Assembly (NCBI GenBank): GCA_002011035.2
Contig: MTLY02000003.1
Location: 303,194-367,193 of the forward strand
DNA: 64,000 bases
Reading direction: 5' to 3'
Origin: Candidatus Hecatella orcuttiae
GTDB lineage: Archaea > Thermoproteota > Bathyarchaeia > Hecatellales > Hecatellaceae
Shown in pieces: positions 1 to 64,000 of the stretch. Numbering within the stretch: the first letter of the stretch is position 1; each line of letters starts with the position of its first letter. A program made the translations under genes and the position numbers. The notes under the pieces are model-generated. The model saw nothing but the letters and a program-made list of their open reading frames with translations. It was not told the DNA's origin and did not search any database.

Positions 1-335
1 ATGTTCCGCTGGCCATCTTAACCGTTAAACATGATGAAGCTTTCCTTACGCCTCAGCAGAAGTTTCATCTTTCCACGCCTCCTTGGGGCTCGTTTTTTGT
101 AGCTAAGGTTTTGGAAGCTATGGTGGCGAAAGATGCCGAATTGGCGATGAAGGGGGAGATAGGACCGACCGATTTGTTCAGCTATAACATCGATGAAGAG
201 GGGGGAATTCTGCGAGAGGTGTATGTGCGAAACTGGAGAACAAAGGAAAGGCTTTCTCAGATTAAGAACGCAGCACGATGGACCCTAAGTAAAATGCTGG
301 AGCGGAGTAAAACGCCGCAGGCTGGGGGCTCCTAG
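1..335 (+). CDS. C-terminal part of an unknown mobile-element protein, truncated by the window edge
   Basis: The frame is open from base 3 to the TAG at 333-335, giving about 110 residues, so the gene begins outside the window; the internal ATG at 111 is probably not the start. The visible part is mixed alpha/beta in character with a basic C-terminus (motifs WGSFFVAKVLEAM and RNWRTKERLSQIKNAARW). I recognise no family. The next gene starts one base after the stop, so it belongs to the same transcription unit as the Mini-A-like and AAA+ genes. Confidence 0.6.
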   Translation, partial: VPLAILTVKHDEAFLTPQQKFHLSTPPWGSFFVAKVLEAMVAKDAELAMKGEIGPTDLFSYNIDEEGGILREVYVRNWRTKERLSQIKNAARWTLSKMLERSKTPQAGGS

Positions 336-336
336 C

Positions 337-1224
337 ATGGAGTATGAGAGCATCGTAAGTTGGACGCGGGGTATCATAAGCCAGTATTCCATGGCCCTCA
401 CTTTGCGGCAGATCTACTACCGGTTGATTAGCCAACATCCCAGCATCCCCAACACGAAGAGCACCTATAACATGCTCAGCAAAATCTTGGTTAAAGCCAG
501 GGAGCGGGGCGACATTCCTGAAGACGTCATCGAGGATCGGAGCAGGGAAACGATAGGCGGCGAAGGGTGGACATGGGACAGCCCCGACGACTTTCTTGAA
601 TACGTTATGGAGGATTTCTCCTCCAAGTGGATGAGCTACAGTCGAAGCCTATGGGCTAGTCAACCTTGCTATGTGGAAGTTTGGGTGGAGAAAGACGCTC
701 TTTCCCGGATAATCAGCGACGCTGTGGACGGTTTTAGGGTTAGAACTGCACCGAGCCGGGGCTATTCAAGCTTCACCTACGTGAGGGATGCGGTGAAACG
801 GTTTGAAGGCTTACCCAACCGGTGGGTCGTAATATTGCATTTCTCGGACCATGACCCCAGCGGCTTGGATATGACAAGGGACCTTCAGGAGCGCTTTGAC
901 AGGTACGGTAACGGCCTCGAAATCCACGTGGAAAGGGTGGCCCTAACCTATGAACAAGTTCAAAAATACGGTTTGCCGCCAAACCCCACCAAGCGGGCGG
1001 ACACCCGAAGCAAGGGCTACATCAGCCGATATGGGGATGGGTGCTGGGAGCTTGACGCCATAGAGCCTGACGAGCTTCAGCGGATGGTTAGAGCATCGGT
1101 GGCGAAGCACATCGTTCCCGAAGTTTGGAAGGGAGCTGTGGATAGGGAGGAGCAGGAGCGGGAACGTTTGAGGGTGAAATTTGAGGAATTCACCCGGCTT
1201 TTGAAGGGGAACGACCATGACTAG
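337..1224 (+). CDS. Mini-A-like protein, related to topoisomerase VI subunit A/Spo11, with Toprim domain
   Basis: This 295-residue protein shows two hallmarks of the topo VI-A family. Near residues 22-31 is LTLRQIYYRL, matching the winged-helix (5Y-CAP) segment that carries the catalytic tyrosine. A Toprim fold follows, with the acidic motif WVEKDAL (about residue 125) and the metal-binding FSDHDPSGLDM (about residue 170). At 295 residues it is shorter than topo VI-A, which has about 360-390. It fits the Mini-A group described from mobile elements, which lack a GHKL B subunit; none is seen here. The likely role is DNA cleavage or binding during replication or recombination of the element. ATG 337 lies one base after the previous stop, and the 3' end overlaps the AAA+ gene by 8 nt. 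The family assignment is from motifs; activity is inferred. Confidence 0.72.
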   Translation: MEYESIVSWTRGIISQYSMALTLRQIYYRLISQHPSIPNTKSTYNMLSKILVKARERGDIPEDVIEDRSRETIGGEGWTWDSPDDFLEYVMEDFSSKWMSYSRSLWASQPCYVEVWVEKDALSRIISDAVDGFRVRTAPSRGYSSFTYVRDAVKRFEGLPNRWVVILHFSDHDPSGLDMTRDLQERFDRYGNGLEIHVERVALTYEQVQKYGLPPNPTKRADTRSKGYISRYGDGCWELDAIEPDELQRMVRASVAKHIVPEVWKGAVDREEQERERLRVKFEEFTRLLKGNDHD

Positions 1225-2746
1225 TTTTTACTATGACCATTTTATCCCCTACGTTCAAAATAAGGTGAAGTGGGATGATCCCCTAGTTGACACCATCGCC
1301 AGGGTGGGTTTCTCCGCCTTCACCGACAATCCTTTAAACCTGTTTTTGAAGGGCCCCTCCAGTATTGGCAAGTCATATATTGTGAAGCATACCTTAGCTG
1401 CTTTCCCAAAGAAATGTAAATGGAACTTAGGGGGGATAAGTCCCAAGGCTCTAATCCACGACCCAAGGGCTGTTTTGGTCGATGAGGAGGGCAACATCCT
1501 CGAGCCCCCCACTGTTTCCAAGAAAGATGGCCCTGAAGCTTGGGAGGAATATAAAAGCAAGTTAAAACGCAGCCGGTATCTGATAGATCTTAAAAATGTT
1601 ATTCTAACTTTCCTTGAAAGCCCAAGCGAAGACACCTTCAACATGCTGAGGCCTATCCTAAGCCATGATGAAGTGGAAATAGAATACCGCATAGCCCCAA
1701 GAGGGCAAAGTGAGACTCATACCAAGAATATTGTGGTGAAAAACTGGCCTGCCATGATCTGTGCTACGACAGACAAGGATTATTTAGAGGACTTGGCCAC
1801 CCGGAGCATAACCGTAACCCCGAATGAATCCATTGAAAAATTCGCCGAAGCGCATAAAGTCACCGCGAAAAAGTATAGCATGCCCTCTTTACCCCAAGAG
1901 GACCTAGAATTTAAAGCTATCCGGGACTGGATAGCTCAAAAAATAGGTTCCGGCGTAAATGTTGTTTCCCCTCAGGCTGAAATGGTGGCTGTGTGGTTTC
2001 CCCACAATTTAGCCCGAGACATGAGGGACTTCGACAAATACCTGAGCTTCGTAATTGGCAATTGCATCATACACGAGGAAGACAGGCCTAAGATTCGAAT
2101 CAACAAGCTATGGGAGTTCACCATCACAACTTTGGATGATTTCTTGGCGATCGACCGTTTTTGGAGCCAAATTATCAAAACTACCCGGATGGGGATCTCC
2201 GCTGGGGCCATCGAACTATATGAGAAGGTCCTTATTCCCCTTAGTGAGGAAGGCATTAATCTTAACACAATAACCATACGTGAAAGGTATTCCGAAGTTT
2301 TCAAAAAACCCATAGCTCCCTCCAACCTTTCAGGCAAACTGAAAGAGCTTCTAAATTTGAACTTGATCGAAGAGGCGACCGACGAGGCGGACCGTAGAAG
2401 AAAGCGGTATATCCTCATAGACAGTGATAAGGCTGAAAATGTTTCAAATTACTTCAGTAATCGATTGGTGGGCTTATTTGACCAAGACATCCTCAATATG
2501 TGGTTAGATTCTCTAAAAAATTATTTCACGCAAAAAGGACTTTGTAAAGAATCATTCAACTACGAGTTCATCTACAAAGGTGATGTTATAAAAACTGAAT
2601 TTTTGCTGAAATATCTTAACTCTTTCAATTTAGTTCAAAAAACCAATTCAAGCTTAGAAATTAAATCAAAAAACGAAATGAAACATTCTGAAGGAAATCT
2701 CGAAACACTTCAAATTAAAACTTTTAGGGAGGCTGAAACTGGTTGA
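1217..2746 (+). CDS. AAA+ ATPase, probable replication helicase or DNA-processing motor of the element
   Basis: The 509-residue protein has a Walker A motif GPSSIGKS (about residues 47-54) in a context typical of AAA+ ATPases. A Walker-B-like acidic stretch (ILTFLESPSED, about 129-139) is followed by LRPILSHDEVEIEYR, resembling MCM or superfamily-3-like helicases, and a sensor-1-like PAMICATTD. The C-terminal third contains a probable winged helix (LSGKLKELLNLNLIEEATDE) and an AT-rich tail. It overlaps the Mini-A-like gene, suggesting joint action of the topo-related nuclease and a helicase. The last 350 bases are clearly more AT-rich than the neighbouring genes. Exact family membership is uncertain; an ATP-driven DNA motor is the safe reading. 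Confidence 0.65.
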   Translation: MTSFYYDHFIPYVQNKVKWDDPLVDTIARVGFSAFTDNPLNLFLKGPSSIGKSYIVKHTLAAFPKKCKWNLGGISPKALIHDPRAVLVDEEGNILEPPTVSKKDGPEAWEEYKSKLKRSRYLIDLKNVILTFLESPSEDTFNMLRPILSHDEVEIEYRIAPRGQSETHTKNIVVKNWPAMICATTDKDYLEDLATRSITVTPNESIEKFAEAHKVTAKKYSMPSLPQEDLEFKAIRDWIAQKIGSGVNVVSPQAEMVAVWFPHNLARDMRDFDKYLSFVIGNCIIHEEDRPKIRINKLWEFTITTLDDFLAIDRFWSQIIKTTRMGISAGAIELYEKVLIPLSEEGINLNTITIRERYSEVFKKPIAPSNLSGKLKELLNLNLIEEATDEADRRRKRYILIDSDKAENVSNYFSNRLVGLFDQDILNMWLDSLKNYFTQKGLCKESFNYEFIYKGDVIKTEFLLKYLNSFNLVQKTNSSLEIKSKNEMKHSEGNLETLQIKTFREAETG

Positions 2747-2855
2747 AGTGTCCCATCCTGCCAAATCACAGTACAGACATCGACGGGCGTTGCTCAAGGG
2801 AAGCCTTCTGCCGGTATGCCCGCCTCCCAGAGTGTCCGCGCCGCCGCGGCAGAGC

Positions 2856-2888
2856 AAGGGAGGGAAAGCCGTAGTGGCCTCCCTTTTT
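2856..2888 (+). terminator. GC hairpin with T-run between element genes
   Basis: An 8-bp inverted repeat (AAGGGAGG at 2856-2863, CCTCCCTT at 2878-2885) is followed directly by T residues to 2888. It lies between the AAA+ stop (2746) and the small ORF at 2914, so it could end the first transcription unit or act in the leader of the next. A related GGCCTCCCTTTT motif recurs at 6911-6922. The rest of 2747-2913 shows no convincing gene; an open frame from 2748 to 2942 is low-complexity and overlaps this hairpin. Confidence 0.45.
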
Positions 2889-2913
2889 CATGTTCACGTT
2901 CATGGTGTAAAAG

Positions 2914-3126
2914 ATGAAGAGAAAGAAAACCCTCCAAACTGAGGAAGCGGTTCCGAGCTACGCCGCAGATGGCCCCTGGCCATTCCCTTGGGTGTCCATC
3001 AGACTGGAAAGTGAAGGCGAGGCCTTCAACATCACCCTGCACACCCTCGTTTCCGTCGACGCCATGGCAAAAAGCGTTGAGAAAATCGCCGACGAGTTGA
3101 GGAAGTTGAGGGGCTTGAAAATATGA
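2914..3126 (+). CDS. Small unknown protein of the mobile element
   Basis: This 70-residue protein ends in an ATGA overlap with the start of the 1063-residue protein (ATG 3123, stop TGA 3124-3126), which supports it as a real, translationally coupled gene. It has a basic N-terminus (MKRKK), a central WPFPWVSIRLE segment and a C-terminal amphipathic helix (VEKIADELRKLRGLKI). No family is recognised. It begins 25 nt after the hairpin at 2856-2888 and may be the first gene of a second transcription unit. Confidence 0.6.
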   Translation: MKRKKTLQTEEAVPSYAADGPWPFPWVSIRLESEGEAFNITLHTLVSVDAMAKSVEKIADELRKLRGLKI

Positions 3127-6100
3127 GCCAACAGGAAGCCCAAAAGAAAAACGGCGAACCCTTAACAGCCGTCGCCTACGTGGACACTTCCAAACTCCCC
3201 AAAGGTTACCGGTGGTCAGGGACACCGGGCCGGTCGGCCATTCTTACGCCCCGCGGCGTGGCGATTCCCCCGCCGGGTCCTAGAGGCTACGAAACCTACG
3301 GGTCAGCGGAAAAAGAGCAGCGAGAATTTGAACGGTTAGCCACGAAAATCGAGATCCGCGGAGGCCCCAAAGCGGGGAGAGCCGTCACCGTCACAGGCCT
3401 CGCCCCCGGCGAAACCGTGGAAGAGGCTGCCCGCCGGGCGGCTAGGGAGCATGTGAAATTGGCCACAGGCAGAGAGCCTAGGGTCCAAATCGTCTACGGA
3501 GCCCGGGTGGCTGCGAGAGGCGGGAGAAGGGTGGTTGAACCCGTAGCGGGGATAGTCCAACCCACTGGCGTACCCGTGTTCGCCTTGAAAGCTGAACTCA
3601 CCCCGAAAGCCAAACGGGAAGTCGAAGCCTTCCTAGCGGGAACCCCCTACAAGGAGCCGGAGTTGAGGGAAACACCGGAAGGCGTCGAACTAGCCTACAA
3701 GGTGGAGGAGCCCGGTGAAACCTATTGGGTGGTGGAAGGCTATCCTGAGCGGCGGTTTGCCACCGAGGCGGAAGCCCGAGCCTTCGCCGAACTGGTATCA
3801 GGCCCAAGAGCCGAATTGGCAGCGGACCTAGGAGGCAGGGAGGGGGCGATCCCCCTAGCCCCCGGCATCTTCAAAACCATCGAGGACACCGTGTTCGACC
3901 CCGACGCGCCCATCCTAGGTTATGTGGAAATTCCCCGCAAACCTTTGGCTGTTCACCCCCTCGGAGCCTACCCGGCTCCCTTCACCACTTACAGGGAAGC
4001 CCGGCCTTTTACCAGCGTTTTTGAAACCCCAACCGGGGAAACCATGGTCGAACCCGACGTCTTCGCTGAACCGCCTTCTCTGCCCAAATCCTTAACCGAG
4101 CAGCGGCTTGAGAAGCTTTTCGCCCTAGAGAAAATGCTGGGAGAGCTTGAGGGACCTCCTGAAGAGTTCGCCGCCCTCGGAGCCTACGCCATAGGGGTCC
4201 CCCCGACCAAGGAGGAGTTTGAGGCTGTCACAGGCTACCGGCCTGAAAGGGAGGCCGCCCAGCTTCTCGGCAGGTCCATAATCGAGTATGAGAAGGCCTT
4301 CGCCGCGCCCGTCTACGGCATCACCGAGAACATCGTTAGAACCGTGGAAGACATCCACGGAGCGGTCACGGGAAGAGAGCTTTTCCCCATCCCCTATGCC
4401 GTGAGGGTGAAGGCTGCCCCTGAAGAATTCCTGTCCCTAGAAGCCCGCGCCGTCACGGGGAGGATTTCGAAGAAAGAACTGGAAGCCGTCGCCGCCTACA
4501 GGCCTGAGTTCAGGTTTGAAGTCGTCCCTGAACTTGAAAAACCCTACACGCCGAAGCCCTACGCCCCCACAGCCTTCCAAGCGGTCCTCACATCGGTTCT
4601 GGAAACTGGAAAACCCCTAGCCGAACCTCCACCTGAAGCCCTCCCAGGTTTGGGGAGGTTGGCTGTCGGCGTTCCCCCCACCGAGAAAGAACTTGAAGCC
4701 ATCACCGGCTACCGCCCCACCGTTAGGCCCGTCCTTTCCAAGGAGATGCGGCGGCTGCTCAAACCTGAGATGCGGGGTTACGCGTTGGGCTCCCTTCTCT
4801 ACGAGGCCGCGCTGTGGTATGGAATAAGCAAACCCTTGGAGAAAGGGCTTAGGCTCACCTCCAAAGGTATAGGCAAAATAGTTGAATATTATAGGGCTCC
4901 CTTCAGACCAAGGGTTCCTCCCACAACCAGATACGTTGAACGAGTCCCCGGGGCCCTAGTTAAGAGGGTGGGGTATCCGAAGAGAACTCAGAAAACTTTC
5001 CGGGAAATCCCCTATACGAGGCTTGGCGTGGAAGACCTTAAAGTGGTCCCTCCTGAAGGGTACAGGCCTCCCTTGGCTAGCCATTTACGGGTCATCGAGG
5101 TGACCGCAAAGCGGCAGGCCAAGCTTCCAGAATATTTCGTGATAACAGCCAAAGACGTAACTGATGTAATCCCATCCAAAGAGGCGGTTTCCCTATTTCC
5201 CAAAATCTTGGGGAAAACCCGTAGAATCCAAGTCCCTCCAACCCAGGCGACGGAGTTCATCTTCAGAATTAAGAAGGGCAGAATCCGGTTGGTGGCGGAG
5301 GTTCCCTCGACCATGCGCGGTGTCCCCATAGCGATGAGGCCTTGGAAGAGGGTAGGGGGTCTACAAGAAACCTTAGGCCCTAAGTTTCGATGGACCCCCG
5401 TCAAACCTAGAGCTAGGGAGATTCTGAAGATTGAAGAAGAGTTCACCAAGGAAGTAGGCTACAAACCTCGAACACCGATTCCCCCCAGCCGCCAAACCTT
5501 CCTAGCCCCGCCTCCACCGGGGAGGCCCTATGAAGCCATACCCGCCCCGCCTCCCTCGGTCATGGAGAAAGCCGTCGAAGCCGTGGACCCCTTCGCCCGG
5601 TGGTCCCCCATCCTAGCCGCCCAAGCCTACCTCCAACCCCGGGTCACGTATCCCAAGGGAACCGACATGTGGGCCCGGTTGGAGGGGAGGTTTAAACTCC
5701 CACCCGAATACCGAACACCCACCAAGTTAGGCGTAGCCCCCACCCGCAAGCCTAAGTTTAAACCCTACCCCAAACCGTACCCCGCCATCCTCCGCATGAG
5801 AAAAAGAGGGAAACTCTTCGAAAGGGGAACCGTCGGGTTTAATGTCGACGTGGACCGCGCCTTACGCCCCTTAACAAAGATAACCCGCCAACCCGCCCGC
5901 AAACCTAAGGAGGCCCCCGCCGCCGACATCGCCCAAGAGATCTTCCCCAGGATGAGGGAGAGGCCCACCGTCGGGGTTACGCCCACTCCCCGTTTTAAGG
6001 TGGCCCCTGGGCAGAGGGTAGGCGTCATGCCCCGGCAGCTTCTCAGACAGGTTGCTGAAACTGTTCAAATGCAGGTTGAGCGCCCATGGGAGAGAAGACG

Positions 6101-6314
6101 GATACGCCGTCCTCCACCGCTGTTCCTGTTTCCCCCCCGACGTGGGAAAACTAAGAAGACACTCTTGCCTGAATGGCGCTACAAGGAATACCGACACTAC
6201 ATAGGCGACCCGTTTCAGGGAATGAGGGGTCCCCTCAAAAACTTGAACGCCTTCTTGGCCGGCAAGAAGCCGGCGAAAAAGAAGGGGAAACGCAAGAAGC
6301 GGAGGAAAAGGTGA
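3123..6314 (+). CDS. Large Pro-rich protein with internal repeats and a lysine/arginine tail; unknown function
   Basis: At 1063 residues this is the largest product of the element. It is rich in Pro, Arg, Glu and Ala and contains diverged repeats with the pattern GVPPT-x2-E-x-EA-[VI]-TGYRP near residues 353-377 and 514-537, with a weaker copy (KKELEAVAAYRPEF) near 440-463. The C-terminal half is dominated by PP, PTP and KP motifs and ends in a highly basic tail (KKPAKKKGKRKKRRKR). No signal peptide, P-loop or clear transmembrane segment is seen. A structural or DNA-packaging protein of a virus-like element would fit the size, repeats and basic tail, but this is inference. It is coupled to the upstream gene (ATGA) and overlaps the zinc-protein start at 6314. 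Confidence 0.7.
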   Translation: MSQQEAQKKNGEPLTAVAYVDTSKLPKGYRWSGTPGRSAILTPRGVAIPPPGPRGYETYGSAEKEQREFERLATKIEIRGGPKAGRAVTVTGLAPGETVEEAARRAAREHVKLATGREPRVQIVYGARVAARGGRRVVEPVAGIVQPTGVPVFALKAELTPKAKREVEAFLAGTPYKEPELRETPEGVELAYKVEEPGETYWVVEGYPERRFATEAEARAFAELVSGPRAELAADLGGREGAIPLAPGIFKTIEDTVFDPDAPILGYVEIPRKPLAVHPLGAYPAPFTTYREARPFTSVFETPTGETMVEPDVFAEPPSLPKSLTEQRLEKLFALEKMLGELEGPPEEFAALGAYAIGVPPTKEEFEAVTGYRPEREAAQLLGRSIIEYEKAFAAPVYGITENIVRTVEDIHGAVTGRELFPIPYAVRVKAAPEEFLSLEARAVTGRISKKELEAVAAYRPEFRFEVVPELEKPYTPKPYAPTAFQAVLTSVLETGKPLAEPPPEALPGLGRLAVGVPPTEKELEAITGYRPTVRPVLSKEMRRLLKPEMRGYALGSLLYEAALWYGISKPLEKGLRLTSKGIGKIVEYYRAPFRPRVPPTTRYVERVPGALVKRVGYPKRTQKTFREIPYTRLGVEDLKVVPPEGYRPPLASHLRVIEVTAKRQAKLPEYFVITAKDVTDVIPSKEAVSLFPKILGKTRRIQVPPTQATEFIFRIKKGRIRLVAEVPSTMRGVPIAMRPWKRVGGLQETLGPKFRWTPVKPRAREILKIEEEFTKEVGYKPRTPIPPSRQTFLAPPPPGRPYEAIPAPPPSVMEKAVEAVDPFARWSPILAAQAYLQPRVTYPKGTDMWARLEGRFKLPPEYRTPTKLGVAPTRKPKFKPYPKPYPAILRMRKRGKLFERGTVGFNVDVDRALRPLTKITRQPARKPKEAPAADIAQEIFPRMRERPTVGVTPTPRFKVAPGQRVGVMPRQLLRQVAETVQMQVERPWERRRIRRPPPLFLFPPRRGKTKKTLLPEWRYKEYRHYIGDPFQGMRGPLKNLNAFLAGKKPAKKKGKRKKRRKR

Positions 6315-6553
6315 TGGTGTCGAAGAGGTTGGTTAAAATCACCCTCCGAGCCCGCAGGAAGGGGCCCCCTGTTTGCCGGTACTGCCATCGACCCCTCCAG
6401 CCTAGGGAACGGGCCTGGAGGTATGTCACCCGATATGGCGTCGTCTACGCTTGCCCAACCTGTGAGGAAAACCCGGTCATCACCCCTGTGCTCCCCGTTC
6501 CCCGCAAAAAGAAACCCGTTCAGGTGGAACTACCGCTTGGAAGGCCCTCTTAA
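6314..6553 (+). CDS. Small zinc-finger protein of the mobile element
   Basis: I place the start at ATG 6314, which overlaps the TGA of the preceding gene, giving 79 residues; the frame is open further upstream, but that part is a shadow of the 1063-residue protein. The protein has two CxxC pairs (CRYCHRP and ACPTCEE) about 25 residues apart, a classic four-cysteine zinc site, inside a basic protein with a Pro/Lys-rich end (VPRKKKPVQVELPLG). It is likely a nucleic-acid-binding or regulatory factor. Its 3' end overlaps the next gene. Confidence 0.6.
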   Translation: MVSKRLVKITLRARRKGPPVCRYCHRPLQPRERAWRYVTRYGVVYACPTCEENPVITPVLPVPRKKKPVQVELPLGRPS

Positions 6554-6875
6554 AGCCCAAGAGGAAAGGCTGCGGAGAGAGTTGCGGAGGCTTGAACGCA
6601 GCCTAGGCCTAGTTCCAGGTGAGTTACGCCTAGAATGGATGCCGACGGAAGACGGAAAAGAAAACGACGGTGAAGTGAAAGGGGGAACTGTCCGCATTTA
6701 TGCTAAAGATTTTAAAAAGGCCAAACAGACCCTCAAACATGAGTTAGTGGACTTGGTCCTGTCAAGGTATGAGCAGCCTTGGAGGGACTTGGCTTTCACC
6801 CTTCTTGAAAACTTCACCAAGTCCCAATATCGACGAAAGGAGGCTTTGGTCGAACGGCTTTGCAACCTAATTTAG
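6537..6875 (+). CDS. Small zincin-like protein with HELVD motif
   Basis: The open frame runs from ATG 6423, but residues before about 39 are the out-of-frame shadow of the zinc-finger gene. The more likely start is TTG 6537, giving about 112 residues and a 17-nt overlap. After an N-terminal coiled segment (EERLRRELRRLERSLG) comes a helix with KHELVDLVL, resembling the HExxH metal site of minimal zincins but with Asp in place of the second His. Whether it binds metal or cuts peptide bonds is unknown. A diverged SprT/ImmA-like peptidase is the nearest idea, held loosely. Confidence 0.5.
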   Translation: MEGPLKAQEERLRRELRRLERSLGLVPGELRLEWMPTEDGKENDGEVKGGTVRIYAKDFKKAKQTLKHELVDLVLSRYEQPWRDLAFTLLENFTKSQYRRKEALVERLCNLI

Positions 6876-6885
6876 GCGGAAAGGC

Positions 6886-6922
6886 GGCCCTCCAAAAAGG
6901 GCCAAGGGTCGGCCTCCCTTTT
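6886..6922 (+). terminator. Double hairpin with T-run before the element ATPase gene
   Basis: GGCCCT (6886-6891) and AGGGCC (6898-6903) form a perfect 6-bp hairpin. It is followed by AAGGG...CCCTT and a T-run to 6922. The segment GGCCTCCCTTTT (6911-6922) also occurs at 2877-2887 in the other intergenic hairpin of the element. It separates the zincin-like gene (stop 6875) from the ATPase (ATG 6931). Confidence 0.4.
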
Positions 6923-6930
6923 CCCTTGGT

Positions 6931-7872
6931 TTGGCCATGGCCCACCGCCCCGCAAACAAGGAGATGGTGAAACTGGAAGTGGTTGAAGAGGAGGTTGAAG
7001 AGGAAAAGGGCTTAGCCGCCGCCAGCCTCTTCCGGCAAGCCTATAAGAACCATGGCTACGTGCAGCTTTTCATCATCGGCCCCCAAGGCGTAGGCAAGAC
7101 CACCTACTCCTTGCAAATAGCTTGGGAAGTCTACCGGAGCCTCCACCCGCAACTAACCGACCAAGAAGTTTGGGACCTAGTCTTAGACCGGCTTTTCTTC
7201 GACGTTCGCCCTTCCATCGCCCTGTTCCGGTGGGCTCGGCAACACGGCAAACGCATCCCCCTGGTAATCTACGATGACGTAGGCGTCCACCTGTCCAAGT
7301 ACACTCCGTTTCAGAAGGGAGGCTACGGGGTGGTGAAGGCTGTGGCCTCTCTCTTCGACACCATAAGAACCATCTGTAACGGTGTGATCATCACCAGCCC
7401 TAAGCTTCACAGCATAAAAGCGGTGCAGGAGCTTTCCTGGTACAAGGCTAAAATCTTCAAAACCGATGACGGCCTAATCCGCCAAGCTAAGGTTTGGGAG
7501 TACACCGAGGAAGTGTGGGGGGACCCTTGGCATTCATGCATAATAACGGATGACTTCTACCTGTGGCTCCCTCCCGACGTGAGAAAACGCTATGAAGAAA
7601 AACGAGGGGAAACCGTCGACGCCATCTTGGATGAGTGTGAACGAGCCCTAACCAAGACTCCGAGATATACTTTAAATTGCTGTGAAGTATATGAGCTATA
7701 CCGGGAATGTGGTAACTTGAGAGAAACAGCTAGAAGGTTGAATAAGCCTTATTCAACCATCCAGGGAGCCTTAGACCGCCACCGCCGACACACAGGGATG
7801 AACGACGACGCCTCAAGGGTTTATGGTAATGCTCCCGGAAAAATCCACATTCCTGAAGAATCAAAAAATTGA
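6931..7872 (+). CDS. P-loop ATPase with C-terminal HTH, candidate DNA packaging, partition or conjugation ATPase
   Basis: The 313-residue protein carries Walker A GPQGVGKTT (about residues 50-58) after an acidic N-terminus (VVEEEVEEEKG). A hydrophobic strand ending in two aspartates (LVIYDDVGVHLSKY, about 111-124) serves as Walker B, and a strand ending in ITSP is a possible sensor. The C-terminal segment (ETARRLNKPYSTIQGALDRHRR) reads as a helix-turn-helix. Such P-loop/HTH proteins are common in archaeal plasmids and viruses, but I cannot assign the exact family. ATG 6937 is an alternative start. The stop lies 12 nt before tRNA-Pro, so this gene marks the right side of the element-like block. 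Confidence 0.65.
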   Translation: MAMAHRPANKEMVKLEVVEEEVEEEKGLAAASLFRQAYKNHGYVQLFIIGPQGVGKTTYSLQIAWEVYRSLHPQLTDQEVWDLVLDRLFFDVRPSIALFRWARQHGKRIPLVIYDDVGVHLSKYTPFQKGGYGVVKAVASLFDTIRTICNGVIITSPKLHSIKAVQELSWYKAKIFKTDDGLIRQAKVWEYTEEVWGDPWHSCIITDDFYLWLPPDVRKRYEEKRGETVDAILDECERALTKTPRYTLNCCEVYELYRECGNLRETARRLNKPYSTIQGALDRHRRHTGMNDDASRVYGNAPGKIHIPEESKN

Positions 7873-7884
7873 ATATGCTACGTT

Positions 7885-7993
7885 GGGGCCGTGGGCTAGC
7901 CTGGTCTATGCTTGGTGGCTTGGGCCCACCAGATCGCCGGTTCAAAAGGGCGCAGGCGAAGGCTGAGCCCTGAAACTCCGGCCGGCCCCACCA
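7885..7993 (+). tRNA. tRNA-Pro(TGG) with a 30-nt intron in the T-loop
   Basis: The acceptor arm GGGGCCG (7885-7891) pairs with CGGCCCC (7983-7989), followed by discriminator A and an encoded CCA (7991-7993). The anticodon stem GGTGG/CCACC holds the loop CTTGGGC, giving anticodon TGG at 7921-7923. The T-stem GCCGG (7936-7940) is separated from its partner CCGGC (7978-7982) by an intron at 7947-7976. The junctions form a full bulge-helix-bulge: outer helix GCCGG/CCGGC, bulge ACT, 4-bp helix TTCA/TGAA, bulge AAA, inner helix GGGC/GCCC. Cutting after the second base of each bulge restores the consensus loop TTCAAAT, so the intron lies at about position 59/60. The mature length is 79 nt including CCA. 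Confidence 0.93.
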
Positions 7994-8061
7994 CAGAGCT
8001 GAAGTTTTCCAAGCCTAGGCCCAAAAAACTTTAAGGTTCAGGGCGGCTCTGATCTAATCGC

Positions 8062-8214
8062 GCCGGGGTCGCCTAGAAGCACCCCTAAAGGGTGTTGGGA
8101 AACCTGGTAGGGCGCAGTTCCCGCGCGAAGGGAGCCCAAGCCTGCTAACCGGCTGAGGCAGCGAGTCTGTGGCTCGTTGGAGCCTCATGGGTTCAAATCC
8201 CATCCCCGGCGCCA
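8062..8214 (+). tRNA. tRNA-Ser(GCT) interrupted by three introns
   Basis: Acceptor GCCGGGG (8062-8068) pairs with CCCCGGC (8204-8210), with discriminator G and CCA to 8214. A standard serine tRNA appears only after removing three segments. 8077-8102 is a 26-nt D-loop intron, giving D-arm GCCTAG|CCTGGTAGGGC. 8118-8139 is 22 nt at about position 29/30, giving anticodon stem CAG|GC pairing with GTCTG. 8148-8163 is 16 nt at 37/38, giving loop CTGCTA|A with anticodon GCT at 8144-8146. The variable arm is GGCTC-GTTG-GAGCC and the T-arm ATGGG-TTCAAAT-CCCAT. The mature length is 89 nt including CCA, as expected for a type II serine tRNA. The D-loop and 29/30 introns have relaxed bulge-helix-bulge junctions, so their exact boundaries are less sure. 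Confidence 0.87.
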
Positions 8215-8284
8215 CCAACCCCACCCCTGAGGGTTGCAGCCGGGCAGCCGGCTTGCTGTCTGTTTCTGTCTCTCCAAAAAAAAA

Positions 8285-8316
8285 GCTATACCATATTTGG
8301 CCAAATATGGTATAGC
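8285..8316. repeat. 32-nt perfect palindrome
   Basis: The half-site GCTATACCATATTTGG (8285-8300) is followed immediately by its exact reverse complement (8301-8316) with no spacer, and an A-run of eight bases precedes it on the + strand. It lies between tRNA-Ser and the convergent ORF at 8341. It could be a bidirectional terminator (with the A/T run for minus-strand transcripts), a regulator or recombinase site, or the end of the element. Between 8215 and 8340 I see nothing else. Confidence 0.8.
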
Positions 8317-8340
8317 CGGCGTGGGGGTTCTTCCAAGGGC

Positions 8341-8628
8341 TCAGCTTATCTTCGCGGGTTTAAACCTAGGAAGTCTGATGGACTGGTAGGTTCTTTTCCC
8401 AACCCAGCTGGAGAGCAGAACTCTGGTGCTGACCCTGTCCCTCACCGTCCGGTATCCGAGGATGAGGGTTACCTTCCCGTTTTCATGCCGGCAGGAAAAG
8501 ATTTTAGCGTGGCGCTTCAGTCTGCAGGTAAGCCTGTAGAGTTCAGCTAAGCCTATGGAGGGGAAAACCTCCTTCCAAACCTCCAGTTTCTCCCGAACCT
8601 TCCTCCGGAGGCTGGGCTTCCGAGACAT
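8341..8628 (-). CDS. Small basic protein of unknown function
   Basis: This 95-residue, strongly basic protein (SRKPSLRRKVREKLEVW at the N-terminus; RTVRDRVSTRVLLSSW near the middle) has a cysteine pair 11 residues apart. An archaeal TATA-like stretch (TTAAATAG on the minus strand, about 8668-8675) precedes the ATG at a reasonable distance. It stands alone between the tRNA pair and the aminotransferase. No family is recognised; a nucleic-acid-binding role is only suggested by its charge. Confidence 0.5.
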   Translation of the reverse strand: MSRKPSLRRKVREKLEVWKEVFPSIGLAELYRLTCRLKRHAKIFSCRHENGKVTLILGYRTVRDRVSTRVLLSSWVGKRTYQSIRLPRFKPAKIS

Positions 8629-8801
8629 GGGTAACCGAAGCTTATACCCCTCCGAGGCTTATAAGTTGCTATTTAACACCTGTAAAACACTCGGCCGAAA
8701 AGGTTCCTGAAAGCTCGCAGGGAAGGGAAACGTTTAATTTCGTTCCCCGCCCACTATAAGGTCCAGTTGGCAGCGGAGCCAAAACTGGAAGTGAAAGCCC
8801 C

Positions 8802-9971
8802 TTGAAGGAAATGGCGGAGAGAGGCAGAACCCTCACCCGGCCCCTCTACCGGGAGCTAAAGGACTACGCCGCCCAGCTGGGAATCCGGGACATGATCTAC
8901 CTCAACATAGGGGAGCCTGATTTCCCCACGCCTCTGCCCATCGTGGAAGCGGCTAAGAAGGCGATGGACGAAGGCTTCACCCACTACACCGAGGAGCGGG
9001 GAATCCTCGAGCTGAGGGAAGGCATAGCTGAAAGGCTGAAGGCTGAAAAAGGATTGGACATAGACCCCAAAGAAGGCATCCTCATAACCAACGGAAGCTC
9101 CGACGCCATTTTCCTCACCATCCTAAGCCTCGTAGACCCCGGGGACGAAGTAGTTCTCCCCGAACCCTACTACCCGCCCTTCCTCTCAGCCATCAAGCTG
9201 GCCTCCGGAAAGCCAGTGACGCTTCCCCTGAACAGAGACACCCTCACCCTCGAGCCTGACCAGGTGGCAGCCGCGGTGGGGGCGAAGACCAAGCTCATGG
9301 TGGTCAACAGCCCCTGCAACCCCACGGGCATGGTCTACGGGAAAGACGTCCTCAAAGCTGTGGCGGAGCTGGCTGTGGACCACGATTTTTATGTGGTCTC
9401 CGACGAGGTCTACGACAGGTTCGTCTACGACGGAGCGGAAAGCCTCAGCATAGCCGCCTTCCCGGGGATGACGGAGCGAACCCTCATCCTCAACAGCTTC
9501 TCCAAAACCTACGCCATGACCGGGTGGAGGATAGGCTACGTGGCCGGAGACGGGCAGAGGGTCTCCCGAATCCTCCGGGTGAAGGGCGCGGGAAACGTCT
9601 GCCCCAACTCCATAGCCCAGAAGGCAGCCGTGGCCGCGTTGAGGGAGGGAGAACCCTACGTGGCTCGGATGCTGAAGGAATACGCGGAGCGAAGACAGCT
9701 GGTCTGGGAAGCCCTACAGCGGCTGCCTGCCTTCCGATGCCCCAAACCCCAAGGCGCCTTCTACTTGCTCCCCGATGTCTCCGCTGTCGAAAAGGACTCC
9801 CTCAAGTTTGCGAAATACCTCATCAAGGAAGCCCACGTGGTGGTGGGTCCGGGGGTAGCCTTCGGCCCCAGCGGAGAAGGCCGCATCAGAATCTCCTACT
9901 CAGCCTCCAAGGAAAACCTAACCCAAGCCTTTGAGAGGCTCAGGCAGGCTGTGGAAAACTACGGAGGCTGA
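8802..9971 (+). CDS. Class I/II PLP-dependent aminotransferase (aspartate/alanine type)
   Basis: The 389-residue protein is a full-length fold-type I aminotransferase. It shows the N-terminal INIGEPDFPTP-type motif (YLNIGEPDFPTP), the NPCNPTG-like motif (NSPCNPTGMVY), the cofactor aspartate/tyrosine segment VVSDEVYDRFVYDG, the Schiff-base lysine in SFSKTYAMTGWRIGY (about residue 235) and the C-terminal arginine in GRIRISYSAS that binds the substrate carboxylate. It would transfer amino groups between an amino acid (Asp or Ala likely) and 2-oxoglutarate in the cytosol. It starts with TTG 8802; an internal ATG lies at 8811. The amidotransferase gene follows 28 nt after the stop, so the two may be cotranscribed. 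Confidence 0.9.
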   Translation: MKEMAERGRTLTRPLYRELKDYAAQLGIRDMIYLNIGEPDFPTPLPIVEAAKKAMDEGFTHYTEERGILELREGIAERLKAEKGLDIDPKEGILITNGSSDAIFLTILSLVDPGDEVVLPEPYYPPFLSAIKLASGKPVTLPLNRDTLTLEPDQVAAAVGAKTKLMVVNSPCNPTGMVYGKDVLKAVAELAVDHDFYVVSDEVYDRFVYDGAESLSIAAFPGMTERTLILNSFSKTYAMTGWRIGYVAGDGQRVSRILRVKGAGNVCPNSIAQKAAVAALREGEPYVARMLKEYAERRQLVWEALQRLPAFRCPKPQGAFYLLPDVSAVEKDSLKFAKYLIKEAHVVVGPGVAFGPSGEGRIRISYSASKENLTQAFERLRQAVENYGG

Positions 9972-9999
9972 ACCTCCACCCTTCCAAGGGGGGCGCTGT

Positions 10000-10584
10000 T
10001 TGAAGCTATTGGTCCTCAACAATAAGAGTGAAACCTTGGAGCAGCTTTTAGGCTTTCTCGAAGACCGCGGCCTCTCCTACCATGTCAAAACCCCCATGGA
10101 GCCCCTCAGCCTTCAAAACTACCAAGGCGTCATCATCTCCGGAGGAGTCCTCCCGGGCGGCCGGTACAGGGAGATGTTAGAATGGTACAGGCGGCTTCTG
10201 AACTCCACACTTCTCCCCACCTTGGCCATCTGCCTCGGGCTGAGGATTCTCGGCTACTGCTACGGCTCCAGGATGAGGAGGCTGGAGAAGGCGGAAAAGG
10301 GAGTGGTAACCCTCCGCTTTTTCCGAGAGTTCCCCCTAACCCCCGGGAGAAAGGAGCTGACAGTCTACGAGGACCACGACTATGAGCTTCTCTCCCTCCT
10401 CGAGCCTCTGGAAAACCACGCCAGCTCCCCCACCTCCAAGATTCAAGCTGTGAAACACAAGGCCAAACCTCTCTTCGGAGTTCAGTTTCACCCCGAGGTG
10501 GCAGCTGGAAACGAAGGCTCCATTGTTCTAGAAAACTTTGTAAAACTGTGCTCTGAAAGGCAACCCAGCCCCGGTGGCTCCTGA
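10000..10584 (+). CDS. Class I glutamine amidotransferase domain protein
   Basis: Starting at TTG 10000, preceded by a G-rich ribosome-binding stretch (AAGGGGGG), the product is 194 residues; the frame is open further upstream, but that part overlaps the aminotransferase. It has the GATase fold order: VIISGG oxyanion strand (about residue 44), the nucleophile elbow AICLGLRILG with the catalytic Cys (about residue 78), and GVQFHPEVA with the catalytic His and Glu (about residue 166). It resembles the stand-alone glutaminase subunit of archaeal GMP synthase but is diverged around the elbow (LGL rather than LGH), so GuaAa is not certain. A partner synthase is not seen nearby. Confidence 0.75.
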   Translation: MKLLVLNNKSETLEQLLGFLEDRGLSYHVKTPMEPLSLQNYQGVIISGGVLPGGRYREMLEWYRRLLNSTLLPTLAICLGLRILGYCYGSRMRRLEKAEKGVVTLRFFREFPLTPGRKELTVYEDHDYELLSLLEPLENHASSPTSKIQAVKHKAKPLFGVQFHPEVAAGNEGSIVLENFVKLCSERQPSPGGS

Positions 10585-10678
10585 GGCAAGTGAAGCCGGT
10601 ATCTTCATGTCCCCTGAACAAGCTTAGAAAATAGGGGAGGCAGCGGAACTGGGCGAGGAAATCCGAGAAGGCGACGAC

Positions 10679-11434
10679 GTGGTCCTATACTTGGATGGGA
10701 GAAGAAGGTACCTAACTCGGGTTAAGAGAGGCAGCACCCTCCACACCCACAAAGGCTACTTGGCCCACGACGACCTGATAGGCAAGGCCTTCGGCTCCCC
10801 CATCCAGAGCAGCCTAGGAGCCCGGTTCGTAGCCCTTAAGCCCACCCTCAGGGACTACCTCCGGAAGCTGGCAAGGAGAACGCAGGTCATGTACCCCAAG
10901 GACATGGCCCTCCTCCTGGTCTACGCCAACATAGGCCCAGGGGCCAGGGTTGTGGAAGCCGGCACGGGCAGCGGAGCCTTAACCAGCCTTCTAGCCTTCT
11001 ACGTCAAGCCGGAGGGCAGAGTTTACAGCTACGAAACCCACGGCGAGTTCCTTGAAACTGCGCGGAGAAACTTGGAGAGAACAGGCCTCCTGGAGTTTGT
11101 CACCCTCAAGGAGGGGGATGTCACCCAAGGCATCGAGGAAACCCAGGTAGACGCTGTGGTGTTAGACCTAGCCACCCCCTGGCTGGTGGTCCCCTACGCC
11201 TTCAAGGCTTTGAAACCCAGCGGAGCCTTCGCCTCCTTCAGCCCCACCATTGAGCAAGTGGTGAAAACCGTGGAAGTCTTGAACCACCATGGATTCGTGG
11301 ACTTGGAAACGGTGGAGTGCATGACCCGGAGGTATCAGGTGGAAAGGGGGAGAACACGGCCTGAAACCTTAGCCGTAGCCCACACAGGCTATCTGACCTT
11401 CGGCCGAAAAGCCGTCTCACAACATGGGGAGTAA
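10679..11434 (+). CDS. trmI: tRNA (adenine-N1)-methyltransferase, TrmI family
   Basis: A SAM-dependent methyltransferase of about 250 residues with motif I VVEAGTGSGALTSLLA (about residue 80), the acidic motif VYSYETHGEFLETARRNLE and a motif IV VVLDLATPW. The N-terminal beta domain and the PKDMALLLVYANI motif are typical of TrmI, which makes m1A57/m1A58 in the tRNA T-loop. GTG 10679 is the first standard start. However, the coding signal continues upstream (EEIREGDD precedes VVLYLDG) to an in-frame TAG at 10625. No ATG/GTG/TTG lies in that stretch, but a Shine-Dalgarno-like GGGGAGG stands 8 nt before CTG 10649, so the real start may be CTG. Confidence 0.88.
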   Translation: MVLYLDGRRRYLTRVKRGSTLHTHKGYLAHDDLIGKAFGSPIQSSLGARFVALKPTLRDYLRKLARRTQVMYPKDMALLLVYANIGPGARVVEAGTGSGALTSLLAFYVKPEGRVYSYETHGEFLETARRNLERTGLLEFVTLKEGDVTQGIEETQVDAVVLDLATPWLVVPYAFKALKPSGAFASFSPTIEQVVKTVEVLNHHGFVDLETVECMTRRYQVERGRTRPETLAVAHTGYLTFGRKAVSQHGE

Positions 11435-11457
11435 ACCAAGCCTTCCCTGAGAAAGTT

Positions 11458-12174
11458 TCAGAGGTGCAGACCGCATTCTTTTTTGTCCCTACCCCTCCAC
11501 CTCCCAGCCCGAGGGTCTTCGCCGGGAGCCACGGGTGTGGTGCACAGGGTGCAGCCGATGCTGGGGTAGTTTCGGTCGTGGAGAGGGTTGTAAGGAACAT
11601 GGTTTTCGGTGATGTATTTCCAAACATCCTTGAAAGTCCAGTGGACGAGGGGGTTCACCTTCACCAAGCCGAATTTTCTATCCCTTTCCACCACGGCTGC
11701 GCTGGCTCGGGTGGGCGACTGCTCCCGCCTTATCCCCGTCACCCAAGCTTCCAGCCCCGCCAGCGCCTTCTTCAGCGGTTCAACTTTCCTGATCTGGCAG
11801 CACAAGTCCGGGTTCCGCTGGTAGAGGTTTTCACCGTAGAGCTCCCTCTGCCTCTCGAGGGTGAGCTCGGGGGCGTATCGTTCAGGTTTGATGCCGTATT
11901 TTTCCGCAGCCTTCTCTATCAGTTCGTAGGTTTCCTTGAAGAGGAGGCCTGTGTCGATGTAGAAAACCCTCATCCGGGGGGTCATCTTGGAGATCATGTC
12001 CAACAGGACCATGTCCTCGGCTCCGAAACTGCAGGCGAAGGCTATGGTCGGATAAAACCTGTCCAACGCCCACCGGAGAGTCTGCTGGGGAGGCTGACCT
12101 TCAAACTTTCTGCGCAGTTCCTCCAACTCCTCATCCTTCATCTTCCCCGCCTCTTTTCCACCGGATATCTTCAA
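11458..12174 (-). CDS. cysH: Phosphoadenylyl/adenylyl-sulfate reductase (CysH family), 4Fe-4S type
   Basis: The 238-residue protein has the PP-loop of the adenine-nucleotide alpha hydrolase fold (FACSFGAEDMVLLDM), the substrate-binding YIDTGLLFKETYEL, and both cysteine pairs that bind a 4Fe-4S cluster in APS-type reductases: CC in DLCCQIRKVEPL and CTLC in GCTLCTTPVAPGEDPRAGRW. The conserved C-terminal ECGLH with the catalytic Cys is present. It reduces APS (or PAPS) to sulfite. The gene lies 12 nt downstream of the TauE-like exporter, in one operon with a small membrane protein. Internal start MKDEEL is possible. Confidence 0.9.
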   Translation of the reverse strand: MKISGGKEAGKMKDEELEELRRKFEGQPPQQTLRWALDRFYPTIAFACSFGAEDMVLLDMISKMTPRMRVFYIDTGLLFKETYELIEKAAEKYGIKPERYAPELTLERQRELYGENLYQRNPDLCCQIRKVEPLKKALAGLEAWVTGIRREQSPTRASAAVVERDRKFGLVKVNPLVHWTFKDVWKYITENHVPYNPLHDRNYPSIGCTLCTTPVAPGEDPRAGRWRGRDKKECGLHL

Positions 12175-12186
12175 CAGTTTCCCCTC

Positions 12187-13287
12187 CTAGCTTTCTTTTA
12201 AAGGCAGCCCATCCGCCGGCTGGGCTGGGCTGATGACCAGAGACCTGAGCCTCCGGGGCACAGGACGTCCCCTCTGGGCGAGGAGTCCGAAGACCATCAG
12301 CCCTATGATAGTGCACACGAGGAGTGTCATCTCCCCCAAGGTGAACGCAACAGCGCTAAGCCTCAGCAGTTCGATTACCCTGCCTGTGAGGACGTAGCCC
12401 AGCCTTAGGGCGGCGCCGATGATAGCCAAAAGTATGGAGTAAGCAAGGATCAATCGGATGGAAGGGCCCCGCACATACCGTGTCGCCTGAGCTCCGATCT
12501 GCGCCCCCACCGCCGCGCCCACCAGCATGATGACGGCGGCGGTGAGGTCGACGTTGCCGCTCATGGCATGCCTCAGGCTGCCGAAACCTCCGGACAGGCT
12601 CATGATGAAAAGGTCTGTGCCCACAGCCATGAAGGTGGAGCAGCCGAGGCCGTAGGCGAGAGCCGGGGTCCTCAGAAATCCTCCGCCCACACCGAAGAAC
12701 CCGGAAAGGGTTCCGGTGGCAAAGCCCAGGAAGAGGACCACCCAGAAGGAGGCGGAAACCTTCGCAGCCTTAAAAGACACCATAGGCCGCCATTCCAGGG
12801 AACGGATTCGCTTGGAAAGGCCGGAGGCGTAAACTTCCGAGGGGAGGGGTTTTCCTTCGTCGTACCATTTGTCCAGAAGTTTGATGGATTTACGGCTTTC
12901 CCACGCCATGAACGACCCGATGCCCACCAGCATGGCCAAGGAGGCGCCCAGCACAGCCACATCTGACAGGCCAGTTCCCTTCAGGTGGTTCAAAATCCGA
13001 ACACCCAACTCGATGCCTAGGAGGGTGCCCGCCACCGTCAGGAGGCCCAGTTTCACGTCCACGTTGCCCAAGTGCCAATGTCTGATGCTGGAGATGACGG
13101 ATTTTCCGAAGATGTGGGTGATGTCCGTGCCCACGGCCAGATGCCCGGGGAAGCCGAAGACGATGAGGGCGGGAGTCACCATGTAGCCGCCTCCTATGCC
13201 TATGAAGCCTCCGACCACGCCCACCGTGAAGCCTATGAAAACCAGTAGAATAGGGGAAACTTCAACCCCGGAGGCAGCTGGCAGCAC
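12187..13287 (-). CDS. TSUP-family (TauE/SafE) membrane permease
   Basis: A 366-residue polytopic protein with about eight transmembrane segments and two diverged repeats of the family motif (GGFIGIGGGYMVTPALIVFG near residue 27 and SGFFGVGGGFLRTPALAYGL near 196), as in TauE/SafE sulfite/sulfonate exporters. A cytoplasmic loop of about 60 residues separates the halves. The second gene of the sulfur operon, it lies between a small membrane protein and cysH, so export of sulfite or uptake of a sulfur oxyanion is the natural inference. The C-terminus carries a short hydrophilic tail. Confidence 0.87.
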   Translation of the reverse strand: MLPAASGVEVSPILLVFIGFTVGVVGGFIGIGGGYMVTPALIVFGFPGHLAVGTDITHIFGKSVISSIRHWHLGNVDVKLGLLTVAGTLLGIELGVRILNHLKGTGLSDVAVLGASLAMLVGIGSFMAWESRKSIKLLDKWYDEGKPLPSEVYASGLSKRIRSLEWRPMVSFKAAKVSASFWVVLFLGFATGTLSGFFGVGGGFLRTPALAYGLGCSTFMAVGTDLFIMSLSGGFGSLRHAMSGNVDLTAAVIMLVGAAVGAQIGAQATRYVRGPSIRLILAYSILLAIIGAALRLGYVLTGRVIELLRLSAVAFTLGEMTLLVCTIIGLMVFGLLAQRGRPVPRRLRSLVISPAQPADGLPLKES

Positions 13288-13300
13288 CCTACATCAGCCC

Positions 13301-13525
13301 TTAGGAAAGCGCAGACTTATCCTTCCCCTTCTCGAAACGGAAGGCTTCGGTGAACTTCTGTCCTGCCATGCCTAAGGAAAAGCCAAGTATAAGCATTATG
13401 GTTATTACGAAGACGGCGGAAAGAGGAGCGCCGCCCTGAAAAACACCGGCGGAATCGTGGAAGAAAGAGGTGTTGATAACAGCGTGTAAAACTAGAAGGG
13501 AAACAGCTCCCCAAAGAACCAGCAT
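13301..13525 (-). CDS. Small two-helix membrane protein of the sulfur operon
   Basis: This 74-residue protein has two predicted transmembrane helices (LVLWGAVSLLVLHAVINTSF and SAVFVITIMLILGFSLGMAG) and a charged C-terminal tail (FRFEKGKDKSALS). It is the first gene of the unit that continues with the TauE-like permease (13 nt gap) and cysH. No family is recognised; it may be an accessory subunit of the permease. It looks real because its hydrophobic pattern is clean and the spacing is operon-like. Confidence 0.6.
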   Translation of the reverse strand: MLVLWGAVSLLVLHAVINTSFFHDSAGVFQGGAPLSAVFVITIMLILGFSLGMAGQKFTEAFRFEKGKDKSALS

Positions 13526-13621
13526 AAGGAATGCTTTCCCGTTAACAGTAAACCTTCTTTCAGAGGTCCCGGCAAACTAAATCCCTTCTCATGGTCCCTG
13601 CCCTCGAAGGATGGTGTAAAT

Positions 13622-13650
13622 TATAACATTGTTATATTTAAATTTTAAAC
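13622..13650 (-). promoter_or_regulatory. Promoter with overlapping 15-nt palindrome upstream of the sulfur operon
   Basis: On the minus strand a TATA-like run (TTTAAAATTTAAATAT, about 13634-13650) stands about 105 nt before the first gene of the sulfur operon. Directly downstream, at 13622-13636, lies the perfect odd palindrome TATAACA-T-TGTTATA. Its placement between the TATA box and the expected start of transcription is that of a repressor operator. No cognate regulator is adjacent; the small wHTH gene at 15898 is one candidate. Confidence 0.55.
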
Positions 13651-13661
13651 CAAAAAACCGC

Positions 13662-14933
13662 CTAAGCCTTATATCTAAGTAGGGCGGCGACGCCTCCGAA
13701 GGATTTCAGCAACATCTCTCCCTCCTCGTGGGAAGTCGAAATCATCTCAACCTCCCCATTGGACTTTTCCGCCAGCTCAGTTAAGGCGTCGATGAGGTCT
13801 GTTTTCTCCCCCAGTTGAAGGGCGGCGACGCCGCATCGGGGGCAGGGTTTCTTGGAGGTTTCAGCCTCTAGGCTGAGCAGCTCCCCCTCTTTGACAGTTC
13901 GCTGCTCGGAGAAGCCGCAGGCGGAGCACTTCACGGTGACGGCGAGGAGGTCTAATTCTTCCGAAAGCAGCAGAACCCTGACCGAGCCGGCTTCCAGATG
14001 TTTCCGAACCTCCTCCACACCGTAGACGGCTAAGCCTGAGTCTCGGCCCAGCTCTCCGAGGAACTGCTGGACGAGCTCCCTCTCCTGCACATATCGGACG
14101 TTCTTCAGGATTTCAGGGGCCTTGGCCATGACTTCCTTGACCCCCTGCTCATCCACGTAGGCCGTGTCCACCACAGCCAAGACCTTGTCCTGAAGCGTGT
14201 AGTGGAGGTATCTGCCTTCGACGAAATCCTGCTTGGTGGGACCGGGGCCTCCTATGATGATACCCTTCAAGTCAGGGATGTCCGAGAAAATCTGAGCAGC
14301 ATAGCTGGCCGCCCTCTTGAAGTACTCGTTGATCTCCACTTCCCTAAGCCTTTCAAACCTTCGAGCCGACTGGCCGCCGGCCCGGTGTTTGCCGGCAATG
14401 CCTGAACTGATGGACTTGACAATTTCCAGCCGCTTACCCCTGAGGATGGCGTAGGTGGCGCCGCTTCCGTCGATGACCATTATCCCGTAGGTAGCCTTCT
14501 CTTTGAGGATGTCGAAGAGAGGTTCTAGGTGGAAACGGGAGTCGCAGCGGTAAAGGTAAACGCCGATGGGTTCCGGGGGAACCAAGACGTAGAGCTCCAT
14601 TTTCTCTGAGCCCGGGGGCCCCTGGGCTACGGCTCCGCAGAAAAGCGCCAGCCCGGTGGGTGGCACTTGGTCTATGAGCTTCAGCCTCTGAATGGCTTTC
14701 TCAATGGCGGACTGGACATTGTGGCGGGTGGTCCGAGATTTAATATTGGAGGCGGTTCCGTACTCCTCCCGCAGGTTGGCTATGACATCGCTGACCTGGC
14801 GGCCTGGGGGAATGTAGAGGGTGATAAGCTCGGTGTGGCGGCCTTCCTTGGAGGCCAAGTCCTCCAGCAGCCTCTTGGCTTTGAAAACGCCCACGGACCG
14901 GCTTTGTTTACCTGTATTCTCCATCCTAGTCAT
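13662..14933 (-). CDS. prf1: Archaeal peptide chain release factor aRF1
   Basis: The 423-residue protein is a full-length class I release factor. Domain 1 carries the stop-codon-reading NIKS motif (TASNIKSRTT, about residue 64), and domain 2 carries the GGQ motif that triggers peptidyl-tRNA hydrolysis (HRAGGQSARRFERLRE, about residue 184). The C-terminal domain has a zinc-binding CSACGF...CPRCG insertion (about residues 339-380), common in archaeal members. It acts on the ribosome to end translation at all three stop codons. It is transcribed alone; ATG 14924 is an alternative start. The intergenic region to 15144 holds AT-rich promoter sequence and nothing else I can identify. Confidence 0.95.
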   Translation of the reverse strand: MTRMENTGKQSRSVGVFKAKRLLEDLASKEGRHTELITLYIPPGRQVSDVIANLREEYGTASNIKSRTTRHNVQSAIEKAIQRLKLIDQVPPTGLALFCGAVAQGPPGSEKMELYVLVPPEPIGVYLYRCDSRFHLEPLFDILKEKATYGIMVIDGSGATYAILRGKRLEIVKSISSGIAGKHRAGGQSARRFERLREVEINEYFKRAASYAAQIFSDIPDLKGIIIGGPGPTKQDFVEGRYLHYTLQDKVLAVVDTAYVDEQGVKEVMAKAPEILKNVRYVQERELVQQFLGELGRDSGLAVYGVEEVRKHLEAGSVRVLLLSEELDLLAVTVKCSACGFSEQRTVKEGELLSLEAETSKKPCPRCGVAALQLGEKTDLIDALTELAEKSNGEVEMISTSHEEGEMLLKSFGGVAALLRYKA

Positions 14934-15144
14934 AGGAAAACCGCTTCCCAGAAAACACGCCCTTAACGCTCGGCTTTTGGAAAAGTTTCCGTCGGCTGAT
15001 TTCCTGACAGGTTATTCCCTAACTCATAGCCCGGTGAACACCAGCAGTCCATAATGCGGCTTCATGGGTTTTAAGGTTTATGGGCCGGGAAGCGGAAATT
15101 TCTTATTCTAAAGGCTTCTAGTTTACTAAGCGAAGGGACAGCCT

Positions 15145-15825
15145 TTGAAACTGGTCATCAAACTGGGCGGCTTTCTTTTCCCCCAGAAACCCAGCTCTCG
15201 CAGGCTGAGGGAATACGCTGGAGTTTTAAAGAGGCTGGCTGACGAAGGACATCGCCTCCTCGCCGTCACCGGAGGCGGAGGGCTGGCGAGGAGCTACATC
15301 AACCTAGCCCGGAAGCTGGGAGCTGATGAAGGAACCTGCGACCAGCTGGGCATCGAAGCCTCCCGGATGAACGCTCGCCTGCTGGCCTTGGCCCTCGACG
15401 ACTACGCTTTTCCCGAAACCCCCACCACTCTAGGGGAGCTGAAAAAGTTTTTCCAAGGGGGGAAAATCGTGGTCATGGGCGGCTTGACACCCGGCCACTC
15501 CACCATGGCTGTGGGGGCTTTGGCGGCGGAGGCTGTGAAGGCGGACTGCTACATCATCGCCAGCGACGTGGACGGAATCTACACCGCGGACCCTAAGGTG
15601 GATGAGGAGGCTGAAAAACTGGAGGAAGCCTCCACCGCCCAGCTGCTGGAGATGGCGATGAAGAAAAGACTGTGGGCAGGATCCTACCAGCTGGACCCTT
15701 TGGCCTTGAAGGTTTTAGACCGTTCGAGGATACCCGCCTACTTCATCGACGGAAGGAAAACTGAAAACCTAGTCAAGGCGGTGATGGGGCTGAAGGTGGG
15801 CACCCGTATCTCCGCCTCCCGGTGA
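15145..15825 (+). CDS. pyrH: UMP kinase, archaeal type (amino acid kinase fold)
   Basis: The 226-residue protein begins KLVIKLGG, the phosphate-binding lysine/GG motif of the amino acid kinase family. It continues with AVTGGGGLARSYI, MGGLTPGHSTMAVGALAAE and ASDVDGIYTADP, matching archaeal UMP kinases, which phosphorylate UMP to UDP. The length matches the family (about 225 residues). The start is TTG 15145; no closer alternative exists. The gene is followed 72 nt later by a small wHTH gene. Confidence 0.9.
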   Translation: MKLVIKLGGFLFPQKPSSRRLREYAGVLKRLADEGHRLLAVTGGGGLARSYINLARKLGADEGTCDQLGIEASRMNARLLALALDDYAFPETPTTLGELKKFFQGGKIVVMGGLTPGHSTMAVGALAAEAVKADCYIIASDVDGIYTADPKVDEEAEKLEEASTAQLLEMAMKKRLWAGSYQLDPLALKVLDRSRIPAYFIDGRKTENLVKAVMGLKVGTRISASR

Positions 15826-15897
15826 AAGGGCGGGCTGGAGAGGCTTCCATTTAAATATAGGTCGGTTTTCAGAATAAACCCAAGAGGGGCTGCGGGG

Positions 15898-16167
15898 TTG
15901 CTGGAGAGGATTTTCGGCAGCAAGACGCAGACGAGGTTGTTGGAGTATTTTCTGGCGAACCCCAACAAGGTCTTCAACCAAGCTGGGCTTTCCCGTTTTC
16001 TGAACTGCTCTCCTTCTTCGGTGGCAAGGCTCATCCAGCCTTTGGTGAGGGAAGGAATCCTCGCCTACGAGCAGATCTCCGGGCAGATGAAGGTCCTAGC
16101 CCTCAACACCGAGTCGGAGAAAGTGAAGCTCCTGCTGGAGTTCTACGAGAAATACAAAGCTCTTTGA
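15898..16167 (+). CDS. Small winged-helix transcriptional regulator
   Basis: This 89-residue protein is a single winged helix: TRLLEYFLANPNKVFN (helix 1), QAGLSRFLNCSPSSVARLIQPLV (helix-turn-helix) and REGILAYEQISGQMKVLALN (wing). A TATA box (ATTTAAATATAG, 15849-15860) precedes the TTG start by about 40 nt. It resembles ArsR/MarR-like one-domain archaeal regulators. The target is unknown; the convergent TusA-like gene and the sulfur operon 2.4 kb upstream are possible targets. Confidence 0.72.
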   Translation: MLERIFGSKTQTRLLEYFLANPNKVFNQAGLSRFLNCSPSSVARLIQPLVREGILAYEQISGQMKVLALNTESEKVKLLLEFYEKYKAL

Positions 16168-16186
16168 CCCGAAGGCCGCCCGGGAT

Positions 16187-16429
16187 TTAGGAAGTTTTCC
16201 TGATGAGAAAGTGAAAATCCTTACCTGTCTTCCAAACTTTCAAAAGTTCATTTTCAGTCCTTCTAGCCCAGCTTCGAACATCCTCTTCCGAGGCAGGGTC
16301 GTCGGCTATGACCTCCAAGACTTCACCCTCAGCCATCCCTCCGACTTCCGCCGCTGTTCTGAGGACGGGCTCAGGGCATGTGAGGCCGCGGGCGTCCAGC
16401 ACTTTGTCAGGTCTCGGGCTTTTTTCCAA
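16187..16429 (-). CDS. tusA: TusA-family sulfurtransferase/sulfur carrier
   Basis: The 80-residue protein has the signature LDARGLTCPEPVLRTA, including the CPxP motif whose cysteine carries persulfide sulfur in TusA/SirA proteins. The rest (EGEVLEVIADDPASEEDVRSW) is the typical two-layer sandwich. In bacteria TusA relays sulfur for tRNA thiolation and molybdopterin; in archaea the role is less defined. It is convergent with the wHTH gene, and CysH/TauE lie 3 kb away, so sulfur handling is clustered in this region. Confidence 0.85.
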   Translation of the reverse strand: MEKSPRPDKVLDARGLTCPEPVLRTAAEVGGMAEGEVLEVIADDPASEEDVRSWARRTENELLKVWKTGKDFHFLIRKTS

Positions 16430-16589
16430 CCCACTCCTCCTCCGAGGCGGCTTATGGAGATGGGGAGTTGGAAGTTTTTGAATTTTTTGGTAACACTCCG
16501 GGCCCGAATTAGATAGGGTTAAGTTTAAGGGTTCAACTAATTAACTGAAAGCCTAAAGGTTCGTTTGGGGGTTATAAATTCTGCTCCTC

Positions 16590-17090
16590 GTGGTCGGTGA
16601 GCCTGTAAAGCGGTGGAAGTGCGCCTACAAGGCCTGCGAGGCCCTCTGCTGCAGGATGGAAAGGGAATTAACCCTGAAGGATATAAGGGAAATCTCCAAA
16701 GCCGCCGGGAAAAAGGTGGAAGACTTCGTTCAGGTTAAACCCAACAGGAGAGGCGCTGTACCTTTCACTCTAAAAAGAAAAAGGGGCCGATGCGTCTTCC
16801 TCCAAGAAAACTTCCAATGTCAGCTTCACCCCCTAGGGGCTAAACCCTCCCTATGCCGGATATACCCCTTCCTCCTAAGCCGGGTCATCTACGGCGACGA
16901 GCCCATCCTAGAAGTAAGGCCCGCTCAAGATTGCCCGGGAATTGGTAGGGGGCCGAGGTTTGGGGAGGAAGCCGTAAAGACTGTGGCGGAAAGCGCGAAA
17001 AACTACCTAGAGGGGCTGAGGGAAGTCGTCAAACTTTCCCGACGGGGACTGAAACCTGAGGAAATCCTAGAGAAACTGGAAGCCGCCTGA
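16590..17090 (+). CDS. YkgJ-family cysteine cluster protein
   Basis: The 166-residue protein matches the YkgJ (zinc/iron-chelating) pattern: N-terminal C-x3-C-x3-CC (WKCAYKACEALCC), central GRCVFL...CQLHPLGAKPSLCRIYPF, and C-terminal DCPGIG. This eight-cysteine arrangement is thought to bind a metal or Fe-S centre; the function is not established. The GTG 16590 start is the only plausible one in frame. A TATA-like TTATAAATT at 16571-16579 is rather close to it, so the true promoter may be further upstream. Confidence 0.82.
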   Translation: MVGEPVKRWKCAYKACEALCCRMERELTLKDIREISKAAGKKVEDFVQVKPNRRGAVPFTLKRKRGRCVFLQENFQCQLHPLGAKPSLCRIYPFLLSRVIYGDEPILEVRPAQDCPGIGRGPRFGEEAVKTVAESAKNYLEGLREVVKLSRRGLKPEEILEKLEAA

Positions 17091-17211
17091 AAAAAGTATG
17101 AAAAAGACATAAATTTCATACCGGTTCTTCCGCCATGCTGGGAGACGGAGTCCGCAGCCTATCCGGGCTTCCCGCGCAGTTTGCTTCAAAAACGTTTTTG
17201 GGAAGAGGAGG

Positions 17212-17763
17212 ATGGATAAAAAAAGGGAGCTTCAAAAACTGAGCGAAGAAATAGCCTCCTGCAGAAAGTGCGACCTCTACCAAACGAGACGGAAAGCCGT
17301 GCCCGGGGAGGGAAAGGAGGATGCTGAAATATTCTTTGTGGGCGAGAGCCCAGGGGAGGAGGAAGACAGGCTAGGCCGGCCTTTCGTGGGTAGAGCGGGG
17401 AGGTTCTTAGATGAGCTTTTAAAGGCCTCAGGTTTGAGAAGGGAGGACGTGTTCATCACCTCGGTGTTGAAGAGTCATCCCTCAGGAAACAGGCCGCCTA
17501 AGAGAAGCGAAGTGGAAGCCTGCCTGCCTTATCTGAAGAGGCAGCTGGAAATTGTAAACCCAAAACTCGTAGTCCTCCTCGGCAACGTGGCCCTTCGGTC
17601 TTTGCTGGGGGCTGAGAAGGTTTCTCAAACCCACGGCTTCGTCGAGAAGAATGGCAGGATGTTTTTCGCCACCTACCACCCCTCCGCTGGGATGAGGTTC
17701 CCTAAGATCAGGCGGAGAATGCTGGAGGACTTCAAGAAGCTGAAGACCTTCATCCGAGGTTAG
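17212..17763 (+). CDS. Family-4 uracil-DNA glycosylase with one cluster cysteine missing
   Basis: The 183-residue protein shows family-4 UDG motifs: N-terminal SCRKCDLYQTR (two cluster cysteines), motif A FVGESPGEEEDRLGRPFVG, and motif B YHPSAGMRF near the C-terminus. It would remove uracil produced by cytosine deamination. Family members normally ligate a 4Fe-4S cluster with four cysteines, the third lying in KCRPP. Here that segment reads LKSHPSGNRPP, so Cys is replaced by Ser, while the fourth (EVEACLPYL) is kept. The frame is otherwise intact. The gene is convergent with, and overlaps by 4 nt, the small membrane-protein gene. Confidence 0.88.
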   Translation: MDKKRELQKLSEEIASCRKCDLYQTRRKAVPGEGKEDAEIFFVGESPGEEEDRLGRPFVGRAGRFLDELLKASGLRREDVFITSVLKSHPSGNRPPKRSEVEACLPYLKRQLEIVNPKLVVLLGNVALRSLLGAEKVSQTHGFVEKNGRMFFATYHPSAGMRFPKIRRRMLEDFKKLKTFIRG

Positions 17764-18002
17764 GGAGAGGAAAGGAAGGGAATGAGCTTCAGCATCCAAA
17801 CATAGATCAAGATGATGAGCAGCACCGGGATCATCAGCATTAAATAGAAAACTAGGAGAGGAGACGGCCTCTCCTTAACCTCCAACGGTGGCTTCTTCTT
17901 TTTCCAAAACTTCTTTTTTCTCTTGAAGAGACGCCTTTTCATGGGAGGAAGCCGTCCTGAAAAACCCTCTTGACGGAAAGATGATAAGCGTCTTTTTACC
18001 AA
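17760..18002 (-). CDS. Small basic single-pass membrane protein
   Basis: This 80-residue protein has a very basic N-terminus (MKRRLFKRKKKFWKKKKPP begins at residue 21) followed by one transmembrane helix (LLVFYLMLMIPVLLIILIYV). The ATG at 17942 is an alternative start giving 60 residues. It overlaps the UDG stop by 4 nt on the opposite strand. The pattern suggests an N-in membrane protein; no family is recognised. The adjacent 18003-18172 shows no gene. Confidence 0.5.
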   Translation of the reverse strand: MVKRRLSSFRQEGFSGRLPPMKRRLFKRKKKFWKKKKPPLEVKERPSPLLVFYLMLMIPVLLIILIYVWMLKLIPFLSSP

Positions 18003-18172
18003 TGTTTAAATATCCTAGGGACAAATAAGGTTCTTGATGATGAGGTCGTCCCAGACTGATCGTCCCGAAGCGAAATGATGACCACGCGACGAACTGAATC
18101 TTCACTACCCTCCCGCTGAAACCTTTCTGAACCGCCCAAGAGCCGCCAGCCAGCTTCGGTCGTGAAATCCTT

Positions 18173-18421
18173 ATGAAAACGGAGAGCAATCCTCAGACTG
18201 TTTCGGAAGGTTTTCCGGGAAGAAAAACGTTGGAAACAGGGCTTAAGCCCCTCTGCAAATGTGCAAGCTGCGGCCAAATGCTCGGAAAGGCTACGAGGGA
18301 CAACCCTTGCCCACGCTGCGGAAGCTCCTTTTTCACCGTAAAATATGAAAAGTCTCCCGGGATGGAAAAATCATGGGCAAACCCCTCCGATTTGGCGTGC
18401 ACACCGCCCTCGAAGGTTTAG
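18173..18421 (+). CDS. Small zinc-ribbon protein
   Basis: The 82-residue reading frame contains a clean zinc ribbon (CKCASCGQMLG ... PCPRCGSSFF), which argues that it is expressed. Its last 16 codons overlap the start of the luciferase-like oxidoreductase in another frame (49 nt), so the tail or the exact stop could be affected by a sequencing error. Function is unknown. Proteins of this size with a C-terminal ribbon are often nucleic-acid-binding or ribosome-associated. Confidence 0.5.
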   Translation: MKTESNPQTVSEGFPGRKTLETGLKPLCKCASCGQMLGKATRDNPCPRCGSSFFTVKYEKSPGMEKSWANPSDLACTPPSKV

Positions 18422-19341
18422 GTTTCGAAGACGTTCAAGCCCTCTGCTTGGAGGCGGAACGTCTGGGCTACGATTTCTTCACGGTAACGGACCATTTTTA
18501 TCCCATGGGAGAAGCCTTCTACCCGAATTCCGGCTATCCCCTCGAATGCTGGAGCGCGTTGGCGGCTCTCGCGGCGGTGACGGCTAAGATAAGGATAGGC
18601 CCCCTTGTAACCTGCACCCTCTACAGAAACCCATTGGTATTGACTAAAGCAGCCACCACGGTGGACATCATCTCCCACGGGCGGCTGACCCTAGGCTTGG
18701 GGGCAGGCTGGTATGAGAAGGAGTTTAAAGCCTTCTTCGGGGTCTTTCCCCCTGCAGCCGAAAGGTTCCAACGCTTCGAGGAGGAAGTTCAGATAATAAA
18801 AAGCATGCTGGAGAACAGGGAAACCACGCATAGGGGGCGATACTACCGTCTTTTAAGGGTGGAAAATCTTCCCCCACCCGTTCAGAAGCCGCGGCCGCCC
18901 ATCCTCATCGGAGGCACAGGCGAAAAAAGACTGCTTAAAATAGCCGCTAAACATGCCGATGAAGTTCAATTATATTTTAACCTCCCAGAGGCGGAGGTTA
19001 AAAGAAAAGTAGAAGTATTAAAAGAACACTGCAAAAACGTAGGCAGAAATTTCGGGAACATAGCCCTCCACATGGGTCTCTACGTTTTCCACCCTAAGAT
19101 GCAGCGGTATTTTGAAGATATGCTGAGGCATCTGGCTCAGGTTGAAAACAGGCCGCTTGAAAAAATCAGAGAAAACTACCTCCCCCCCGACGCTGACCCG
19201 GAAGAGTATGTGGGCTTGATTCGAAAATATTCAAGCTTGGGAATCAACTGCTTCAACCTCGTGCCCATAGGGCCGCTTCCCGAACGGGGTTCTATGCTTA
19301 GGCGTTTTGCCGAAGAGGTGAAAGCCGTCTTCAAAGCCTAA
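18373..19341 (+). CDS. Luciferase-like flavin/F420-dependent oxidoreductase
   Basis: The 322-residue TIM-barrel protein begins RFGVHTALEGLGFEDVQALC and contains DFFTVTDHFYPMGEAFYP, RIGPLVTCTLYRNP, GRLTLGLGAGWYEKEF and PPILIGGTGEKRLLKIAA, all standard for the LLM (luciferase-like monooxygenase) class. In archaea these commonly use coenzyme F420 (for example methylene-H4MPT reductase or F420-dependent dehydrogenases); the substrate here is not evident. ATG 18373 gives the family-typical N-terminus. Confidence 0.88.
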   Translation: MGKPLRFGVHTALEGLGFEDVQALCLEAERLGYDFFTVTDHFYPMGEAFYPNSGYPLECWSALAALAAVTAKIRIGPLVTCTLYRNPLVLTKAATTVDIISHGRLTLGLGAGWYEKEFKAFFGVFPPAAERFQRFEEEVQIIKSMLENRETTHRGRYYRLLRVENLPPPVQKPRPPILIGGTGEKRLLKIAAKHADEVQLYFNLPEAEVKRKVEVLKEHCKNVGRNFGNIALHMGLYVFHPKMQRYFEDMLRHLAQVENRPLEKIRENYLPPDADPEEYVGLIRKYSSLGINCFNLVPIGPLPERGSMLRRFAEEVKAVFKA

Positions 19342-19420
19342 GGAGTAGCTTGGATAACTTTATATGAGGAGGATTCCATATCCTTCCAACAATCTTTCAC
19401 GAATAACGTTGGTGATGGGA

Positions 19421-19645
19421 ATGTCTATGAAAGAAAAAGTGGAAAAAGCTGTTGAAAAGATAAGGCCTTTACTTCAAGCCGACGGTGGAGACATCGAGCT
19501 GATGGGCGTGGAGGGCAACGTGGTCAGGGTAAGGCTGACCGGAGCCTGTGCCGGATGCCCTATGTCTCAGATGACCCTCCAAATGGGCGTGGAGAAATCC
19601 CTCAAGGAGCAAGTTCCAGAAATAGAAAGAGTAGAAGCCGTGTAA
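19421..19645 (+). CDS. NifU-like (Nfu) iron-sulfur cluster scaffold protein
   Basis: The protein of about 74 residues is the NifU C-terminal domain: VEKIRPLLQADGGDIELMGV followed by the cluster-binding CAGCPMSQMT. It carries or assembles Fe-S clusters for client enzymes. The frame is open from ATG 19364, but a TATA box (CTTTATAT, 19358-19365) covers that codon. Translation therefore must begin at ATG 19421 or 19427, just after GGTGAT. Confidence 0.87.
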   Translation: MSMKEKVEKAVEKIRPLLQADGGDIELMGVEGNVVRVRLTGACAGCPMSQMTLQMGVEKSLKEQVPEIERVEAV

Positions 19646-19695
19646 AGGGGTTTCTGTCTACCTTTTAGGCTTTCAACTCTCTCAATCAGCTTGGC

Positions 19696-20700
19696 TTAGA
19701 CCTTTTTTCTGCCGTATTCTTCCGCAGCTTCAACCATGGCCTTCATGTTGGCGATGGGTGTGTAGGGGGAGAGGCCGCATCCCGGAGCCAAGATGTCGAT
19801 GCCTTCTTCGATGATCCTCCTACTCTCCCTCTTGACGTCTTCAGGTTTCCCTTCGATCATCGTCTTGACAGGGTCCACGTTCCCTATGATGGTTGTTTTG
19901 CCCTCCACCAGCGCCTTCGCCTCCTTGACGCTGACCTTCTGGTCGATGCTGAGGCCCTTCACGCCGCTTTCAGCCATCTGCCGGAGGATTGGCGTGGCGT
20001 TTCCGCAGACATGCAGGGCGGTGGGGCATTTGATGCTCTCCGCAGCCTTCTTCAGATAGGGCAAAGCATACTTGCCGAAGAACACCGGGCCGATGGTTGA
20101 AACTATGGGCTCTAGGAACGTCACCACATCCGCCCCCGCTTCAGCTAGGGCGTTGCCGAACTCAGCGGCCACCTGCCAAGTGATTTCAAGGATTCTCTCC
20201 ACTTCTTCCGGCTTGGTTATGATAAGCCTCATTTGGAGGTCGAAACCCTGAACGGTCCCCGCCAGGTTGTAGGGGCCCACGATTCCGGCGATGACGGGAA
20301 CATCGTCACCTACTTTTTTTCTGAGAAGCTTCACCGCTTCCACGATGACGGCCATCTTGCCCTCGGTGGGCGAGGGCACCCGGAGGCTGCTGGGATCGCT
20401 CACAGGCTTGGTGACCGTGGGCGTGAAGTCCTTTTTTCCTTCATGGTAGTCGACGGTGCAGCCTAGGGTTTCTGCCTCCGCGTACATGCCGAAGGGAACC
20501 CGCACCGCTTCGAAGCCGGCTATTTCATGGGCGGCCAAAGCTAGGGTGGCCATGGTTTCAGCTTTCACATGGGCTTCAGGCCAGAAGGCACCGCAAGCTT
20601 CCATAAGCTCTAAGGTTCCCGTCTGGGTTACACTCAGCGCAGGAACTCTGTCAACCTCCCGGCCCAGCAAAGCGTTCATAAATCTTTCTTTAGGAGTCAT
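19696..20700 (-). CDS. MtaA/MtbA-like methylcobamide:CoM methyltransferase (uroporphyrinogen decarboxylase fold)
   Basis: The protein of about 334 residues has the UroD/MtaA fold: N-terminal MTPKERFMNALLGREVDRVP, the zinc-site motif LHVCGNATPIL, and the C-terminal ILAPGCGLSPYTP. Together these give the His-x-Cys-xn-Cys zinc site of the MtaA/MtbA/CmuA group, which distinguishes it from true UroD. Relatives move a methyl group from a corrinoid protein to coenzyme M. I use ATG 20700, which has a GGTGAAGGT ribosome site and lies downstream of a TATA box at about 20755-20762; the frame extends to 20748. No corrinoid protein or MCR gene is present in the window, so the methyl acceptor is open. Confidence 0.85.
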   Translation of the reverse strand: MTPKERFMNALLGREVDRVPALSVTQTGTLELMEACGAFWPEAHVKAETMATLALAAHEIAGFEAVRVPFGMYAEAETLGCTVDYHEGKKDFTPTVTKPVSDPSSLRVPSPTEGKMAVIVEAVKLLRKKVGDDVPVIAGIVGPYNLAGTVQGFDLQMRLIITKPEEVERILEITWQVAAEFGNALAEAGADVVTFLEPIVSTIGPVFFGKYALPYLKKAAESIKCPTALHVCGNATPILRQMAESGVKGLSIDQKVSVKEAKALVEGKTTIIGNVDPVKTMIEGKPEDVKRESRRIIEEGIDILAPGCGLSPYTPIANMKAMVEAAEEYGRKKV

Positions 20701-20784
20701 ACCTTCACCCGACTGGGCTTCCTCAGTCTGGTTACAATATTTTGTCAACAGTATTTAAAATTAGGCTAGATCGGCTTCGCGCCT

Positions 20785-21375
20785 TCATCGCTGATGTCCA
20801 TGATGGGATGCTTCTCCCGGTTCTAGGTGGAATTCTCTTTCCAGCCGCTCCAGAAGCTTTATGTACTGTTGATGTTTTCCTTCCCCCACCATCGTCTTCT
20901 CCACTTCCTCAAACTTCTCCAGCAACTCCACATGTTCTTTCTTCCCCAGAACCTGTTCGGCCAAAGGGTAGAGAACGTCGTCTTCCTTGGAGATATGCTG
21001 GGTGAGCAGGTCCACGTAGCCTCTGGCATTGGCCACGATGGCATGTTTAGCTTCCTCATCGCCGCCTCGATATCTTTCCACAGCCTGCGCCATCGCCTTC
21101 ACGAATTCTCTCCCCCGCTCATGCTCCATCCTCATCGTCCCTGTAGGTCCGCCTTCCCTAGGAAGGCCGCGTCTCTCGAGGACGGGGAATAAGGTTTGCT
21201 CCTCTTTACCGTGGTGGCAGCGGTCTGCAAAGGTTCTGATGAAGTCGATGACCTCCTCAAAGACAGCTGGGGAGACCTCCTCGCCTCCCTCAAGTTTCTG
21301 GGCGGCTGCGGTTAGGACTTTAAGCATCCGCTTGATCATCCTGTGCTCTTCTTTCAGAATATCAGTCGCAAACAT
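20785..21375 (-). CDS. Hemerythrin-like (HHE) cation-binding protein
   Basis: The 196-residue all-helical protein has the HHE pattern: KEEHRMIKRML (helix 1), DRCHHGKEEQTLFPVLE (helix 2), MRMEHERGREFV (helix 3) and LTQHISKEDDVLYPLAE (helix 4), supplying the His and Glu ligands of a di-iron site. These proteins bind O2 or NO, or sense redox state. It ends in a His-rich tail (SHHGHQR). It is a single gene; no partner is evident. Confidence 0.86.
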   Translation of the reverse strand: MFATDILKEEHRMIKRMLKVLTAAAQKLEGGEEVSPAVFEEVIDFIRTFADRCHHGKEEQTLFPVLERRGLPREGGPTGTMRMEHERGREFVKAMAQAVERYRGGDEEAKHAIVANARGYVDLLTQHISKEDDVLYPLAEQVLGKKEHVELLEKFEEVEKTMVGEGKHQQYIKLLERLEREFHLEPGEASHHGHQR

Positions 21376-21524
21376 GACTTACACTCTTGCCTTTGGTGTA
21401 GGGTTAAACCAACAAAAGTTTTTCGGGAAATAAAAATGTAATATCCCACTAACAGGCATCTATAGCCTGTAACAGCCTAAGCTAAGCAGGTGGACAGCGG
21501 CAGCGTACCCTCCAGGGGAACCCC

Positions 21525-22679
21525 ATGCGAATCCTCCTAGTGTCCCAGTATTATTTGCCCTACGTCAGCGGCATAACCACCTACATCGAACGCTTGGCAA
21601 GAGGCCTCTCCCAACGCGGCCACAGGTTGACTCTGGTCACGTCCCAGCACACTAAGGGGCTGCGGAGGCTTGAGACTGGAAACAGCCTCACCGTGCACAG
21701 GGTTCCAGTGCTGTTCAAGTTTCAGAGAGGAGCCTTTGCCCCTCGGCTCCTCTGGGAGGCTCTCAAACACATGCGGTCCAGCGACGCTGTCAACCTGCAT
21801 GTTCCCCTCTTTGAAAGCGGCCTTCTGGGGGTGATGGCTAAACTCTGCGGTAAGAGGCTGTACCTCACCTACCACTCAGACCTAGCCCGAGGGAAAGGCC
21901 CCCTCTTCTGGGTGGTGGAGAAGCTCTACTACCTATCCCTCAAGCTGGCTTGCTTTCTCAGCGACGGCATCGTCGTGAACTCCCTAGGACATATGAAAAC
22001 TTCGAAGGTCAAGAATTATGCGCGAAAGTGTGTTCAGATCACACCACCTGTGGACGTGGAGCGGTTCAGGAGAATAGCCGACACCGAGGATTTTCGGAAG
22101 AAAAACGGAATAGAACCCGGGGAAAAAATAATCGGAAACCTAGGAAGGTTCGCCCCTGAAAAAGGCCTAGAGTACCTGATAAAGGCTCTACCCCTAATCC
22201 TGCGGGAAATCCCCGAAGCGAAGGTCGTCCTAGCCGGCATCGGGGAGAAGATGGTCGGCGGGGAAAAAGAATCCGTGAAACCCCAGCTGGAGGCTCTCAT
22301 CGAAAACCTGGGAATGGCCGGCCGCGTGAAATTCTTAGGCTTTCTGGACCACGAATCCCTGCTAAAGTTTTACTCCACCTGCGATGTCTTCGTTTTCCCC
22401 AGCATCTCCGTGGACACCTTCGGCTTGGTGCAAGCGGAAGCCTTACTCTGCGGAACCCCGGTGGTGGCCACCGACCTGCCGGGGCCTAGGGACGCCGTGG
22501 CCTTGACTGGAGGCGGCCTCCTTGCCAAGCCCGGAGACGAGGTTTCCCTAGCCCAAGCCGTCGTAGCCGTCCTCAAACACCCGGCTAAGTTTACTGTCTC
22601 CAGAAACCGGCTTCTGGAATTCTTCGGTGTGGAAAAGACAGCGGCCGAATATGAGAAGCTCTTCCAAAAACTAGCCTAG
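21525..22679 (+). CDS. GT4-family glycosyltransferase
   Basis: The 384-residue GT-B protein has the N-terminal acceptor domain (SQYYLPYVSGITTYIERLA) and the C-terminal donor domain with IGNLGRFAPEKGLEYLIKAL and the EX7E region PSISVDTFGLVQAEALLCG. This matches group 1/GT4 retaining enzymes such as phosphatidylinositol mannosyltransferases and sugar transferases for surface glycans. It is convergent with the prenyltransferase operon (9-nt overlap). A lipid or surface-glycan target is inferred from the neighbours. Confidence 0.9.
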   Translation: MRILLVSQYYLPYVSGITTYIERLARGLSQRGHRLTLVTSQHTKGLRRLETGNSLTVHRVPVLFKFQRGAFAPRLLWEALKHMRSSDAVNLHVPLFESGLLGVMAKLCGKRLYLTYHSDLARGKGPLFWVVEKLYYLSLKLACFLSDGIVVNSLGHMKTSKVKNYARKCVQITPPVDVERFRRIADTEDFRKKNGIEPGEKIIGNLGRFAPEKGLEYLIKALPLILREIPEAKVVLAGIGEKMVGGEKESVKPQLEALIENLGMAGRVKFLGFLDHESLLKFYSTCDVFVFPSISVDTFGLVQAEALLCGTPVVATDLPGPRDAVALTGGGLLAKPGDEVSLAQAVVAVLKHPAKFTVSRNRLLEFFGVEKTAAEYEKLFQKLA

Positions 22680-23537
22680 GGGAAGGTAGAGAGACAGAAT
22701 CGTGACTATGAGCCATGCGAAAAGCCCGGCTGCCAGCAGTTTGTCTTTGAAGGCTTTCTCAGGCCTCCGCGCCATAGGATGGCCTTGGAGGGCGAAGTGG
22801 TTGAAGCGGAGGATCAGGAAGATCACGATGGGAAAGGTGGCTATCATCAAGAAGCTTCGGTCGAAGACGGTGGAGGTGTAGATTCCGTAAGCAACTATCA
22901 GCACCGAGGAAATGACCGTCAGATTACCCTTGAGTAGGTCGGGTGTGTAGTGGCTGAGAGCGGAATTCTGCGCACGAATTCCGTTCCCCAGCAGCAAGAC
23001 TTCCCCCAGCCTCTTACAGATGGTTAAATACACAGCGAGAAGAAAAGCCGTCAGAATCAACCAAGGAGAAAGGACGGCTCCGATAAGGAAGGCTCCAGCC
23101 ACAGCCCGCCAAACGTAGTTGGAAGATAACGTCATCAAATCCACGAAAGCCAGCCGTTTGAGAAAGAAAGAGTAAAGCTGAGAGGTCAGGAAGATCATCA
23201 AGGCGGAAACCCCGAACAGGACGTTCAGCCAAAAAGCCGGCAGCATGGCCAACGCCAAAACGGCACCCAAGACCATGGCTGCTGGTTTACCGACCTTGCC
23301 TGAGGGAAGCGGTCTCCTCCGTTTTTCCGGGTGTTGAAGGTCCCTAGAATAGTCGACGAGGTCGTTTATCACGTAGTTAGCGCTGGAGATAAGGCAGAGC
23401 AAGAGGAAGCCGGTCAGCAACGGCGGGTAAAACTGAATGTTCCCCAGCTGCCTAGCGAAGATTATGGCTACAAATATCAGGAGGTTTTTATACCACTGCC
23501 AAGGCCTCATCAGCTCCAAGAGGGATGCAAGCGACAT
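22671..23537 (-). CDS. UbiA-superfamily prenyl-phosphate transferase, decaprenyl-phosphate phosphoribosyltransferase-like
   Basis: The protein of about 288 residues has about eight transmembrane segments, the N-terminal MRPWQWYKNLLIF motif and the Asp-rich NDLVDYSRDLQHPEKRRRPL, which binds the diphosphate through Mg2+. A second Asp region lies in SAL..YTPDLLKGN. The opening motif matches bacterial DPPR synthases, which join phosphoribose to polyprenyl phosphate as a pentose donor for cell envelopes. I choose ATG 23537, since the preceding 26 residues do not look like the family. It is the last gene of a three-gene minus-strand unit. Confidence 0.82.
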   Translation of the reverse strand: MSLASLLELMRPWQWYKNLLIFVAIIFARQLGNIQFYPPLLTGFLLLCLISSANYVINDLVDYSRDLQHPEKRRRPLPSGKVGKPAAMVLGAVLALAMLPAFWLNVLFGVSALMIFLTSQLYSFFLKRLAFVDLMTLSSNYVWRAVAGAFLIGAVLSPWLILTAFLLAVYLTICKRLGEVLLLGNGIRAQNSALSHYTPDLLKGNLTVISSVLIVAYGIYTSTVFDRSFLMIATFPIVIFLILRFNHFALQGHPMARRPEKAFKDKLLAAGLFAWLIVTILSLYLPLG

Positions 23538-23616
23538 TGCGCAGGAACCCCTTCCAGTGGAAGGTCGCCGGGGAACAGCGAGCGGGAGATGTTCACAGTA
23601 TTGTCCTTCACCCACA

Positions 23617-24681
23617 TTAATGCTTATTCCCAGCCGAGGCAGGGAGACGGCTGGATTTAAGCTTCAAAAACAGGGTTGAAGACAGGTGAAAGGTTTTAGT
23701 TAAAACGGTGTAGGCTCCGAAACCAGCCATCACTACCATGCTTTGAACGAGGAACGTGAAATACCTATCCATGAGAAGGCCGAAGCCCAGCAGGTCGTTT
23801 TTGGTAAGCAGGAAAGTAGCGGCAAACCAAGACAGAACCAGCAACCTAGGCCTAGCCTCCAAAGGGGAGGCCAGCGTGAAAAACAATCCCATGAAGAAGA
23901 AGGGAACCACCACGTAGCCGGCTCTGAAAAACAGAGCCAAGTCCACCGGTGAACCTGGGGAAAGCCCCACCAGCCCCACAAACTGGAAAAGCCTCATGAG
24001 AAAGGGAACCCCCACCAAGTGGATGAGCCACAGAGCAAACGCCCCTATAGACGTCAGCAGAGCCAAAAGCGCGGTTAAAAGCCCGCCTTTATCCCTGCGG
24101 ACAGCTTGAGCTACCGAGTAGAAGAGTAGGGTCAACACAAGGACGGAGAAAGCCAGTTGATGGGTGAGGGCTGTGGCTATGGCGGCCGCCGCGGCCATAA
24201 GCCGGTAGTTCGCGTTGATGAGGTACAGCATCACCAAAACCAGCGGCAGGCTGAGAAGCTCAGGGAAAGCCCTCGCAGTATAGATGGTCAACTCAGGGGA
24301 AACCACGAAAAAGAAAGCTGCGCAGAGCCCAGCATAGGGGCTGTCGAACACTCTCCTCGCCAAAGCATAGGTAGCCGCCACCGTGAATGAGGCTGTGAGG
24401 ACTGTTACCAGAGCCGAAAGGGTCATGGGGTCTATCTGGGTGGCCACGCTGAGGGAAGCCACGTAAATCCGGTAGAGGGGAACGTAGAGCCCTCTGAAGC
24501 CGCCTCCGTAGGACAGTTCCTCAAGAGGGTAGACGCCTGAGTCCACCGTCGCCCTGATGATGCCCATGTGGTACATGGTGTTGCCGTACATGGGGATCAC
24601 AGGCCCGCTGAAAACCCTCAGCCTATACCACGCAGCCGCAGCCGCCAAGGCTAAGAGGAGCAGAGGTCTGAGGGCTTTCAT
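23617..24681 (-). CDS. Polytopic membrane protein, GT-C glycosyltransferase-like
   Basis: The 354-residue protein has an N-terminal signal-anchor and some nine transmembrane segments. The first extracytoplasmic loop (GPVIPMYGNTMYHMGIIRA) and the YALARRVF...PELTIYTARAFPEL segments are typical of archaeal GT-C/STT3-like or PTPS-related membrane proteins. No DxD motif can be pinned down. Its ATG overlaps the stop of the upstream soluble-domain gene by 4 nt, which argues for a two-subunit enzyme. The substrate is probably a lipid-linked sugar. Confidence 0.65.
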   Translation of the reverse strand: MKALRPLLLLALAAAAAWYRLRVFSGPVIPMYGNTMYHMGIIRATVDSGVYPLEELSYGGGFRGLYVPLYRIYVASLSVATQIDPMTLSALVTVLTASFTVAATYALARRVFDSPYAGLCAAFFFVVSPELTIYTARAFPELLSLPLVLVMLYLINANYRLMAAAAAIATALTHQLAFSVLVLTLLFYSVAQAVRRDKGGLLTALLALLTSIGAFALWLIHLVGVPFLMRLFQFVGLVGLSPGSPVDLALFFRAGYVVVPFFFMGLFFTLASPLEARPRLLVLSWFAATFLLTKNDLLGFGLLMDRYFTFLVQSMVVMAGFGAYTVLTKTFHLSSTLFLKLKSSRLPASAGNKH

Positions 24682-25184
24682 GGGGCTACCGGCCTCACCC
24701 TGTATATTCGAACCTCCGGATTCTCATACACGAGGACAAAATACTGGGAGTCGTCGAACTTCTCAACCTGAGGATAGATCCACCCCAAACCGGAGTGCAC
24801 AGACCTTTTCAGAGGAACATAAACGTAGTCAGCCCCATGCTCCACCGCCAGCTCGTAGGCTTCGGCGGCGGAGTCTGTCCGGTAAATTCGATGCACAGCC
24901 AGCATCTTCTCCACGGGGTCCGGAGCGTTAGCCCAGTCTCCTCCAACCAAAGGTATCCGGGTGGTCATGCCCATGATGAGCTCCCCTCCGAAGATGCCGG
25001 CTACAAACCTTGCATCCTCTTCAGTGTTCCCCCTGATCCACCGGGTTGCCTCCAGTTCGCCCTCGGTAACCACCGGGTCAAGCCAAGGGTCTGCTTCCTC
25101 TACCACTTGGCTTATTCCCACGTAGGAGAGAGCTGAGAAAAGGGCGACTACCGCGGCCAGTTTCAACATCAGCCCCGCAGTCAT
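24678..25184 (-). CDS. Membrane-anchored extracytoplasmic domain, partner of the GT-C-like protein
   Basis: The protein of about 168 residues has one N-terminal helix (LMLKLAAVVALFSALSYVGI) followed by a soluble domain with ELEATRWIRGNTEEDARFVAG and YELAVEHGADYVYVPLKR. These motifs normally form the C-terminal domain of GT-C/STT3-like proteins, which keep both parts in one chain. Here the soluble domain is a separate gene placed upstream. ATG 25184 has a ribosome site (GGGTGAAGG); ATG 25202 is the alternative. The stop overlaps the next ATG by 4 nt. Confidence 0.6.
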   Translation of the reverse strand: MTAGLMLKLAAVVALFSALSYVGISQVVEEADPWLDPVVTEGELEATRWIRGNTEEDARFVAGIFGGELIMGMTTRIPLVGGDWANAPDPVEKMLAVHRIYRTDSAAEAYELAVEHGADYVYVPLKRSVHSGLGWIYPQVEKFDDSQYFVLVYENPEVRIYRVRPVAP

Positions 25185-25303
25185 CCTCGACCCTTCACCC
25201 ATGGCTCTTCACTGTGGGTTAAGCGAAAGTTTGTAGTCTAAAAATATTAAATATTTAATCTATAGCCTGAGAAACCTATTAGGCTTGAAGCCGACTTTGG
25301 CCG

Positions 25304-25618
25304 GTGGGGGGTTTTCTTATGGCTTTGGAAATAGGCTTCGGGGAGGGAGCTGTCTTCCTCCTAGCATTTCTGTACATGCTCTTCCTTCCCGGCTACAACC
25401 TCCTCAGAAGCACCGGCAGACTGAAGAAGCTGGAGTTGGAGGAGAAAATCCTACTAAGCTTCAGCCTCAGCGTTGTCATGGTGGGGTTAACCGCCTTGAT
25501 CCTCAGTCGGGTGGAGGCTTGGGGGCTGACTGTTCAAAATCTCCTGATAGCGGTAACAGCCGTGCTGGTAGCTACGACAAAAGAGTTCCTGAATTTTCTG
25601 AGAAAACCTTTTTCTTAA
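25304..25618 (+). CDS. DUF1616-like small membrane protein, possibly truncated
   Basis: The 104-residue protein has three hydrophobic helices and the motif FLPGYNLLRSTGRLKKLELEEKILLSFSLS, typical of the N-terminal part of DUF1616 archaeal membrane proteins, which are usually near 300 residues. The stop at 25618 may therefore mark a truncation; the downstream sequence to 25754 shows no continuation that I recognise. ATG 25319 is an alternative start. It is divergent from the GT-C unit across an AT-rich shared promoter (25230-25262). Confidence 0.5.
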   Translation: MGGFLMALEIGFGEGAVFLLAFLYMLFLPGYNLLRSTGRLKKLELEEKILLSFSLSVVMVGLTALILSRVEAWGLTVQNLLIAVTAVLVATTKEFLNFLRKPFS

Positions 25619-25754
25619 ACACTCGCTTGCCGGCAGAGAAGCTGAAGACCTCAAATCTGACTTCCTTGGCCTCCTCAGGGACATGGCAGAGTGAAAACTT
25701 AAATGTGGGAGGCCTCAATAATTTATTCGATAAATATTCCAGCGTATCCTGGCT

Positions 25755-26543
25755 ATGGAACTCTCGATAACCTTGATGGCAGTTCCAAGGCTTAGAAAGT
25801 CCCATGCCAAACTGGCGCGGGAGCTGGAAAGGCTTCCCTGCGACTCCGTTTTCCTGAACTTTTCCAGAGGCCTAGAGGAATATGTGAGAGAACTGGCAGA
25901 GGGTCTGCCCTACGAGTATGTGTTGGCTGAGATCAAAAAATCCAAACTGGTGCAGGAGCCGTCCGGCGGCTGGGAGTACTACGCGGAGCCAATTTTGAGA
26001 AATCTTAAACATCTGCGGCGCATGAAGCCCGAGCTCGCCTTCCACTGTTACGAGAGCCCCTCCTACGACTACCTAGCCGCCAAAAGCGCTGAGAAAACAG
26101 CCCTCATGACCTTGAGGACGGCGGCTACCGGCAAGGTTGACGCTGCCGCTTGGAGAAGCCATCTGGAGGATGAAATAAGACTGAGGGAGGAAGCCGTTGA
26201 GGAGGAGGCGGAATTCATCGCCAGCATGGCTTCAAAATACGAAAAGCCCGCCTGCGTCACAGGTCTGCCGGGCCGCGGCTTGAGGGATGAGCTGGCGGAA
26301 AGAAACGTGGAAGTTAAGCAGAAGTTTCTAGACCTCCCTTATTTCTACACGCCTTTGGAGATGTTGAAAAACGAGTTAACGAGGTCTCATGTTTCCGATG
26401 AGAAAATCGTCCAACTGGTCAGGGAGCATGTCGACTACGTGAGAAAACACGTGATACCAAGCAAAAGCCTAGACGAAGCCTACCAGCAGTGGGTAGGAAG
26501 CAAAAACAGCCAAGCCCGCTCCCTCTTCCACTTCGGCAAATAA
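25755..26543 (+). CDS. Conserved-looking protein of unknown function
   Basis: This 262-residue soluble alpha/beta protein opens with a strand (LSITLMAVPRLRKSH) and the segment CDSVFLNFSRGLEEYVREL, continues with PELAFHCYESPSYDYLAAKSA, a charged helix rich in Glu, and PACVTGLPGRGLRDELAERN, and ends with a helical domain. The order (short strands with acidic loops, CYESPSYDY, GLPGRGLRDEL) is faintly like TraB/ChaN-type folds, but no catalytic pattern is certain. It stands alone, convergent with the PDCD5-like gene. Confidence 0.6.
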   Translation: MELSITLMAVPRLRKSHAKLARELERLPCDSVFLNFSRGLEEYVRELAEGLPYEYVLAEIKKSKLVQEPSGGWEYYAEPILRNLKHLRRMKPELAFHCYESPSYDYLAAKSAEKTALMTLRTAATGKVDAAAWRSHLEDEIRLREEAVEEEAEFIASMASKYEKPACVTGLPGRGLRDELAERNVEVKQKFLDLPYFYTPLEMLKNELTRSHVSDEKIVQLVREHVDYVRKHVIPSKSLDEAYQQWVGSKNSQARSLFHFGK

Positions 26544-26588
26544 TCTTTAACCGAACTGCGAATCGCCCCGAAAAAGGCCTTTTTCGGT

Positions 26589-26981
26589 CTAGCCCAGCTT
26601 TTCCCTGAGCAGTTCAGCTAGGGTTTTGGCTTCACCGTGCTTTTTGAACACCAGCCGAGTCTTGGGTCTGAGGGGCATGCGGAGGAGGTTGAAAATCTGC
26701 ATTATCATCCCCGCGGTTACAGGGCCTCGGAGCCGACCGTTTTTTATCTGCAAAGCCAGGTTTTCAACCACCTCTTCTGTGATGTCTGGATATTGCTGGT
26801 AAGCCGTCTCTAAGAGTTCTCTTCCCCGCCCCGTCAGCCTCCCCATGACGATCTGAAGGGGGGTGGGCTCCACGGTCTCTTTCGGGGGAGAAGGCTTCTC
26901 CTCCGAGGCTTCGACCTTCGCTCTCAGCTCTTTCAGCTTTCTGAGCTTCAGCCGCTCCAGTTCAGCGTCTGCTTCAGCCAT
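26589..26981 (-). CDS. PDCD5-like DNA-binding protein with C-terminal extension
   Basis: The 130-residue protein starts with ADAELERLKLRKLKELRAKVE and has a core helical bundle (LTGRGRELLETAYQQYPDITEEVVENLALQIKNGRLRGPVTAGMIMQIFN) comparable to archaeal PDCD5/TFAR19 proteins, which bind double-stranded DNA. It carries an additional basic C-terminus (LRPKTRLVFKKHGEAKTLAELL). Divergent promoters separate it from the archease gene. Confidence 0.6.
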   Translation of the reverse strand: MAEADAELERLKLRKLKELRAKVEASEEKPSPPKETVEPTPLQIVMGRLTGRGRELLETAYQQYPDITEEVVENLALQIKNGRLRGPVTAGMIMQIFNLLRMPLRPKTRLVFKKHGEAKTLAELLREKLG

Positions 26982-27106
26982 GGCTTTCTCAAACTTCTGT
27001 TGGTCTTCAACTGGATGATAAACTTATGGGTTGTAGCCGTGGAAGATGGACATGTTTTTATTGCTGAGCTTTGAGGCATAGGTTATAGGCTTTTCAGGGG
27101 TCTGGG

Positions 27107-27547
27107 TTGAAGCAGAGCAGGAAAGGCTTTGAGTTCTTGGAGCATGCCAGCGACATCTACGTAGCCGCCTACGGGGAAACCTTGGAGGAGGCTTTTGAAA
27201 ACGCTGCCAAGGCCATGTTCGAAGCTATGACAGAGTTGCAGCTTGTAGAGCCTAAAATGGAGGTTGAAGTCTCCGCGGAGGGAGGAGACCCGCAGGAGCT
27301 TCTCTACAACTGGCTGGAAGCCTTGCTGGTTAAATACGAGGTAGAAGGTTTGCTCTTCTCCCGGTTTAAAGTAGACAAGATAGTCGAGAGAGAAGACGCT
27401 CTGAGGCTGAGGGCTTCTGCCTTCGGTGAACCTCTAGACCTCGGGAGGCATCCCTCTAAAGTGGAGATTAAAGCTGTAACCTACCATATGATGGAGGTCA
27501 AAAAGGAAGACGGCTGGGTGGAGCTCAGGGTTCTTTTCGACATATAA
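27107..27547 (+). CDS. Archease, RtcB-activating protein
   Basis: The 146-residue protein matches archease throughout: GFEFLEHASDIYVAAYGETLEEAFENAA with the metal-binding Asp, the core LLYNWLEALLVKYE, and the C-terminal GRHPSKVEIKAVTYHMMEVK and VLFDI ending. Archease speeds guanylylation and multiple turnover of the RNA ligase RtcB, whose gene is next on the same strand. The start is TTG 27107. The pair is directly relevant to the intron-containing tRNA genes in this window. Confidence 0.95.
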   Translation: MKQSRKGFEFLEHASDIYVAAYGETLEEAFENAAKAMFEAMTELQLVEPKMEVEVSAEGGDPQELLYNWLEALLVKYEVEGLLFSRFKVDKIVEREDALRLRASAFGEPLDLGRHPSKVEIKAVTYHMMEVKKEDGWVELRVLFDI

Positions 27548-27662
27548 ACAATTAAGCTTAAGTTACTCCGGTGAGTCCTTATGGTAGAGCTGTTAACAGC
27601 CTGGACGCTGACGGCGTGAGAAAGCAGACGGATTGATTCAGAGGCTTTTGGGAGGAGTGAAA

Positions 27663-29114
27663 ATGGCGGAGATTCCAATCCGCAAGATCGGAGAGTACGT
27701 TTGGGAAATACCCAAGTATAGGCCTGAAATGAGAGTTTCCGGAATCGTTTACGCAGACAGCTTCCTCTTAGAAAAAATGAAAACCGACAGAACTCTTCTC
27801 CAATGCGCCAATGTGGCTACGTTGCCTGGGATTTACAAGTACGCCATAACCATGCCCGACGGCCATGAAGGCTACGGCTTCCCCATAGGAGGGGTGGCGG
27901 CCGCTGACTACGAGGAAGGTGTCATCAGCCCCGGAGGCGTCGGATACGACATCAACTGCGGAGTACGTCTTCTGAAGACCAACTTGACGGAGAAAGAGCT
28001 GAGGCCTAAACTTCCCCAGCTTCTTGAACTGATCTTCAGGAAAGTTCCCTCAGGCTTGGGAAGCAAGGGCAAAATCAGACTTTCAACCCATGAGCTTGAT
28101 GAAGTTGCCAGAGAAGGCATCGAGTGGGCTGTGGAAAAAGGCTACGGATGGGAGGACGACCTGAAACGCTGCGAAGAAAGCGGACGCATGCCAGGGGCAG
28201 ACCCCTCTAAGGTCTCCAACACCGCCAAAAGTCGCGGAGCCCCAGAACTGGGGACGCTGGGCAGCGGAAACCACTTCCTCGAAATTCAGCGCATCGACAG
28301 GGTTTTCAACCCTGAGGCTGCGAAGACTTTAGGCCTCCAAGATGAAGGCTGGGTCACCGTCATGATCCACACGGGCTCCAGGGGCTTCGGTCACCAAGTG
28401 TGCTCCGACTACCTCCGCATCATGGACAGGGCTGTCCGAAAATACGGCATCCAGCTGCCGGATCGGGAGCTAGCTTGCACCCCTGGGCAGAGCCCTGAGG
28501 CTGAAGACTACTTCAAGGCTATGGCCTCCGCGGTGAACTACGCCTTCACCAACCGCCAATGCATAACTCACTGGGTTCGCCAAGCTTTTGAGGAGGCTTT
28601 CGGCCGGTCTGCGGAGGAGTTAGGCTTAGAAGTCATCTACGATGTAGCCCACAACATCTGCAAGAAAGAGGAACACATGGTGGAGGAAGGAAAGGTGCGG
28701 ACTGTGTGGGTTCATAGGAAAGGCGCCACCCGGGCTTTTCCACCAGACCACCCGGCTCTACCCGCCGGATATAGGGCGATGGGTCAGCCTGTCCTCATCG
28801 CGGGGACTATGGGAACCAGTTCCTGGCTGCTTCTGGGAACCAAGAAGGCTATGGAGCTGAGCTTCGGCTCCACTGCCCACGGAGCCGGGAGGTTCATGAG
28901 CAGGTCTGCGGCTACCCGAAAGTTTGGAGGCCCGCAGGTGAAGGAAGCCTTGGAAAGGCGAAGCATCCTCATCCGAGCGGCCAGCATGAGGGTGATAGCG
29001 GAGGAGGCTCCTGAAGCCTACAAGGACGTGGACAGGGTGGCTGAAGTTTCCCATCAGCTGGGAATAGCCACTAAGGTTGTGAGGCTGACGCCCTTAGGCG
29101 TCGTGAAGGGCTGA
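27663..29114 (+). CDS. rtcB: tRNA-splicing ligase RtcB
   Basis: The protein of about 483 residues has the full RtcB signature: MPDGHEGYGFPIGG, GVISPGGVGYDINCGVRLL (metal ligands Asp and Cys), GTLGSGNHFLEIQ, MIHTGSRGFGHQVCSDY, YDVAHNICKKEEH, and the guanylylated His region SFGSTAHGAGRFMSRS. It joins 2',3'-cyclic-phosphate and 5'-hydroxyl RNA ends with GTP and Mn2+, the last step of tRNA splicing. No intein is present. ATG 27663 with an adjacent GGAGGAG site is preferred to the upstream ATG 27633. Confidence 0.97.
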   Translation: MAEIPIRKIGEYVWEIPKYRPEMRVSGIVYADSFLLEKMKTDRTLLQCANVATLPGIYKYAITMPDGHEGYGFPIGGVAAADYEEGVISPGGVGYDINCGVRLLKTNLTEKELRPKLPQLLELIFRKVPSGLGSKGKIRLSTHELDEVAREGIEWAVEKGYGWEDDLKRCEESGRMPGADPSKVSNTAKSRGAPELGTLGSGNHFLEIQRIDRVFNPEAAKTLGLQDEGWVTVMIHTGSRGFGHQVCSDYLRIMDRAVRKYGIQLPDRELACTPGQSPEAEDYFKAMASAVNYAFTNRQCITHWVRQAFEEAFGRSAEELGLEVIYDVAHNICKKEEHMVEEGKVRTVWVHRKGATRAFPPDHPALPAGYRAMGQPVLIAGTMGTSSWLLLGTKKAMELSFGSTAHGAGRFMSRSAATRKFGGPQVKEALERRSILIRAASMRVIAEEAPEAYKDVDRVAEVSHQLGIATKVVRLTPLGVVKG

Positions 29115-29189
29115 GGCTTCCAACCCGCGCTACCGTTTCTTTTCCTCAACTAAGACATTTTTCACTTAAATGACGGAGAAGGAGGAAGA

Positions 29190-30545
29190 ATGCCGAAAGG
29201 CGGGTGCAAACCGTTCTCCCTCCTCATTTTGACAGTCCTTTCCACTGCTTTTTTGGCGAATATGCCAAACTTCGGGGAGTTGAATGGGGCTCCGCCCTTA
29301 ACCGACGTGGAATATCGACAGAAGGTGGAGGAGTTGTTGAAGGCGGTTCTGGGGGGAATCGAAGAAGTGAGAGGTCTATCTCCACCTGAGGAAGTTAGTT
29401 TGAGAATCATCAGCGCAGAATGGGCTCGGGAAAACTGGGGCCGAAGATACGTGGAGGCAAACCTTGAGAAGATAAAAGTGGAGGAAAACATATACAAGGC
29501 GCTGTTTCTCCTCCCCGAAGACGCCGGCCTAGCTGAGGTTCTCGTCGAATGGTCAGGAGACTACGCTGCCGGAGTCATAGAAAACGACATTTTCGTGGTG
29601 AGGGAGAACTTCGACCCTAAGGGAGCTTGGGCTGAGAGAACCCTCGCCCACGAAGTCACCCACATAATACAGGGTGAACACTTTGAAATTCTCGAAAAAG
29701 AGAAACACGACGAGAAGCAGGCCTGGGCTGCTCTCATCGAAGGAGATGCTGAACTCACTGCTGGAAAGTATATGGAAAGAATCGAAAGCTTGCCAGCGTC
29801 TGAAACCGCTGTTTTGCTTCCCGCGGGCTTCCTAGCCTCCGCCTCAGCATCCAACTCCGGAGATCTTCCCTTCATGAGGATATTGCGCTTTCCCTACGAC
29901 TACGGCGAAGATTTCGTGGAAACCTTGTTCGAGAGGGGAGGCTGGGAGTTGGTGAACAAAGCCTACAGCAGTCCACCTGTCACCACTGAGCAGGTGATGC
30001 ATCCGGAGAAATATTTTTCAAAGGAACCTCCCGTTGAAGTTGATGGTTCCTCTCCTCCCCTGCCTCCGGAGTGGAAGCAGAAAAGAAGCGACAGGTTTGG
30101 AGAGCACTTCATCCTGGTGGTGTTGGGTACGTGGATCCCCTTGGAGGACGCTGCGGAGGCGGCTGAGGGGTGGGGAGGAGACCGTTTCACCTACTATGAG
30201 AAAGGAGAACGCTACCTCTTCGTGTGGGAGATTTCATGGGATTCGGAGGAAGACGCTGCGGAGTTCCATGACGCTTGGAGTCGGATGATGAAAACATTGG
30301 ACTCCGAGGAAATCCGAGAAGACCTCTGGGCTGTACAGCAACGCTACTTTCAACTTACGACGGAGGGCTCTACAACCCTCATCCTAAGCTCCGATGACCT
30401 GTCCGCCCTGGAGCCTTCGAAATCCTCTGGCATCCTTTCGGTTTGGCTTGTAGTGGGGGTGACGTTCATTCTAGCAACGGCCCTCGCTTGGTGGGTGAAG
30501 AGAAAAAGTAAAGCGAGAGTAAGTCAAGCTTTTCCGCTCACTTAA
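29190..30545 (+). CDS. Secreted, membrane-anchored zinc metalloprotease
   Basis: The 451-residue protein has a signal peptide (KPFSLLILTVLSTAFLANMP), a metalloprotease core with HEVTHIIQGEHFE (HExxH, about residue 154) and a downstream glutamate in AALIEGDAELTAGKYME (EGDAE, about residue 189) suited as the third zinc ligand. It has a C-terminal transmembrane anchor (VWLVVGVTFILATALAWWV) and a basic cytoplasmic tail. The catalytic domain therefore faces outside. The family resembles archaeal gluzincin-type surface proteases; the substrate is unknown. Confidence 0.78.
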   Translation: MPKGGCKPFSLLILTVLSTAFLANMPNFGELNGAPPLTDVEYRQKVEELLKAVLGGIEEVRGLSPPEEVSLRIISAEWARENWGRRYVEANLEKIKVEENIYKALFLLPEDAGLAEVLVEWSGDYAAGVIENDIFVVRENFDPKGAWAERTLAHEVTHIIQGEHFEILEKEKHDEKQAWAALIEGDAELTAGKYMERIESLPASETAVLLPAGFLASASASNSGDLPFMRILRFPYDYGEDFVETLFERGGWELVNKAYSSPPVTTEQVMHPEKYFSKEPPVEVDGSSPPLPPEWKQKRSDRFGEHFILVVLGTWIPLEDAAEAAEGWGGDRFTYYEKGERYLFVWEISWDSEEDAAEFHDAWSRMMKTLDSEEIREDLWAVQQRYFQLTTEGSTTLILSSDDLSALEPSKSSGILSVWLVVGVTFILATALAWWVKRKSKARVSQAFPLT

Positions 30546-30694
30546 AATGGAAACAGGCTTTTCTTGCATTTTTCCTAAGCCGAGAGCCATAAGACTACCT
30601 TGCTCGTTTTCGCCGATAACGTTGGGGAACGCCCTTGAAAGAAAACAGATTTATTGGGGAAGGAGCATTTCTCTGATAGTTTAAGGTGAGATTT

Positions 30695-31261
30695 ATGGTT
30701 GAGGCGCTGGTGTTTTTAGCTCCAGGATTCGAGGAAATAGAAGCTTCAACGATCATCGATGTCCTCCGAAGAAGCAACGTGAAGGTAACTGTGGCAGGTT
30801 TGAAGCCGGAGGTAATCGAAGGCGCACATGGTATGAAAGTCGTCCCCGACAGCTCCATCGACGAGGTGTCTGTGAAAGACTTCGACGCGGTCATATGCCC
30901 CGGAGGAGCTCCAGGATACGAAAACTTGAGGAAAACCCCCAAAGTCCTTTCGATGGTTAAGGATGCCTTCCAATCCCGTAAGCTCGTCGCAGCCATCTGC
31001 GCAGGCCCCACCGTCCTCTCCGATGCAGGGGTCCTCAAAGGCAGGAAGTGCACGGTTTACCCTGGCTTGGAAGGGGAGCTTAAAAAAGGCGGAGGTAAAC
31101 CTGTGCGGAGGGACCTAGTCGTCGTCGACGGGAACATCGTAACAAGCAAGGGCCCGGCTACAGCGCTTCCCTTCGCCTTAAAGCTGGCGGAGAAACTGGT
31201 GGGAAAAGAGACGGCTAAAAGGGTTAGGAAGGAAACGCTGGCGAACCTAGCTCTCAAGTAG
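30695..31261 (+). CDS. DJ-1/PfpI family protein
   Basis: The 188-residue protein has the family order: EALVFLAPGFEEIEAST (conserved Glu), FDAVICPGGAPGYENL, and the nucleophile elbow VAAICAGPTVL with the reactive Cys (about residue 104). Members act as proteases, deglycases or redox chaperones. ATG 30695 is preferred because AAGGTGAG precedes it; the frame starts at 30686. The macrodomain gene follows on the same strand, 33 nt after the stop. Confidence 0.88.
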   Translation: MVEALVFLAPGFEEIEASTIIDVLRRSNVKVTVAGLKPEVIEGAHGMKVVPDSSIDEVSVKDFDAVICPGGAPGYENLRKTPKVLSMVKDAFQSRKLVAAICAGPTVLSDAGVLKGRKCTVYPGLEGELKKGGGKPVRRDLVVVDGNIVTSKGPATALPFALKLAEKLVGKETAKRVRKETLANLALK

Positions 31262-31294
31262 CAGGTCCCACCCTTCCCAAGGAGGCATCCTACC

Positions 31295-31849
31295 GTGGAG
31301 GTGAAGGTAGGCAAGGCTAAGCTTCGCCTTCTCCGCGGAGACATAACCGAGCAGGAAACCGACGCCATTGTGAACGCGGCGAACCCCAGCCTCATGGGAG
31401 GCGGCGGAGTAGACGGAGCCATCCACCGGAAGGGCGGACCGAAGATACTGGAAGAATGCAAGAAAATTAGAGCCTCCCAGTGGCCTGAAGGCCTCCCCAC
31501 AGGAAAGGCAGTCATCACCTCCGGAGGGAACCTTAAAGCTCGGTACGTCATCCACACCGTGGGGCCAATATGGCGTGGGGGAAACAGCGGGGAACCTCGC
31601 CTTTTGGCGGAGGCTTACCGCAACTCCTTGGCACTGGCAGTTTCCCGAGGTTTGAAAACGGTGGCTTTCCCCTCCATCAGCACAGGAGCCTACGGTTACC
31701 CCATTAAGGAAGCCAGCCGGGTTGCTTTGAAGACGGTTAAAGATTTTCTGGAAAAAGAAGATAAACTGGACGAGGTGGTTTTCACCCTCTTCAGCCAGAG
31801 CGACTTGACAATCTACGAGGAGGCCGCCAAGGAACTTTTCCGCGTCTAA
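31295..31849 (+). CDS. Macrodomain protein, probable ADP-ribosyl hydrolase
   Basis: The 184-residue protein matches MacroD-type macrodomains: RGDITEQETDAIVNAANPSLMGGGGVDGAIHRKGG (the NAAN and GGVDGAIH ADP-ribose-binding motifs), ARYVIHTVGPIW, and FPSISTGAYGYP. It probably removes ADP-ribose from proteins, or acetyl groups from O-acetyl-ADP-ribose. GTG 31295 is the start. It is grouped with the DJ-1-like gene, which together look like a damage-repair pair. Confidence 0.9.
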   Translation: MEVKVGKAKLRLLRGDITEQETDAIVNAANPSLMGGGGVDGAIHRKGGPKILEECKKIRASQWPEGLPTGKAVITSGGNLKARYVIHTVGPIWRGGNSGEPRLLAEAYRNSLALAVSRGLKTVAFPSISTGAYGYPIKEASRVALKTVKDFLEKEDKLDEVVFTLFSQSDLTIYEEAAKELFRV

Positions 31850-31900
31850 GCCGGCTTAAGGAAAACAAATGGTTAAGGGTGTAATGGAGGAAATCCGGTT

Positions 31901-32728
31901 ATGGCGGCCTTCAAGGTTGCTGTGGTCAGAGGAGAGCGCTCTATATCCACGGTGCTGAAGGCCCTTAAACTCTTGGGAGGAGTTCAGGAGATCTCCGGCA
32001 GGCCTGTTCTGATCAAAGTAAACTTCATCGCTGTAAAGACATGGGACACAGGCACAACCACTGATCCCCTTGTGGTGGAGGCCTTGATCAAGACTTTCCA
32101 GCAGACAGATGAGCAGGTTTATGTGGTGGAATCTGACGCTACAATCACAAACGCAGCGAAGGCCGCCAAAGTAACAGGGGTACTTAACCTCTGCGAGAAA
32201 TACGGTGTTCCTTTTCTCAACCTCAGAAAACTCAAAGAGAAAGTCACTCTGCCGGTAGACTCGCCTGAGGTGCTCCCTCAGATAAAAGTTCCCAAGCTGG
32301 TGGCTGAAAGCCACATCGTCAATGCTGCTAAGCTGAAAACCCACTCTGAGACGGGGGTAACCCTCGGCTTGAAGAACATGTTCGGCTTGCTTCCGGACAA
32401 GCTTAAGTTCAAATACCACCTCAAAGGCATCGAAAAGGTGGTTGTAGACGTTAACACCGTCCTAAAGCCAGCGCTCACCGTAATAGACGGCTTCGTAGGC
32501 CTGAAGGACGGGGGCCCTGTCAAAGGGAAGCCTGTTAAGATGGATTTGATCATCGCCAGTAAAAACGTAACCGCCGCTGATGCCACAGCAGCCCGCATCA
32601 TGGGCTTCGAGCCTGAGAGGATATACCACATTCGCCGCGCCGCGGAGAAAGGCCTCGGCAGCCTAACCGCCATTGAGGTGGTAGGTGAGCCCTTGGCTGA
32701 ATTGGCTCAAGACTTTCAGAGGCTGTGA
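31901..32728 (+). CDS. DUF362 family protein
   Basis: The 275-residue protein has the DUF362 core: ISGRPVLIKVNFIAVKTWDTGTTTDP, ESHIVNAAKLKTHSETGVTLGLKNMFGLLPD and VIDGFVGLKDGGPVKGKPVK. DUF362 proteins are widespread in anaerobes and often carry ferredoxin domains; no CxxCxxC set is present here, so this is the short form. A biochemical role is not established. The gene lies directly upstream of the vitamin B6 genes on the same strand. Confidence 0.85.
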   Translation: MAAFKVAVVRGERSISTVLKALKLLGGVQEISGRPVLIKVNFIAVKTWDTGTTTDPLVVEALIKTFQQTDEQVYVVESDATITNAAKAAKVTGVLNLCEKYGVPFLNLRKLKEKVTLPVDSPEVLPQIKVPKLVAESHIVNAAKLKTHSETGVTLGLKNMFGLLPDKLKFKYHLKGIEKVVVDVNTVLKPALTVIDGFVGLKDGGPVKGKPVKMDLIIASKNVTAADATAARIMGFEPERIYHIRRAAEKGLGSLTAIEVVGEPLAELAQDFQRL

Positions 32729-32788
32729 AAGATGAAACTCAGAGAAATAAAGTTTTTATCTTTTCTCAACTAAATATAGCTGGGATCA

Positions 32789-33718
32789 TTGTTGGAAAAA
32801 ACCATCATTGAAGCTGCGGAAAAATCTGGCCTCCGACGGGGAACGGTAACCTTGAAGCGGGGCTTCGCCCACATGCAAAAGGGCGGCGTTATCATGGACG
32901 TCACCAACGTGGAGCAGGCTCAAGTGGCGGAAGAGACTGGGGCTGTGGCGGTTATGGTTTTGGATAAGCTCCCGGCTGACGTTCGGAAGGCAGGAGGAGT
33001 CGCTCGAATGTGCGATGTGAAAACCATTGAGGAAGTTATGGACCACGTTACCATTCCCGTCATGGCCAAATGCCGGATAGGCCACTACATGGAGGCTGAA
33101 ATCCTCGAAGCCATAGGCGTCGACATGATCGACGAAAGCGAGGTTTTAACCCCGGCTGATGAGCACCACCACATTGACAAGTGGCCGTTCACTGTGCCCT
33201 TCGTCAACGGAGCCAGAGACCTAGGGGAAGCCCTCCGAAGGATAGCGGAAGGCGCTTCCATGATCAGAACCAAAGGGGAGGCTGGAACGGGAAACGTGGC
33301 TGAAGCGGTGAGACACGTAAAGGCAGTGATGGGACGGATAAGGGAGATCCAGAAGGCAGGAGACGAACAGCTTCTCGATGTAGCTCGAGCCTACCAAGTT
33401 CCCTTTGACCTCGTCAAAGAAACCGCTTCGCTGGGCAGGTTGCCTGTGGTGAACTTTGCAGCCGGAGGCATAGCCACCCCCGCAGATGCAGCTTTGATGA
33501 TGGCTCTGGGATGCGACGGGGTTTTCGTGGGTTCCGGCATCTTCAAGTCTGAGGACCCTTTGGAGAGGGCTAGGTCCATCGTTCTAGCTACAACCTTCTG
33601 GGAAGACCCTGAAGTAGTCGCTGAAGCTTCCAGGATGGTGGTGGAGAGAAAATCCATGCCGGGCTTGGACATCAAGGCCTTGAAGCCCGAAGAGTTGATG
33701 CAGACGAGAGGGCGCTAA
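32789..33718 (+). CDS. pdxS: Pyridoxal 5'-phosphate synthase lyase subunit PdxS
   Basis: The 309-residue TIM barrel carries the near-invariant PdxS segments [49 protein letters not shown] (catalytic Lys), [31 protein letters not shown] and [16 protein letters not shown]. It makes PLP from ribose 5-phosphate, glyceraldehyde 3-phosphate and ammonia supplied by PdxT, whose gene follows after one base. The TTG 32789 start is consistent with the family N-terminus. Confidence 0.97.
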
Positions 33719-33719
33719 G

Positions 33720-34346
33720 ATGGCTTCCGTCCCTGAGCTGAAGATAGGAGTCATAGGGCTTCAGGGCGCTGTCGCGGAGCATGTGGAAGCTCTCAACTCC
33801 ACCTTGAAAGAAATGAAGCTCAAAGGAGCGGCCTACCCCATAAAACGCCAAGCCCAGATAGAAGACGTCCACGGCTTGGTGATCCCCGGAGGGGAAAGCA
33901 CAACCATCGGAAGACTCCTCCAGCAGAGAGGTATGGCGGAAAAAATCGTCAAAGCAGCGGAGAAAGGAACTCCCATCCTCGGCACCTGCGCCGGACTCAT
34001 CCTTATGGCTAAAGAGGTCTACGACGCCAAAGTCAGCCTTCTCCCTCAACCCCTCTTGGGGTTGATGGATATGAAGGTGGTGAGGAATGCCTTCGGGCGG
34101 CAGAGGGAATCTTTCGAGGACCTTGTTGACATTCCGCTGCTGGGAAGAGACCCTTATCCCGGTGTCTTCATCAGGTCCCCGCTGGTGGAGAGAGTTTGGG
34201 GGGAAAATGAAGCCATAGGAAGGTGGAGGGAAAAGATCGTGGCTGTTCAGCAGGGAAACCTCCTAGCCACAGCCTTCCATCCCGAGCTTTCCCGCGACCG
34301 AAGGTTTCTTCAATATTTTGTTAAGCACATTCTAGATGCACTTTAG
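33720..34346 (+). CDS. pdxT: Pyridoxal 5'-phosphate synthase glutaminase subunit PdxT
   Basis: The 208-residue class I amidotransferase has IGVIGLQGAVAEHVEAL, LVIPGGESTTIGRLL, the nucleophile GTCAGLILMAKEV and the catalytic His-Glu region TAFHPELS. It hydrolyses glutamine and channels ammonia to PdxS, forming the 12+12 complex. It is coupled to pdxS (1-nt gap). Confidence 0.96.
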   Translation: MASVPELKIGVIGLQGAVAEHVEALNSTLKEMKLKGAAYPIKRQAQIEDVHGLVIPGGESTTIGRLLQQRGMAEKIVKAAEKGTPILGTCAGLILMAKEVYDAKVSLLPQPLLGLMDMKVVRNAFGRQRESFEDLVDIPLLGRDPYPGVFIRSPLVERVWGENEAIGRWREKIVAVQQGNLLATAFHPELSRDRRFLQYFVKHILDAL

Positions 34347-34420
34347 TCGCTGTTGAAGCTTCATGGCTTGGCTTAAGTTTTTAAATATTAAAACCACCAT
34401 TAGCTTAACAGTGTCTATGG

Positions 34421-34654
34421 GTGGTTTCAGTGGGGATCATCTACATTCTAGTTGTAACTGAAATCGGGAAAGAAGGCGACGTAAGCGCCGCTTTGGAGAA
34501 GATCAAAGGAGTAACCGAGGCTAAAACCGTCTACGGAGAATTTGACGTGGTGGTGAGGTTGGAGACGTCGACGTTGAAAGAGTTAGACGAAATCGTAACG
34601 GCTCTCCGGAAGGTCCCCGGAATAATCCGCACCGTAACCCTGATTTCATCCTAA
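34421..34654 (+). CDS. Lrp/AsnC ligand-binding (RAM) domain protein
   Basis: The 77-residue protein is a stand-alone RAM/AsnC C-terminal domain: IYILVVTEIGKEGDVSAALEKIKGVTEAKTVYGEFDVVVRLE followed by KVPGIIRTVTLISS. It lacks a DNA-binding part, so it may sense small molecules or form mixed oligomers with full Lrp proteins. A TATA-like AAATATTAAAA at about 34382-34392 precedes it. Its stop overlaps the convergent DUF72 gene by 4 nt. Confidence 0.85.
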   Translation: MVSVGIIYILVVTEIGKEGDVSAALEKIKGVTEAKTVYGEFDVVVRLETSTLKELDEIVTALRKVPGIIRTVTLISS

Positions 34655-35574
34655 TCTAAATCCAGAAACTTCCTCGCAGCGCCCAACAGCTTCTTCAAGC
34701 TTTCAAAGTTTTTCTCAGGGATTTTTTCGAGAAGAACACTTAGGGGAACCTGCTCGCCTCGTTTAGTCTCCACCAGCCTCCAGCCCACCGTCTCCGATAG
34801 TTTCCTCCTGGTTATCGGGTATCTGATTTTTTCCACCAGCTTTTCGAAGGCTTCCAAGCCGAAGCAGTCCATGAGGGGAGGAAACTGCCCTGTCTTCAGA
34901 AAAGCCTGAAAGCGGTGAGCGTCCACGTACATGGAGAGGTTGTTGAACAAAACGTAGACGGGGGCTGTTTTAGCTGTTTTCTCAACAGCTTCAGCTAGCT
35001 TTCTCAACTCCTCGTTGGAGTACTGGTAGTAGTAGAGTCGCTCCCCCAAGCCGTGAAGGCGGAAGTAGGCCTTGTCCGCGATGTAAAAAGGGGGGTGGCC
35101 CAGAAGAGGGTCAACGCAGTGAACCAATTGTAGCTTCTCGAAGAGGGCTGCAAGCCCAGCTTGGAGTTCGGGGTTAAACCATTCTCCGCCTCGGGTTTCC
35201 CATACCAAGTTAAGACCGTCTCTTTTAGCCTTCCTGAAGAAGATTTCAGCTTTTTTCAAGTTTTCCGGAGTAGGACGGAAAGAGCCGGGAGTTTGGATGA
35301 GGAGAACACGGCTGCCTAGGATCCGGCAGGTTTCCACCATGCGCTGGAAGGCTTCAGCGCTTTCAGGTTTCCATTCTAGGCGGTGGGTGTGGCTTAGGTC
35401 TCTGTGGGCCTTCACCGTGAACTCGAAGCCTGAGGGGGCCTCCCTTCTCCACTTGGAGAGCAGGGTGGGGCTGTGGTAACGGTAGAAGGTAGAGTTGATT
35501 TCCACCAAGCTTAGGGCTTCATAATACCTGGGTTTGGAGACGGGAAACCCGCAGCATCCTACCTTGACAGGCAT
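34651..35574 (-). CDS. DUF72 family protein
   Basis: The 307-residue protein has the DUF72 TIM-barrel opening (KVGCCGFPVSKPRYYEAL), VEINSTFYRYHSPTLLSKWR, FEFTVKAHRDLSHTHRL and YYYQYSNEELRKLAEA. The family is structurally close to xylose-isomerase-like barrels; a function is not established. It carries a C-terminal extra domain of about 60 residues (RRKLSETVGWRLVETKRGEQVPLSVLLEKI), perhaps a nucleic-acid-binding add-on. Single gene. Confidence 0.85.
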   Translation of the reverse strand: MPVKVGCCGFPVSKPRYYEALSLVEINSTFYRYHSPTLLSKWRREAPSGFEFTVKAHRDLSHTHRLEWKPESAEAFQRMVETCRILGSRVLLIQTPGSFRPTPENLKKAEIFFRKAKRDGLNLVWETRGGEWFNPELQAGLAALFEKLQLVHCVDPLLGHPPFYIADKAYFRLHGLGERLYYYQYSNEELRKLAEAVEKTAKTAPVYVLFNNLSMYVDAHRFQAFLKTGQFPPLMDCFGLEAFEKLVEKIRYPITRRKLSETVGWRLVETKRGEQVPLSVLLEKIPEKNFESLKKLLGAARKFLDLD

Positions 35575-35651
35575 TCCCTTCCCCCATAGAAAAATGCTCG
35601 GATTAGTCTTAAATGCAACTTCCCTTTCAAGTTTAATAGGAGAAGATTTTC

Positions 35652-36353
35652 TTGAAGGGGCCGAAGCCGCCTGTGGCCGTGAGGGTTAAGAGTCTAGACG
35701 ACTTCACGAGGCTTGCTCTAGCCTTAACCGACTCCCCGCCTTTGCTGTGGCAGTTCAAGTACGAGAAAAAATACATCCTGAGCGCCTTCACCGTGTACAT
35801 GTCTTGGAAGGGGGATATTCCCCTTCTGGCCTATATCCCTCTGAGGAAGAAACCCAGCTCCTTCCTTGCCTACCGGAGCAATGGGGAAGGGGAAGAATGC
35901 CTCTTCACCGACAACATCGAAGACACTCGGTACGTTTACGCTCCCATAATCAAACTGCGGGAGGCCCCCCAGTTTTTTAAGGCCTCCCTCCAAGGAAAGT
36001 TCCCTCATCCTCCCCAGCCCTTGGGTGTCGAGCTGGACAGTCTTTACTCTCTCATGCGCCTTCTCTATCTTGTCTCCTCCAAGGAGTACATGGCTTTCCC
36101 CATCTGGCATTTTCGACGGCATGGAAGACGCATTCTAGGAGTATGCATTCCTTTCGAGCATTATTATGAAAGCAACGCTCTACCCGTCTTCTTCTACATC
36201 CGGGTGGGAAGAGCATCCCATGAGCCCTTCCTCCGCTACCTGACATCCCGAAGCGGAGGGGAATCCATCAGCTACAGCCGAAGCACAGGGGACCCCAAAT
36301 TTTTCTACGCCAAAATCATAGACGTGGAGGACATGCCCCTCTTTCCCGGGTGA
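35652..36353 (+). CDS. Conserved-looking archaeal protein of unknown function
   Basis: This 233-residue soluble protein starts at TTG 35652. Visible features are an N-terminal helix (VKSLDDFTRLALALTDSP), a strand-rich centre (KYILSAFTVYMSWKGDIPLLAYIPL) and a conserved-looking aromatic patch (FPIWHFRRHGRRILGVCIPFEHYY). No catalytic pattern is apparent. It precedes pyrF by 7 nt on the same strand, so the two are probably cotranscribed; a link to pyrimidine synthesis is only positional. Confidence 0.6.
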   Translation: MKGPKPPVAVRVKSLDDFTRLALALTDSPPLLWQFKYEKKYILSAFTVYMSWKGDIPLLAYIPLRKKPSSFLAYRSNGEGEECLFTDNIEDTRYVYAPIIKLREAPQFFKASLQGKFPHPPQPLGVELDSLYSLMRLLYLVSSKEYMAFPIWHFRRHGRRILGVCIPFEHYYESNALPVFFYIRVGRASHEPFLRYLTSRSGGESISYSRSTGDPKFFYAKIIDVEDMPLFPG

Positions 36354-36360
36354 TCCGCTG

Positions 36361-37131
36361 TTGTTCCGAGACCAGATTCAAACCTCCGCCAAGAGGAAAC
36401 AGTCCAACATCGTTTTAGCCCTCGACCTCACCGGTCTAAGCCCTGAAAGGTTGCTGGCGGAAAGCTTGAACTTAGTGAAGAGGCTTTCCAGCCTCATCTG
36501 CGCTGTGAAAGTCAACAGGCATCTGACACTTCCCCTAGGCCTCCGGGGAGGAGTTGAGAAGATTGTGCAGCAGGCTCACAGGTTCGACCTCCCCGCTATC
36601 ATGGACTGCAAGCTCAACGACATAGGCTCCACCAACCGGGTGATAGCTGAAAACTTTTTCCAAATAGGCTTCGACGCCCTCACGGTAAGCCCCCACACGG
36701 GATGGGAAAAAGGACTGGAGCCCGTTTTCACCCTAGCCCGGGAGATGGGGAAAGGGATCATAACTCTCGTCTACATGAGCCACCCCGGAGCTGAAGAGGT
36801 CTTCGGCTTAAAAACGCAAGACCCTGAAACAGGCGAAATGCAGCCTGCCTACAAGCTTTTCGCCAAGTGGTCCCGGAGGTGGAAGGCAGACGGAGCTGTC
36901 GTAGGAGCCACTAGGCCTAAGATAATCTCAGAAGTCGACGGCCTCTTAGGGAAAGAGGTTCCCATATACTCTCCGGGAGTAGGATTTCAAGGCGGCATGG
37001 TTGAGGAGGCCATGAAAAGTGGAACCCGGTACCTGATAGTGGGGAGGACTATCTTCACGGCAAAGGAGCCGGAGGCCGTTGCAGAGCAGATTCGTGGCAC
37101 TGTGCTAAAAGTGGCTCCTCAACTCTTCTAG
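36361..37131 (+). CDS. pyrF: Orotidine 5'-phosphate decarboxylase
   Basis: The 256-residue protein has the OMP decarboxylase barrel: NIVLALDLTGL, AVKVNRHL, the active-site DCKLNDIGSTNR (Lys/Asp tetrad), GFDALTVSPHTGWE, GAVVGATRP and IYSPGVGFQGG with YLIVGRTIF. It converts OMP to UMP, which feeds UMP kinase encoded at 15145. It starts at TTG 36361, eight bases after the previous stop. Confidence 0.93.
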   Translation: MFRDQIQTSAKRKQSNIVLALDLTGLSPERLLAESLNLVKRLSSLICAVKVNRHLTLPLGLRGGVEKIVQQAHRFDLPAIMDCKLNDIGSTNRVIAENFFQIGFDALTVSPHTGWEKGLEPVFTLAREMGKGIITLVYMSHPGAEEVFGLKTQDPETGEMQPAYKLFAKWSRRWKADGAVVGATRPKIISEVDGLLGKEVPIYSPGVGFQGGMVEEAMKSGTRYLIVGRTIFTAKEPEAVAEQIRGTVLKVAPQLF

Positions 37132-37159
37132 CCGCTGGCGGAAGCCCCTTTTCCAAGGT

Positions 37160-37312
37160 TTAGCGTGCCTGTTTTTGCCAAAGCTCGTTTTTCAGCAGGT
37201 CTCTCACAGCAGCTCTCATTACTGCGCTACGGCTGGAGTACATGCCGGCTTTGATGAGTTCATCCATCCCCTCAACCAAGGCCTCGGGGAGTTTGACGGT
37301 GAGAAGCTTCAT
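37160..37312 (-). CDS. Ribbon-helix-helix (CopG/NikR-like) regulator, 50 residues
   Basis: Reading the minus strand from ATG 37312 gives a 50-residue protein beginning MKLLTVKLPEALVEGMDELI and continuing KAGMYSSRSAVMRAAVRDLL to a TAA at 37160. The pattern (basic beta strand, helix, YSSRSAVMRAA turn-helix) is a complete RHH DNA-binding domain, with no effector domain. A TATA-like element on the minus strand (TTTATAATTTT, about 37354-37365) stands upstream. It occupies most of the 335-nt gap between pyrF and the tubulin-like gene and may regulate the latter or itself. Confidence 0.8.
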   Translation of the reverse strand: MKLLTVKLPEALVEGMDELIKAGMYSSRSAVMRAAVRDLLKNELWQKQAR

Positions 37313-37466
37313 GGTGGCGGACAAGGGACAACGCCGTTGGTAGATAACGCGTGGAAAATTATAAAGATTTTGCTAGCCCAGCCGAAAGGACGGCGGGAAG
37401 AGTTTACGGAGATTATTTAAGGGGAGAGTGTTCCTATTCTTCTGGACTTGAGGAGCGTTAAACCGG

Positions 37467-38804
37467 TTGAAGTTTGCCGTGGTGGGTCTAGGCCAGGCTG
37501 GGGGGAGAATCGCGGACCTCTTTGTTCATTATGACCTCCTGCATGAGAAAGCTCATGGAAGGAACATCCCCGTTTGCTTGGCCATCAACACTTCGCAGTC
37601 GGACTTAAGAGGATTGAAGGCTATCCCTCCTAGGGACAGAATTCTCATAGGTCAGAGTTATTCCAAAGCCCATGGAGCAGGAGCTAACATCGACGCGGGG
37701 GCGGAAATAGCCAAAAAAGAGCTGAGTTACATCAAGAAAGCCTTAGGAGAAAGAGGAGCCTTTAACACCGAGAACATCGACGCCTTCTTTCTGATAGCTG
37801 GACTTGGGGGCGGAACCGGGTCAGGGGGCACCCCCATCTTGGCTAAGGAATTAAAGATGTACAACATGCCTGTGATCGCTTTAGGCATCCTGCCCAGCAA
37901 TGATGAAGGGGGCTTGATGGCCATAAACGCCTCCCGGAGTCTGATGTCGCTGCATGAAACAGTGGACGCTTTAATTCTATTTGACAACAACAGGTGGAAG
38001 ACTCCGGGACTGCCCATTCATGAAAGCTACTCTCACATGAACCATATGATCGTCAGAATATTCCCGCTGGTTCTGGGGGCGGGAGAAGTTAAAACTCCGG
38101 CGATGGTAGGCAGCAAAGTAGTGGACGCCTCCGACATCCTGAACTCATTGAAAGGTTTCACTGTCTTCGGATATTCTGAGGCCTCGGCGCGAAGGGGTTT
38201 CTTGGCGTTCAAAAAGAAAGGCAAATTCGATCAGCTTAATCCGAAAGACAAATGCCGCTCCGTTTTGCAGGACGCCGTCACTCGACTGTCCACAGACTGT
38301 GTTCTAGGCAGCGCTGAAAAAGCCCTTCTGATGCTCGCAGGTCCTCCCAGCGAGCTGAGTAAGGACGGGTTTGATGAGGCTGTCCGCTGGTATGAAGCCA
38401 ATTTGAAAGGAGCGGAGGTCAGAGGCGGCGACTTCCCTCTGCCTAAGTCAGATAAGGTCATGGGGATAGTCTTCCTCTCCGGGATTTATGACATCCCTAG
38501 AATAAGAGAACTCATGGATGCAGGGATCAGACACCGGAAGACCCTTGATGAAAAGAAAAGAGTTCACCCTCTCCTTCATTATAAGCTGAAATACGGAGAA
38601 CATTTGAGGACGGTTGAGTTTCAGCCCTCCATCGCTGAGGAAACACCGATTTCAGGCTGTCCCACGTGTGGAAGCGGTGATTTGATGGTGCTCAAATCTT
38701 GGGAGGTGAAACCCAAAACCAAGAAAGGCCCAGCCATGCGGGTGACCATTTATTCATGCGAAAGCGGCCACAGGTTCAGAAAAACCACAAAAACTGAGGC
38801 GTAA
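37467..38804 (+). CDS. Tubulin/FtsZ superfamily protein with C-terminal zinc ribbon
   Basis: The 445-residue protein has an N-terminal nucleotide-binding GTPase domain: FAVVGLGQAGGRIADLF, LAINTSQSDL and the tubulin signature GLGGGTGSGGTPI (about residue 112), in the GTGSG form seen in CetZ and tubulin rather than GTGTG of FtsZ. The canonical FtsZ T7-loop (NxDxAD) is not evident, so polymerisation-linked GTP hydrolysis may be altered. About 60 C-terminal residues form a zinc ribbon (SGCPTCGSGDLMVLK ... YSCESGHRF). The start is TTG 37467. It lies upstream of the S25e gene and divergent from the RHH gene. A cytoskeletal or membrane-remodelling role is inferred. Confidence 0.83.
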   Translation: MKFAVVGLGQAGGRIADLFVHYDLLHEKAHGRNIPVCLAINTSQSDLRGLKAIPPRDRILIGQSYSKAHGAGANIDAGAEIAKKELSYIKKALGERGAFNTENIDAFFLIAGLGGGTGSGGTPILAKELKMYNMPVIALGILPSNDEGGLMAINASRSLMSLHETVDALILFDNNRWKTPGLPIHESYSHMNHMIVRIFPLVLGAGEVKTPAMVGSKVVDASDILNSLKGFTVFGYSEASARRGFLAFKKKGKFDQLNPKDKCRSVLQDAVTRLSTDCVLGSAEKALLMLAGPPSELSKDGFDEAVRWYEANLKGAEVRGGDFPLPKSDKVMGIVFLSGIYDIPRIRELMDAGIRHRKTLDEKKRVHPLLHYKLKYGEHLRTVEFQPSIAEETPISGCPTCGSGDLMVLKSWEVKPKTKKGPAMRVTIYSCESGHRFRKTTKTEA

Positions 38805-38933
38805 ACCCTTTTTTACTAGAGCCTGAAAACTGAAGGTCAAGGGGTTGGGTCCGCTGGAAAGCTGTGCGGAGATAACCTTATGCAGTAGAGGTGTTATATC
38901 AGAGTTTAACATATTATTGATGAGGGAGCCGAG

Positions 38934-39263
38934 ATGGGCGGCGGCAAGAAGAAAGGATTATCCGCTATGGAGAAAGCCCAAAGGCTCAAGGAAGAAAAGG
39001 AAAAAGCTGGGAGGAAGAAAGGCAAGCCTGCCCCCTCCAAAAAGGTTTCCATAACCTATGGATTCCCTGAGGTAGACGACGAAACCCTGACCTCCGAGCT
39101 GGGGAAAATGAAAGCGGTGACACCTGCGGCTTTAGCCTCAGCCTTCAATATTAAGGTGAGTATGGCTGAGGACTACTTGGAAAGCCTCCAAAAAAGAGGC
39201 CTCGTCAGCCTTGTGAGAGGCTGCGAGCGTCTAAAAATCTACAAGCCCACTGCTGCCAGCTAA
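38934..39263 (+). CDS. rps25e: 30S ribosomal protein S25e
   Basis: The 109-residue protein has a Lys-rich N-terminus (GGGKKKGLSAMEKAQRLKEEKEK) and the S25e winged-helix core (VTPAALASAFNIKVSMAEDYLESLQKRGLVSLVRGCERLKIYKP). S25e is present in eukaryotes and in part of the archaea, mainly the TACK and Asgard lineages, and so helps place the organism. A TATA-like stretch (ACATATTATTG, about 38909-38919) lies close to the ATG 38934. Confidence 0.92.
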   Translation: MGGGKKKGLSAMEKAQRLKEEKEKAGRKKGKPAPSKKVSITYGFPEVDDETLTSELGKMKAVTPAALASAFNIKVSMAEDYLESLQKRGLVSLVRGCERLKIYKPTAAS

Positions 39264-39264
39264 G

Positions 39265-39642
39265 TTAGTCTCCCAGCCTTTCCACTCGGATTATCTGGCC
39301 TTCCTTGGCAGACCTGAAAAGCTCCAAGTTTTCGGTGACTTTTCCCACCACGTTCACGGGGCTGTAGGGTTGAGATTCACCGTAGAAGATGCAGAGGGCG
39401 CTTCCCACAGGCCAGTAGGCTATGGCCCCTGTTTCCACCGTCTTCTTTTCCTTCTCCAGCCCCACTTTGATGGGAGTGGTGAAGTAGACCTCTTCCTTCC
39501 ATACGGCCAGCTTACCCTCTAAAGGGAGCGCCTTGAGGATGGCTGCCACCGTCTGGGGGGCTAGAAACCTAGCCAGTTCTCCTCTGCTTTCCCCTAGGCC
39601 TTTGACGGTTATCTTTATCGGGATTCTACCCGTGTTCTCCAA
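39265..39642 (-). CDS. Cyclophilin-like fold protein
   Basis: The 125-residue protein has the small beta-barrel pattern of the cyclophilin-like/DUF3830 group: IPIKITVKGLGESRGELARFLAPQTVAAILKALP, KLAVWKEEVYFTTPI, TGAIAYWPVGSALCIFYGESQ and SPVNVVGKV. It lacks the proline-isomerase active-site Arg of true cyclophilins, so enzymatic activity is doubtful. It is convergent with the S25e gene, with stops 1 nt apart. Confidence 0.75.
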   Translation of the reverse strand: MENTGRIPIKITVKGLGESRGELARFLAPQTVAAILKALPLEGKLAVWKEEVYFTTPIKVGLEKEKKTVETGAIAYWPVGSALCIFYGESQPYSPVNVVGKVTENLELFRSAKEGQIIRVERLGD

Positions 39643-39903
39643 GCGGTTTCACCTTCAACCAGCCAGTCTATGGCAGTTTACAGATTTAAAATTAACCTAC
39701 CGGTCAGTGGTTTATGGCCTCGAAATTAACCAGTCATAGTTCTCGTGGAGTTTTATATGCCATAACATCTATTCTCCCTTCTATTTTCTTAAATTGGCTT
39801 GCTTTATGAATTTAAACACCTAGCCCGAGGTACCGAAGATGATCGACTCTACTGGAGAGGAGTAGCGCCACCAACACCCTCTAGGCGGTGGAATCTTGAG
39901 GAA

Positions 39904-39973
39904 AAATTTAAATATTTCATCCTAATTTCAAACCTCTCGCAAATAGAATAATATCACGGGAAGCGTTAAGGAG
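39904..39973 (+). promoter_or_regulatory. Thermosome promoter and ribosome-binding site
   Basis: In the 341-nt gap 39643-39983 a strong TATA box (AAATTTAAATAT, 39904-39915) precedes the thermosome gene. A GGAGG ribosome site is at 39969-39973, 10 nt before ATG 39984. The TATA region is part of the near-palindrome GAAAAATTTAAATATTTC, a form seen with heat-shock repressor sites, but that role is a guess. Upstream, 39643-39900 shows only AT-rich sequence and no gene. Confidence 0.6.
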
Positions 39974-39983
39974 GATTGAAAAA

Positions 39984-41648
39984 ATGGCAGCTCAAGCAAT
40001 TCCAGCTGTAACTGAATCCGGTCAACCTGTACTGATCTTGAAAGAGGGAACAACCCAGACGAAGGGAAGGGAAGCCCAGAGGAACAACATCACCGCCGCC
40101 AAGGTTGTGGCTGAAATCATTAGGACATGCCTCGGCCCCCGGGGCATGGATAAAATGCTCATCTCCAGCTTCGGCGACGCCACCATAACCAACGACGGAG
40201 CCACCATTCTGAAGGAGATGGACATTCAACATCCAGCCGCCAAGATGATGGTGGAGACGGCTAAGGCCACCGACCAAGAGGTTGGCGACGGAACCACCAG
40301 CGTCGTGGTGCTGGCTGGGGCTTTGCTGGAGAAGGCGGAAGCTCTCATCGATAAAAACGTTCACCCCACCCTCATCGTCGACGGCTACAGCAAGGCTGAA
40401 GAGAAAGCCTTGGAATTCGGCCGGAAGATAGCCATACCAGTGGACCCAAAGGATAAGGGGATGTTGAAGAAGGTGGCGATAACCTCCATGGCCAGTAAGC
40501 TGGTTTCAGAGAATCGGGATTACCTCGCAGACTTGGCTGTGGAAGCCATTCTGCAAGTCGCCCAGAAAACTGACGAAGGATACAAAGTGGACATCGGAGA
40601 CGTGAAGGTGGAGAAGAAGGCGGGAGCCTCCATCACCGACACCCAGCTTATTCGAGGGGTAGCTGTGGATAAGGAAGTGGTTCACAGCGGTATGCCTAGG
40701 AGGGTGGAAAAGGCGAAAATAGCCCTCTTGGAAAGCCCCTTGGAGATCGAGAAGACAGAGTTTGACGCCAAGATCAACATAGAGACTCCGGAGCAGATGA
40801 AGAGCTTCATGGACGAGGAGACCAGAATTTTCAAGGAGATGGTGGATAAGATTGCTGCCACTGGGGCCAACGTGGTCTTCTGCCAGAAAGGCATCGACGA
40901 CATGGCTCAGCATTTCTTGGCCAAACGGAGTATCCTAGCCATCAGGAGGGTTAAGCAGTCTGACATGGAGAAGCTTTCCAAAGCCACGGGTGGAAGAATC
41001 GTCACCAGCGTAGACGCCTTAACGTCGGCAGACTTAGGCTCCGCTGAGCTAGTGGAGGAGAGGAAGCTGGGAGAAGACAAGTGGACCTTCGTGGAAGGCT
41101 GCAAGAACCCCAAGTCCCTCACCATCCTAGTGAGAGGCGGAACTGAGAGAGTTACCGACGAGGCTGAGAGGTCTATCCACGACGCTCTTTCTGTGGTGAG
41201 AGACGTAGTGGAGAACCCCAAGATCGTCGTGGGAGGAGGCGCCTTTGAAGCAGAGGTTTCCACCCAGCTGAGAAACTGGGCTCAAACTCTCACAGGCAGG
41301 GAGCAGCTGGCTGCTTTAGATTTCGCCGACGCGCTTGAAAGTATCCCGCTGACTTTGGCTGAGAACGCAGGCGCAGACCCCTTGGACATCCAAGTGGAGC
41401 TCAGGTCGAGGCATGAGAAAGGTGAAAAATGGTACGGCGTCGACGTCTTCGCAGGGAAGGTGGCAGACTTGGAGAAGCAAGAGGTGTTGGAGCCTTTGAG
41501 GGTGAAGGAGCAGATAATAACTTCAGCCCACGAAGCTGCAGCCATGATCCTCCGTATCGACGATGTTATTGCCGCTTCTAAGATGAAGGAGTCAACCCCG
41601 CCTAAAGGCGGAGGCGCCGGAGGGGAAGAAAGCTCCGAATTTGATTAA
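39984..41648 (+). CDS. thsA: Thermosome subunit (group II chaperonin), first paralogue
   Basis: The 554-residue protein is a full-length group II chaperonin: [27 protein letters not shown] (ATP site), [31 protein letters not shown] with the catalytic Asp of GDGTT, and [14 protein letters not shown]. It folds proteins in an ATP-driven double ring, here with the second subunit encoded 26 nt downstream. The C-terminus ends in a Gly/Pro-rich tail ([11 protein letters not shown]). The assignment of subunit letter is arbitrary. The internal segment 40665-40900 is identical in DNA to the paralogue. Confidence 0.97.
40665..40900 (+). repeat. 236-bp block identical between the two thermosome genes (copy 1)
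   Basis: Base-by-base comparison shows 236 consecutive identical bases with 42335-42570, beginning at GTGGATAAGGAAGTGG and ending at GGCATCGACGA. The sequences on both sides have diverged. The block codes for part of the apical domain ([20 protein letters not shown] onwards). This is the pattern of recent gene conversion. Confidence 0.93.
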
Positions 41649-41674
41649 GGTTTCCAAGATGGAGGTGTAAAAAG

Positions 41675-43336
41675 ATGGCAAGCGCAGGAAGTGTTCCGGT
41701 ACTGATCCTGAAAGAAGGAACCGGGAGAACCCGGGGTAGAAACGCTCAGAGAAACAACATCATGGCAGCGAGAATCATCGGAGAAGTTCTAAAGAGCACC
41801 CTCGGGCCCAGAGGCATGGATAAGATGTTGGTGGACAGTCTCGGCGACGTGACGGTAACCAACGACGGAGCCACCGTCCTCAAGGAAATCGACGTCCAAC
41901 ATCCAGCCGCCAAGATGATGGTGGAGGCGGCTAAGACCCAAGATACCATCGCCGGCGACGGAACCACCACCGTAGTGGTTCTGGCAAGCGAACTGCTCAA
42001 AAAGGCTGAAGAGCTGCTGGACCAGAACATTCATCCAACCGTGGTGGTCGGAGGCTACAGGAAAGCGGCCGCTCAGGCCTTGGAGGAGTTGGGCGGCATC
42101 GCCAAAGGCGTGGACATCAAAGATAAAGAAGCCTTGAAGAAGGTGGCGTCCACTGCCATCCGAAGCAAGTCAGTGGCCTTGTCTAAGGAGCTGGTGACTA
42201 ACCTAGCCATCGAGGCAGTGGATCTCATCGCCGAACGTCGAGGAGACAAGTGGGTTGCCGATGTTGAGCAAATCCAGATAACCAAAAAGCACGGTGGAAG
42301 CTTCACTGACACCCGGCTTATCAAAGGGATCATCGTGGATAAGGAAGTGGTTCACAGCGGTATGCCTAGGAGGGTGGAAAAGGCGAAAATAGCCCTCTTG
42401 GAAAGCCCCTTGGAGATCGAGAAGACAGAGTTTGACGCCAAGATCAACATAGAGACTCCGGAGCAGATGAAGAGCTTCATGGACGAGGAGACCAGAATTT
42501 TCAAGGAGATGGTGGATAAGATTGCTGCCACTGGGGCCAACGTGGTCTTCTGCCAGAAAGGCATCGACGAGATCGCCCAGCATTTCCTAGCCAAACAGGG
42601 CATCCTAGCTGTGAGGAGGGTTAAAAAGTCTGACATGGAGAAGCTTTCAAGAGCCACAGGAGCCCGCATCGTCACCAACTTTGACGACCTGAAAAAGGAA
42701 GACTTGGGTACAGCTGAACTGGTGGAAGAGAGGAAGTTCGGAGACGACAAGATGGTCTTCGTGGAAGGCTGCAAGAACCCCAAGTCGGTAGGCGTCCTGA
42801 TCCGCGGAGGCCTAGAGCGATTCGTCGACGAGGCTGAAAGAGCCGTTCACGACGCTCTTTCCGTGGTGGCCGATGTTTACGAGAACCCCAGGATCGTGGC
42901 GGGCGGAGGCTCTCTGGAGATGGAGTTGGCTAAACGTCTCAGGAGCTACGCAAGCAAAGTTGGCGGCCGGGAGCAGTTGGCTGTGGAAGCCTTCGCTGAC
43001 TCCTTAGAGGCTATCCCCCGAACTCTGGCTGAAAACGCGGGAATGGACCCAATAGACATCCTAGTGGACCTAAGAGCCCAACACGACAAGCCTGAGGGCC
43101 TCTCCGTGGGAGTAGATGTGTTCTCTGGGAAAGCAGCTGACATGGAGAAGCTAAACGTCCTCGAGCCGGCGAAGGTTAAGGAGCAAGCCATCAAGAGCGC
43201 CGTGGAAGCAGCCTGCATGATCCTCCGCATCGACGACGTCATCGCAGCGGCTAAGACGAAGCCTCCTGAAACGAAAGGCGGCGGTCCAGGCGGTGGACCA
43301 GGAGGACTGGGAGGCGGCGGAATGCCTCCGATGTGA
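41675..43336 (+). CDS. thsB: Thermosome subunit (group II chaperonin), second paralogue
   Basis: The 553-residue paralogue has [27 protein letters not shown], the [18 protein letters not shown]-hydrolysis motif and [15 protein letters not shown]. It ends in the Gly/Met-rich tail [10 protein letters not shown] typical of chaperonins. It partners the upstream subunit in the folding ring. The downstream gap to tRNA-Ser contains a T-rich run (43376-43382) that may end transcription. Confidence 0.97.
42335..42570 (+). repeat. 236-bp block identical between the two thermosome genes (copy 2)
   Basis: Second copy of the block at 40665-40900 in direct orientation, 1670 bp downstream. The flanking apical-domain codons differ in both genes, so identity stops abruptly at both ends. 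Confidence 0.93.
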
Positions 43337-43467
43337 CAAGGTAAGTCGCTGCTCTAAGTTCCCTTCACTTTCTTCATTTTTTATGAATATTCTAACCGGT
43401 TTTTTCCCTGTGAAGGTTTATAATTTCCAGCCGTCTTAGATAAGGAAGTCTTTTAGCCGGGGTCACT

Positions 43468-43636
43468 GCCGGGGTTCCGAGGCTGTGGGAAGACAGCCGT
43501 CGGGCCGAAGGCTGAGTGGACTAACCTGAAGGAGGGTAAGGGTTCAAAAGCGCGGGCCTTGAGTTGAACCGCTGGCAAAAGATAGCCCGTGAGCCTCCTG
43601 AGGCTCGCAAGGGTTCAAATCCCTTCCCCGGCGCCA
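43468..43636 (+). tRNA. tRNA-Ser(TGA) interrupted by three introns
   Basis: Acceptor GCCGGGG (43468-43474) pairs with CCCCGGC (43626-43632), then discriminator G and CCA. Three segments must be removed. 43476-43509 is 34 nt at position 8/9, with an inner helix of about ten pairs (CCGA-GGCTGT against ACAGCC-g-TCGG). 43524-43547 is 24 nt at the end of the D-loop, with central helix GGAC/GTTC and bulges TAA and AAA. 43564-43583 is 20 nt at 37/38. Splicing gives D-arm GCTG-AGTGGACTA-AAGC, anticodon stem CGGGC/GCCCG with loop CTTGAG|A (anticodon TGA), variable arm GAGCCTC/GAGGCTC and T-arm AAGGG-TTCAAAT-CCCTT. The mature length is 91 nt including CCA. A second GCCGGGG at 43456-43462 is an alternative 5' end. 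Confidence 0.87.
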
Positions 43637-43740
43637 TTTCTTATGTGCAGCGCCCATTTTTCTTCCCCGCGGCGGGAGAGGCAATGCCTAAAATAGGCAG
43701 GGAGGAGAAATTAACCAAGCTAGGCTGAGGTGAGTTTGGG

Positions 43741-43944
43741 GTGGCGAGGGTCGACTGCTCAAACGTTGAGGTGAACTTGAAGAACTGCACATGCACCTAC
43801 GAGCCTTGCGGTAGGAAGGGAGTTTGCTGCCAGTGTCTCCTCTATCATCGAGAAAAGGGCGAGTTACCGGGCTGTTTCTTTCCTCCTGAGGTTGAAAAAA
43901 TCTACGACAGGTCGATTCAAAGATTCCTATCCATCCACAAGTGA
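43741..43944 (+). CDS. DUF6485-like small cysteine-rich protein
   Basis: The 67-residue protein has seven cysteines in a compact pattern (NCTCTYEPCGRKGVCCQCLLYH ... GELPGCFFP), matching the DUF6485 group seen in anaerobic archaea and bacteria. Metal binding is likely; a role is unknown. GTG 43741 is the start. It lies between tRNA-Ser and another short Cys-rich frame. Confidence 0.78.
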   Translation: MARVDCSNVEVNLKNCTCTYEPCGRKGVCCQCLLYHREKGELPGCFFPPEVEKIYDRSIQRFLSIHK

Positions 43945-44078
43945 GGGCTTCACACTTAGGACTTAACGAGTCAATGCTGAGGAGGTTTCGCGGCGTGGAG
44001 GAAAGGATTTATCTACTCCCACCACCTCTTCTGTTTTGAGCTTGGCTAGCCGCGAAGAAAACAGTGAGGGTGTGAAAG

Positions 44079-44180
44079 GTGGAAAGCCGAAAGCGTCTAT
44101 GCCCGGACTACGGAAAACAGCGATGTCCCCTCTACAAGACGGATGGCATGATATACGACATGTGCATCATCTGCCGGTAG
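44079..44180 (+). CDS. Possible 33-residue Cys-rich protein
   Basis: A short frame from GTG 44079 to TAG 44178-44180 encodes a peptide with four cysteines arranged LCPDYGKQRC ... MCIIC, which would suit one zinc ion. A TATA-like element (GGATTTATCT, about 44005-44014) lies upstream. The even cysteine spacing suggests it is expressed, but it is too short for certainty. Confidence 0.45.
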   Translation: MESRKRLCPDYGKQRCPLYKTDGMIYDMCIICR

Positions 44181-44247
44181 GGACTGGCTGAGCTGCGGCG
44201 AGACAGAGCCTATTTTAGGCTTAATTCAGCCTTTTTTGGCCTCCCGG

Positions 44248-45672
44248 TCAACTGGATTTTAATGCCACGGTTTCAACCCTGATGGTGTTGGTGGTGCCCA
44301 CTCTGCTTTTGGGATCTCCGGAAACTAGGATAATGCGGCTAAGCCTTTTCGCATCACCCTTTTTCGCCAAGATTCTTTTAGCCTCCCGGAGGATGAGGTC
44401 GCTGTTCATGGGTTCCTCCGCTAAATAGGGTTCTACCCCCCAAGATAGGAGGAGCCTCCGCTGTAGCGAAGGGTCTGCGGTGAAGACTAACAAAGGGTTG
44501 GGCGGTCTGTAGCGGGATATTCTGTAGGCGGTTGAGCCGGACCGGGTGGGGACCACGATGGCCGCAGCCTCCAAGCCTATTGCCAGCCGGCATGCGGTGT
44601 AGCTGATCACATCTTCCGGTGTCCGTTTGGCCGAGGATTCGCGTTGGGCTAGGATCTCCCTGTAGGGAAGTTTTTTCTCCACGGTCTCAGCCACCCGGGC
44701 CATGACCTTAACAGCCTCCACCGGATAGTTTCCCACAGCGGTTTCCTCCGAAAGCATCAAAGCGTCGGTGCCATCGAAAACAGCGTTGGCTATATCGCTT
44801 ACTTCCGCCCTTGTAGGCCGAGGATTCTGCACCATGGACATGAGCATTTGGGTTGCCGTTATAACCGGTCTACCGTGGAGGTTGCAGTCTCGGATCAACT
44901 GCTTCTGCAAGATGGGTATGTTTTCCACATCCATCTCCACCCCCAAGTCGCCGCGCGCAATCATGATGCCGTCAGATTCCCTAATGATCCTGCGGATATC
45001 TCTGAAGGCGGAGGCTCGCTCGATCTTGGCGATAACCCCTGCTTTACTCTTCCTCCGTTTGATAAGCTCTTTCGCGGCGATGATGTCCTTGGAGCTTTGA
45101 ATAAATGAAAAGGCAACAAAATCCACTTCTTTTTCAAGCCCAAATTCCAGATGCTCCGCATCTTTCTCCGTAATAGGCGGCATCTTCACCATGAAACCGG
45201 GAATGTTCATCCCCTTACCTGAGTGCAAAGTCCCGCCTGTTGCAACTTTGCACGCTACATTTTTTTCGTCGGTGTCCACCACCTCCAACCTGATGGTTCC
45301 GTCAGCTAGGTAGATTTTATCTCCCTTCTTCACCTCCTGAGGGAGAGAGCTGTAATTCACGGAGACCCTATGGGAGTCCCCTTCAACCATCTCGGTGGTT
45401 AAGGTGAACGTTGCCCCCTCCGTCAACCGGACGGAGCCTTCCTTGAAACGCCCAATCCTCAGCCTCGGGCCCGGTAGGTCTTGGATTATTCCTATGGGCG
45501 TATGTAACTCGTGGGATATCCCCCTGATCAGCTCAATAACTCTTCCATGCTCCCGGTGGGTTCCGTGGGAGAAGTTTAGGCGGGCCAGCTTCATTCCTGC
45601 CTTAACAAGCTGCTTCAAAACCTTGTAGGAGGAGCTAGCCGGACCGATGGTGCACACGATCTTCGTCCGCAC
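44248..45672 (-). CDS. pyk: Pyruvate kinase
   Basis: The 474-residue protein has all pyruvate kinase signatures: IVCTIGPASSSYKVL, ARLNFSHGTHREH, the Mg/K active-site motif GVIAKIERASAF, the substrate region GIMIARGDLGVEM and ATQMLMSMVQNPRPTRAEVSDIANAVFDGTDALMLS. It makes ATP and pyruvate from phosphoenolpyruvate. GTG 45672 starts 3 nt after the glycerate kinase stop, with a ribosome site overlapping that gene's end, so the two are translationally coupled. Confidence 0.96.
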   Translation of the reverse strand: MRTKIVCTIGPASSSYKVLKQLVKAGMKLARLNFSHGTHREHGRVIELIRGISHELHTPIGIIQDLPGPRLRIGRFKEGSVRLTEGATFTLTTEMVEGDSHRVSVNYSSLPQEVKKGDKIYLADGTIRLEVVDTDEKNVACKVATGGTLHSGKGMNIPGFMVKMPPITEKDAEHLEFGLEKEVDFVAFSFIQSSKDIIAAKELIKRRKSKAGVIAKIERASAFRDIRRIIRESDGIMIARGDLGVEMDVENIPILQKQLIRDCNLHGRPVITATQMLMSMVQNPRPTRAEVSDIANAVFDGTDALMLSEETAVGNYPVEAVKVMARVAETVEKKLPYREILAQRESSAKRTPEDVISYTACRLAIGLEAAAIVVPTRSGSTAYRISRYRPPNPLLVFTADPSLQRRLLLSWGVEPYLAEEPMNSDLILREAKRILAKKGDAKRLSRIILVSGDPKSRVGTTNTIRVETVALKSS

Positions 45673-45675
45673 CCT

Positions 45676-47064
45676 TCAGCCCCCTTCAGAGGACACCCGC
45701 ACAGCTACGATGAGGTCGTTTACATTCGTCCCCGTAGGCCCCGTCATAATGGTATCTCCGAGTTTATCCAGAAAGCTGTGAGAATCATTGTTTTGCAGGT
45801 AAAAGTCCGCATCCAATCCAGCCTCCCTCGCCTGGCTTAGGGTGTAGCCGTCAACGATTCCTCCAGCAGCCTCAGTGTAGCCGTCAACGCCGTCGGTGTC
45901 CACGGCTGCGATGGCCAGACCCTTGACTCCTTCTATAAGTCTGCAAGCCGAAAGTACCAGCTCTTGGTTTCTCCCGCCTTTGCCCTCGCCTTTAACCTTC
46001 ACGGTAGTTTCTCCTCCCAAAATTATTGACCTGTCTTTTGCCTCCGGCTTAGGCTTCAAATACTTTGCCATGGCAGCTATCACCCTGCCAGCTTCCCGTG
46101 CCTCGCCTTCGAGGAAAACGGTTAGAACCGAAGCTTCCACTCCTCTGGAGTTCAGGTATTCCGAAGCAGACCGGCATGCCAACTCATTGTTTCCGAGGAT
46201 GAAATTGTGAACTTTCCGGAAGACCTCTTCACTTGGTTTGGGCGATTCAGGGATCAGGCCTCCGACCCCTTCTTCAAGAGTCTTGCGGACGGCTTCTGGG
46301 GCATTGTCCCAAAGCCTATACTTTTTTAACACGGCAACGGCGTCCCTGAAGGTGGTGGGATCAGGGGCGGTGGGCCCTGAGGCTATGGTTTCAAGGGAAT
46401 CGCCCACCACGTCGGAGATGATGAGCCCCACGGTTTCAGCCGGATAGATCCTCCCAGCCAGCCGGCCTCCCTTCACCTGGGAGAGATGTTTTCTCACGGT
46501 GTTAATCTCATGGATGGTGGCTCCGGATTTGAGGAGAGCTCGGGTGATGTCCTGTTTCTCTTCAAGGCTTACTCCTCCCGTGGGCGAAGCCATGAGCGCA
46601 GATCCCCCTCCGGAAATCAAGCAGAAGGCCAAGTCCCTTTCACCGAGCCTGTCCGCGAGCTCCAACATTTTAGACACAGCGTTCGGCGCCTCAACCGTGG
46701 GAATGGGATGCCCGGCTTTCACCAGCCAGATGGGGCCTGTGCGGAACGCTCGCTCCTGATATTTTGGTGCCACGATAATTCCCTCGGTGAGCCTATCGCC
46801 TAAAACCTCATACAACGCTTCAGCCATGGCAGCTGAAGCCTTACCGCCGCCGAACACGTAGATCCCTTCAACCTCTTTCAAGTCGACGGAAAGATGGTCT
46901 ATCCTGAGGAAGTCTCCTTCCAATTTCAGACGACCTCTGAGCAGATGTTGAGGGTTTACGGAAGCTAAAGCTGCCTCCATGGCTTCCAAAGCTAAACGGC
47001 GGGCTTCCGATTCCACTTTTTCCCTTTCAATGAGCTGTTTTTTGTTTCGTATGAAATCTGTCAA
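45676..47064 (-). CDS. gck: Glycerate 2-kinase (GckA/MOFRL family)
   Basis: The 462-residue protein has the class-II glycerate kinase pattern: YVFGGGKASAAMAEAL, VKAGHPIPTVEAPNA, CLISGGGSALMASPTGGVSLEEKQ, INTVRKHLSQVKGGRLA and the C-terminal MOFRL domain (IILGGETTVKVKGEGKGGRNQELVLSA). It phosphorylates D-glycerate, in archaea to 2-phosphoglycerate, which needs only enolase to reach the substrate of the pyruvate kinase encoded next. The upstream gap to 47157 holds no gene. Confidence 0.93.
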   Translation of the reverse strand: MTDFIRNKKQLIEREKVESEARRLALEAMEAALASVNPQHLLRGRLKLEGDFLRIDHLSVDLKEVEGIYVFGGGKASAAMAEALYEVLGDRLTEGIIVAPKYQERAFRTGPIWLVKAGHPIPTVEAPNAVSKMLELADRLGERDLAFCLISGGGSALMASPTGGVSLEEKQDITRALLKSGATIHEINTVRKHLSQVKGGRLAGRIYPAETVGLIISDVVGDSLETIASGPTAPDPTTFRDAVAVLKKYRLWDNAPEAVRKTLEEGVGGLIPESPKPSEEVFRKVHNFILGNNELACRSASEYLNSRGVEASVLTVFLEGEAREAGRVIAAMAKYLKPKPEAKDRSIILGGETTVKVKGEGKGGRNQELVLSACRLIEGVKGLAIAAVDTDGVDGYTEAAGGIVDGYTLSQAREAGLDADFYLQNNDSHSFLDKLGDTIMTGPTGTNVNDLIVAVRVSSEGG

Positions 47065-47157
47065 TACGCCTCACCCGATAACTTTCTCCGCAGCCATGCG
47101 GCCTTTGAAAGGCTCAGACGGACTGCCTTCAAACTGGTGGTGTGCGTGGAAATCTTT

Positions 47158-49428
47158 TCACCAGCGACGTTTGAAGGCTTCCAATTTCCCTCCATGAGTC
47201 CACCATTGAAGGGGAAGATAGAGGGTTGACTCCCTAGCGTAAACGTCTATCTGGGTTGTGCCACAGGAAGGACAGCGGTGCAGGTAGCCTCTGAAAGTTT
47301 TTTGACATAGCCCGCAGTAGGTGAGAGGGAAATCGTAGGCGAAAAAGCTGAGGCCGAAGCTCTCGCAGAGGTTAACCGTTTGTTTAAGAAGCTTCTGAGG
47401 GGATCTTTCCTCTTCTAAGGTGACGGCGGTGAAATGGCCGCCTTTTAACAGCGGATGAAATCTCCCCTCAATCCTCAGCCTTTCATCTTGGGGGAGAGCT
47501 GATTCTTCTGGAAGGAGAGGAACATAGGTGTAGTAGGGGTGTTCTTTTCCACCTTGAACATTAACCATTTCCCAGCCGTACTTTTTCCCATCCAACTCTG
47601 CTAGGCGTGAGGAAGCTTCACTGCCTACGATCTGCGAAACAGCTAACCTTATCCCTTTTTCTTCGGAGATGGCGGCTGCGAGGTTGGCTATGTTTTCCAC
47701 CAGCCGAACGGCGAAATGTTGAGGCATAAGCTCCTCGTAGATGTCGTAGCCTACATGAACCCTCACAGCTTCGTTGAGACCTACTATGCCAATGGTCTTC
47801 ACTGAATTATTCAGCCTGTAATAGGCTTCGCCGCTTTCCACATGGGTTAGACTGGGCAGCAGTCCTTGCTTCATCCGGTCCTCTATTTCCTTTCCTTTTA
47901 TCTCCAAAGCCTTAACTGCTGTTTTAACTGCTTTTTCCAAGTAGCTGAAAAACTTGGAGTCGTTTCCCTTAGCCTCATAAGCTATCCGGGGTAGGTTTAA
48001 GGCTACCGTGTTCAGGCATCCCGTCCGAAGCGTATCTACCTCCCAGTCGCCTGTCCACTCTCCTCCAATCCTCTCCCCGCTGGCCAGATAGCTGGAGTTT
48101 TCTTCTGGCTCCTTGGTTAAATTGGCTATGTAAATGGCGCCGTATTTGGCGGCTAGCTCATGGGCCTTAACCAAAATTTCCTCGCATTTTTTGCTGAAAC
48201 TTCCAGCCCTGAGCTTTAACACCAGCCGAGGATTGAAGAGAGGTTTTCTTGAACTCAAATCCAAGGCTGCCTCCAGCAGGAGGCTCGCAAGAGTCTGAGC
48301 TTCTTCTTCGAAGCTTTGATATTCCTCCTTTCCGCCGCTTCGTCTGACAGCTGTCAGCGCCCTAAGACGTTTAGGGATGAAAACCTCTAAACCGAGAGTC
48401 ACCCCTCCGCTTCCAAAGCTTTTGAATGCTACCCGGGTGAGAAAGCCCTTCAAAGCCGCTTGAGCTTCCGCCTTAGGGATTCCTCGAAGATGAGGTGCTA
48501 AGAATATGTTGAAATAGTCGAAGGCTTGCTGTCCTGAAATTTCTCCCCCGAAGGCGTCTATCAACCCCTCAACCATCAGCAGGGAATCCGAGAAACTATC
48601 AGGAGGCGCAAGCGAAGGGGCAGCGTGACTTGTAGCTTTGAAGCCCCCGGCAAGAAAAGGTCTGAGGTCGTGGTAGATGCTCTGAGGCCTCAGCACCCAA
48701 TAACCGGAATCGCTTAAGTGGATCTGGCCTGAAAGATGGGCGTCGGCTAGGTCCCTAGGAAGGACGTTGAGAAGCATGAACTCCGTCATAACTTGGCTCC
48801 CAGCCGCGGCATGGGCGTGTTCCACGGTCAATCCTCTTTCAGCTGCCTTGGCAACGGTTTTCTCCACATCCCGCACAGGCATTCCCAACCGGGTAAGCTT
48901 GTGACGGTAGTCTTCCAGGCCCTTTTCCAAGAGGATGGCGTTGACAAACTCTCTGATGAGGGGCGCTGTAAGGTAGGTAATGGGAAGTTTCAGCATACGC
49001 TCCTCAGCTTCGGCGGAGATCTTATCAGCCACCTCAGGGAGAGCCCCTGCCTCCTCAACGAGGGAGAGGGCAATCTTGCTCCGGTCAAATTCTTCCATGG
49101 TATACCGGGAGGTCCGAACAAACAACCGCCCTGCTTTTCTCAAGGCGTATTCGGCCAGCTCTTGGGAGAAACTGTTAACCCTCAAGCCCAGCTCGGTTAT
49201 CTGGTACCGCCTCGTCCCTTTCTCCAAGCCCACGAGGCCTGTGGAGAGAAGGTTTTTAAGATGGTAAACGAATTTCCCCGCATCCTTAGTGGGCGCAAGT
49301 TTTAGGAATTCCATGATCTCACTGTAAGTCATAGGTCCACGGGTTGCAAGGAGTTTAAGGATCTGAAGCCTGATGGGCGCTGCCACGGCGCTGAAAACGT
49401 CGACTCCTGTCCTAGGCTTTTTAACCAT
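47158..49428 (-). CDS. NrdD-like anaerobic ribonucleotide reductase homologue fused to an N-terminal HTH, glycyl-radical glycine absent
   Basis: The 756-residue protein begins with an ArsR-like winged helix (PIRLQILKLLATRGPMTYSEIMEFL ... YHLKNLLSTGLVGLE), followed by an ATP-cone-like segment (VRTSRYTMEEFDRSKIALSLVEEAG). The main part is a class III ribonucleotide reductase barrel, with YIANLTKEPEENSSYLASGE and TGCLNTVALNLPRIAYEA. At the C-terminus the zinc site (CGLCQKTF ... CPSCG) is kept, but the glycyl-radical motif, normally R-x2-GYL followed by NAGK, reads RESTLYL followed by THGGK: Leu replaces the essential Gly. No activase gene (nrdG) is nearby. A regulatory or nucleotide-sensing role is therefore plausible. 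Confidence 0.82.
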   Translation of the reverse strand: MVKKPRTGVDVFSAVAAPIRLQILKLLATRGPMTYSEIMEFLKLAPTKDAGKFVYHLKNLLSTGLVGLEKGTRRYQITELGLRVNSFSQELAEYALRKAGRLFVRTSRYTMEEFDRSKIALSLVEEAGALPEVADKISAEAEERMLKLPITYLTAPLIREFVNAILLEKGLEDYRHKLTRLGMPVRDVEKTVAKAAERGLTVEHAHAAAGSQVMTEFMLLNVLPRDLADAHLSGQIHLSDSGYWVLRPQSIYHDLRPFLAGGFKATSHAAPSLAPPDSFSDSLLMVEGLIDAFGGEISGQQAFDYFNIFLAPHLRGIPKAEAQAALKGFLTRVAFKSFGSGGVTLGLEVFIPKRLRALTAVRRSGGKEEYQSFEEEAQTLASLLLEAALDLSSRKPLFNPRLVLKLRAGSFSKKCEEILVKAHELAAKYGAIYIANLTKEPEENSSYLASGERIGGEWTGDWEVDTLRTGCLNTVALNLPRIAYEAKGNDSKFFSYLEKAVKTAVKALEIKGKEIEDRMKQGLLPSLTHVESGEAYYRLNNSVKTIGIVGLNEAVRVHVGYDIYEELMPQHFAVRLVENIANLAAAISEEKGIRLAVSQIVGSEASSRLAELDGKKYGWEMVNVQGGKEHPYYTYVPLLPEESALPQDERLRIEGRFHPLLKGGHFTAVTLEEERSPQKLLKQTVNLCESFGLSFFAYDFPLTYCGLCQKTFRGYLHRCPSCGTTQIDVYARESTLYLPLQWWTHGGKLEAFKRRW

Positions 49429-49628
49429 GGGGTCTCAGATCCTTTAACATCGAAAGATAGCTGTTCAGTCTTAAGTTATACTTTGTCTATTATTTTAGAC
49501 TTCCACCTAAAAAGTCTTCTTCCACATTTAAAAAGCCTTTCACCTAGGTTAAACCGTTGAAGGCTGAGATACCCTTGAAACCGGTTTCTGGAAAACGGTT
49601 TTATACGGTTACAGGGGGAGGTAGTATC

Positions 49629-50774
49629 ATGGTTAAACCCTCTCTGGGAAAGGTATTCCTCGGAATTTTACTTCTCTTGCTAACGCTACCTATGGTGGCG
49701 TATTCAACTCCTCAAGCTCCCACTGTTCAAACCGACAAAGAAACCTATGGAAGCGGCGACTACCTCAACGTCACAGGCACGGCTGAGCCGAATTCGCTGG
49801 TTTCTCTGCAAGTTCTTGACCCTGAAGGAAACCTGAAAGGTGTTGCTCAAGCCCGTGTTTCTTCCCAAGGAACCTACGCTGTGGCGAAGGTGTACAGGTT
49901 TCAAGAGGACGATCCGGAAGGAGAATGGAGGGTGATAGTGTACCAAGGAGGCATTTTCTCCGAGGCCAAGTTTCAGTTCACACTCCCAGCGCCGACACCT
50001 ACACCTACACCAACCCCGACCCTTACACCCACGCCTACTCCAACTCCGACGCCTACGCCAACCCCTACGCCTACTCCCACCCCCTCCCCCACCCCCACGC
50101 CAACACCCACACCCACAGCCACCCCCACACCGACTCCCTCTGCTGAAGGGAAAAAATGCATCATCGCCACCACCACTTATGGCTCAGAGCTGGCTCCGGA
50201 AGTGCAATTTCTGAGGGGTTTCAGGGAAAACGTCGCCCTCAAAACCTTCGCCGGAGCCCAGTTCATGAGGGTTTTCAACGCTTGGTACTATTCCTTCAGT
50301 CCTTCAGTGGCCGGCTTCATAGAGGCCCACCCGTCTGTTAAAGGAGTGGTGAAAGTTTTTCTCTACCCCCTCATCGGAATCCTTCACTTGGCCGTGGCGG
50401 CCAACACCGTCTTCAGCTTTAACGGTGAACTTGGTATCACCGTAGCCGGGCTTGTAGCCGGCGCCCTGATAGGAGTTGTATACTTTGCCCCCCCAACCGC
50501 TCTGGTTCTCTACGCTGCGAGGAGGAAGAAGGAAACCCTGGCCCTAGGAAGCCTGTTGAAGCCTGTCTCAATGCTTTGGCTTCTGGGTGCCTCCCTGATC
50601 CTTGTAGGTGAACTGGTTGCCTCCGAGTTTCTCATGATGGCTGCGACAGGATTGTTTGTCAGCTCAACGGTAGCCATCACCGCAACCGCGGTGGCATTAA
50701 AAATTTTGAATGTCCAACGAAAAGCTACCGCTAGTCTCCTTTCCAAAGGAAGGGCCTCAAACAGGCGAGGCTGA
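49629..50774 (+). CDS. Surface protein with Pro-Thr repeat and CFI-box C-terminal membrane domain
   Basis: The protein of about 381 residues starts at ATG 49629, preceded by GGGGGAGG (the frame is open from 49557). A signal peptide ([20 protein letters not shown]) leads into an Ig-like domain ([20 protein letters not shown] ... [12 protein letters not shown]). A Thr-Pro repeat of about 60 residues and the CFI-box-like segment [21 protein letters not shown] follow, then [16 protein letters not shown] and four transmembrane helices. The repeat suggests a rigid, probably glycosylated stalk. The CFI-box module is shared with the protein at 58426. A sorting or anchoring function for this module is proposed in bacteria. 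Confidence 0.78.
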
Positions 50775-50830
50775 AGGTTTTTCCAGCGCCTGCAGTCTCC
50801 TTTAAGGGACGAAAACCTTTAAATTGAATT

Positions 50831-51337
50831 GTGCAGATCAAAAATGGCAAATTTGGGGTTGACTTCCTTTTGGAGGAGAAACCTTCGTCTAAGTCTGTGG
50901 ACCGAATCTTGGTCGCTGTGGACGGTTCGGAGCATTCCAAAAAGGCTGCGGATTTGGCGGTAGACTTGGCTAAAAAATGGGAGGCTGAACTTTATCTGAT
51001 CCATGTGTTAGAAGAGAAGGGTGTGCCTAAGGAGTTTAAAGAGTTCGCTCGGATTGAAAAGGTGCCTGTCTCTGAGTATTTCAACCTAGTCTGCCAGACA
51101 GGAGGTTTTCTGGGGGAGGCTGAAGTCAAGGCTAAAGCTGCGGGGATAAAAAAAGTTGAACGTATCTGCGCCCAAGGAAACCCTGCTGACGAGATCATCA
51201 ACGCAGCGGAGAGATTAGGCGTGGACATGGTGGTTTTGGGAAGTAGGGGTTTGGGAGGATTTTCCCGGGCTATCATGGGAAGCGTCTCCACCAAGGTGTG
51301 CACCCACGTCAATTGCGCCTGCGTAACTGTGAAGTGA
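50831..51337 (+). CDS. Universal stress protein (UspA family)
   Basis: The 168-residue protein has the Usp fold with the nucleotide-binding pattern VDRILVAVDGSEHSKKAADLAVDLA and the C-terminal G-2x-G-9x-G(S) motif VVLGSRGLGGFSRAIMGSVSTKVC. It is likely an ATP-binding stress protein. GTG 50831 is the start. TATA-like sequence (ACCTTTAAATT, 50814-50824) lies very close to that codon, so the transcript may be nearly leaderless or begin at a later codon. Confidence 0.88.
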   Translation: MQIKNGKFGVDFLLEEKPSSKSVDRILVAVDGSEHSKKAADLAVDLAKKWEAELYLIHVLEEKGVPKEFKEFARIEKVPVSEYFNLVCQTGGFLGEAEVKAKAAGIKKVERICAQGNPADEIINAAERLGVDMVVLGSRGLGGFSRAIMGSVSTKVCTHVNCACVTVK

Positions 51338-51499
51338 AATCGGGAAACCGACTGAACTTTTTTCTTATAAAGTTTTCAGCTTTAGGCTAAATTGAACTCC
51401 ACCAAAAGCTTCGAAAATGAAGACTATCCAGAAATAAGGTTATTAGGAAGAAGTTTTGCTGGTTTATGGGATATAGCATCTTCTTAAAAGGGGTTTAAC

Positions 51500-52780
51500 T
51501 TGGTGAAAAGCTCCATCCTGCCAGGGTTTTACAAGCTCTCCGTCCAAGAAAGAATTCAAACTGTGGGCGAGTTCGCAGGTCTCAGTGAGGATGAAAGGAG
51601 GCTTCTCTCCGCGGAGGGAGCCCTAACTCTTGAGCAGGCTGGGAGGATGATCGAGAACGTAGTAGGCTTCATGCCTGTGCCTCTGGGAGTTGCCGTCAAC
51701 TTCATCATCAACGGTAAACCTTACCTAGTGCCCATGGCCATCGAAGAACCCTCCGTGGTCGCTGCGGCCAGCCACGCAGCTAAGCTGGCAGCCGTCAGAG
51801 GCGGCTTCCAAACCTCCAGCACCGACCCTGTGATGATAGGGCAGATTCAGTTGATGGGAGTGAAGGACCCGCTGAAGGCTAAAGAGGCGGTGGAGGCTGA
51901 AAAGGAAAAAATCCTCGAACTGGCCAACAGCCAAGACCCGGTTCTAGTCCGCATGGGTGGAGGAGCCAAGGACTTGGGAGTTCGAATGGTTGAAACTTTC
52001 AGAGGGCCTATGGTAGTGGTGGAACTCTACGTGGACTGTCGGGATGCCATGGGAGCTAACACCGTTAACACCATGGCTGAAGCCGTGGCTCCCTTGGTGG
52101 AGCGGCTTACCCAAGGCCGGGTGAGGCTGAGAATAGTCTCCAACCTTGCAACTAAGAGACTGGCCAGGGCGAGAGTGGTCATGGACCGAGAGGCTGTGGG
52201 GGGAGAGGAGGTGGTGGAAGCCATCTTAGACGCCTATGCCTTCGCCGCCTCAGACCCCTATCGTTGCGCCACCCACAACAAGGGAATCATGAACGGTGTG
52301 GCTGCTGTAGCCTTGGCCACAGGCAACGACACTCGGGCGTTGGAGGCAGGCGCCCACGCTTACGCTGCCAGAACCGGCCGCTACAGCCCACTAACCAGAT
52401 GGGAGAAAAATTCGGCAGGCCACTTGGAAGGGTTTATCGAACTGCCCATGGCGGTAGGCTTGGTAGGCGGAGCAACGGTGTCCAACCCCATAGCCCGCAT
52501 CTCCAAGAAGATCCTAAGAGTCCAAACAGCTCGGGAGCTGGGTGAAGTCGTGGCCGCCGTGGGACTCGCCCAAAACTTCGCAGCCCTCAGGGCCCTAGCC
52601 ACCGAGGGCATTCAGAGAGGTCACATGTCTCTCCACGCGAGAAACTTGGCCATCGCTGCGGGGGCCCAAGGGAAGCTGGTGGACTTGGTGGCTGAAAGAA
52701 TGGTGGCGGAGCGGCAGATAAGAATGGACAGGGCTCAGCAAATCCTCCAAGAGCTGAGGGAAAAGGAAAACGCAGCCTGA
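51500..52780 (+). CDS. mvaA: Class II (bacterial-type) hydroxymethylglutaryl-CoA reductase
   Basis: The 426-residue protein matches class II HMG-CoA reductases: LPGFYKLSVQERIQTVGEFAGLS, IENVVGFMPVPLGVAVNFIINGK (catalytic Glu), DAMGANTVNTMAEAVAPLVE, ATHNKGIMNGVAAVA (catalytic Lys) and the C-terminal GHMSLHARNLAIAAGA with the catalytic His. It makes mevalonate, the start of archaeal isoprenoid lipids. Most archaea use the class I enzyme, so this form indicates acquisition by transfer, as in Archaeoglobus. The TTG 51500 codon is the start. Confidence 0.92.
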   Translation: MVKSSILPGFYKLSVQERIQTVGEFAGLSEDERRLLSAEGALTLEQAGRMIENVVGFMPVPLGVAVNFIINGKPYLVPMAIEEPSVVAAASHAAKLAAVRGGFQTSSTDPVMIGQIQLMGVKDPLKAKEAVEAEKEKILELANSQDPVLVRMGGGAKDLGVRMVETFRGPMVVVELYVDCRDAMGANTVNTMAEAVAPLVERLTQGRVRLRIVSNLATKRLARARVVMDREAVGGEEVVEAILDAYAFAASDPYRCATHNKGIMNGVAAVALATGNDTRALEAGAHAYAARTGRYSPLTRWEKNSAGHLEGFIELPMAVGLVGGATVSNPIARISKKILRVQTARELGEVVAAVGLAQNFAALRALATEGIQRGHMSLHARNLAIAAGAQGKLVDLVAERMVAERQIRMDRAQQILQELREKENAA

Positions 52781-52931
52781 CCGAGGGAAAGGCTCATAGG
52801 GAGTAATTTTCCCTTCACCCGGAGAATGTTGAAAGATTTCTTTCCGAGGACCTCAGCTTCTTTAACTTCGCTGGAAAGATGGAAGGGTAGAAGCTAAGAA
52901 TATATGAGGAAAAAGTTGTAAAGACTTTTGA

Positions 52932-53010
52932 GGGGTGGTGGTCCAGCATGGTCTACGATTCCCGGCTCGGGCCCGGGAGGTCGGGAGTTCAAATCTCCCC
53001 CACCCCACCA
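52932..53010 (+). tRNA. tRNA-Pro(CGG), no intron
   Basis: Acceptor GGGGTGG (52932-52938) pairs with CCACCCC (53000-53006), followed by A and an encoded CCA (53008-53010). The anticodon stem CCCGG/CCGGG holds the loop CTCGGGC with anticodon CGG. The T-arm is GGGAG-TTCAAAT-CTCCC. The length of 79 nt equals that of the spliced tRNA-Pro(TGG), supporting the intron assignment there. Confidence 0.96.
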
Positions 53011-53145
53011 AGCTCTCGCCTTGCAATACTTCTCCAAGTGTTCGTTTTTGTTTTTAACGCCTTGACGGGCTTATGCTGGGGTTCAGCTGTATTACAACGT
53101 AATATTTAAATCCCTTCACGAGTATAGAGTAGGAAGGCGAGTTTG

Positions 53146-54417
53146 ATGAATGGAAAAATACTTTCGTCGATTTTGATGGTGACCATGCTAATGCTGGCCG
53201 GCCTTCTGGTTGTGGGAACGGGCGTTGCAGCGAAGACGAACCCCGCGGAGAAAATACAGGTTATAGTCGTCTTTAAAGACCGACCAGATCCGGCTTTTAT
53301 TAGGCAGCATGGTGGAAACATAAAATACACCTACGACGTAATCCCCGGAATAGCGGCTCTGCTGCCTCAGAAAGCCGTGGACGCTTTGGAGAAGAACCCG
53401 AAAATCGCATACGTGGAGAGAGATATCGTCGTTGGCAGGCCGCCGTGGGCTGGCGGAGGCGAAAAGGAACAGCCTCCGGAAACCTTAGAATGGGGCGTTG
53501 ACCGAATAGACGCTGACCTAGTTTGGGATACGGACGGCGACCTAGTTGCAGACGAAGGGGCGAACATGGGTTCAGGGATCAAAGTTGCAGTTCTTGACAC
53601 AGGCATCGACAAAGATCATCCTGATTTGCAGGAAAATATCAAGGGCGGAGTTAACTTCGTCTCCAAACCTTGGTGGAAAGACCCGGACCCAAACAAGTGG
53701 GACGATGACAACGGTCACGGAACCTACGTCGCAGGCATAATCGCTGCGGTGGAGAATGAAATAGGCGTTATAGGCTCTGCGCCGAAAGCTTGGCTTTACG
53801 GTGTAAAGGTCTTGGATAGGACTGGAAGCGGATACGTCAGCGATGTCATCGCAGGGATAGACTGGTCTGTCGATAACGGTATGCATGTGATTTCCATGAG
53901 TCTGGGGTCAAGTTCCGATTCGCAGGCACTTCATGATGCGTGTGATAACGCCTATGCGGCGGGCTTGGTCTTAGTCGCGGCTGCAGGGAACTCGGGTGAC
54001 GGTGACGGTAGCACAAACGAAGTGCTCTATCCGGCTAAATATTCCAGCGTAATCGCTGTGGCGGCCACAGATAAAGATGACAGCACACCCACATGGAGCT
54101 CAGAAGGCGAGGAGGTTGAACTTGCAGCCCCCGGCGTCGACGTGCGTTCCACTTGGAAAGACGGATCCTATGAAACACATAGCGGGACCTCTGCGGCTAC
54201 ACCTCATGTATCAGGCACGATAGCCCTAGTCCTGTATCAAACCGAACTGCTGACAGCCTACGATTCAAACGGGGACGGAGCTCTTCAGCCCAGTGAGCTT
54301 CGAACTCTGCTAAGGGACACTGCAGACGACCTTGGCAGCTCCGGATTCGACAACTTCTACGGTTACGGCTTAGTGGACGCTGAAGAAAGCGTAACAGGTA
54401 CGCAGACAAACCCATAA
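53146..54417 (+). CDS. Secreted subtilisin-like serine protease with propeptide
   Basis: The protein of about 423 residues has a signal peptide (SSILMVTMLMLAGLLVVGTGV), an inhibitor I9 propeptide (IQVIVVFKDRPDPAFIRQHG ... KIAYVERDIVV) and an S8 catalytic domain with Asp in VAVLDTGIDKDHPDL, His in DNGHGTYVAGII and Ser in SGTSAATPHVSGTIA. An EF-hand-like loop (YDSNGDGALQPSEL) near the C-terminus suggests calcium binding. A TATA box (AATATTTAAAT, 53101-53111) lies before ATG 53146; TTG 53143 is an alternative start. Confidence 0.92.
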   Translation: MNGKILSSILMVTMLMLAGLLVVGTGVAAKTNPAEKIQVIVVFKDRPDPAFIRQHGGNIKYTYDVIPGIAALLPQKAVDALEKNPKIAYVERDIVVGRPPWAGGGEKEQPPETLEWGVDRIDADLVWDTDGDLVADEGANMGSGIKVAVLDTGIDKDHPDLQENIKGGVNFVSKPWWKDPDPNKWDDDNGHGTYVAGIIAAVENEIGVIGSAPKAWLYGVKVLDRTGSGYVSDVIAGIDWSVDNGMHVISMSLGSSSDSQALHDACDNAYAAGLVLVAAAGNSGDGDGSTNEVLYPAKYSSVIAVAATDKDDSTPTWSSEGEEVELAAPGVDVRSTWKDGSYETHSGTSAATPHVSGTIALVLYQTELLTAYDSNGDGALQPSELRTLLRDTADDLGSSGFDNFYGYGLVDAEESVTGTQTNP

Positions 54418-54421
54418 ACAA

Positions 54422-54518
54422 CTTTTTTTTTTAAAAAATCTTGTACTGGTACAGAATACAGAATAGAGTGCTCTGTTCGATGCTATTAGACGAAACGGCC
54501 ACAAAAATGGGTGGCCGT
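54422..54518 (+). terminator. T-run and following hairpin after the protease gene
   Basis: A ten-base T-run starts a few bases after the protease stop (54417), typical of an archaeal terminator. Further on, ACGGCCAC (54495-54502) and GTGGCCGT (54511-54518) form an 8-bp hairpin with an 8-nt loop. Between 54519 and 54600 I see no gene. Confidence 0.5.
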
Positions 54519-54600
54519 ATTAAAGTTGCGCGTTAAGTTTAGTTCATGAGCCCGCCAACTCCTCATCTTCGCTATTCGTTGAGGCGCAAACGTGTCTCTT

Positions 54601-54681
54601 ATATCTGGTTTTTAGAAAGGCAGTAATCCAGATATGTCGTTCTCTTAATATTTAAAAGCATGTTTGCCCAAATTGGGCAAA
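54601..54681 (+). promoter_or_regulatory. Operator-like palindromes around the promoter of the RHH gene
   Basis: An inverted repeat ATATCTGG (54601-54608)/CCAGATAT (54628-54635) lies just upstream of a TATA-like TTAATATTTAAAA (about 54645-54657). Immediately after it is the perfect odd palindrome TTTGCCCAA-A-TTGGGCAAA (54663-54681), at the expected transcription start. The RHH protein encoded at 54776 is the natural candidate to bind, giving autoregulation. Confidence 0.6.
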
Positions 54682-54775
54682 ACGGACGCCTGTCCTCGGC
54701 GAGTGTGGTTTGGGAAGAGATGATACTCTTGACTGGTAACGTGAGGTGAAGTGAATCGTTAAGAGAATAATATCT

Positions 54776-55267
54776 GTGAGGTTGAATGAAAATCTGGTAA
54801 GGCAAGTTGAGGATGTAGTTTCATCCGGTTATGTCGACTCCCTGACGAATCTTGTCAGCAAATGTCTCGAATTAGGGTTGAAATATTCCTTTTACATGTG
54901 GGACAGGGGTGTCTGGCACTTTCATGGCATTAGGGTAGGGGCCTTATCCAAAAAAAGCTTTGAAATTATATTTAAGCACGCAGATGACCCATATAAAGCT
55001 GGGAGGGAAGTAGGGAAAGGCTTCAAAAATTACATCAAATACTCTTTCAAAAAAGACTCTATTAAAAGAAAGGATTGGAATGCAATGCTTAGGGAGGTTG
55101 AACCCATTACGGGGTGGGGTAACTACGTTCTAACTAATGACATCATCACCGTTGCCTCCCCGCTACCGCCTCGGGATTTCCTGAGAGGATTCCTCGAGAG
55201 TCTTCTGGGCGTTAGATTAAAAATGGCTTCGGATGAGCCTCTTCAATTTCAGATTCTCGGAGGATAG
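54776..55267 (+). CDS. Ribbon-helix-helix regulator with C-terminal effector-like domain
   Basis: The 163-residue protein begins with an RHH-like region (VRLNENLVRQVEDVVSSGYVDSLTNLVSKCLELGLKY). A domain of unknown function follows, with aromatic segments (FYMWDRGVWHFHGIRVGALSKKSFEIIF) and a helical end (PPRDFLRGFLESLLGVRL). The sequence upstream of GTG 54776 also reads like the beta strand of an RHH domain (KRIISV) but has no standard start codon. It probably controls itself through the palindromes at 54601-54681 and perhaps the surface-protein genes downstream. Confidence 0.6.
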   Translation: MRLNENLVRQVEDVVSSGYVDSLTNLVSKCLELGLKYSFYMWDRGVWHFHGIRVGALSKKSFEIIFKHADDPYKAGREVGKGFKNYIKYSFKKDSIKRKDWNAMLREVEPITGWGNYVLTNDIITVASPLPPRDFLRGFLESLLGVRLKMASDEPLQFQILGG

Positions 55268-55352
55268 GAGACCTAGAACAATGGCTTCAGACGCTATATC
55301 CGCATGGTAGGTTTTAAATAGATATGTTATACGATGTATTACAAAAAAAGTC

Positions 55353-56696
55353 GTGAGAACATCATTGGACCGAAAACTGGTGTGGGTGGTCCCCGTCTTT
55401 CTCATGCTACTCAGTTTGTCAGCTTTTCCCTTTGCTTTGGCTCAACAAGCCTACACGCCTTCCACGCTGGTTTTGAGAGTTTACGGAGATGGTGTTGTTC
55501 AAGTCGAGTACGGCATCGAAACGGATGTAACCTATCCACGGATAAGCGTAAGCCTCTTCGGCAATGTCTTCGAAGAAGTCATAATTGTGAATCAGGACGG
55601 AGTTCCCCTGGACTATGAAGGAATCGATGGGGAAGTGATAATCGATACGCTTGGAGCTGAAGCTGCGGAGATCACCTACTTCACCTCCGACCTGACAAGC
55701 AAGTCGGGGAGAATATGGGTCCTCGAGTTCGAGCCGCCCATTCTCACCAACATAATTCTGCCAAGGGGAGCAACAATCATCAGCCTAAGTCAGACACCTG
55801 TGGCCATCAGGAGTGTCGACGGACAGACCCTGTTAACCATGCCGGCTGGACGTTTAGAGATAACCTACGTTGTCGGAGTCACCGGAACTAGAGAGCACGC
55901 CCTCATCCTCATCAATGAAGCTGAAAACAAGATTGAAGAAATAAAGGCTCAAAACATCATCGTCGCCGACGCGGAAACCAAACTCCAAGAGGCAAAGGAA
56001 GCTTTCAGCCGTGAGCAATACGTTGAAGCTGAGCAGCTGGCCTCCCAAGCTGAAAACCTAGCTGTCCAAATTGAGGCCGCGGCGAAAAAAGCCAAAGCAG
56101 CTATAGTTGAGGGTGAATCGTCTGTTGAAAATGCACGGCAAGAGGGAAGAACCTCTGGTTTAGCCGAAGCTCAAATCCTCCTGCAGCAAGCAAAAGATGA
56201 ATACTCTGCAGGTAACTACGAGAAGGCTGAGCAGTTGGCCTCCAAGGCGGGGATCACAGCTGAAAGCGCCAAGCCTCCACCTCCCTCCACACCCACTCCT
56301 ACGCCTCTCCCCACACTAGCAGGGGGAAGGATCCTTTACTGGTGGATCGGGATCTCTGCGCTAGGAGTGGCTCTCGCTATGTTGGCTTTCAGACTTGTGA
56401 AGAAACCTAAGCCGGCAGAAGTCTCGCGGGAAAGGAGAACTATAGATGTTGAGAAGTTGTTCAGGCTTAATCCCCAGCTTAGAGATGAGGACCGTGAGGC
56501 TGTTCAATTCATAGCCGAATGCGGCGGTGAAGCCTTCGAGGGGGAGATTCGTAAAAGGTTCAAGCTGCCCAAAACCACCGTATGGAGAATGATGCAACGC
56601 TTGGAAAGGGAGGGTGTGGCGGAAATTCTCAAAATCGGCGGCCGAAACCTCATTCGGATTAAATCAAAGTATGAGGTTAAAGGTGAAACGAGGTGA
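55353..56696 (+). CDS. Membrane-tethered transcription regulator: extracytoplasmic sensor, transmembrane helix and cytoplasmic winged helix
   Basis: The 447-residue protein has a signal-type N-terminus (VPVFLMLLSLSAFPFALA), then a beta-rich extracytoplasmic module of about 150 residues (LVLRVYGDGVVQVEYGIETDVTYPRISVSLFG onwards, residues about 35-175). Two copies of a helical repeat follow (KAQNIIVADAETKLQEAKEAF and EAQILLQQAKDEYSAGNYEKAEQLASKAG), then a Pro-rich linker. One transmembrane helix (YWWIGISALGVALAMLAFRLV) leads to a cytoplasmic winged helix (EIRKRFKLPKTTVWRMMQRLEREGVAEI). GTG 55353 lies shortly after a TATA box (about 55314-55321). The module is shared with the protein at 58426. 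Confidence 0.82.
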   Translation: MRTSLDRKLVWVVPVFLMLLSLSAFPFALAQQAYTPSTLVLRVYGDGVVQVEYGIETDVTYPRISVSLFGNVFEEVIIVNQDGVPLDYEGIDGEVIIDTLGAEAAEITYFTSDLTSKSGRIWVLEFEPPILTNIILPRGATIISLSQTPVAIRSVDGQTLLTMPAGRLEITYVVGVTGTREHALILINEAENKIEEIKAQNIIVADAETKLQEAKEAFSREQYVEAEQLASQAENLAVQIEAAAKKAKAAIVEGESSVENARQEGRTSGLAEAQILLQQAKDEYSAGNYEKAEQLASKAGITAESAKPPPPSTPTPTPLPTLAGGRILYWWIGISALGVALAMLAFRLVKKPKPAEVSRERRTIDVEKLFRLNPQLRDEDREAVQFIAECGGEAFEGEIRKRFKLPKTTVWRMMQRLEREGVAEILKIGGRNLIRIKSKYEVKGETR

Positions 56697-56770
56697 AACA
56701 GTGTCTTCACTCCGTTTCAGAGCATCCCTATTTAGTGAGTAAGACCTAAACTAATTTAGGTGATTTGAGA

Positions 56771-58384
56771 ATGGTGCTCGCAAAGTATAGGGTAACCTTC
56801 CTCATCCTAGCAGTTTTAATGTCCTCTTCGCTGCCGAGCCTTCTTCCCGTTGGATTGGCGCAGACTGAAGAAGACCAGCGTATCGCTGTTGATGAGCTTT
56901 TAGAAATCCTCGAAGCGAGCAAGAGTTATGTGGAAGCGGCTTTCAGCAGGCTTGAAGACCTAGGAATACCGATACCGGATGTTGCTAAAGATAAATATGA
57001 AGAGGGGCTTTCGCTGGCTGCTACAGCCGTTCAACTGAGGGATGAAGCCCGCTATGAGGAAGCTAAAGAAGTAGCCCTTCAAGCTATGCAAATATTCAAA
57101 GAAGTGTCGTTGGAAATAGCGCCGGATGTAGAGGAAGCTGAGACCCCAGAGGAAAGAGAAGCCTACGAAGCCATAGGGTTGACGGCGGCCAGAGAGCGGG
57201 CTGAAGCCTTCATCAACAAGCTGGACAGCTTGGCGGACAAGGCTGAAGAACTCGGATACGACGTTTCAGCCATCTGGGAAATCATAGATGAGGCGAGGGA
57301 CATCTTAAGCACGGGAGCAAGTCTTGTGGAAGCAGGGGATGTTGACGAGGCAGGGAGGCATATCGGTATGGCCATCAGTACAGCTGCAAAAGCCATGGGA
57401 GAGGTTCGACCTATAATAAAAGCTAACAAGGCAGTTCAAGCTCAGAGGTTTCTTGAAAAAGCCGAAGAACGATTGGCAAGGCTGGAAGAGAGAATAGATG
57501 TGCTCAGCAGGCTGCCGGCTGTCCTTCCACCGCAGGCAGAGCAGGGCATAAGACAGGCTCAAGCGGCTTTAGAGAATGCTAGAAGCCGGGTAGCGGAAGT
57601 CAGAGCTCTTCTGCAGGCGGGGAATATCGAAGATGCTATAGAAGGACTCGAAGATGTGAGGAGGAACGCTGAGAGAAGCCTCGAGGAGTTCGGAGGAGCG
57701 AAACCGGAAGTTGCAGAGAACCTAGTCGCCATCGAAAGAATCAACGCGACGCTCGATTTCTTAAAGGAAAGGCTGGAAGACGCCAGAGCCAAAGACATAA
57801 ACGTCGACCAAATTGAAGAGACTTTAAGGAGGGCTGAGGATCTCCTATCCCAAGCCGTGGAGCACCTGCAAGAAGAAGAAATTGAGGATGCGTCCCAAGC
57901 TATAGATCAAGCTGAGGACCTTGCAGATGATGCAGAAGACCTGTTGGAGCAAGTCGTAGAGCTGGTGGAGAGGGAAGAAGGAGAGGAGGCGAGAGAAGAA
58001 GCCCGAGAACTGGTTGAGGAGATTATGAGAAACAGGGCTGCCCTTAAGCAGCTTAATGCAACCATCTCCCTTCTCTGGGAGAAGTTAACGGATTTGGAAG
58101 GCAGAGGCGTGGATGTTGCAGGAATCGAAAACACCCTCAGAACAGCTTATGACTTTCTCCAAGAAGCTTTGAAGCATATAGATGAAGGGGACGTCGATGC
58201 GGCCTCGGACCTCATGGCGCAGGCTGAGGTGATAATGGAGGAGGCGGAAGAACTTATAGAGCAAGCTAGAAAACAGGCAGAAGAAAGGCAGCCGGAGGGC
58301 GCTGGAGAGCAGTCTCAAGGCAGAGGTCCGCCTAGCGAAGCAGGCAAGCCCCAAGTCCCTTTTTTTAATCAAATAGAAAAATAA
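56771..58384 (+). CDS. Secreted alpha-helical repeat protein
   Basis: The protein of about 537 residues has a signal peptide (VTFLILAVLMSSSLPSLLPVGLA). A long chain of acidic amphipathic helical repeats follows, with units such as IEETLRRAEDLLSQAVEHLQEEEIEDASQAIDQAE and IENTLRTAYDFLQEALKHIDEGDVDAASDLMAQAE. The soluble end is rich in Gly/Pro/Gln, and no membrane anchor is seen. The repeat resembles the helical units of the neighbouring tethered regulator. ATG 56771 is preferred for its AGGTGA site. A ligand or spacer role outside the cell is inferred from context. Confidence 0.75.
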   Translation: MVLAKYRVTFLILAVLMSSSLPSLLPVGLAQTEEDQRIAVDELLEILEASKSYVEAAFSRLEDLGIPIPDVAKDKYEEGLSLAATAVQLRDEARYEEAKEVALQAMQIFKEVSLEIAPDVEEAETPEEREAYEAIGLTAARERAEAFINKLDSLADKAEELGYDVSAIWEIIDEARDILSTGASLVEAGDVDEAGRHIGMAISTAAKAMGEVRPIIKANKAVQAQRFLEKAEERLARLEERIDVLSRLPAVLPPQAEQGIRQAQAALENARSRVAEVRALLQAGNIEDAIEGLEDVRRNAERSLEEFGGAKPEVAENLVAIERINATLDFLKERLEDARAKDINVDQIEETLRRAEDLLSQAVEHLQEEEIEDASQAIDQAEDLADDAEDLLEQVVELVEREEGEEAREEARELVEEIMRNRAALKQLNATISLLWEKLTDLEGRGVDVAGIENTLRTAYDFLQEALKHIDEGDVDAASDLMAQAEVIMEEAEELIEQARKQAEERQPEGAGEQSQGRGPPSEAGKPQVPFFNQIEK

Positions 58385-58425
58385 TAATAAATGAAAATCA
58401 GGAATAATTAGCGAAGGTGACGTGT

Positions 58426-60105
58426 TTGCCTAGCTTGATGAGGAAAAGTGTTTCCTTAACTATCCTCCTGATCTTGGTGTTATCCGTCCAGACTCTTCCG
58501 TCCGCTCAGGCTCAAGAGCCTTACAGTCCCGTCGACCTAACGTTGACGGTGTACAGCGATGGATTCGTCCATGTGGAATACCTTCTCGAGGTAGACGTGG
58601 CTTATCCGAGGATCACCGTTACGCTATTCGGGCGCACTTTTGAAAACCTACTCATTACCGACGAAGATGGGCTGCCGTTAGATTACTTCCTCTCTGAAGG
58701 CGAGGTCACAGTCGACACGTTGGGAGCGAGGAGGGTGAAGATCACCTATGACACATTGGATTTAACAAGCCGCGTAGGTAGAACATGGACTCTGACCGTA
58801 AACACCCCTGTAGAGGCCGTCATAACATTCCCAAGGGACTTCACCTTGATCAGCCTAAACCAAGTGCCCGTGGCCTTGGAAAAGACTGAGGGGCAACTTC
58901 AGCTTACCATGCCTTCGGGGCTGCAGGAGATAGTCTACGCCCTCACCATATCTGCACCGGCGCCACCGAAAGAGTTTCAGGTTGGTAACCTCAAAATCAG
59001 CCCAGTCGACGTAGTGGTAGGCGAGGAAATAACCGTCACGGTGGATGTGGTGAATATAGGAGAAGAAACAGGCACGGCTACTGTGACACTTAAGGTCAAC
59101 GGAGTGGTTGAAGCTGAAAAAGAAGTTACGCTGGCTGGGGGTGCATCGCAGACTGTATCCTTCACTCTAACTTGGGACACAGCAGGAGTATACGAAGTTC
59201 AGGTTGACAGCCTCGTTGAGACGATCACTGTCACCAAGGCTGCAAGTGTAATCACCGTTTCAGTTTCCCCGACGCAGATCGATAAAGGCGAATCGGTTAC
59301 CGTGTCAGGGTTGATTTCGCCCCCAGTCCCGGGTGTGGAGGTTTACTTGGCTTATATGAAAGCTGGAGACGTGGTCGTGGAGAGAACAGTGACCACGGCT
59401 TCCGACGGGTCTTTCACCGATGTCTATGTCCCGGATGCCGGCGGCTCTTGGAGCATCACAGCTCGGTGGGAAGGCAACGAGCAGTATCAGGGAGCGATGA
59501 GTTCCCCGGCTGGTTTTGAAGTAGTGGATAAAGGCTGCGTCATCGCCACCGCCACCTACGGGTCGGAGTTGGCAGCTGAGGTTCAGTTTCTCCGCGGCTT
59601 CAGGGAGAACACGGTCTATTCAACGTTCGCCGGAAGCCGTTTCATGGAGGTCTTCAACGCTTTCTATTATAGCTGGAGTCCTACGGTGGCCGGCGTGATC
59701 TGGAGCCACAGCGCCCTGCAAACGGTGGGAAGGATGCTGATCACACCGCTTCTAGGGATTCTCCACGTTTCAACAGCGGTCAATTCGGTTTTCAGCTTCA
59801 ACCCTGAACTGGGAATAGTGGCAACTGGACTGGTTGCAAGCTCCCTAATAGGCCTCGTATACTTCTTCCCGGTAGGTTGGGTGCTGGTGAAGGCTGTGAG
59901 GAGGCGTTGGGGTGCCGTTCCGAAAACCGGATGCCTTAAATCTTTACTGATCCCTTGGGCTGCCAGTCTGGGTTTGATCGGCCTCGCGGAGGCTCTGGCC
60001 TCCTCGGTTTTAATGATGGTAGGCGCAGGGATGCTGGTGGTCTTCACCGTAGGACTAACAGCGGGAACCCTCGCTCTAGGAACAGTGAACCTTCTCAAAA
60101 AATAG
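58426..60105 (+). CDS. Surface protein with shared sensor-type module, CARDB-like and Ig-like domains, and CFI-box membrane domain
   Basis: The protein of about 559 residues has a signal peptide (SLTILLILVLSVQTLPSAQA) and a beta module (LTLTVYSDGFVHVEYLLEVDVAYPRITVTLFGRT onwards) clearly homologous to that of the tethered regulator at 55353. A CARDB-like domain (VVVGEEITVTVDVVNIGEETGTATVTLKVNG) and an Ig-like domain (VSVSPTQIDKGESVTVSGLI) follow, then the CFI-box segment GCVIATATYGSELAAEVQFL, FRENTVYSTFAGSRFM and about four transmembrane helices. TTG 58426 is used because AGGTGA overlaps the earlier GTG 58417; ATG 58438 is possible. Confidence 0.8.
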   Translation: MPSLMRKSVSLTILLILVLSVQTLPSAQAQEPYSPVDLTLTVYSDGFVHVEYLLEVDVAYPRITVTLFGRTFENLLITDEDGLPLDYFLSEGEVTVDTLGARRVKITYDTLDLTSRVGRTWTLTVNTPVEAVITFPRDFTLISLNQVPVALEKTEGQLQLTMPSGLQEIVYALTISAPAPPKEFQVGNLKISPVDVVVGEEITVTVDVVNIGEETGTATVTLKVNGVVEAEKEVTLAGGASQTVSFTLTWDTAGVYEVQVDSLVETITVTKAASVITVSVSPTQIDKGESVTVSGLISPPVPGVEVYLAYMKAGDVVVERTVTTASDGSFTDVYVPDAGGSWSITARWEGNEQYQGAMSSPAGFEVVDKGCVIATATYGSELAAEVQFLRGFRENTVYSTFAGSRFMEVFNAFYYSWSPTVAGVIWSHSALQTVGRMLITPLLGILHVSTAVNSVFSFNPELGIVATGLVASSLIGLVYFFPVGWVLVKAVRRRWGAVPKTGCLKSLLIPWAASLGLIGLAEALASSVLMMVGAGMLVVFTVGLTAGTLALGTVNLLKK

Positions 60106-60213
60106 GCTGATCCAAGGCGTCGTAGGCTTCCTCAACCTTTCTTTTCCTTGAATTTATTCGACTTCTGAATGGAGACATATTTTTATGTTTATTTTTTCTT
60201 TCTTTTATGAGGC

Positions 60214-60502
60214 ATGTTGAGTACTTATGAAAAAGGAGCCGAACTCGAGAAGTCGGTAGCTCGTTTATTTGCTCATAAAGGTTATGAGGTTAAGCATGAT
60301 GTGAAATTTCAAGGTAGATCAGGAGTTGAACATCAGATAGATGTTTATGCTGAATACAAAGCTCCTTTACACATTTCGAAGATAATTGTTGAATGTAAGG
60401 CTCATGATAGGCCGATAGATAAAAGACAGAGTTATTAAACTCCTTCAGGAGGTACAGGACATAGGAGTTGACAATGGCTGTCGACGACCTCCCAGTCGAT
60501 GA
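60214..60502 (+). pseudogene. Frameshifted fragment of an Mrr-like restriction endonuclease
   Basis: The first frame (60214-60438) encodes EKGAELEKSVARLFAHKGYEV, then HQIDVYAEYK and IIVECKAHDRPIDK, the Asp and Glu-x-Lys core of PD-(D/E)xK Mrr-type nucleases. It stops at 60436-60438, while the +1 frame continues with VIKLLQEVQDIGVDNG, the expected next segment of the family, before ending at 60502. A one-base shift and loss of the rest therefore broke the gene. A promoter-like AT-rich stretch precedes it. Confidence 0.7.
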
Positions 60503-60923
60503 CGACGGTCTTATTCACGTCAGGAAAACTCTTTCTAGGGGCAGCTTATTTACCTTTCCGCTGGAGGGATGAGGCTAGCACCTATACTGGTGTGGCGCAA
60601 GTCCCTAACAAGTCATACAATTAGCTTTCCCGTCTATGGATCTGCAAAAATGGTTCTTGAAAAACAGCAACAAGAAGCTTCCAGTCGCAACAGGTTCTCA
60701 AGCTCAGCATAATAATTTTCGATTTTTGTAAAGTTTTTAAACACAAAAGGGAAAAGATAAATTTCACATCTAAACTGAAGGTTGCCTGAATTGATTTAAC
60801 GTTAAAAATACTCCGTGAAAGAAAACTTTTTTCACGGTAGATATCTGCCCCAAAAGGTTGATTATCGACGTTTAAAGCCAAAAACATAGTTTTCTTGGTG
60901 AGGATGGACTGTTGAGACGGCCA
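60503..60923. other. Non-coding, AT-rich stretch
   Basis: No frame in this stretch shows a recognisable protein, and the short open frames on both strands have no family-like sequence. Base composition is AT-richer than in the first 60 kb. It lies between the Mrr and flippase remnants and is best read as decayed intergenic DNA. Confidence 0.5.
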
Positions 60924-61052
60924 ATGATGGATGTTTTAGTTTCAGGTTTCTTCGGAATGTTTGGACGCATTACATTTTTTGTCTTAGTCTTGTTAACTGC
61001 AAGGCTTCTCGGTCCCGAAGATTACATGCCTAGGTACGCAGAAGATGCATGA
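60924..61052 (+). pseudogene. N-terminal remnant of a polysaccharide flippase (Wzx/MATE-type)
   Basis: The frame from ATG 60924 to TGA 61050-61052 encodes 42 residues ending in a typical flippase opening (VSGFFGMFGRITFFVLVLLT followed by ARLLGPEDY), after which the sequence turns unrelated. Full-length flippases exceed 400 residues, so only the first helix survives. It fits the glycan-gene context of 61.8-63.4 kb. Confidence 0.6.
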
Positions 61053-61065
61053 GAAAAGGGCAGCC

Positions 61066-61719
61066 TCATGAAGTCCACATTTGTGGGCAGGAAGAGCCGA
61101 CGACTTCAAAATCATGATACTTATCGACGGGAAAATCATCTCTGTCTGGAAAAGGTAAATAGTCAAGATTTTCCAGAAGTTTTCTTCTGTTTACTGTAAC
61201 GGTATCGTTAGCCCTGAACGCTAGGCCGTCTATCTCCTTAAGCCGATTTACACCGTCCTTGCTTAAGGTCTCTACGAGTTCTTTTAAGGTAACTTCATAT
61301 TCTCCTATCAAGCAAAAATCTATGTGGTTATATCTTTCTAGGATTTCACGTGGGAAGACCGAGGAGTGTGTGCCCGTAAGTACGATATAGCATCCTACCT
61401 ATTCCTTAATTTCTCGAGCAAGTTCAACATCATAGGGAAAACTTATCGTCGGTGTTTCGATTAAAACTCGGTCAGGGTTATGTTTTTTTACAACGTTAAC
61501 AAGTTCTTTACGTGTTAAATCCATTGCTACACCATCGATACCCTTGACATCGGCGTCCGTATCACGTTTAAGCAAAGCTGTTGCATAACCAAGATAGAAA
61601 GAATATGGACAGTAATGGCCCGTTTCACATTTTTCATCCGAGAAGATACTGAAGCTCCAACGGCTACCGACTTTAATAAAGTGTCTAGAGGAATTCTCCT
61701 CGTCGAAAGCGGCGGGGAT
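61066..61719 (-). pseudogene. Truncated B12-binding radical-SAM protein with an in-frame TAG
   Basis: On the minus strand the sequence reads VGSRWSFSIF, CPYSFYLGYATALLKRDTDA, GIDGVAMDLTRKELVNVV and HNPDRVLIETPTISFPYDVE, the cobalamin-binding N-terminal domain of BchE/HpnP-like radical-SAM enzymes. The frame is broken by TAG at 61399-61401, then continues VGCYIVLTGTHSSVFPREIL and IGEYEVTLKELVETL to PFPDRDDFP. It ends before any CxxxCxxC radical-SAM motif and has no start codon after the TAA at 61720-61722. It is best read as a decayed gene missing both ends. Confidence 0.75.
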
Positions 61720-61869
61720 TTAAAAGCAGAACCTTCAAATTTATCACGAACCTAACAGAACTTAAAAGTAGAGAGATAATTTAAGCCTTACTTATTTCTA
61801 AGCATTGATAGTCGTGGTGGTTACTGGTTAAAAAGCTTAAATTTTTAATTAAATAGAGGTAAAGGGAGC

Positions 61870-62412
61870 ATGGGTAAGAATTTAGTCCTTGACGTGGGTT
61901 GTGGTAGAAGTAAGCAGGGGGACGTTAACGTTGACATAGACCCAACGGTTAAACCTGACGTCGTTGCCGACATGCACCACTTGCCGTTTCAAGATAAAAG
62001 TTTTAACAAGGTTTTTATTACTCATGCTTTTGAGCATAGCGGTAATCCTGAACTGTTACTGAGAGAACTCACGAGGGTTTCTAAAACGCAAGTGACGATA
62101 ATCGTGCCAAACGCTTTAGCGCTTTTCTATTTTGCCATCTATTTAATAACTGCTCATAGATGGAATGCTGTGAGAAGTTGGCTTTATGGTGTTGGGCAAT
62201 CTCCTTCAGCACGACATAGAAGGATTTACACTCCGTTTTCACTTTACAGGTTTATACAGAGGGAAGGGTTTAGATTAAGCGTAAAGACGAAGTCACGTTG
62301 GTATTACAGAAGGTGCATGAGGATGTTGATGGGAATTTTAAGTAAAATTTCAGTGGTTTTTGGCGACGAAGTCGAAGCGACGATATACTTAGAAGAAGCG
62401 GGAACTAACTGA
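61870..62412 (+). CDS. Class I SAM-dependent methyltransferase
   Basis: The 180-residue protein has motif I LVLDVGCGRSKQGDVNVDID, the acidic DVVADMHHLPFQDKSFNKVFITHAFEH and the post-motif VTIIVPNALALFYF, typical of methyltransf_11-like enzymes in glycan or lipid clusters. It lies before a glycosyltransferase, and both are AT-rich compared with most of the window. A TATA-like element (TTAATTAAATAG, about 61845-61856) precedes ATG 61870. The substrate is unknown. Confidence 0.85.
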   Translation: MGKNLVLDVGCGRSKQGDVNVDIDPTVKPDVVADMHHLPFQDKSFNKVFITHAFEHSGNPELLLRELTRVSKTQVTIIVPNALALFYFAIYLITAHRWNAVRSWLYGVGQSPSARHRRIYTPFSLYRFIQREGFRLSVKTKSRWYYRRCMRMLMGILSKISVVFGDEVEATIYLEEAGTN

Positions 62413-62470
62413 TCGTGAAGCATTCATAACTTAGTCTAATGTCTTCCCGGAGAAGTGATGGCGGGGAACC

Positions 62471-63406
62471 ATGAACCTCTTCTGGTTAACACTGCACTAT
62501 ACACCTAAGAAGCCGCTGGGAGGCGTTAACAGATATAGCGTGGAAGTGGTGGAAAGGCTTAAACGATTTATCGACGTTAAAGTTATTCACGACGGAAAAC
62601 CTTGGATTGGGACCTCCATCTGGGTTTTAAAAACAGCCCTAAAACTAAGAAAGTTAAAGAAGGATGAGCCTTCGATAATACATGCAGCAAATTTTAGAGC
62701 AGCGTTGCCACCGGCTTTGGCGGAGAAAAAATTTGTTTTAACCTTCCATGATGTAGCGCCCATGAGAATGTATAAGTTTAGAGGTTATCTCCAAAGGTTG
62801 GCGGCTAGAAAGGCTGCGGCCATAATAACCCCAACGAACGCCGTTAGAGAAGCCTTACTCAGGGAAGCACCCAACGTCGCCGATAAGGTTAGGGTGATTC
62901 CTAATGGCGTTGATTGTAGAAAATTTAAACCCATCCTAAAGGAAAAATCTGAAAAACCAACCATAGGTTATGTGGGTAGGAGGGCAGCTTATAAGGTTAG
63001 TCTTATTCCAAGGATAGTCAGATTACTTCCATCCTATTACAGGTTTAAATTTGCTGAAGGAGATCTTGACGACACTCAGCTTTGCATTTTTTATAACTCA
63101 TGTCATTTAATTCTTGTTTCAAGCCCGCCATATGCTGAAGGTTTTTCGCTCGTAACGGTTGAAGCCTTAGCGTGCGGGACACCGGTTGTAGCGACCGATA
63201 ATCCGGCCATCAGAGAAATCGTGAACGGTTATGCATTTTATAGCAGATATGAAGTCGAAGAGTTTGTTAAAAAAATTAGGTGGGTAATCGAAAACTATGA
63301 TGATGCAAGGAAAAAGGCGTTAGAAGGAAGGAAGTATGTGGATGAAAACCTAGACTGGGATAAAACGGCGGCCATGAACCTCAAATTATATAAAGAACTA
63401 CTCTAG
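62471..63406 (+). CDS. GT4-family glycosyltransferase, AT-rich locus
   Basis: The 311-residue GT-B enzyme shows an N-terminal acceptor half (LFWLTLHYTPKKPLGGVNRYSVEVVERL), TPTNAVREALLREAPNVADKVRVIPNGVD, and the donor half with TIGYVGRRAAYKVSL and the EX7E region YAEGFSLVTVEALACGTPVVATDNP. It probably transfers a sugar to a lipid or surface glycan. The length is slightly short for the family (about 350-400). It follows the methyltransferase by about 60 nt. Confidence 0.87.
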   Translation: MNLFWLTLHYTPKKPLGGVNRYSVEVVERLKRFIDVKVIHDGKPWIGTSIWVLKTALKLRKLKKDEPSIIHAANFRAALPPALAEKKFVLTFHDVAPMRMYKFRGYLQRLAARKAAAIITPTNAVREALLREAPNVADKVRVIPNGVDCRKFKPILKEKSEKPTIGYVGRRAAYKVSLIPRIVRLLPSYYRFKFAEGDLDDTQLCIFYNSCHLILVSSPPYAEGFSLVTVEALACGTPVVATDNPAIREIVNGYAFYSRYEVEEFVKKIRWVIENYDDARKKALEGRKYVDENLDWDKTAAMNLKLYKELL

Positions 63407-63523
63407 ACGGTAAAACCCTCTCTACCTGAAGAAGACTACGAACTGGTAACTAGTTAAAAATAAAAGATTAGATCCGAATATTTTTTTAGTACGGCTAACA
63501 ATATCCTTTAGATGTAGCGTTAA

Positions 63524-63682
63524 ATAGCTTATAAAGCAACCTCGGTGGTAACAGGGCTACCCTTAGCCATGTTCGCCAACCAACGCTTAACCGAGTATCC
63601 TGAAAATAGGAATAATTTTTGGAAGTTTTTCCAGCTTCGAATGTTCCTAGAAGGGGCTGCCTTATACCAGAAATTCGCTTAG
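63524..63682 (+). pseudogene. C-terminal remnant of an unknown, possibly glycan-related protein
   Basis: An open frame without a start codon encodes about 52 residues ending at TAG 63680-63682, with NQRLTEYPENRNNFWKFF and QLRMFLEGAALYQKFA. The sequence has a natural protein look, but no family is certain. It follows the glycosyltransferase in an otherwise gene-free stretch (63407-63860) and may be the end of a lost gene. Confidence 0.35.
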
Positions 63683-63867
63683 GGGTATAGATACGGCAGG
63701 TTTCTTTGAGGATGGACGGATTCTGCCAGATACTAGAAAAAGTAGCTTTCATCATAAAATTAATTCTTGTCGCTTGATTTTGAGTTGCGAATCTGCCTTT
63801 TTGGAATCCCTTGTGAAGTGAGATAATGTATTAAAGCGAGGTCTTAACCCTTAGGTGCTGGTGGGAA

Positions 63868-64000
63868 TTGAAGCCAGGTCTGCCGTTGCTTTTGCTGCTG
63901 GGGACGATGAGGGTTCAGCGGACGCTGCCCAGCGCGGCCTCTTCAGCTGCCTCTCTTGTCTTGGTAGGGTTGACCTCGGAGCTGTGGAGGTTTCTCCTCT
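63868..64000 (+). other. GC-rich right edge, coding strand undecided
   Basis: Composition turns GC-rich here. From TTG 63868 a + strand frame runs off the edge with a hydrophobic start (KPGLPLLLLLGTM). A second + frame from GTG 63861 is also open. A minus-strand frame entering from the edge ends at 63915-63917 after EVNPTKTREAAEEAALGSVR, which looks like a natural C-terminus. The window ends too soon to choose. Confidence 0.25.

Follow-up and report, generated by a model that had tools for sequence, protein, structure and literature searches.

A predicted membrane-tethered winged-helix regulator, its secreted helical partner and a candidate operator in Bathyarchaeia and other Thermoproteota

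Genes and proteins of the locus

The window analysed here is a 64-kb stretch of the 1.75 Mb genome of Candidatus Hecatella orcuttiae, class Bathyarchaeia. It contains a gene for a membrane-tethered transcription regulator with a winged helix (wHTH), the sensor, followed by genes for a secreted helical protein, the partner, and for a surface protein with a CFI-box. The features are:

54663-54681, palindrome 5' of the RHH-like gene
54776-55267, RHH-like gene, upstream of the sensor
55353..56696, + strand, sensor, membrane-tethered winged-helix transcription regulator, 447 aa, GTG start (ORF, homologues and AlphaFold model)
55443..55886, + strand, exported beta module of the sensor, residues 31-178 (strands 36-174; 49% identity to the CFI-box protein)
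55887..56297, + strand, exported helical-hairpin segment of the sensor, residues 179-315 (AlphaFold helices; absent in short homologues)
56331..56399, + strand, transmembrane helix of the sensor, residues 327-349, with a basic cytoplasmic stretch after it
56436..56666, + strand, cytoplasmic winged helix of the sensor, residues 362-438, with the recognition helix region PKTTVWRMMQRL
56695..56735, + strand, predicted operator and TATA-like element 5' of the partner gene (PWM match, in register with homologous sites)
56765..58384, + strand, partner, secreted all-helical repeat protein, 539 aa, with a signal peptide and no other transmembrane segment
58417..60105, + strand, CFI-box surface protein: beta module, CARDB, Ig-like domain and CFI-box C-terminus

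The AlphaFold model of the sensor (mean pLDDT 88) consists of a beta sandwich (36-174), helical hairpins (180-304), a transmembrane helix (327-349) and a wHTH domain (366-436). The N-terminus is a hydrophobic segment, and the second transmembrane segment lies at approximately residues 327-349. In all 41 sensor homologues compared, the stretch after this second segment is richer in K/R than the stretch before it (mean 4.7 vs 1.1), which places the winged helix inside. The topology is thus the one originally predicted, with the beta module exported and the wHTH in the cytoplasm. In Foldseek the beta domain matched M1 aminopeptidases, at their N-terminal beta domain, and a subunit of oligosaccharyltransferase, OST (E 1.9e-6 to about 1e-4, probability 1.0). 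Most of 32 sensor homologues gave DUF7343/IclR/MarR/TrmB-like Pfam matches, and 30 of the 32 matched DUF7343 (PF24034) at E<=0.01. The sensor in the window scores 24.1 bits against this model, for which the curated cut-off is 27.6.

The secreted helical-repeat protein that had been proposed between the sensor and the surface protein is real and all helical (pLDDT 88). Its matches to solved structures were coiled-coil noise only, and were rejected as signs of kinship. No match to the CpxP/Spy (LTXXQ) family was found for the partner in the window, nor among the 25 families listed for 29 homologues. When profiles were aligned with hhalign, the helical segment of the sensor matched partner residues 55-206 with 92% probability and an E-value of 6.5e-7, a score in which coiled-coil bias is possible. 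The likeness of the two segments could partly reflect coiled-coil convergence.

A beta module common to the sensor and the CFI-box protein, as claimed in the original prediction, is borne out by a single BLASTP alignment of 174 aa, spanning signal peptide and beta module, with 49% identity (E=2e-49). Comparison of the two whole proteins gives the motifs YGDGVVQVEY...YPRISV and YSDGFVHVEY...YPRITV. These are the only two copies of the module in the whole genome. A recent duplication was rejected, as DNA identity is just 54% (238/441 nt). We found no fusion of the module to a CFI-box in the relatives searched or at the sensor loci, and CFI-box proteins occur near only two other sensors (L099 and L145). 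The combination of module and CARDB was otherwise seen only within sensors L142, L148 and L149. The module-bearing CFI-box protein is a lineage-specific addition downstream of the partner, peculiar to the genome of the window.

The gene at 54776-55267 had been read as an RHH regulator with palindromic operators. The palindrome is real; it reads TTTGCCCAAATTGGGCAAA, lies approximately 95 bp 5' of the gene and occurs once in the genome, which is consistent with autoregulation only. The RHH assignment comes from the appearance of the N-terminus, and the gene product matches no Pfam or NCBIfam model. The protease gene said to precede it is a genuine subtilase (PF00082, E=1e-65), with a tRNA-Pro(CGG) immediately 5' of it at 52932-53010. 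A second CFI-box surface protein is encoded at 49557-50774, 5' of genes for a universal stress protein and HMG-CoA reductase. It has an Ig-like domain, a Pro/Thr linker and weak similarity to the S-layer protein SlaB.

Gene linkage and a predicted operator in Bathyarchaeia

We searched 101 relatives with each protein separately, and clustered all neighbouring ORFs in the DNA around 52 bathyarchaeal sensor genes and three partner-only or related stretches. Sensor homologues are present in 44 of the 101 relatives, and a profile of close homologues also found the family in Candidatus Bathyarchaeota records. The gene linkage expected in relatives exists for sensor and partner, which adjoin at 46 of the 52 loci, or 47 of 53 counting the window; three pairs of near-identical loci are part of this count, and at three of the six loci without an adjoining partner the sensor is truncated by the end of a contig. 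The second commonest neighbour family of sensors is found at nine loci. Sensors L114, L129, L147, L217, L220 and L221 have no neighbouring partner. Three arrangements occur. The partner gene may follow the sensor gene on the same strand, in many cases overlapping it by 4 bp, or precede it on the same strand, or the two may be convergent. The persistence of linkage through such rearrangement suggests joint function. At the level of whole genomes, partner genes are found in 35 of the 44 genomes with a sensor and in 1 of the 57 without (p=1e-17).

The two proteins also diverge together. For 41 sensor-partner pairs, the tree distances of the two proteins correlate with a Spearman coefficient of 0.73. 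Seven genomes carry two to four pairs each, and the true pairing comes out top among the 4,608 partner exchanges possible within them, a permutation of paralogues that controls for species phylogeny and not for joint duplication of neighbours.

The three-gene order of the original prediction does not extend to relatives. No relative has the module-bearing CFI-box protein, and none of the other sensors read has the RHH-like gene or the subtilase nearby. We rejected the RHH gene as a part of the system, as its relatives are unlinked to sensors, its co-occurrence across genomes is weak (p=0.04) and its palindrome is unique. The subtilase was rejected as a fixed part because it is missing from all other fetched sensor loci. 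The conserved unit is the sensor with its secreted helical partner; neither the shared module nor the RHH gene nor the subtilase is conserved around the sensor. The functional tie originally predicted between a membrane-tethered wHTH protein with an exported sensory part and the secreted helical protein is supported by conserved linkage and topology.

Aligning the gaps after the sensor stop codon revealed a predicted operator, with the consensus GRAAC-N4-GTTYC-N5-GTTYC-N5-GTTYY followed by a TATA-like TNWAATA. It lies 5' of the partner in all three gene arrangements. A peptide, FQxVPxGSSN, at the N-terminus of partner ORFs was considered as a protein motif and rejected; its wobble positions are conserved and the element precedes the partner in other frames and arrangements, which identifies it as DNA. 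The full four-site pattern (at least 19/26) is found at 32 of 46 partner genes and at 7 of 857 other genes; the Fisher p-value of 4e-41 is descriptive, since some of the partners helped define the pattern. Most of the remaining partner genes have a shorter, three-site form. The seven other genes comprise a fragment of the same partner (L117), the divergent exported L098_02 and L099_09, the exported L135_09, L116_04 and L137_14, and a response-regulator gene, and several of them are plausible true targets. Scanning the 101 genomes with up to two mismatches gave 57 matches vs 5 for a reversed control pattern. At one mismatch or fewer, the operator is found in 22 of the 44 sensor genomes and in none of the 57 sensor-less genomes.

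The copy in the window, GAAAC-N4-TCTTC-N5-GTTTC-N5-ATCCC-TATTTAG, is degenerate, and is in register with the homologous sites. With a PWM built without this copy, its score of 10.7 is the best of approximately 128,000 positions on both strands of the 64-kb window; the next unrelated site scores 1.3, and the maximum in ten mononucleotide shuffles was 8.6. The same scan found no operator before the subtilase or CFI-box gene of the window. Searching the rest of the genome with a pattern shaped on the window copy gave no second convincing site, and matches with three mismatches equalled the control; the idea of a regulon in this genome was therefore dropped. The original prediction overlooked this operator between the sensor and partner genes, which is the strongest evidence of a putative regulatory circuit.

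In the clade of L111, L116, L135 and L137 the recognition helix of the sensor is distinct, of RTT(T/M)WR type, and the half-sites are TTTCC-like.

Spread through the phylum and comparison with known systems

A profile of 32 sensors matched 216 of 398 Thermoproteota genomes. Of 20 loci sampled across the phylum, 17 have a secreted, mostly helical protein adjoining the sensor. Eleven of the 20 come from one family, f27, and all eleven have it. Archaeal AmoA is present in each of ten f27 genomes tested and was not found in either of two bathyarchaeal ones; f27 therefore represents ammonia-oxidising archaea. Their operon has the order small wHTH, sensor, partner, and the last two genes mostly overlap by 4 bp. 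The extra small wHTH (MSKQQYRSEMGI...) precedes the sensor in L206, L208 and L211-L214, and a small protein with two transmembrane segments often follows the partner. A related array, GAAAC...GTTCC-N7-GTTCC-N8-GTTTC-N5-GTCCC followed by TCATAA, lies 5' of the whole operon in 10 of 10 loci examined. Three- or four-site forms of the operator are also found 5' of the partner in L203, L204, L216, L218 and L219.

Membrane-bound one-component regulators with a DNA-binding domain and at least one transmembrane segment, termed TTRs, are common in Thermoproteota (Demey et al. 2023, PMC10269533). The sensor combines both elements in one protein, which places it in this broad class, and would control transcription from the membrane, with the operator as indirect support. 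The accessible part of the survey defines TTRs by domain and transmembrane content and describes no partner, operator or beta-module family (PMC10269533).

In the bacterial co-component systems VtrA/VtrC, ToxR/ToxS and TcpP/TcpH, a tethered wHTH protein is encoded next to a partner, often with overlapping genes, as a co-evolving cassette (Kinch et al. 2022, PMC9214523). The sensor resembles these as a membrane-tethered wHTH protein with an adjacent, co-diverging gene for an extracytoplasmic partner. The VtrAC/ToxRS proteins have an N-terminal wHTH, an alpha-beta ectodomain and a mostly lipocalin-like partner (PMC9214523). In the present system the wHTH lies at the C-terminus, an M1-N-like domain with helical hairpins makes up the ectodomain, the partner consists of helices only and the gene order is variable. 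These different folds and the opposite domain order place the system outside the VtrAC/ToxRS superfamily.

ArnR and ArnR1 of Sulfolobus are membrane-bound one-component regulators of genes for surface structures, and bind repeated boxes near promoters (PMC6396743). The accessible part of that source describes an N-terminal HTH, a HAMP-like part, two C-terminal transmembrane helices and the box TCGAC-N5-GTCGA, and no secreted partner. The sensor does not share this architecture, having a C-terminal wHTH and one transmembrane segment after the exported part. In the CpxA-CpxP system of bacterial envelope stress, a secreted helical accessory protein is controlled by the sensor that it modulates. 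CpxA-CpxP is, however, a histidine kinase system, and we found no relation to it in sequence or fold. The likeness to ToxRS/VtrAC or CpxA-CpxP is most likely functional, without homology.

We found no published description of the sensor-partner-operator system in the literature searched, which lay mostly outside subscription journals. The findings suggest an ancient and apparently undescribed way of linking cell-surface state to gene expression in these archaea. Surface sensing in this phylum is poorly known, and few archaeal membrane-bound transcription factors have been studied. Here, a conserved sensor comes in one package with a probable partner and a probable DNA target. The system is also present in ammonia-oxidising archaea, some of them cultured and of global importance, and this makes binding, knock-down and expression tests concrete.

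Proposed mechanism, alternatives and further operator sites

We suggest that the tethered regulator reads the GTTCC array, controls its own secreted partner and senses the state of that partner in a homeostatic loop, and we consider this the probable reading. In brief, the sensor would be a single-pass transmembrane transcription regulator with its winged helix in the cytoplasm, and its outer part, an M1-aminopeptidase-N-like beta sandwich with helical hairpins, would face the space beneath the surface layer. The winged helix would bind the array of GTTCC half-sites, spaced approximately one helical turn apart and directly 5' of the TATA element, which belongs to the partner gene or, in ammonia oxidisers, to the joint operon. 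The sensor would thereby set the amount of partner made and, in some species, of other exported proteins. The outer part of the sensor would close the loop by sensing either the partner or something bound by it at the surface, so that free partner or partner load at the surface would set sensor activity. Such a loop is consistent with partner genes being targeted almost universally and with sensor and partner diverging together. In sensors without the helical segment any contact with the partner must use the beta module. The promoter is probably activator-dependent, since the array lies 5' of the TATA and its last half-site occupies the BRE position without being BRE-like; we infer that the sensor may act as an activator. 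DNA binding by the sensor and its contact with the partner are likewise inferred. The relay of surface state to gene expression that was originally proposed is probably real. The two observations named beforehand as counting against it, genes that do not co-occur and a wHTH on the outside, were checked and did not arise, since sensor and partner are linked in relatives and the wHTH lies inside.

We read twenty extra or unplaced operator sites; where a clear gene follows, it mostly encodes an exported protein. These are paralogous partners (L163, L168 and L172), a DUF5667 protein (L169 and L171), an Ig-like exported protein (L166), short exported proteins (L155 and L170) and, in one relative (L153), a secreted S8 subtilase of 1,033 aa, different from that of the window. 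The partner could on this account be an output only, a structural or chaperone-like envelope protein, with the sensor detecting an unfolded or glycosylated surface protein or the state of the membrane; the beta module resembles domains of polypeptide-handling proteins, M1 aminopeptidases and an oligosaccharyltransferase subunit, and this points the same way. We regard this as unlikely, though the most serious of the alternatives. Partners co-diverge with their own sensors in genomes with several pairs, as specific contact predicts, sensor and partner share similar helical hairpins, and the partner is a near-universal target while the others vary.

It is more doubtful still that a different cytoplasmic regulator reads the operator, the membrane wHTH protein being a co-regulated neighbour. 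The operon of ammonia oxidisers does include a small wHTH gene. This gene was, however, not seen beside bathyarchaeal sensors, the array (<=1 mismatch) is confined to sensor-bearing genomes with its place kept across classes, and in one clade the half-site variants track the recognition-helix variant. The sensor winged helix is the simplest reader of the array, being the DNA-binding protein that co-occurs with it and having a clade-specific recognition helix where half-sites are TTTCC-like.

The full model of the original prediction, in which the modules of sensor and CFI-box protein compete for one ligand and the RHH gene and a sensor-cleaving subtilase are further parts, is very improbable: the module is common at 49% identity and the genes adjoin in the window, but RHH relatives are unlinked to sensors, neither RHH gene nor subtilase occurs at the other fetched sensor loci, relatives lack a module-CFI fusion, the subtilase and CFI-box genes of the window lack the operator, and neither ligand competition nor cleavage has comparative support.

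Returning to the homeostatic loop, its broadest form would be an ancient, phylum-wide signalling system of Thermoproteota, shared by ammonia-oxidising archaea. A membrane regulator with a C-terminal winged helix would detect its own secreted helical partner directly and adjust it via the conserved GTTCC array, and co-component or envelope-stress feedback would have been invented independently in archaea. For this form we consider the case evenly balanced.

The operator also lies 5' of genes for single-domain response regulators (L128:10791-11231 and L162:175-612), which hints at a link to two-component signalling. For several extra sites no gene is evident, or the site is at the end of a contig. 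At L158, L159 and L167 (approximately 5001-5035), good operator and TATA-like sites are followed by no clear protein gene; these may serve a small RNA or a short exported peptide. A family of exported proteins of approximately 150-180 aa (FFWGKY..SWKA) is encoded near the sensor at L135:8733-9281, L116:4175-4714 and L137:8636-9094, and has its own clade-specific operator of the TTTTCC type.
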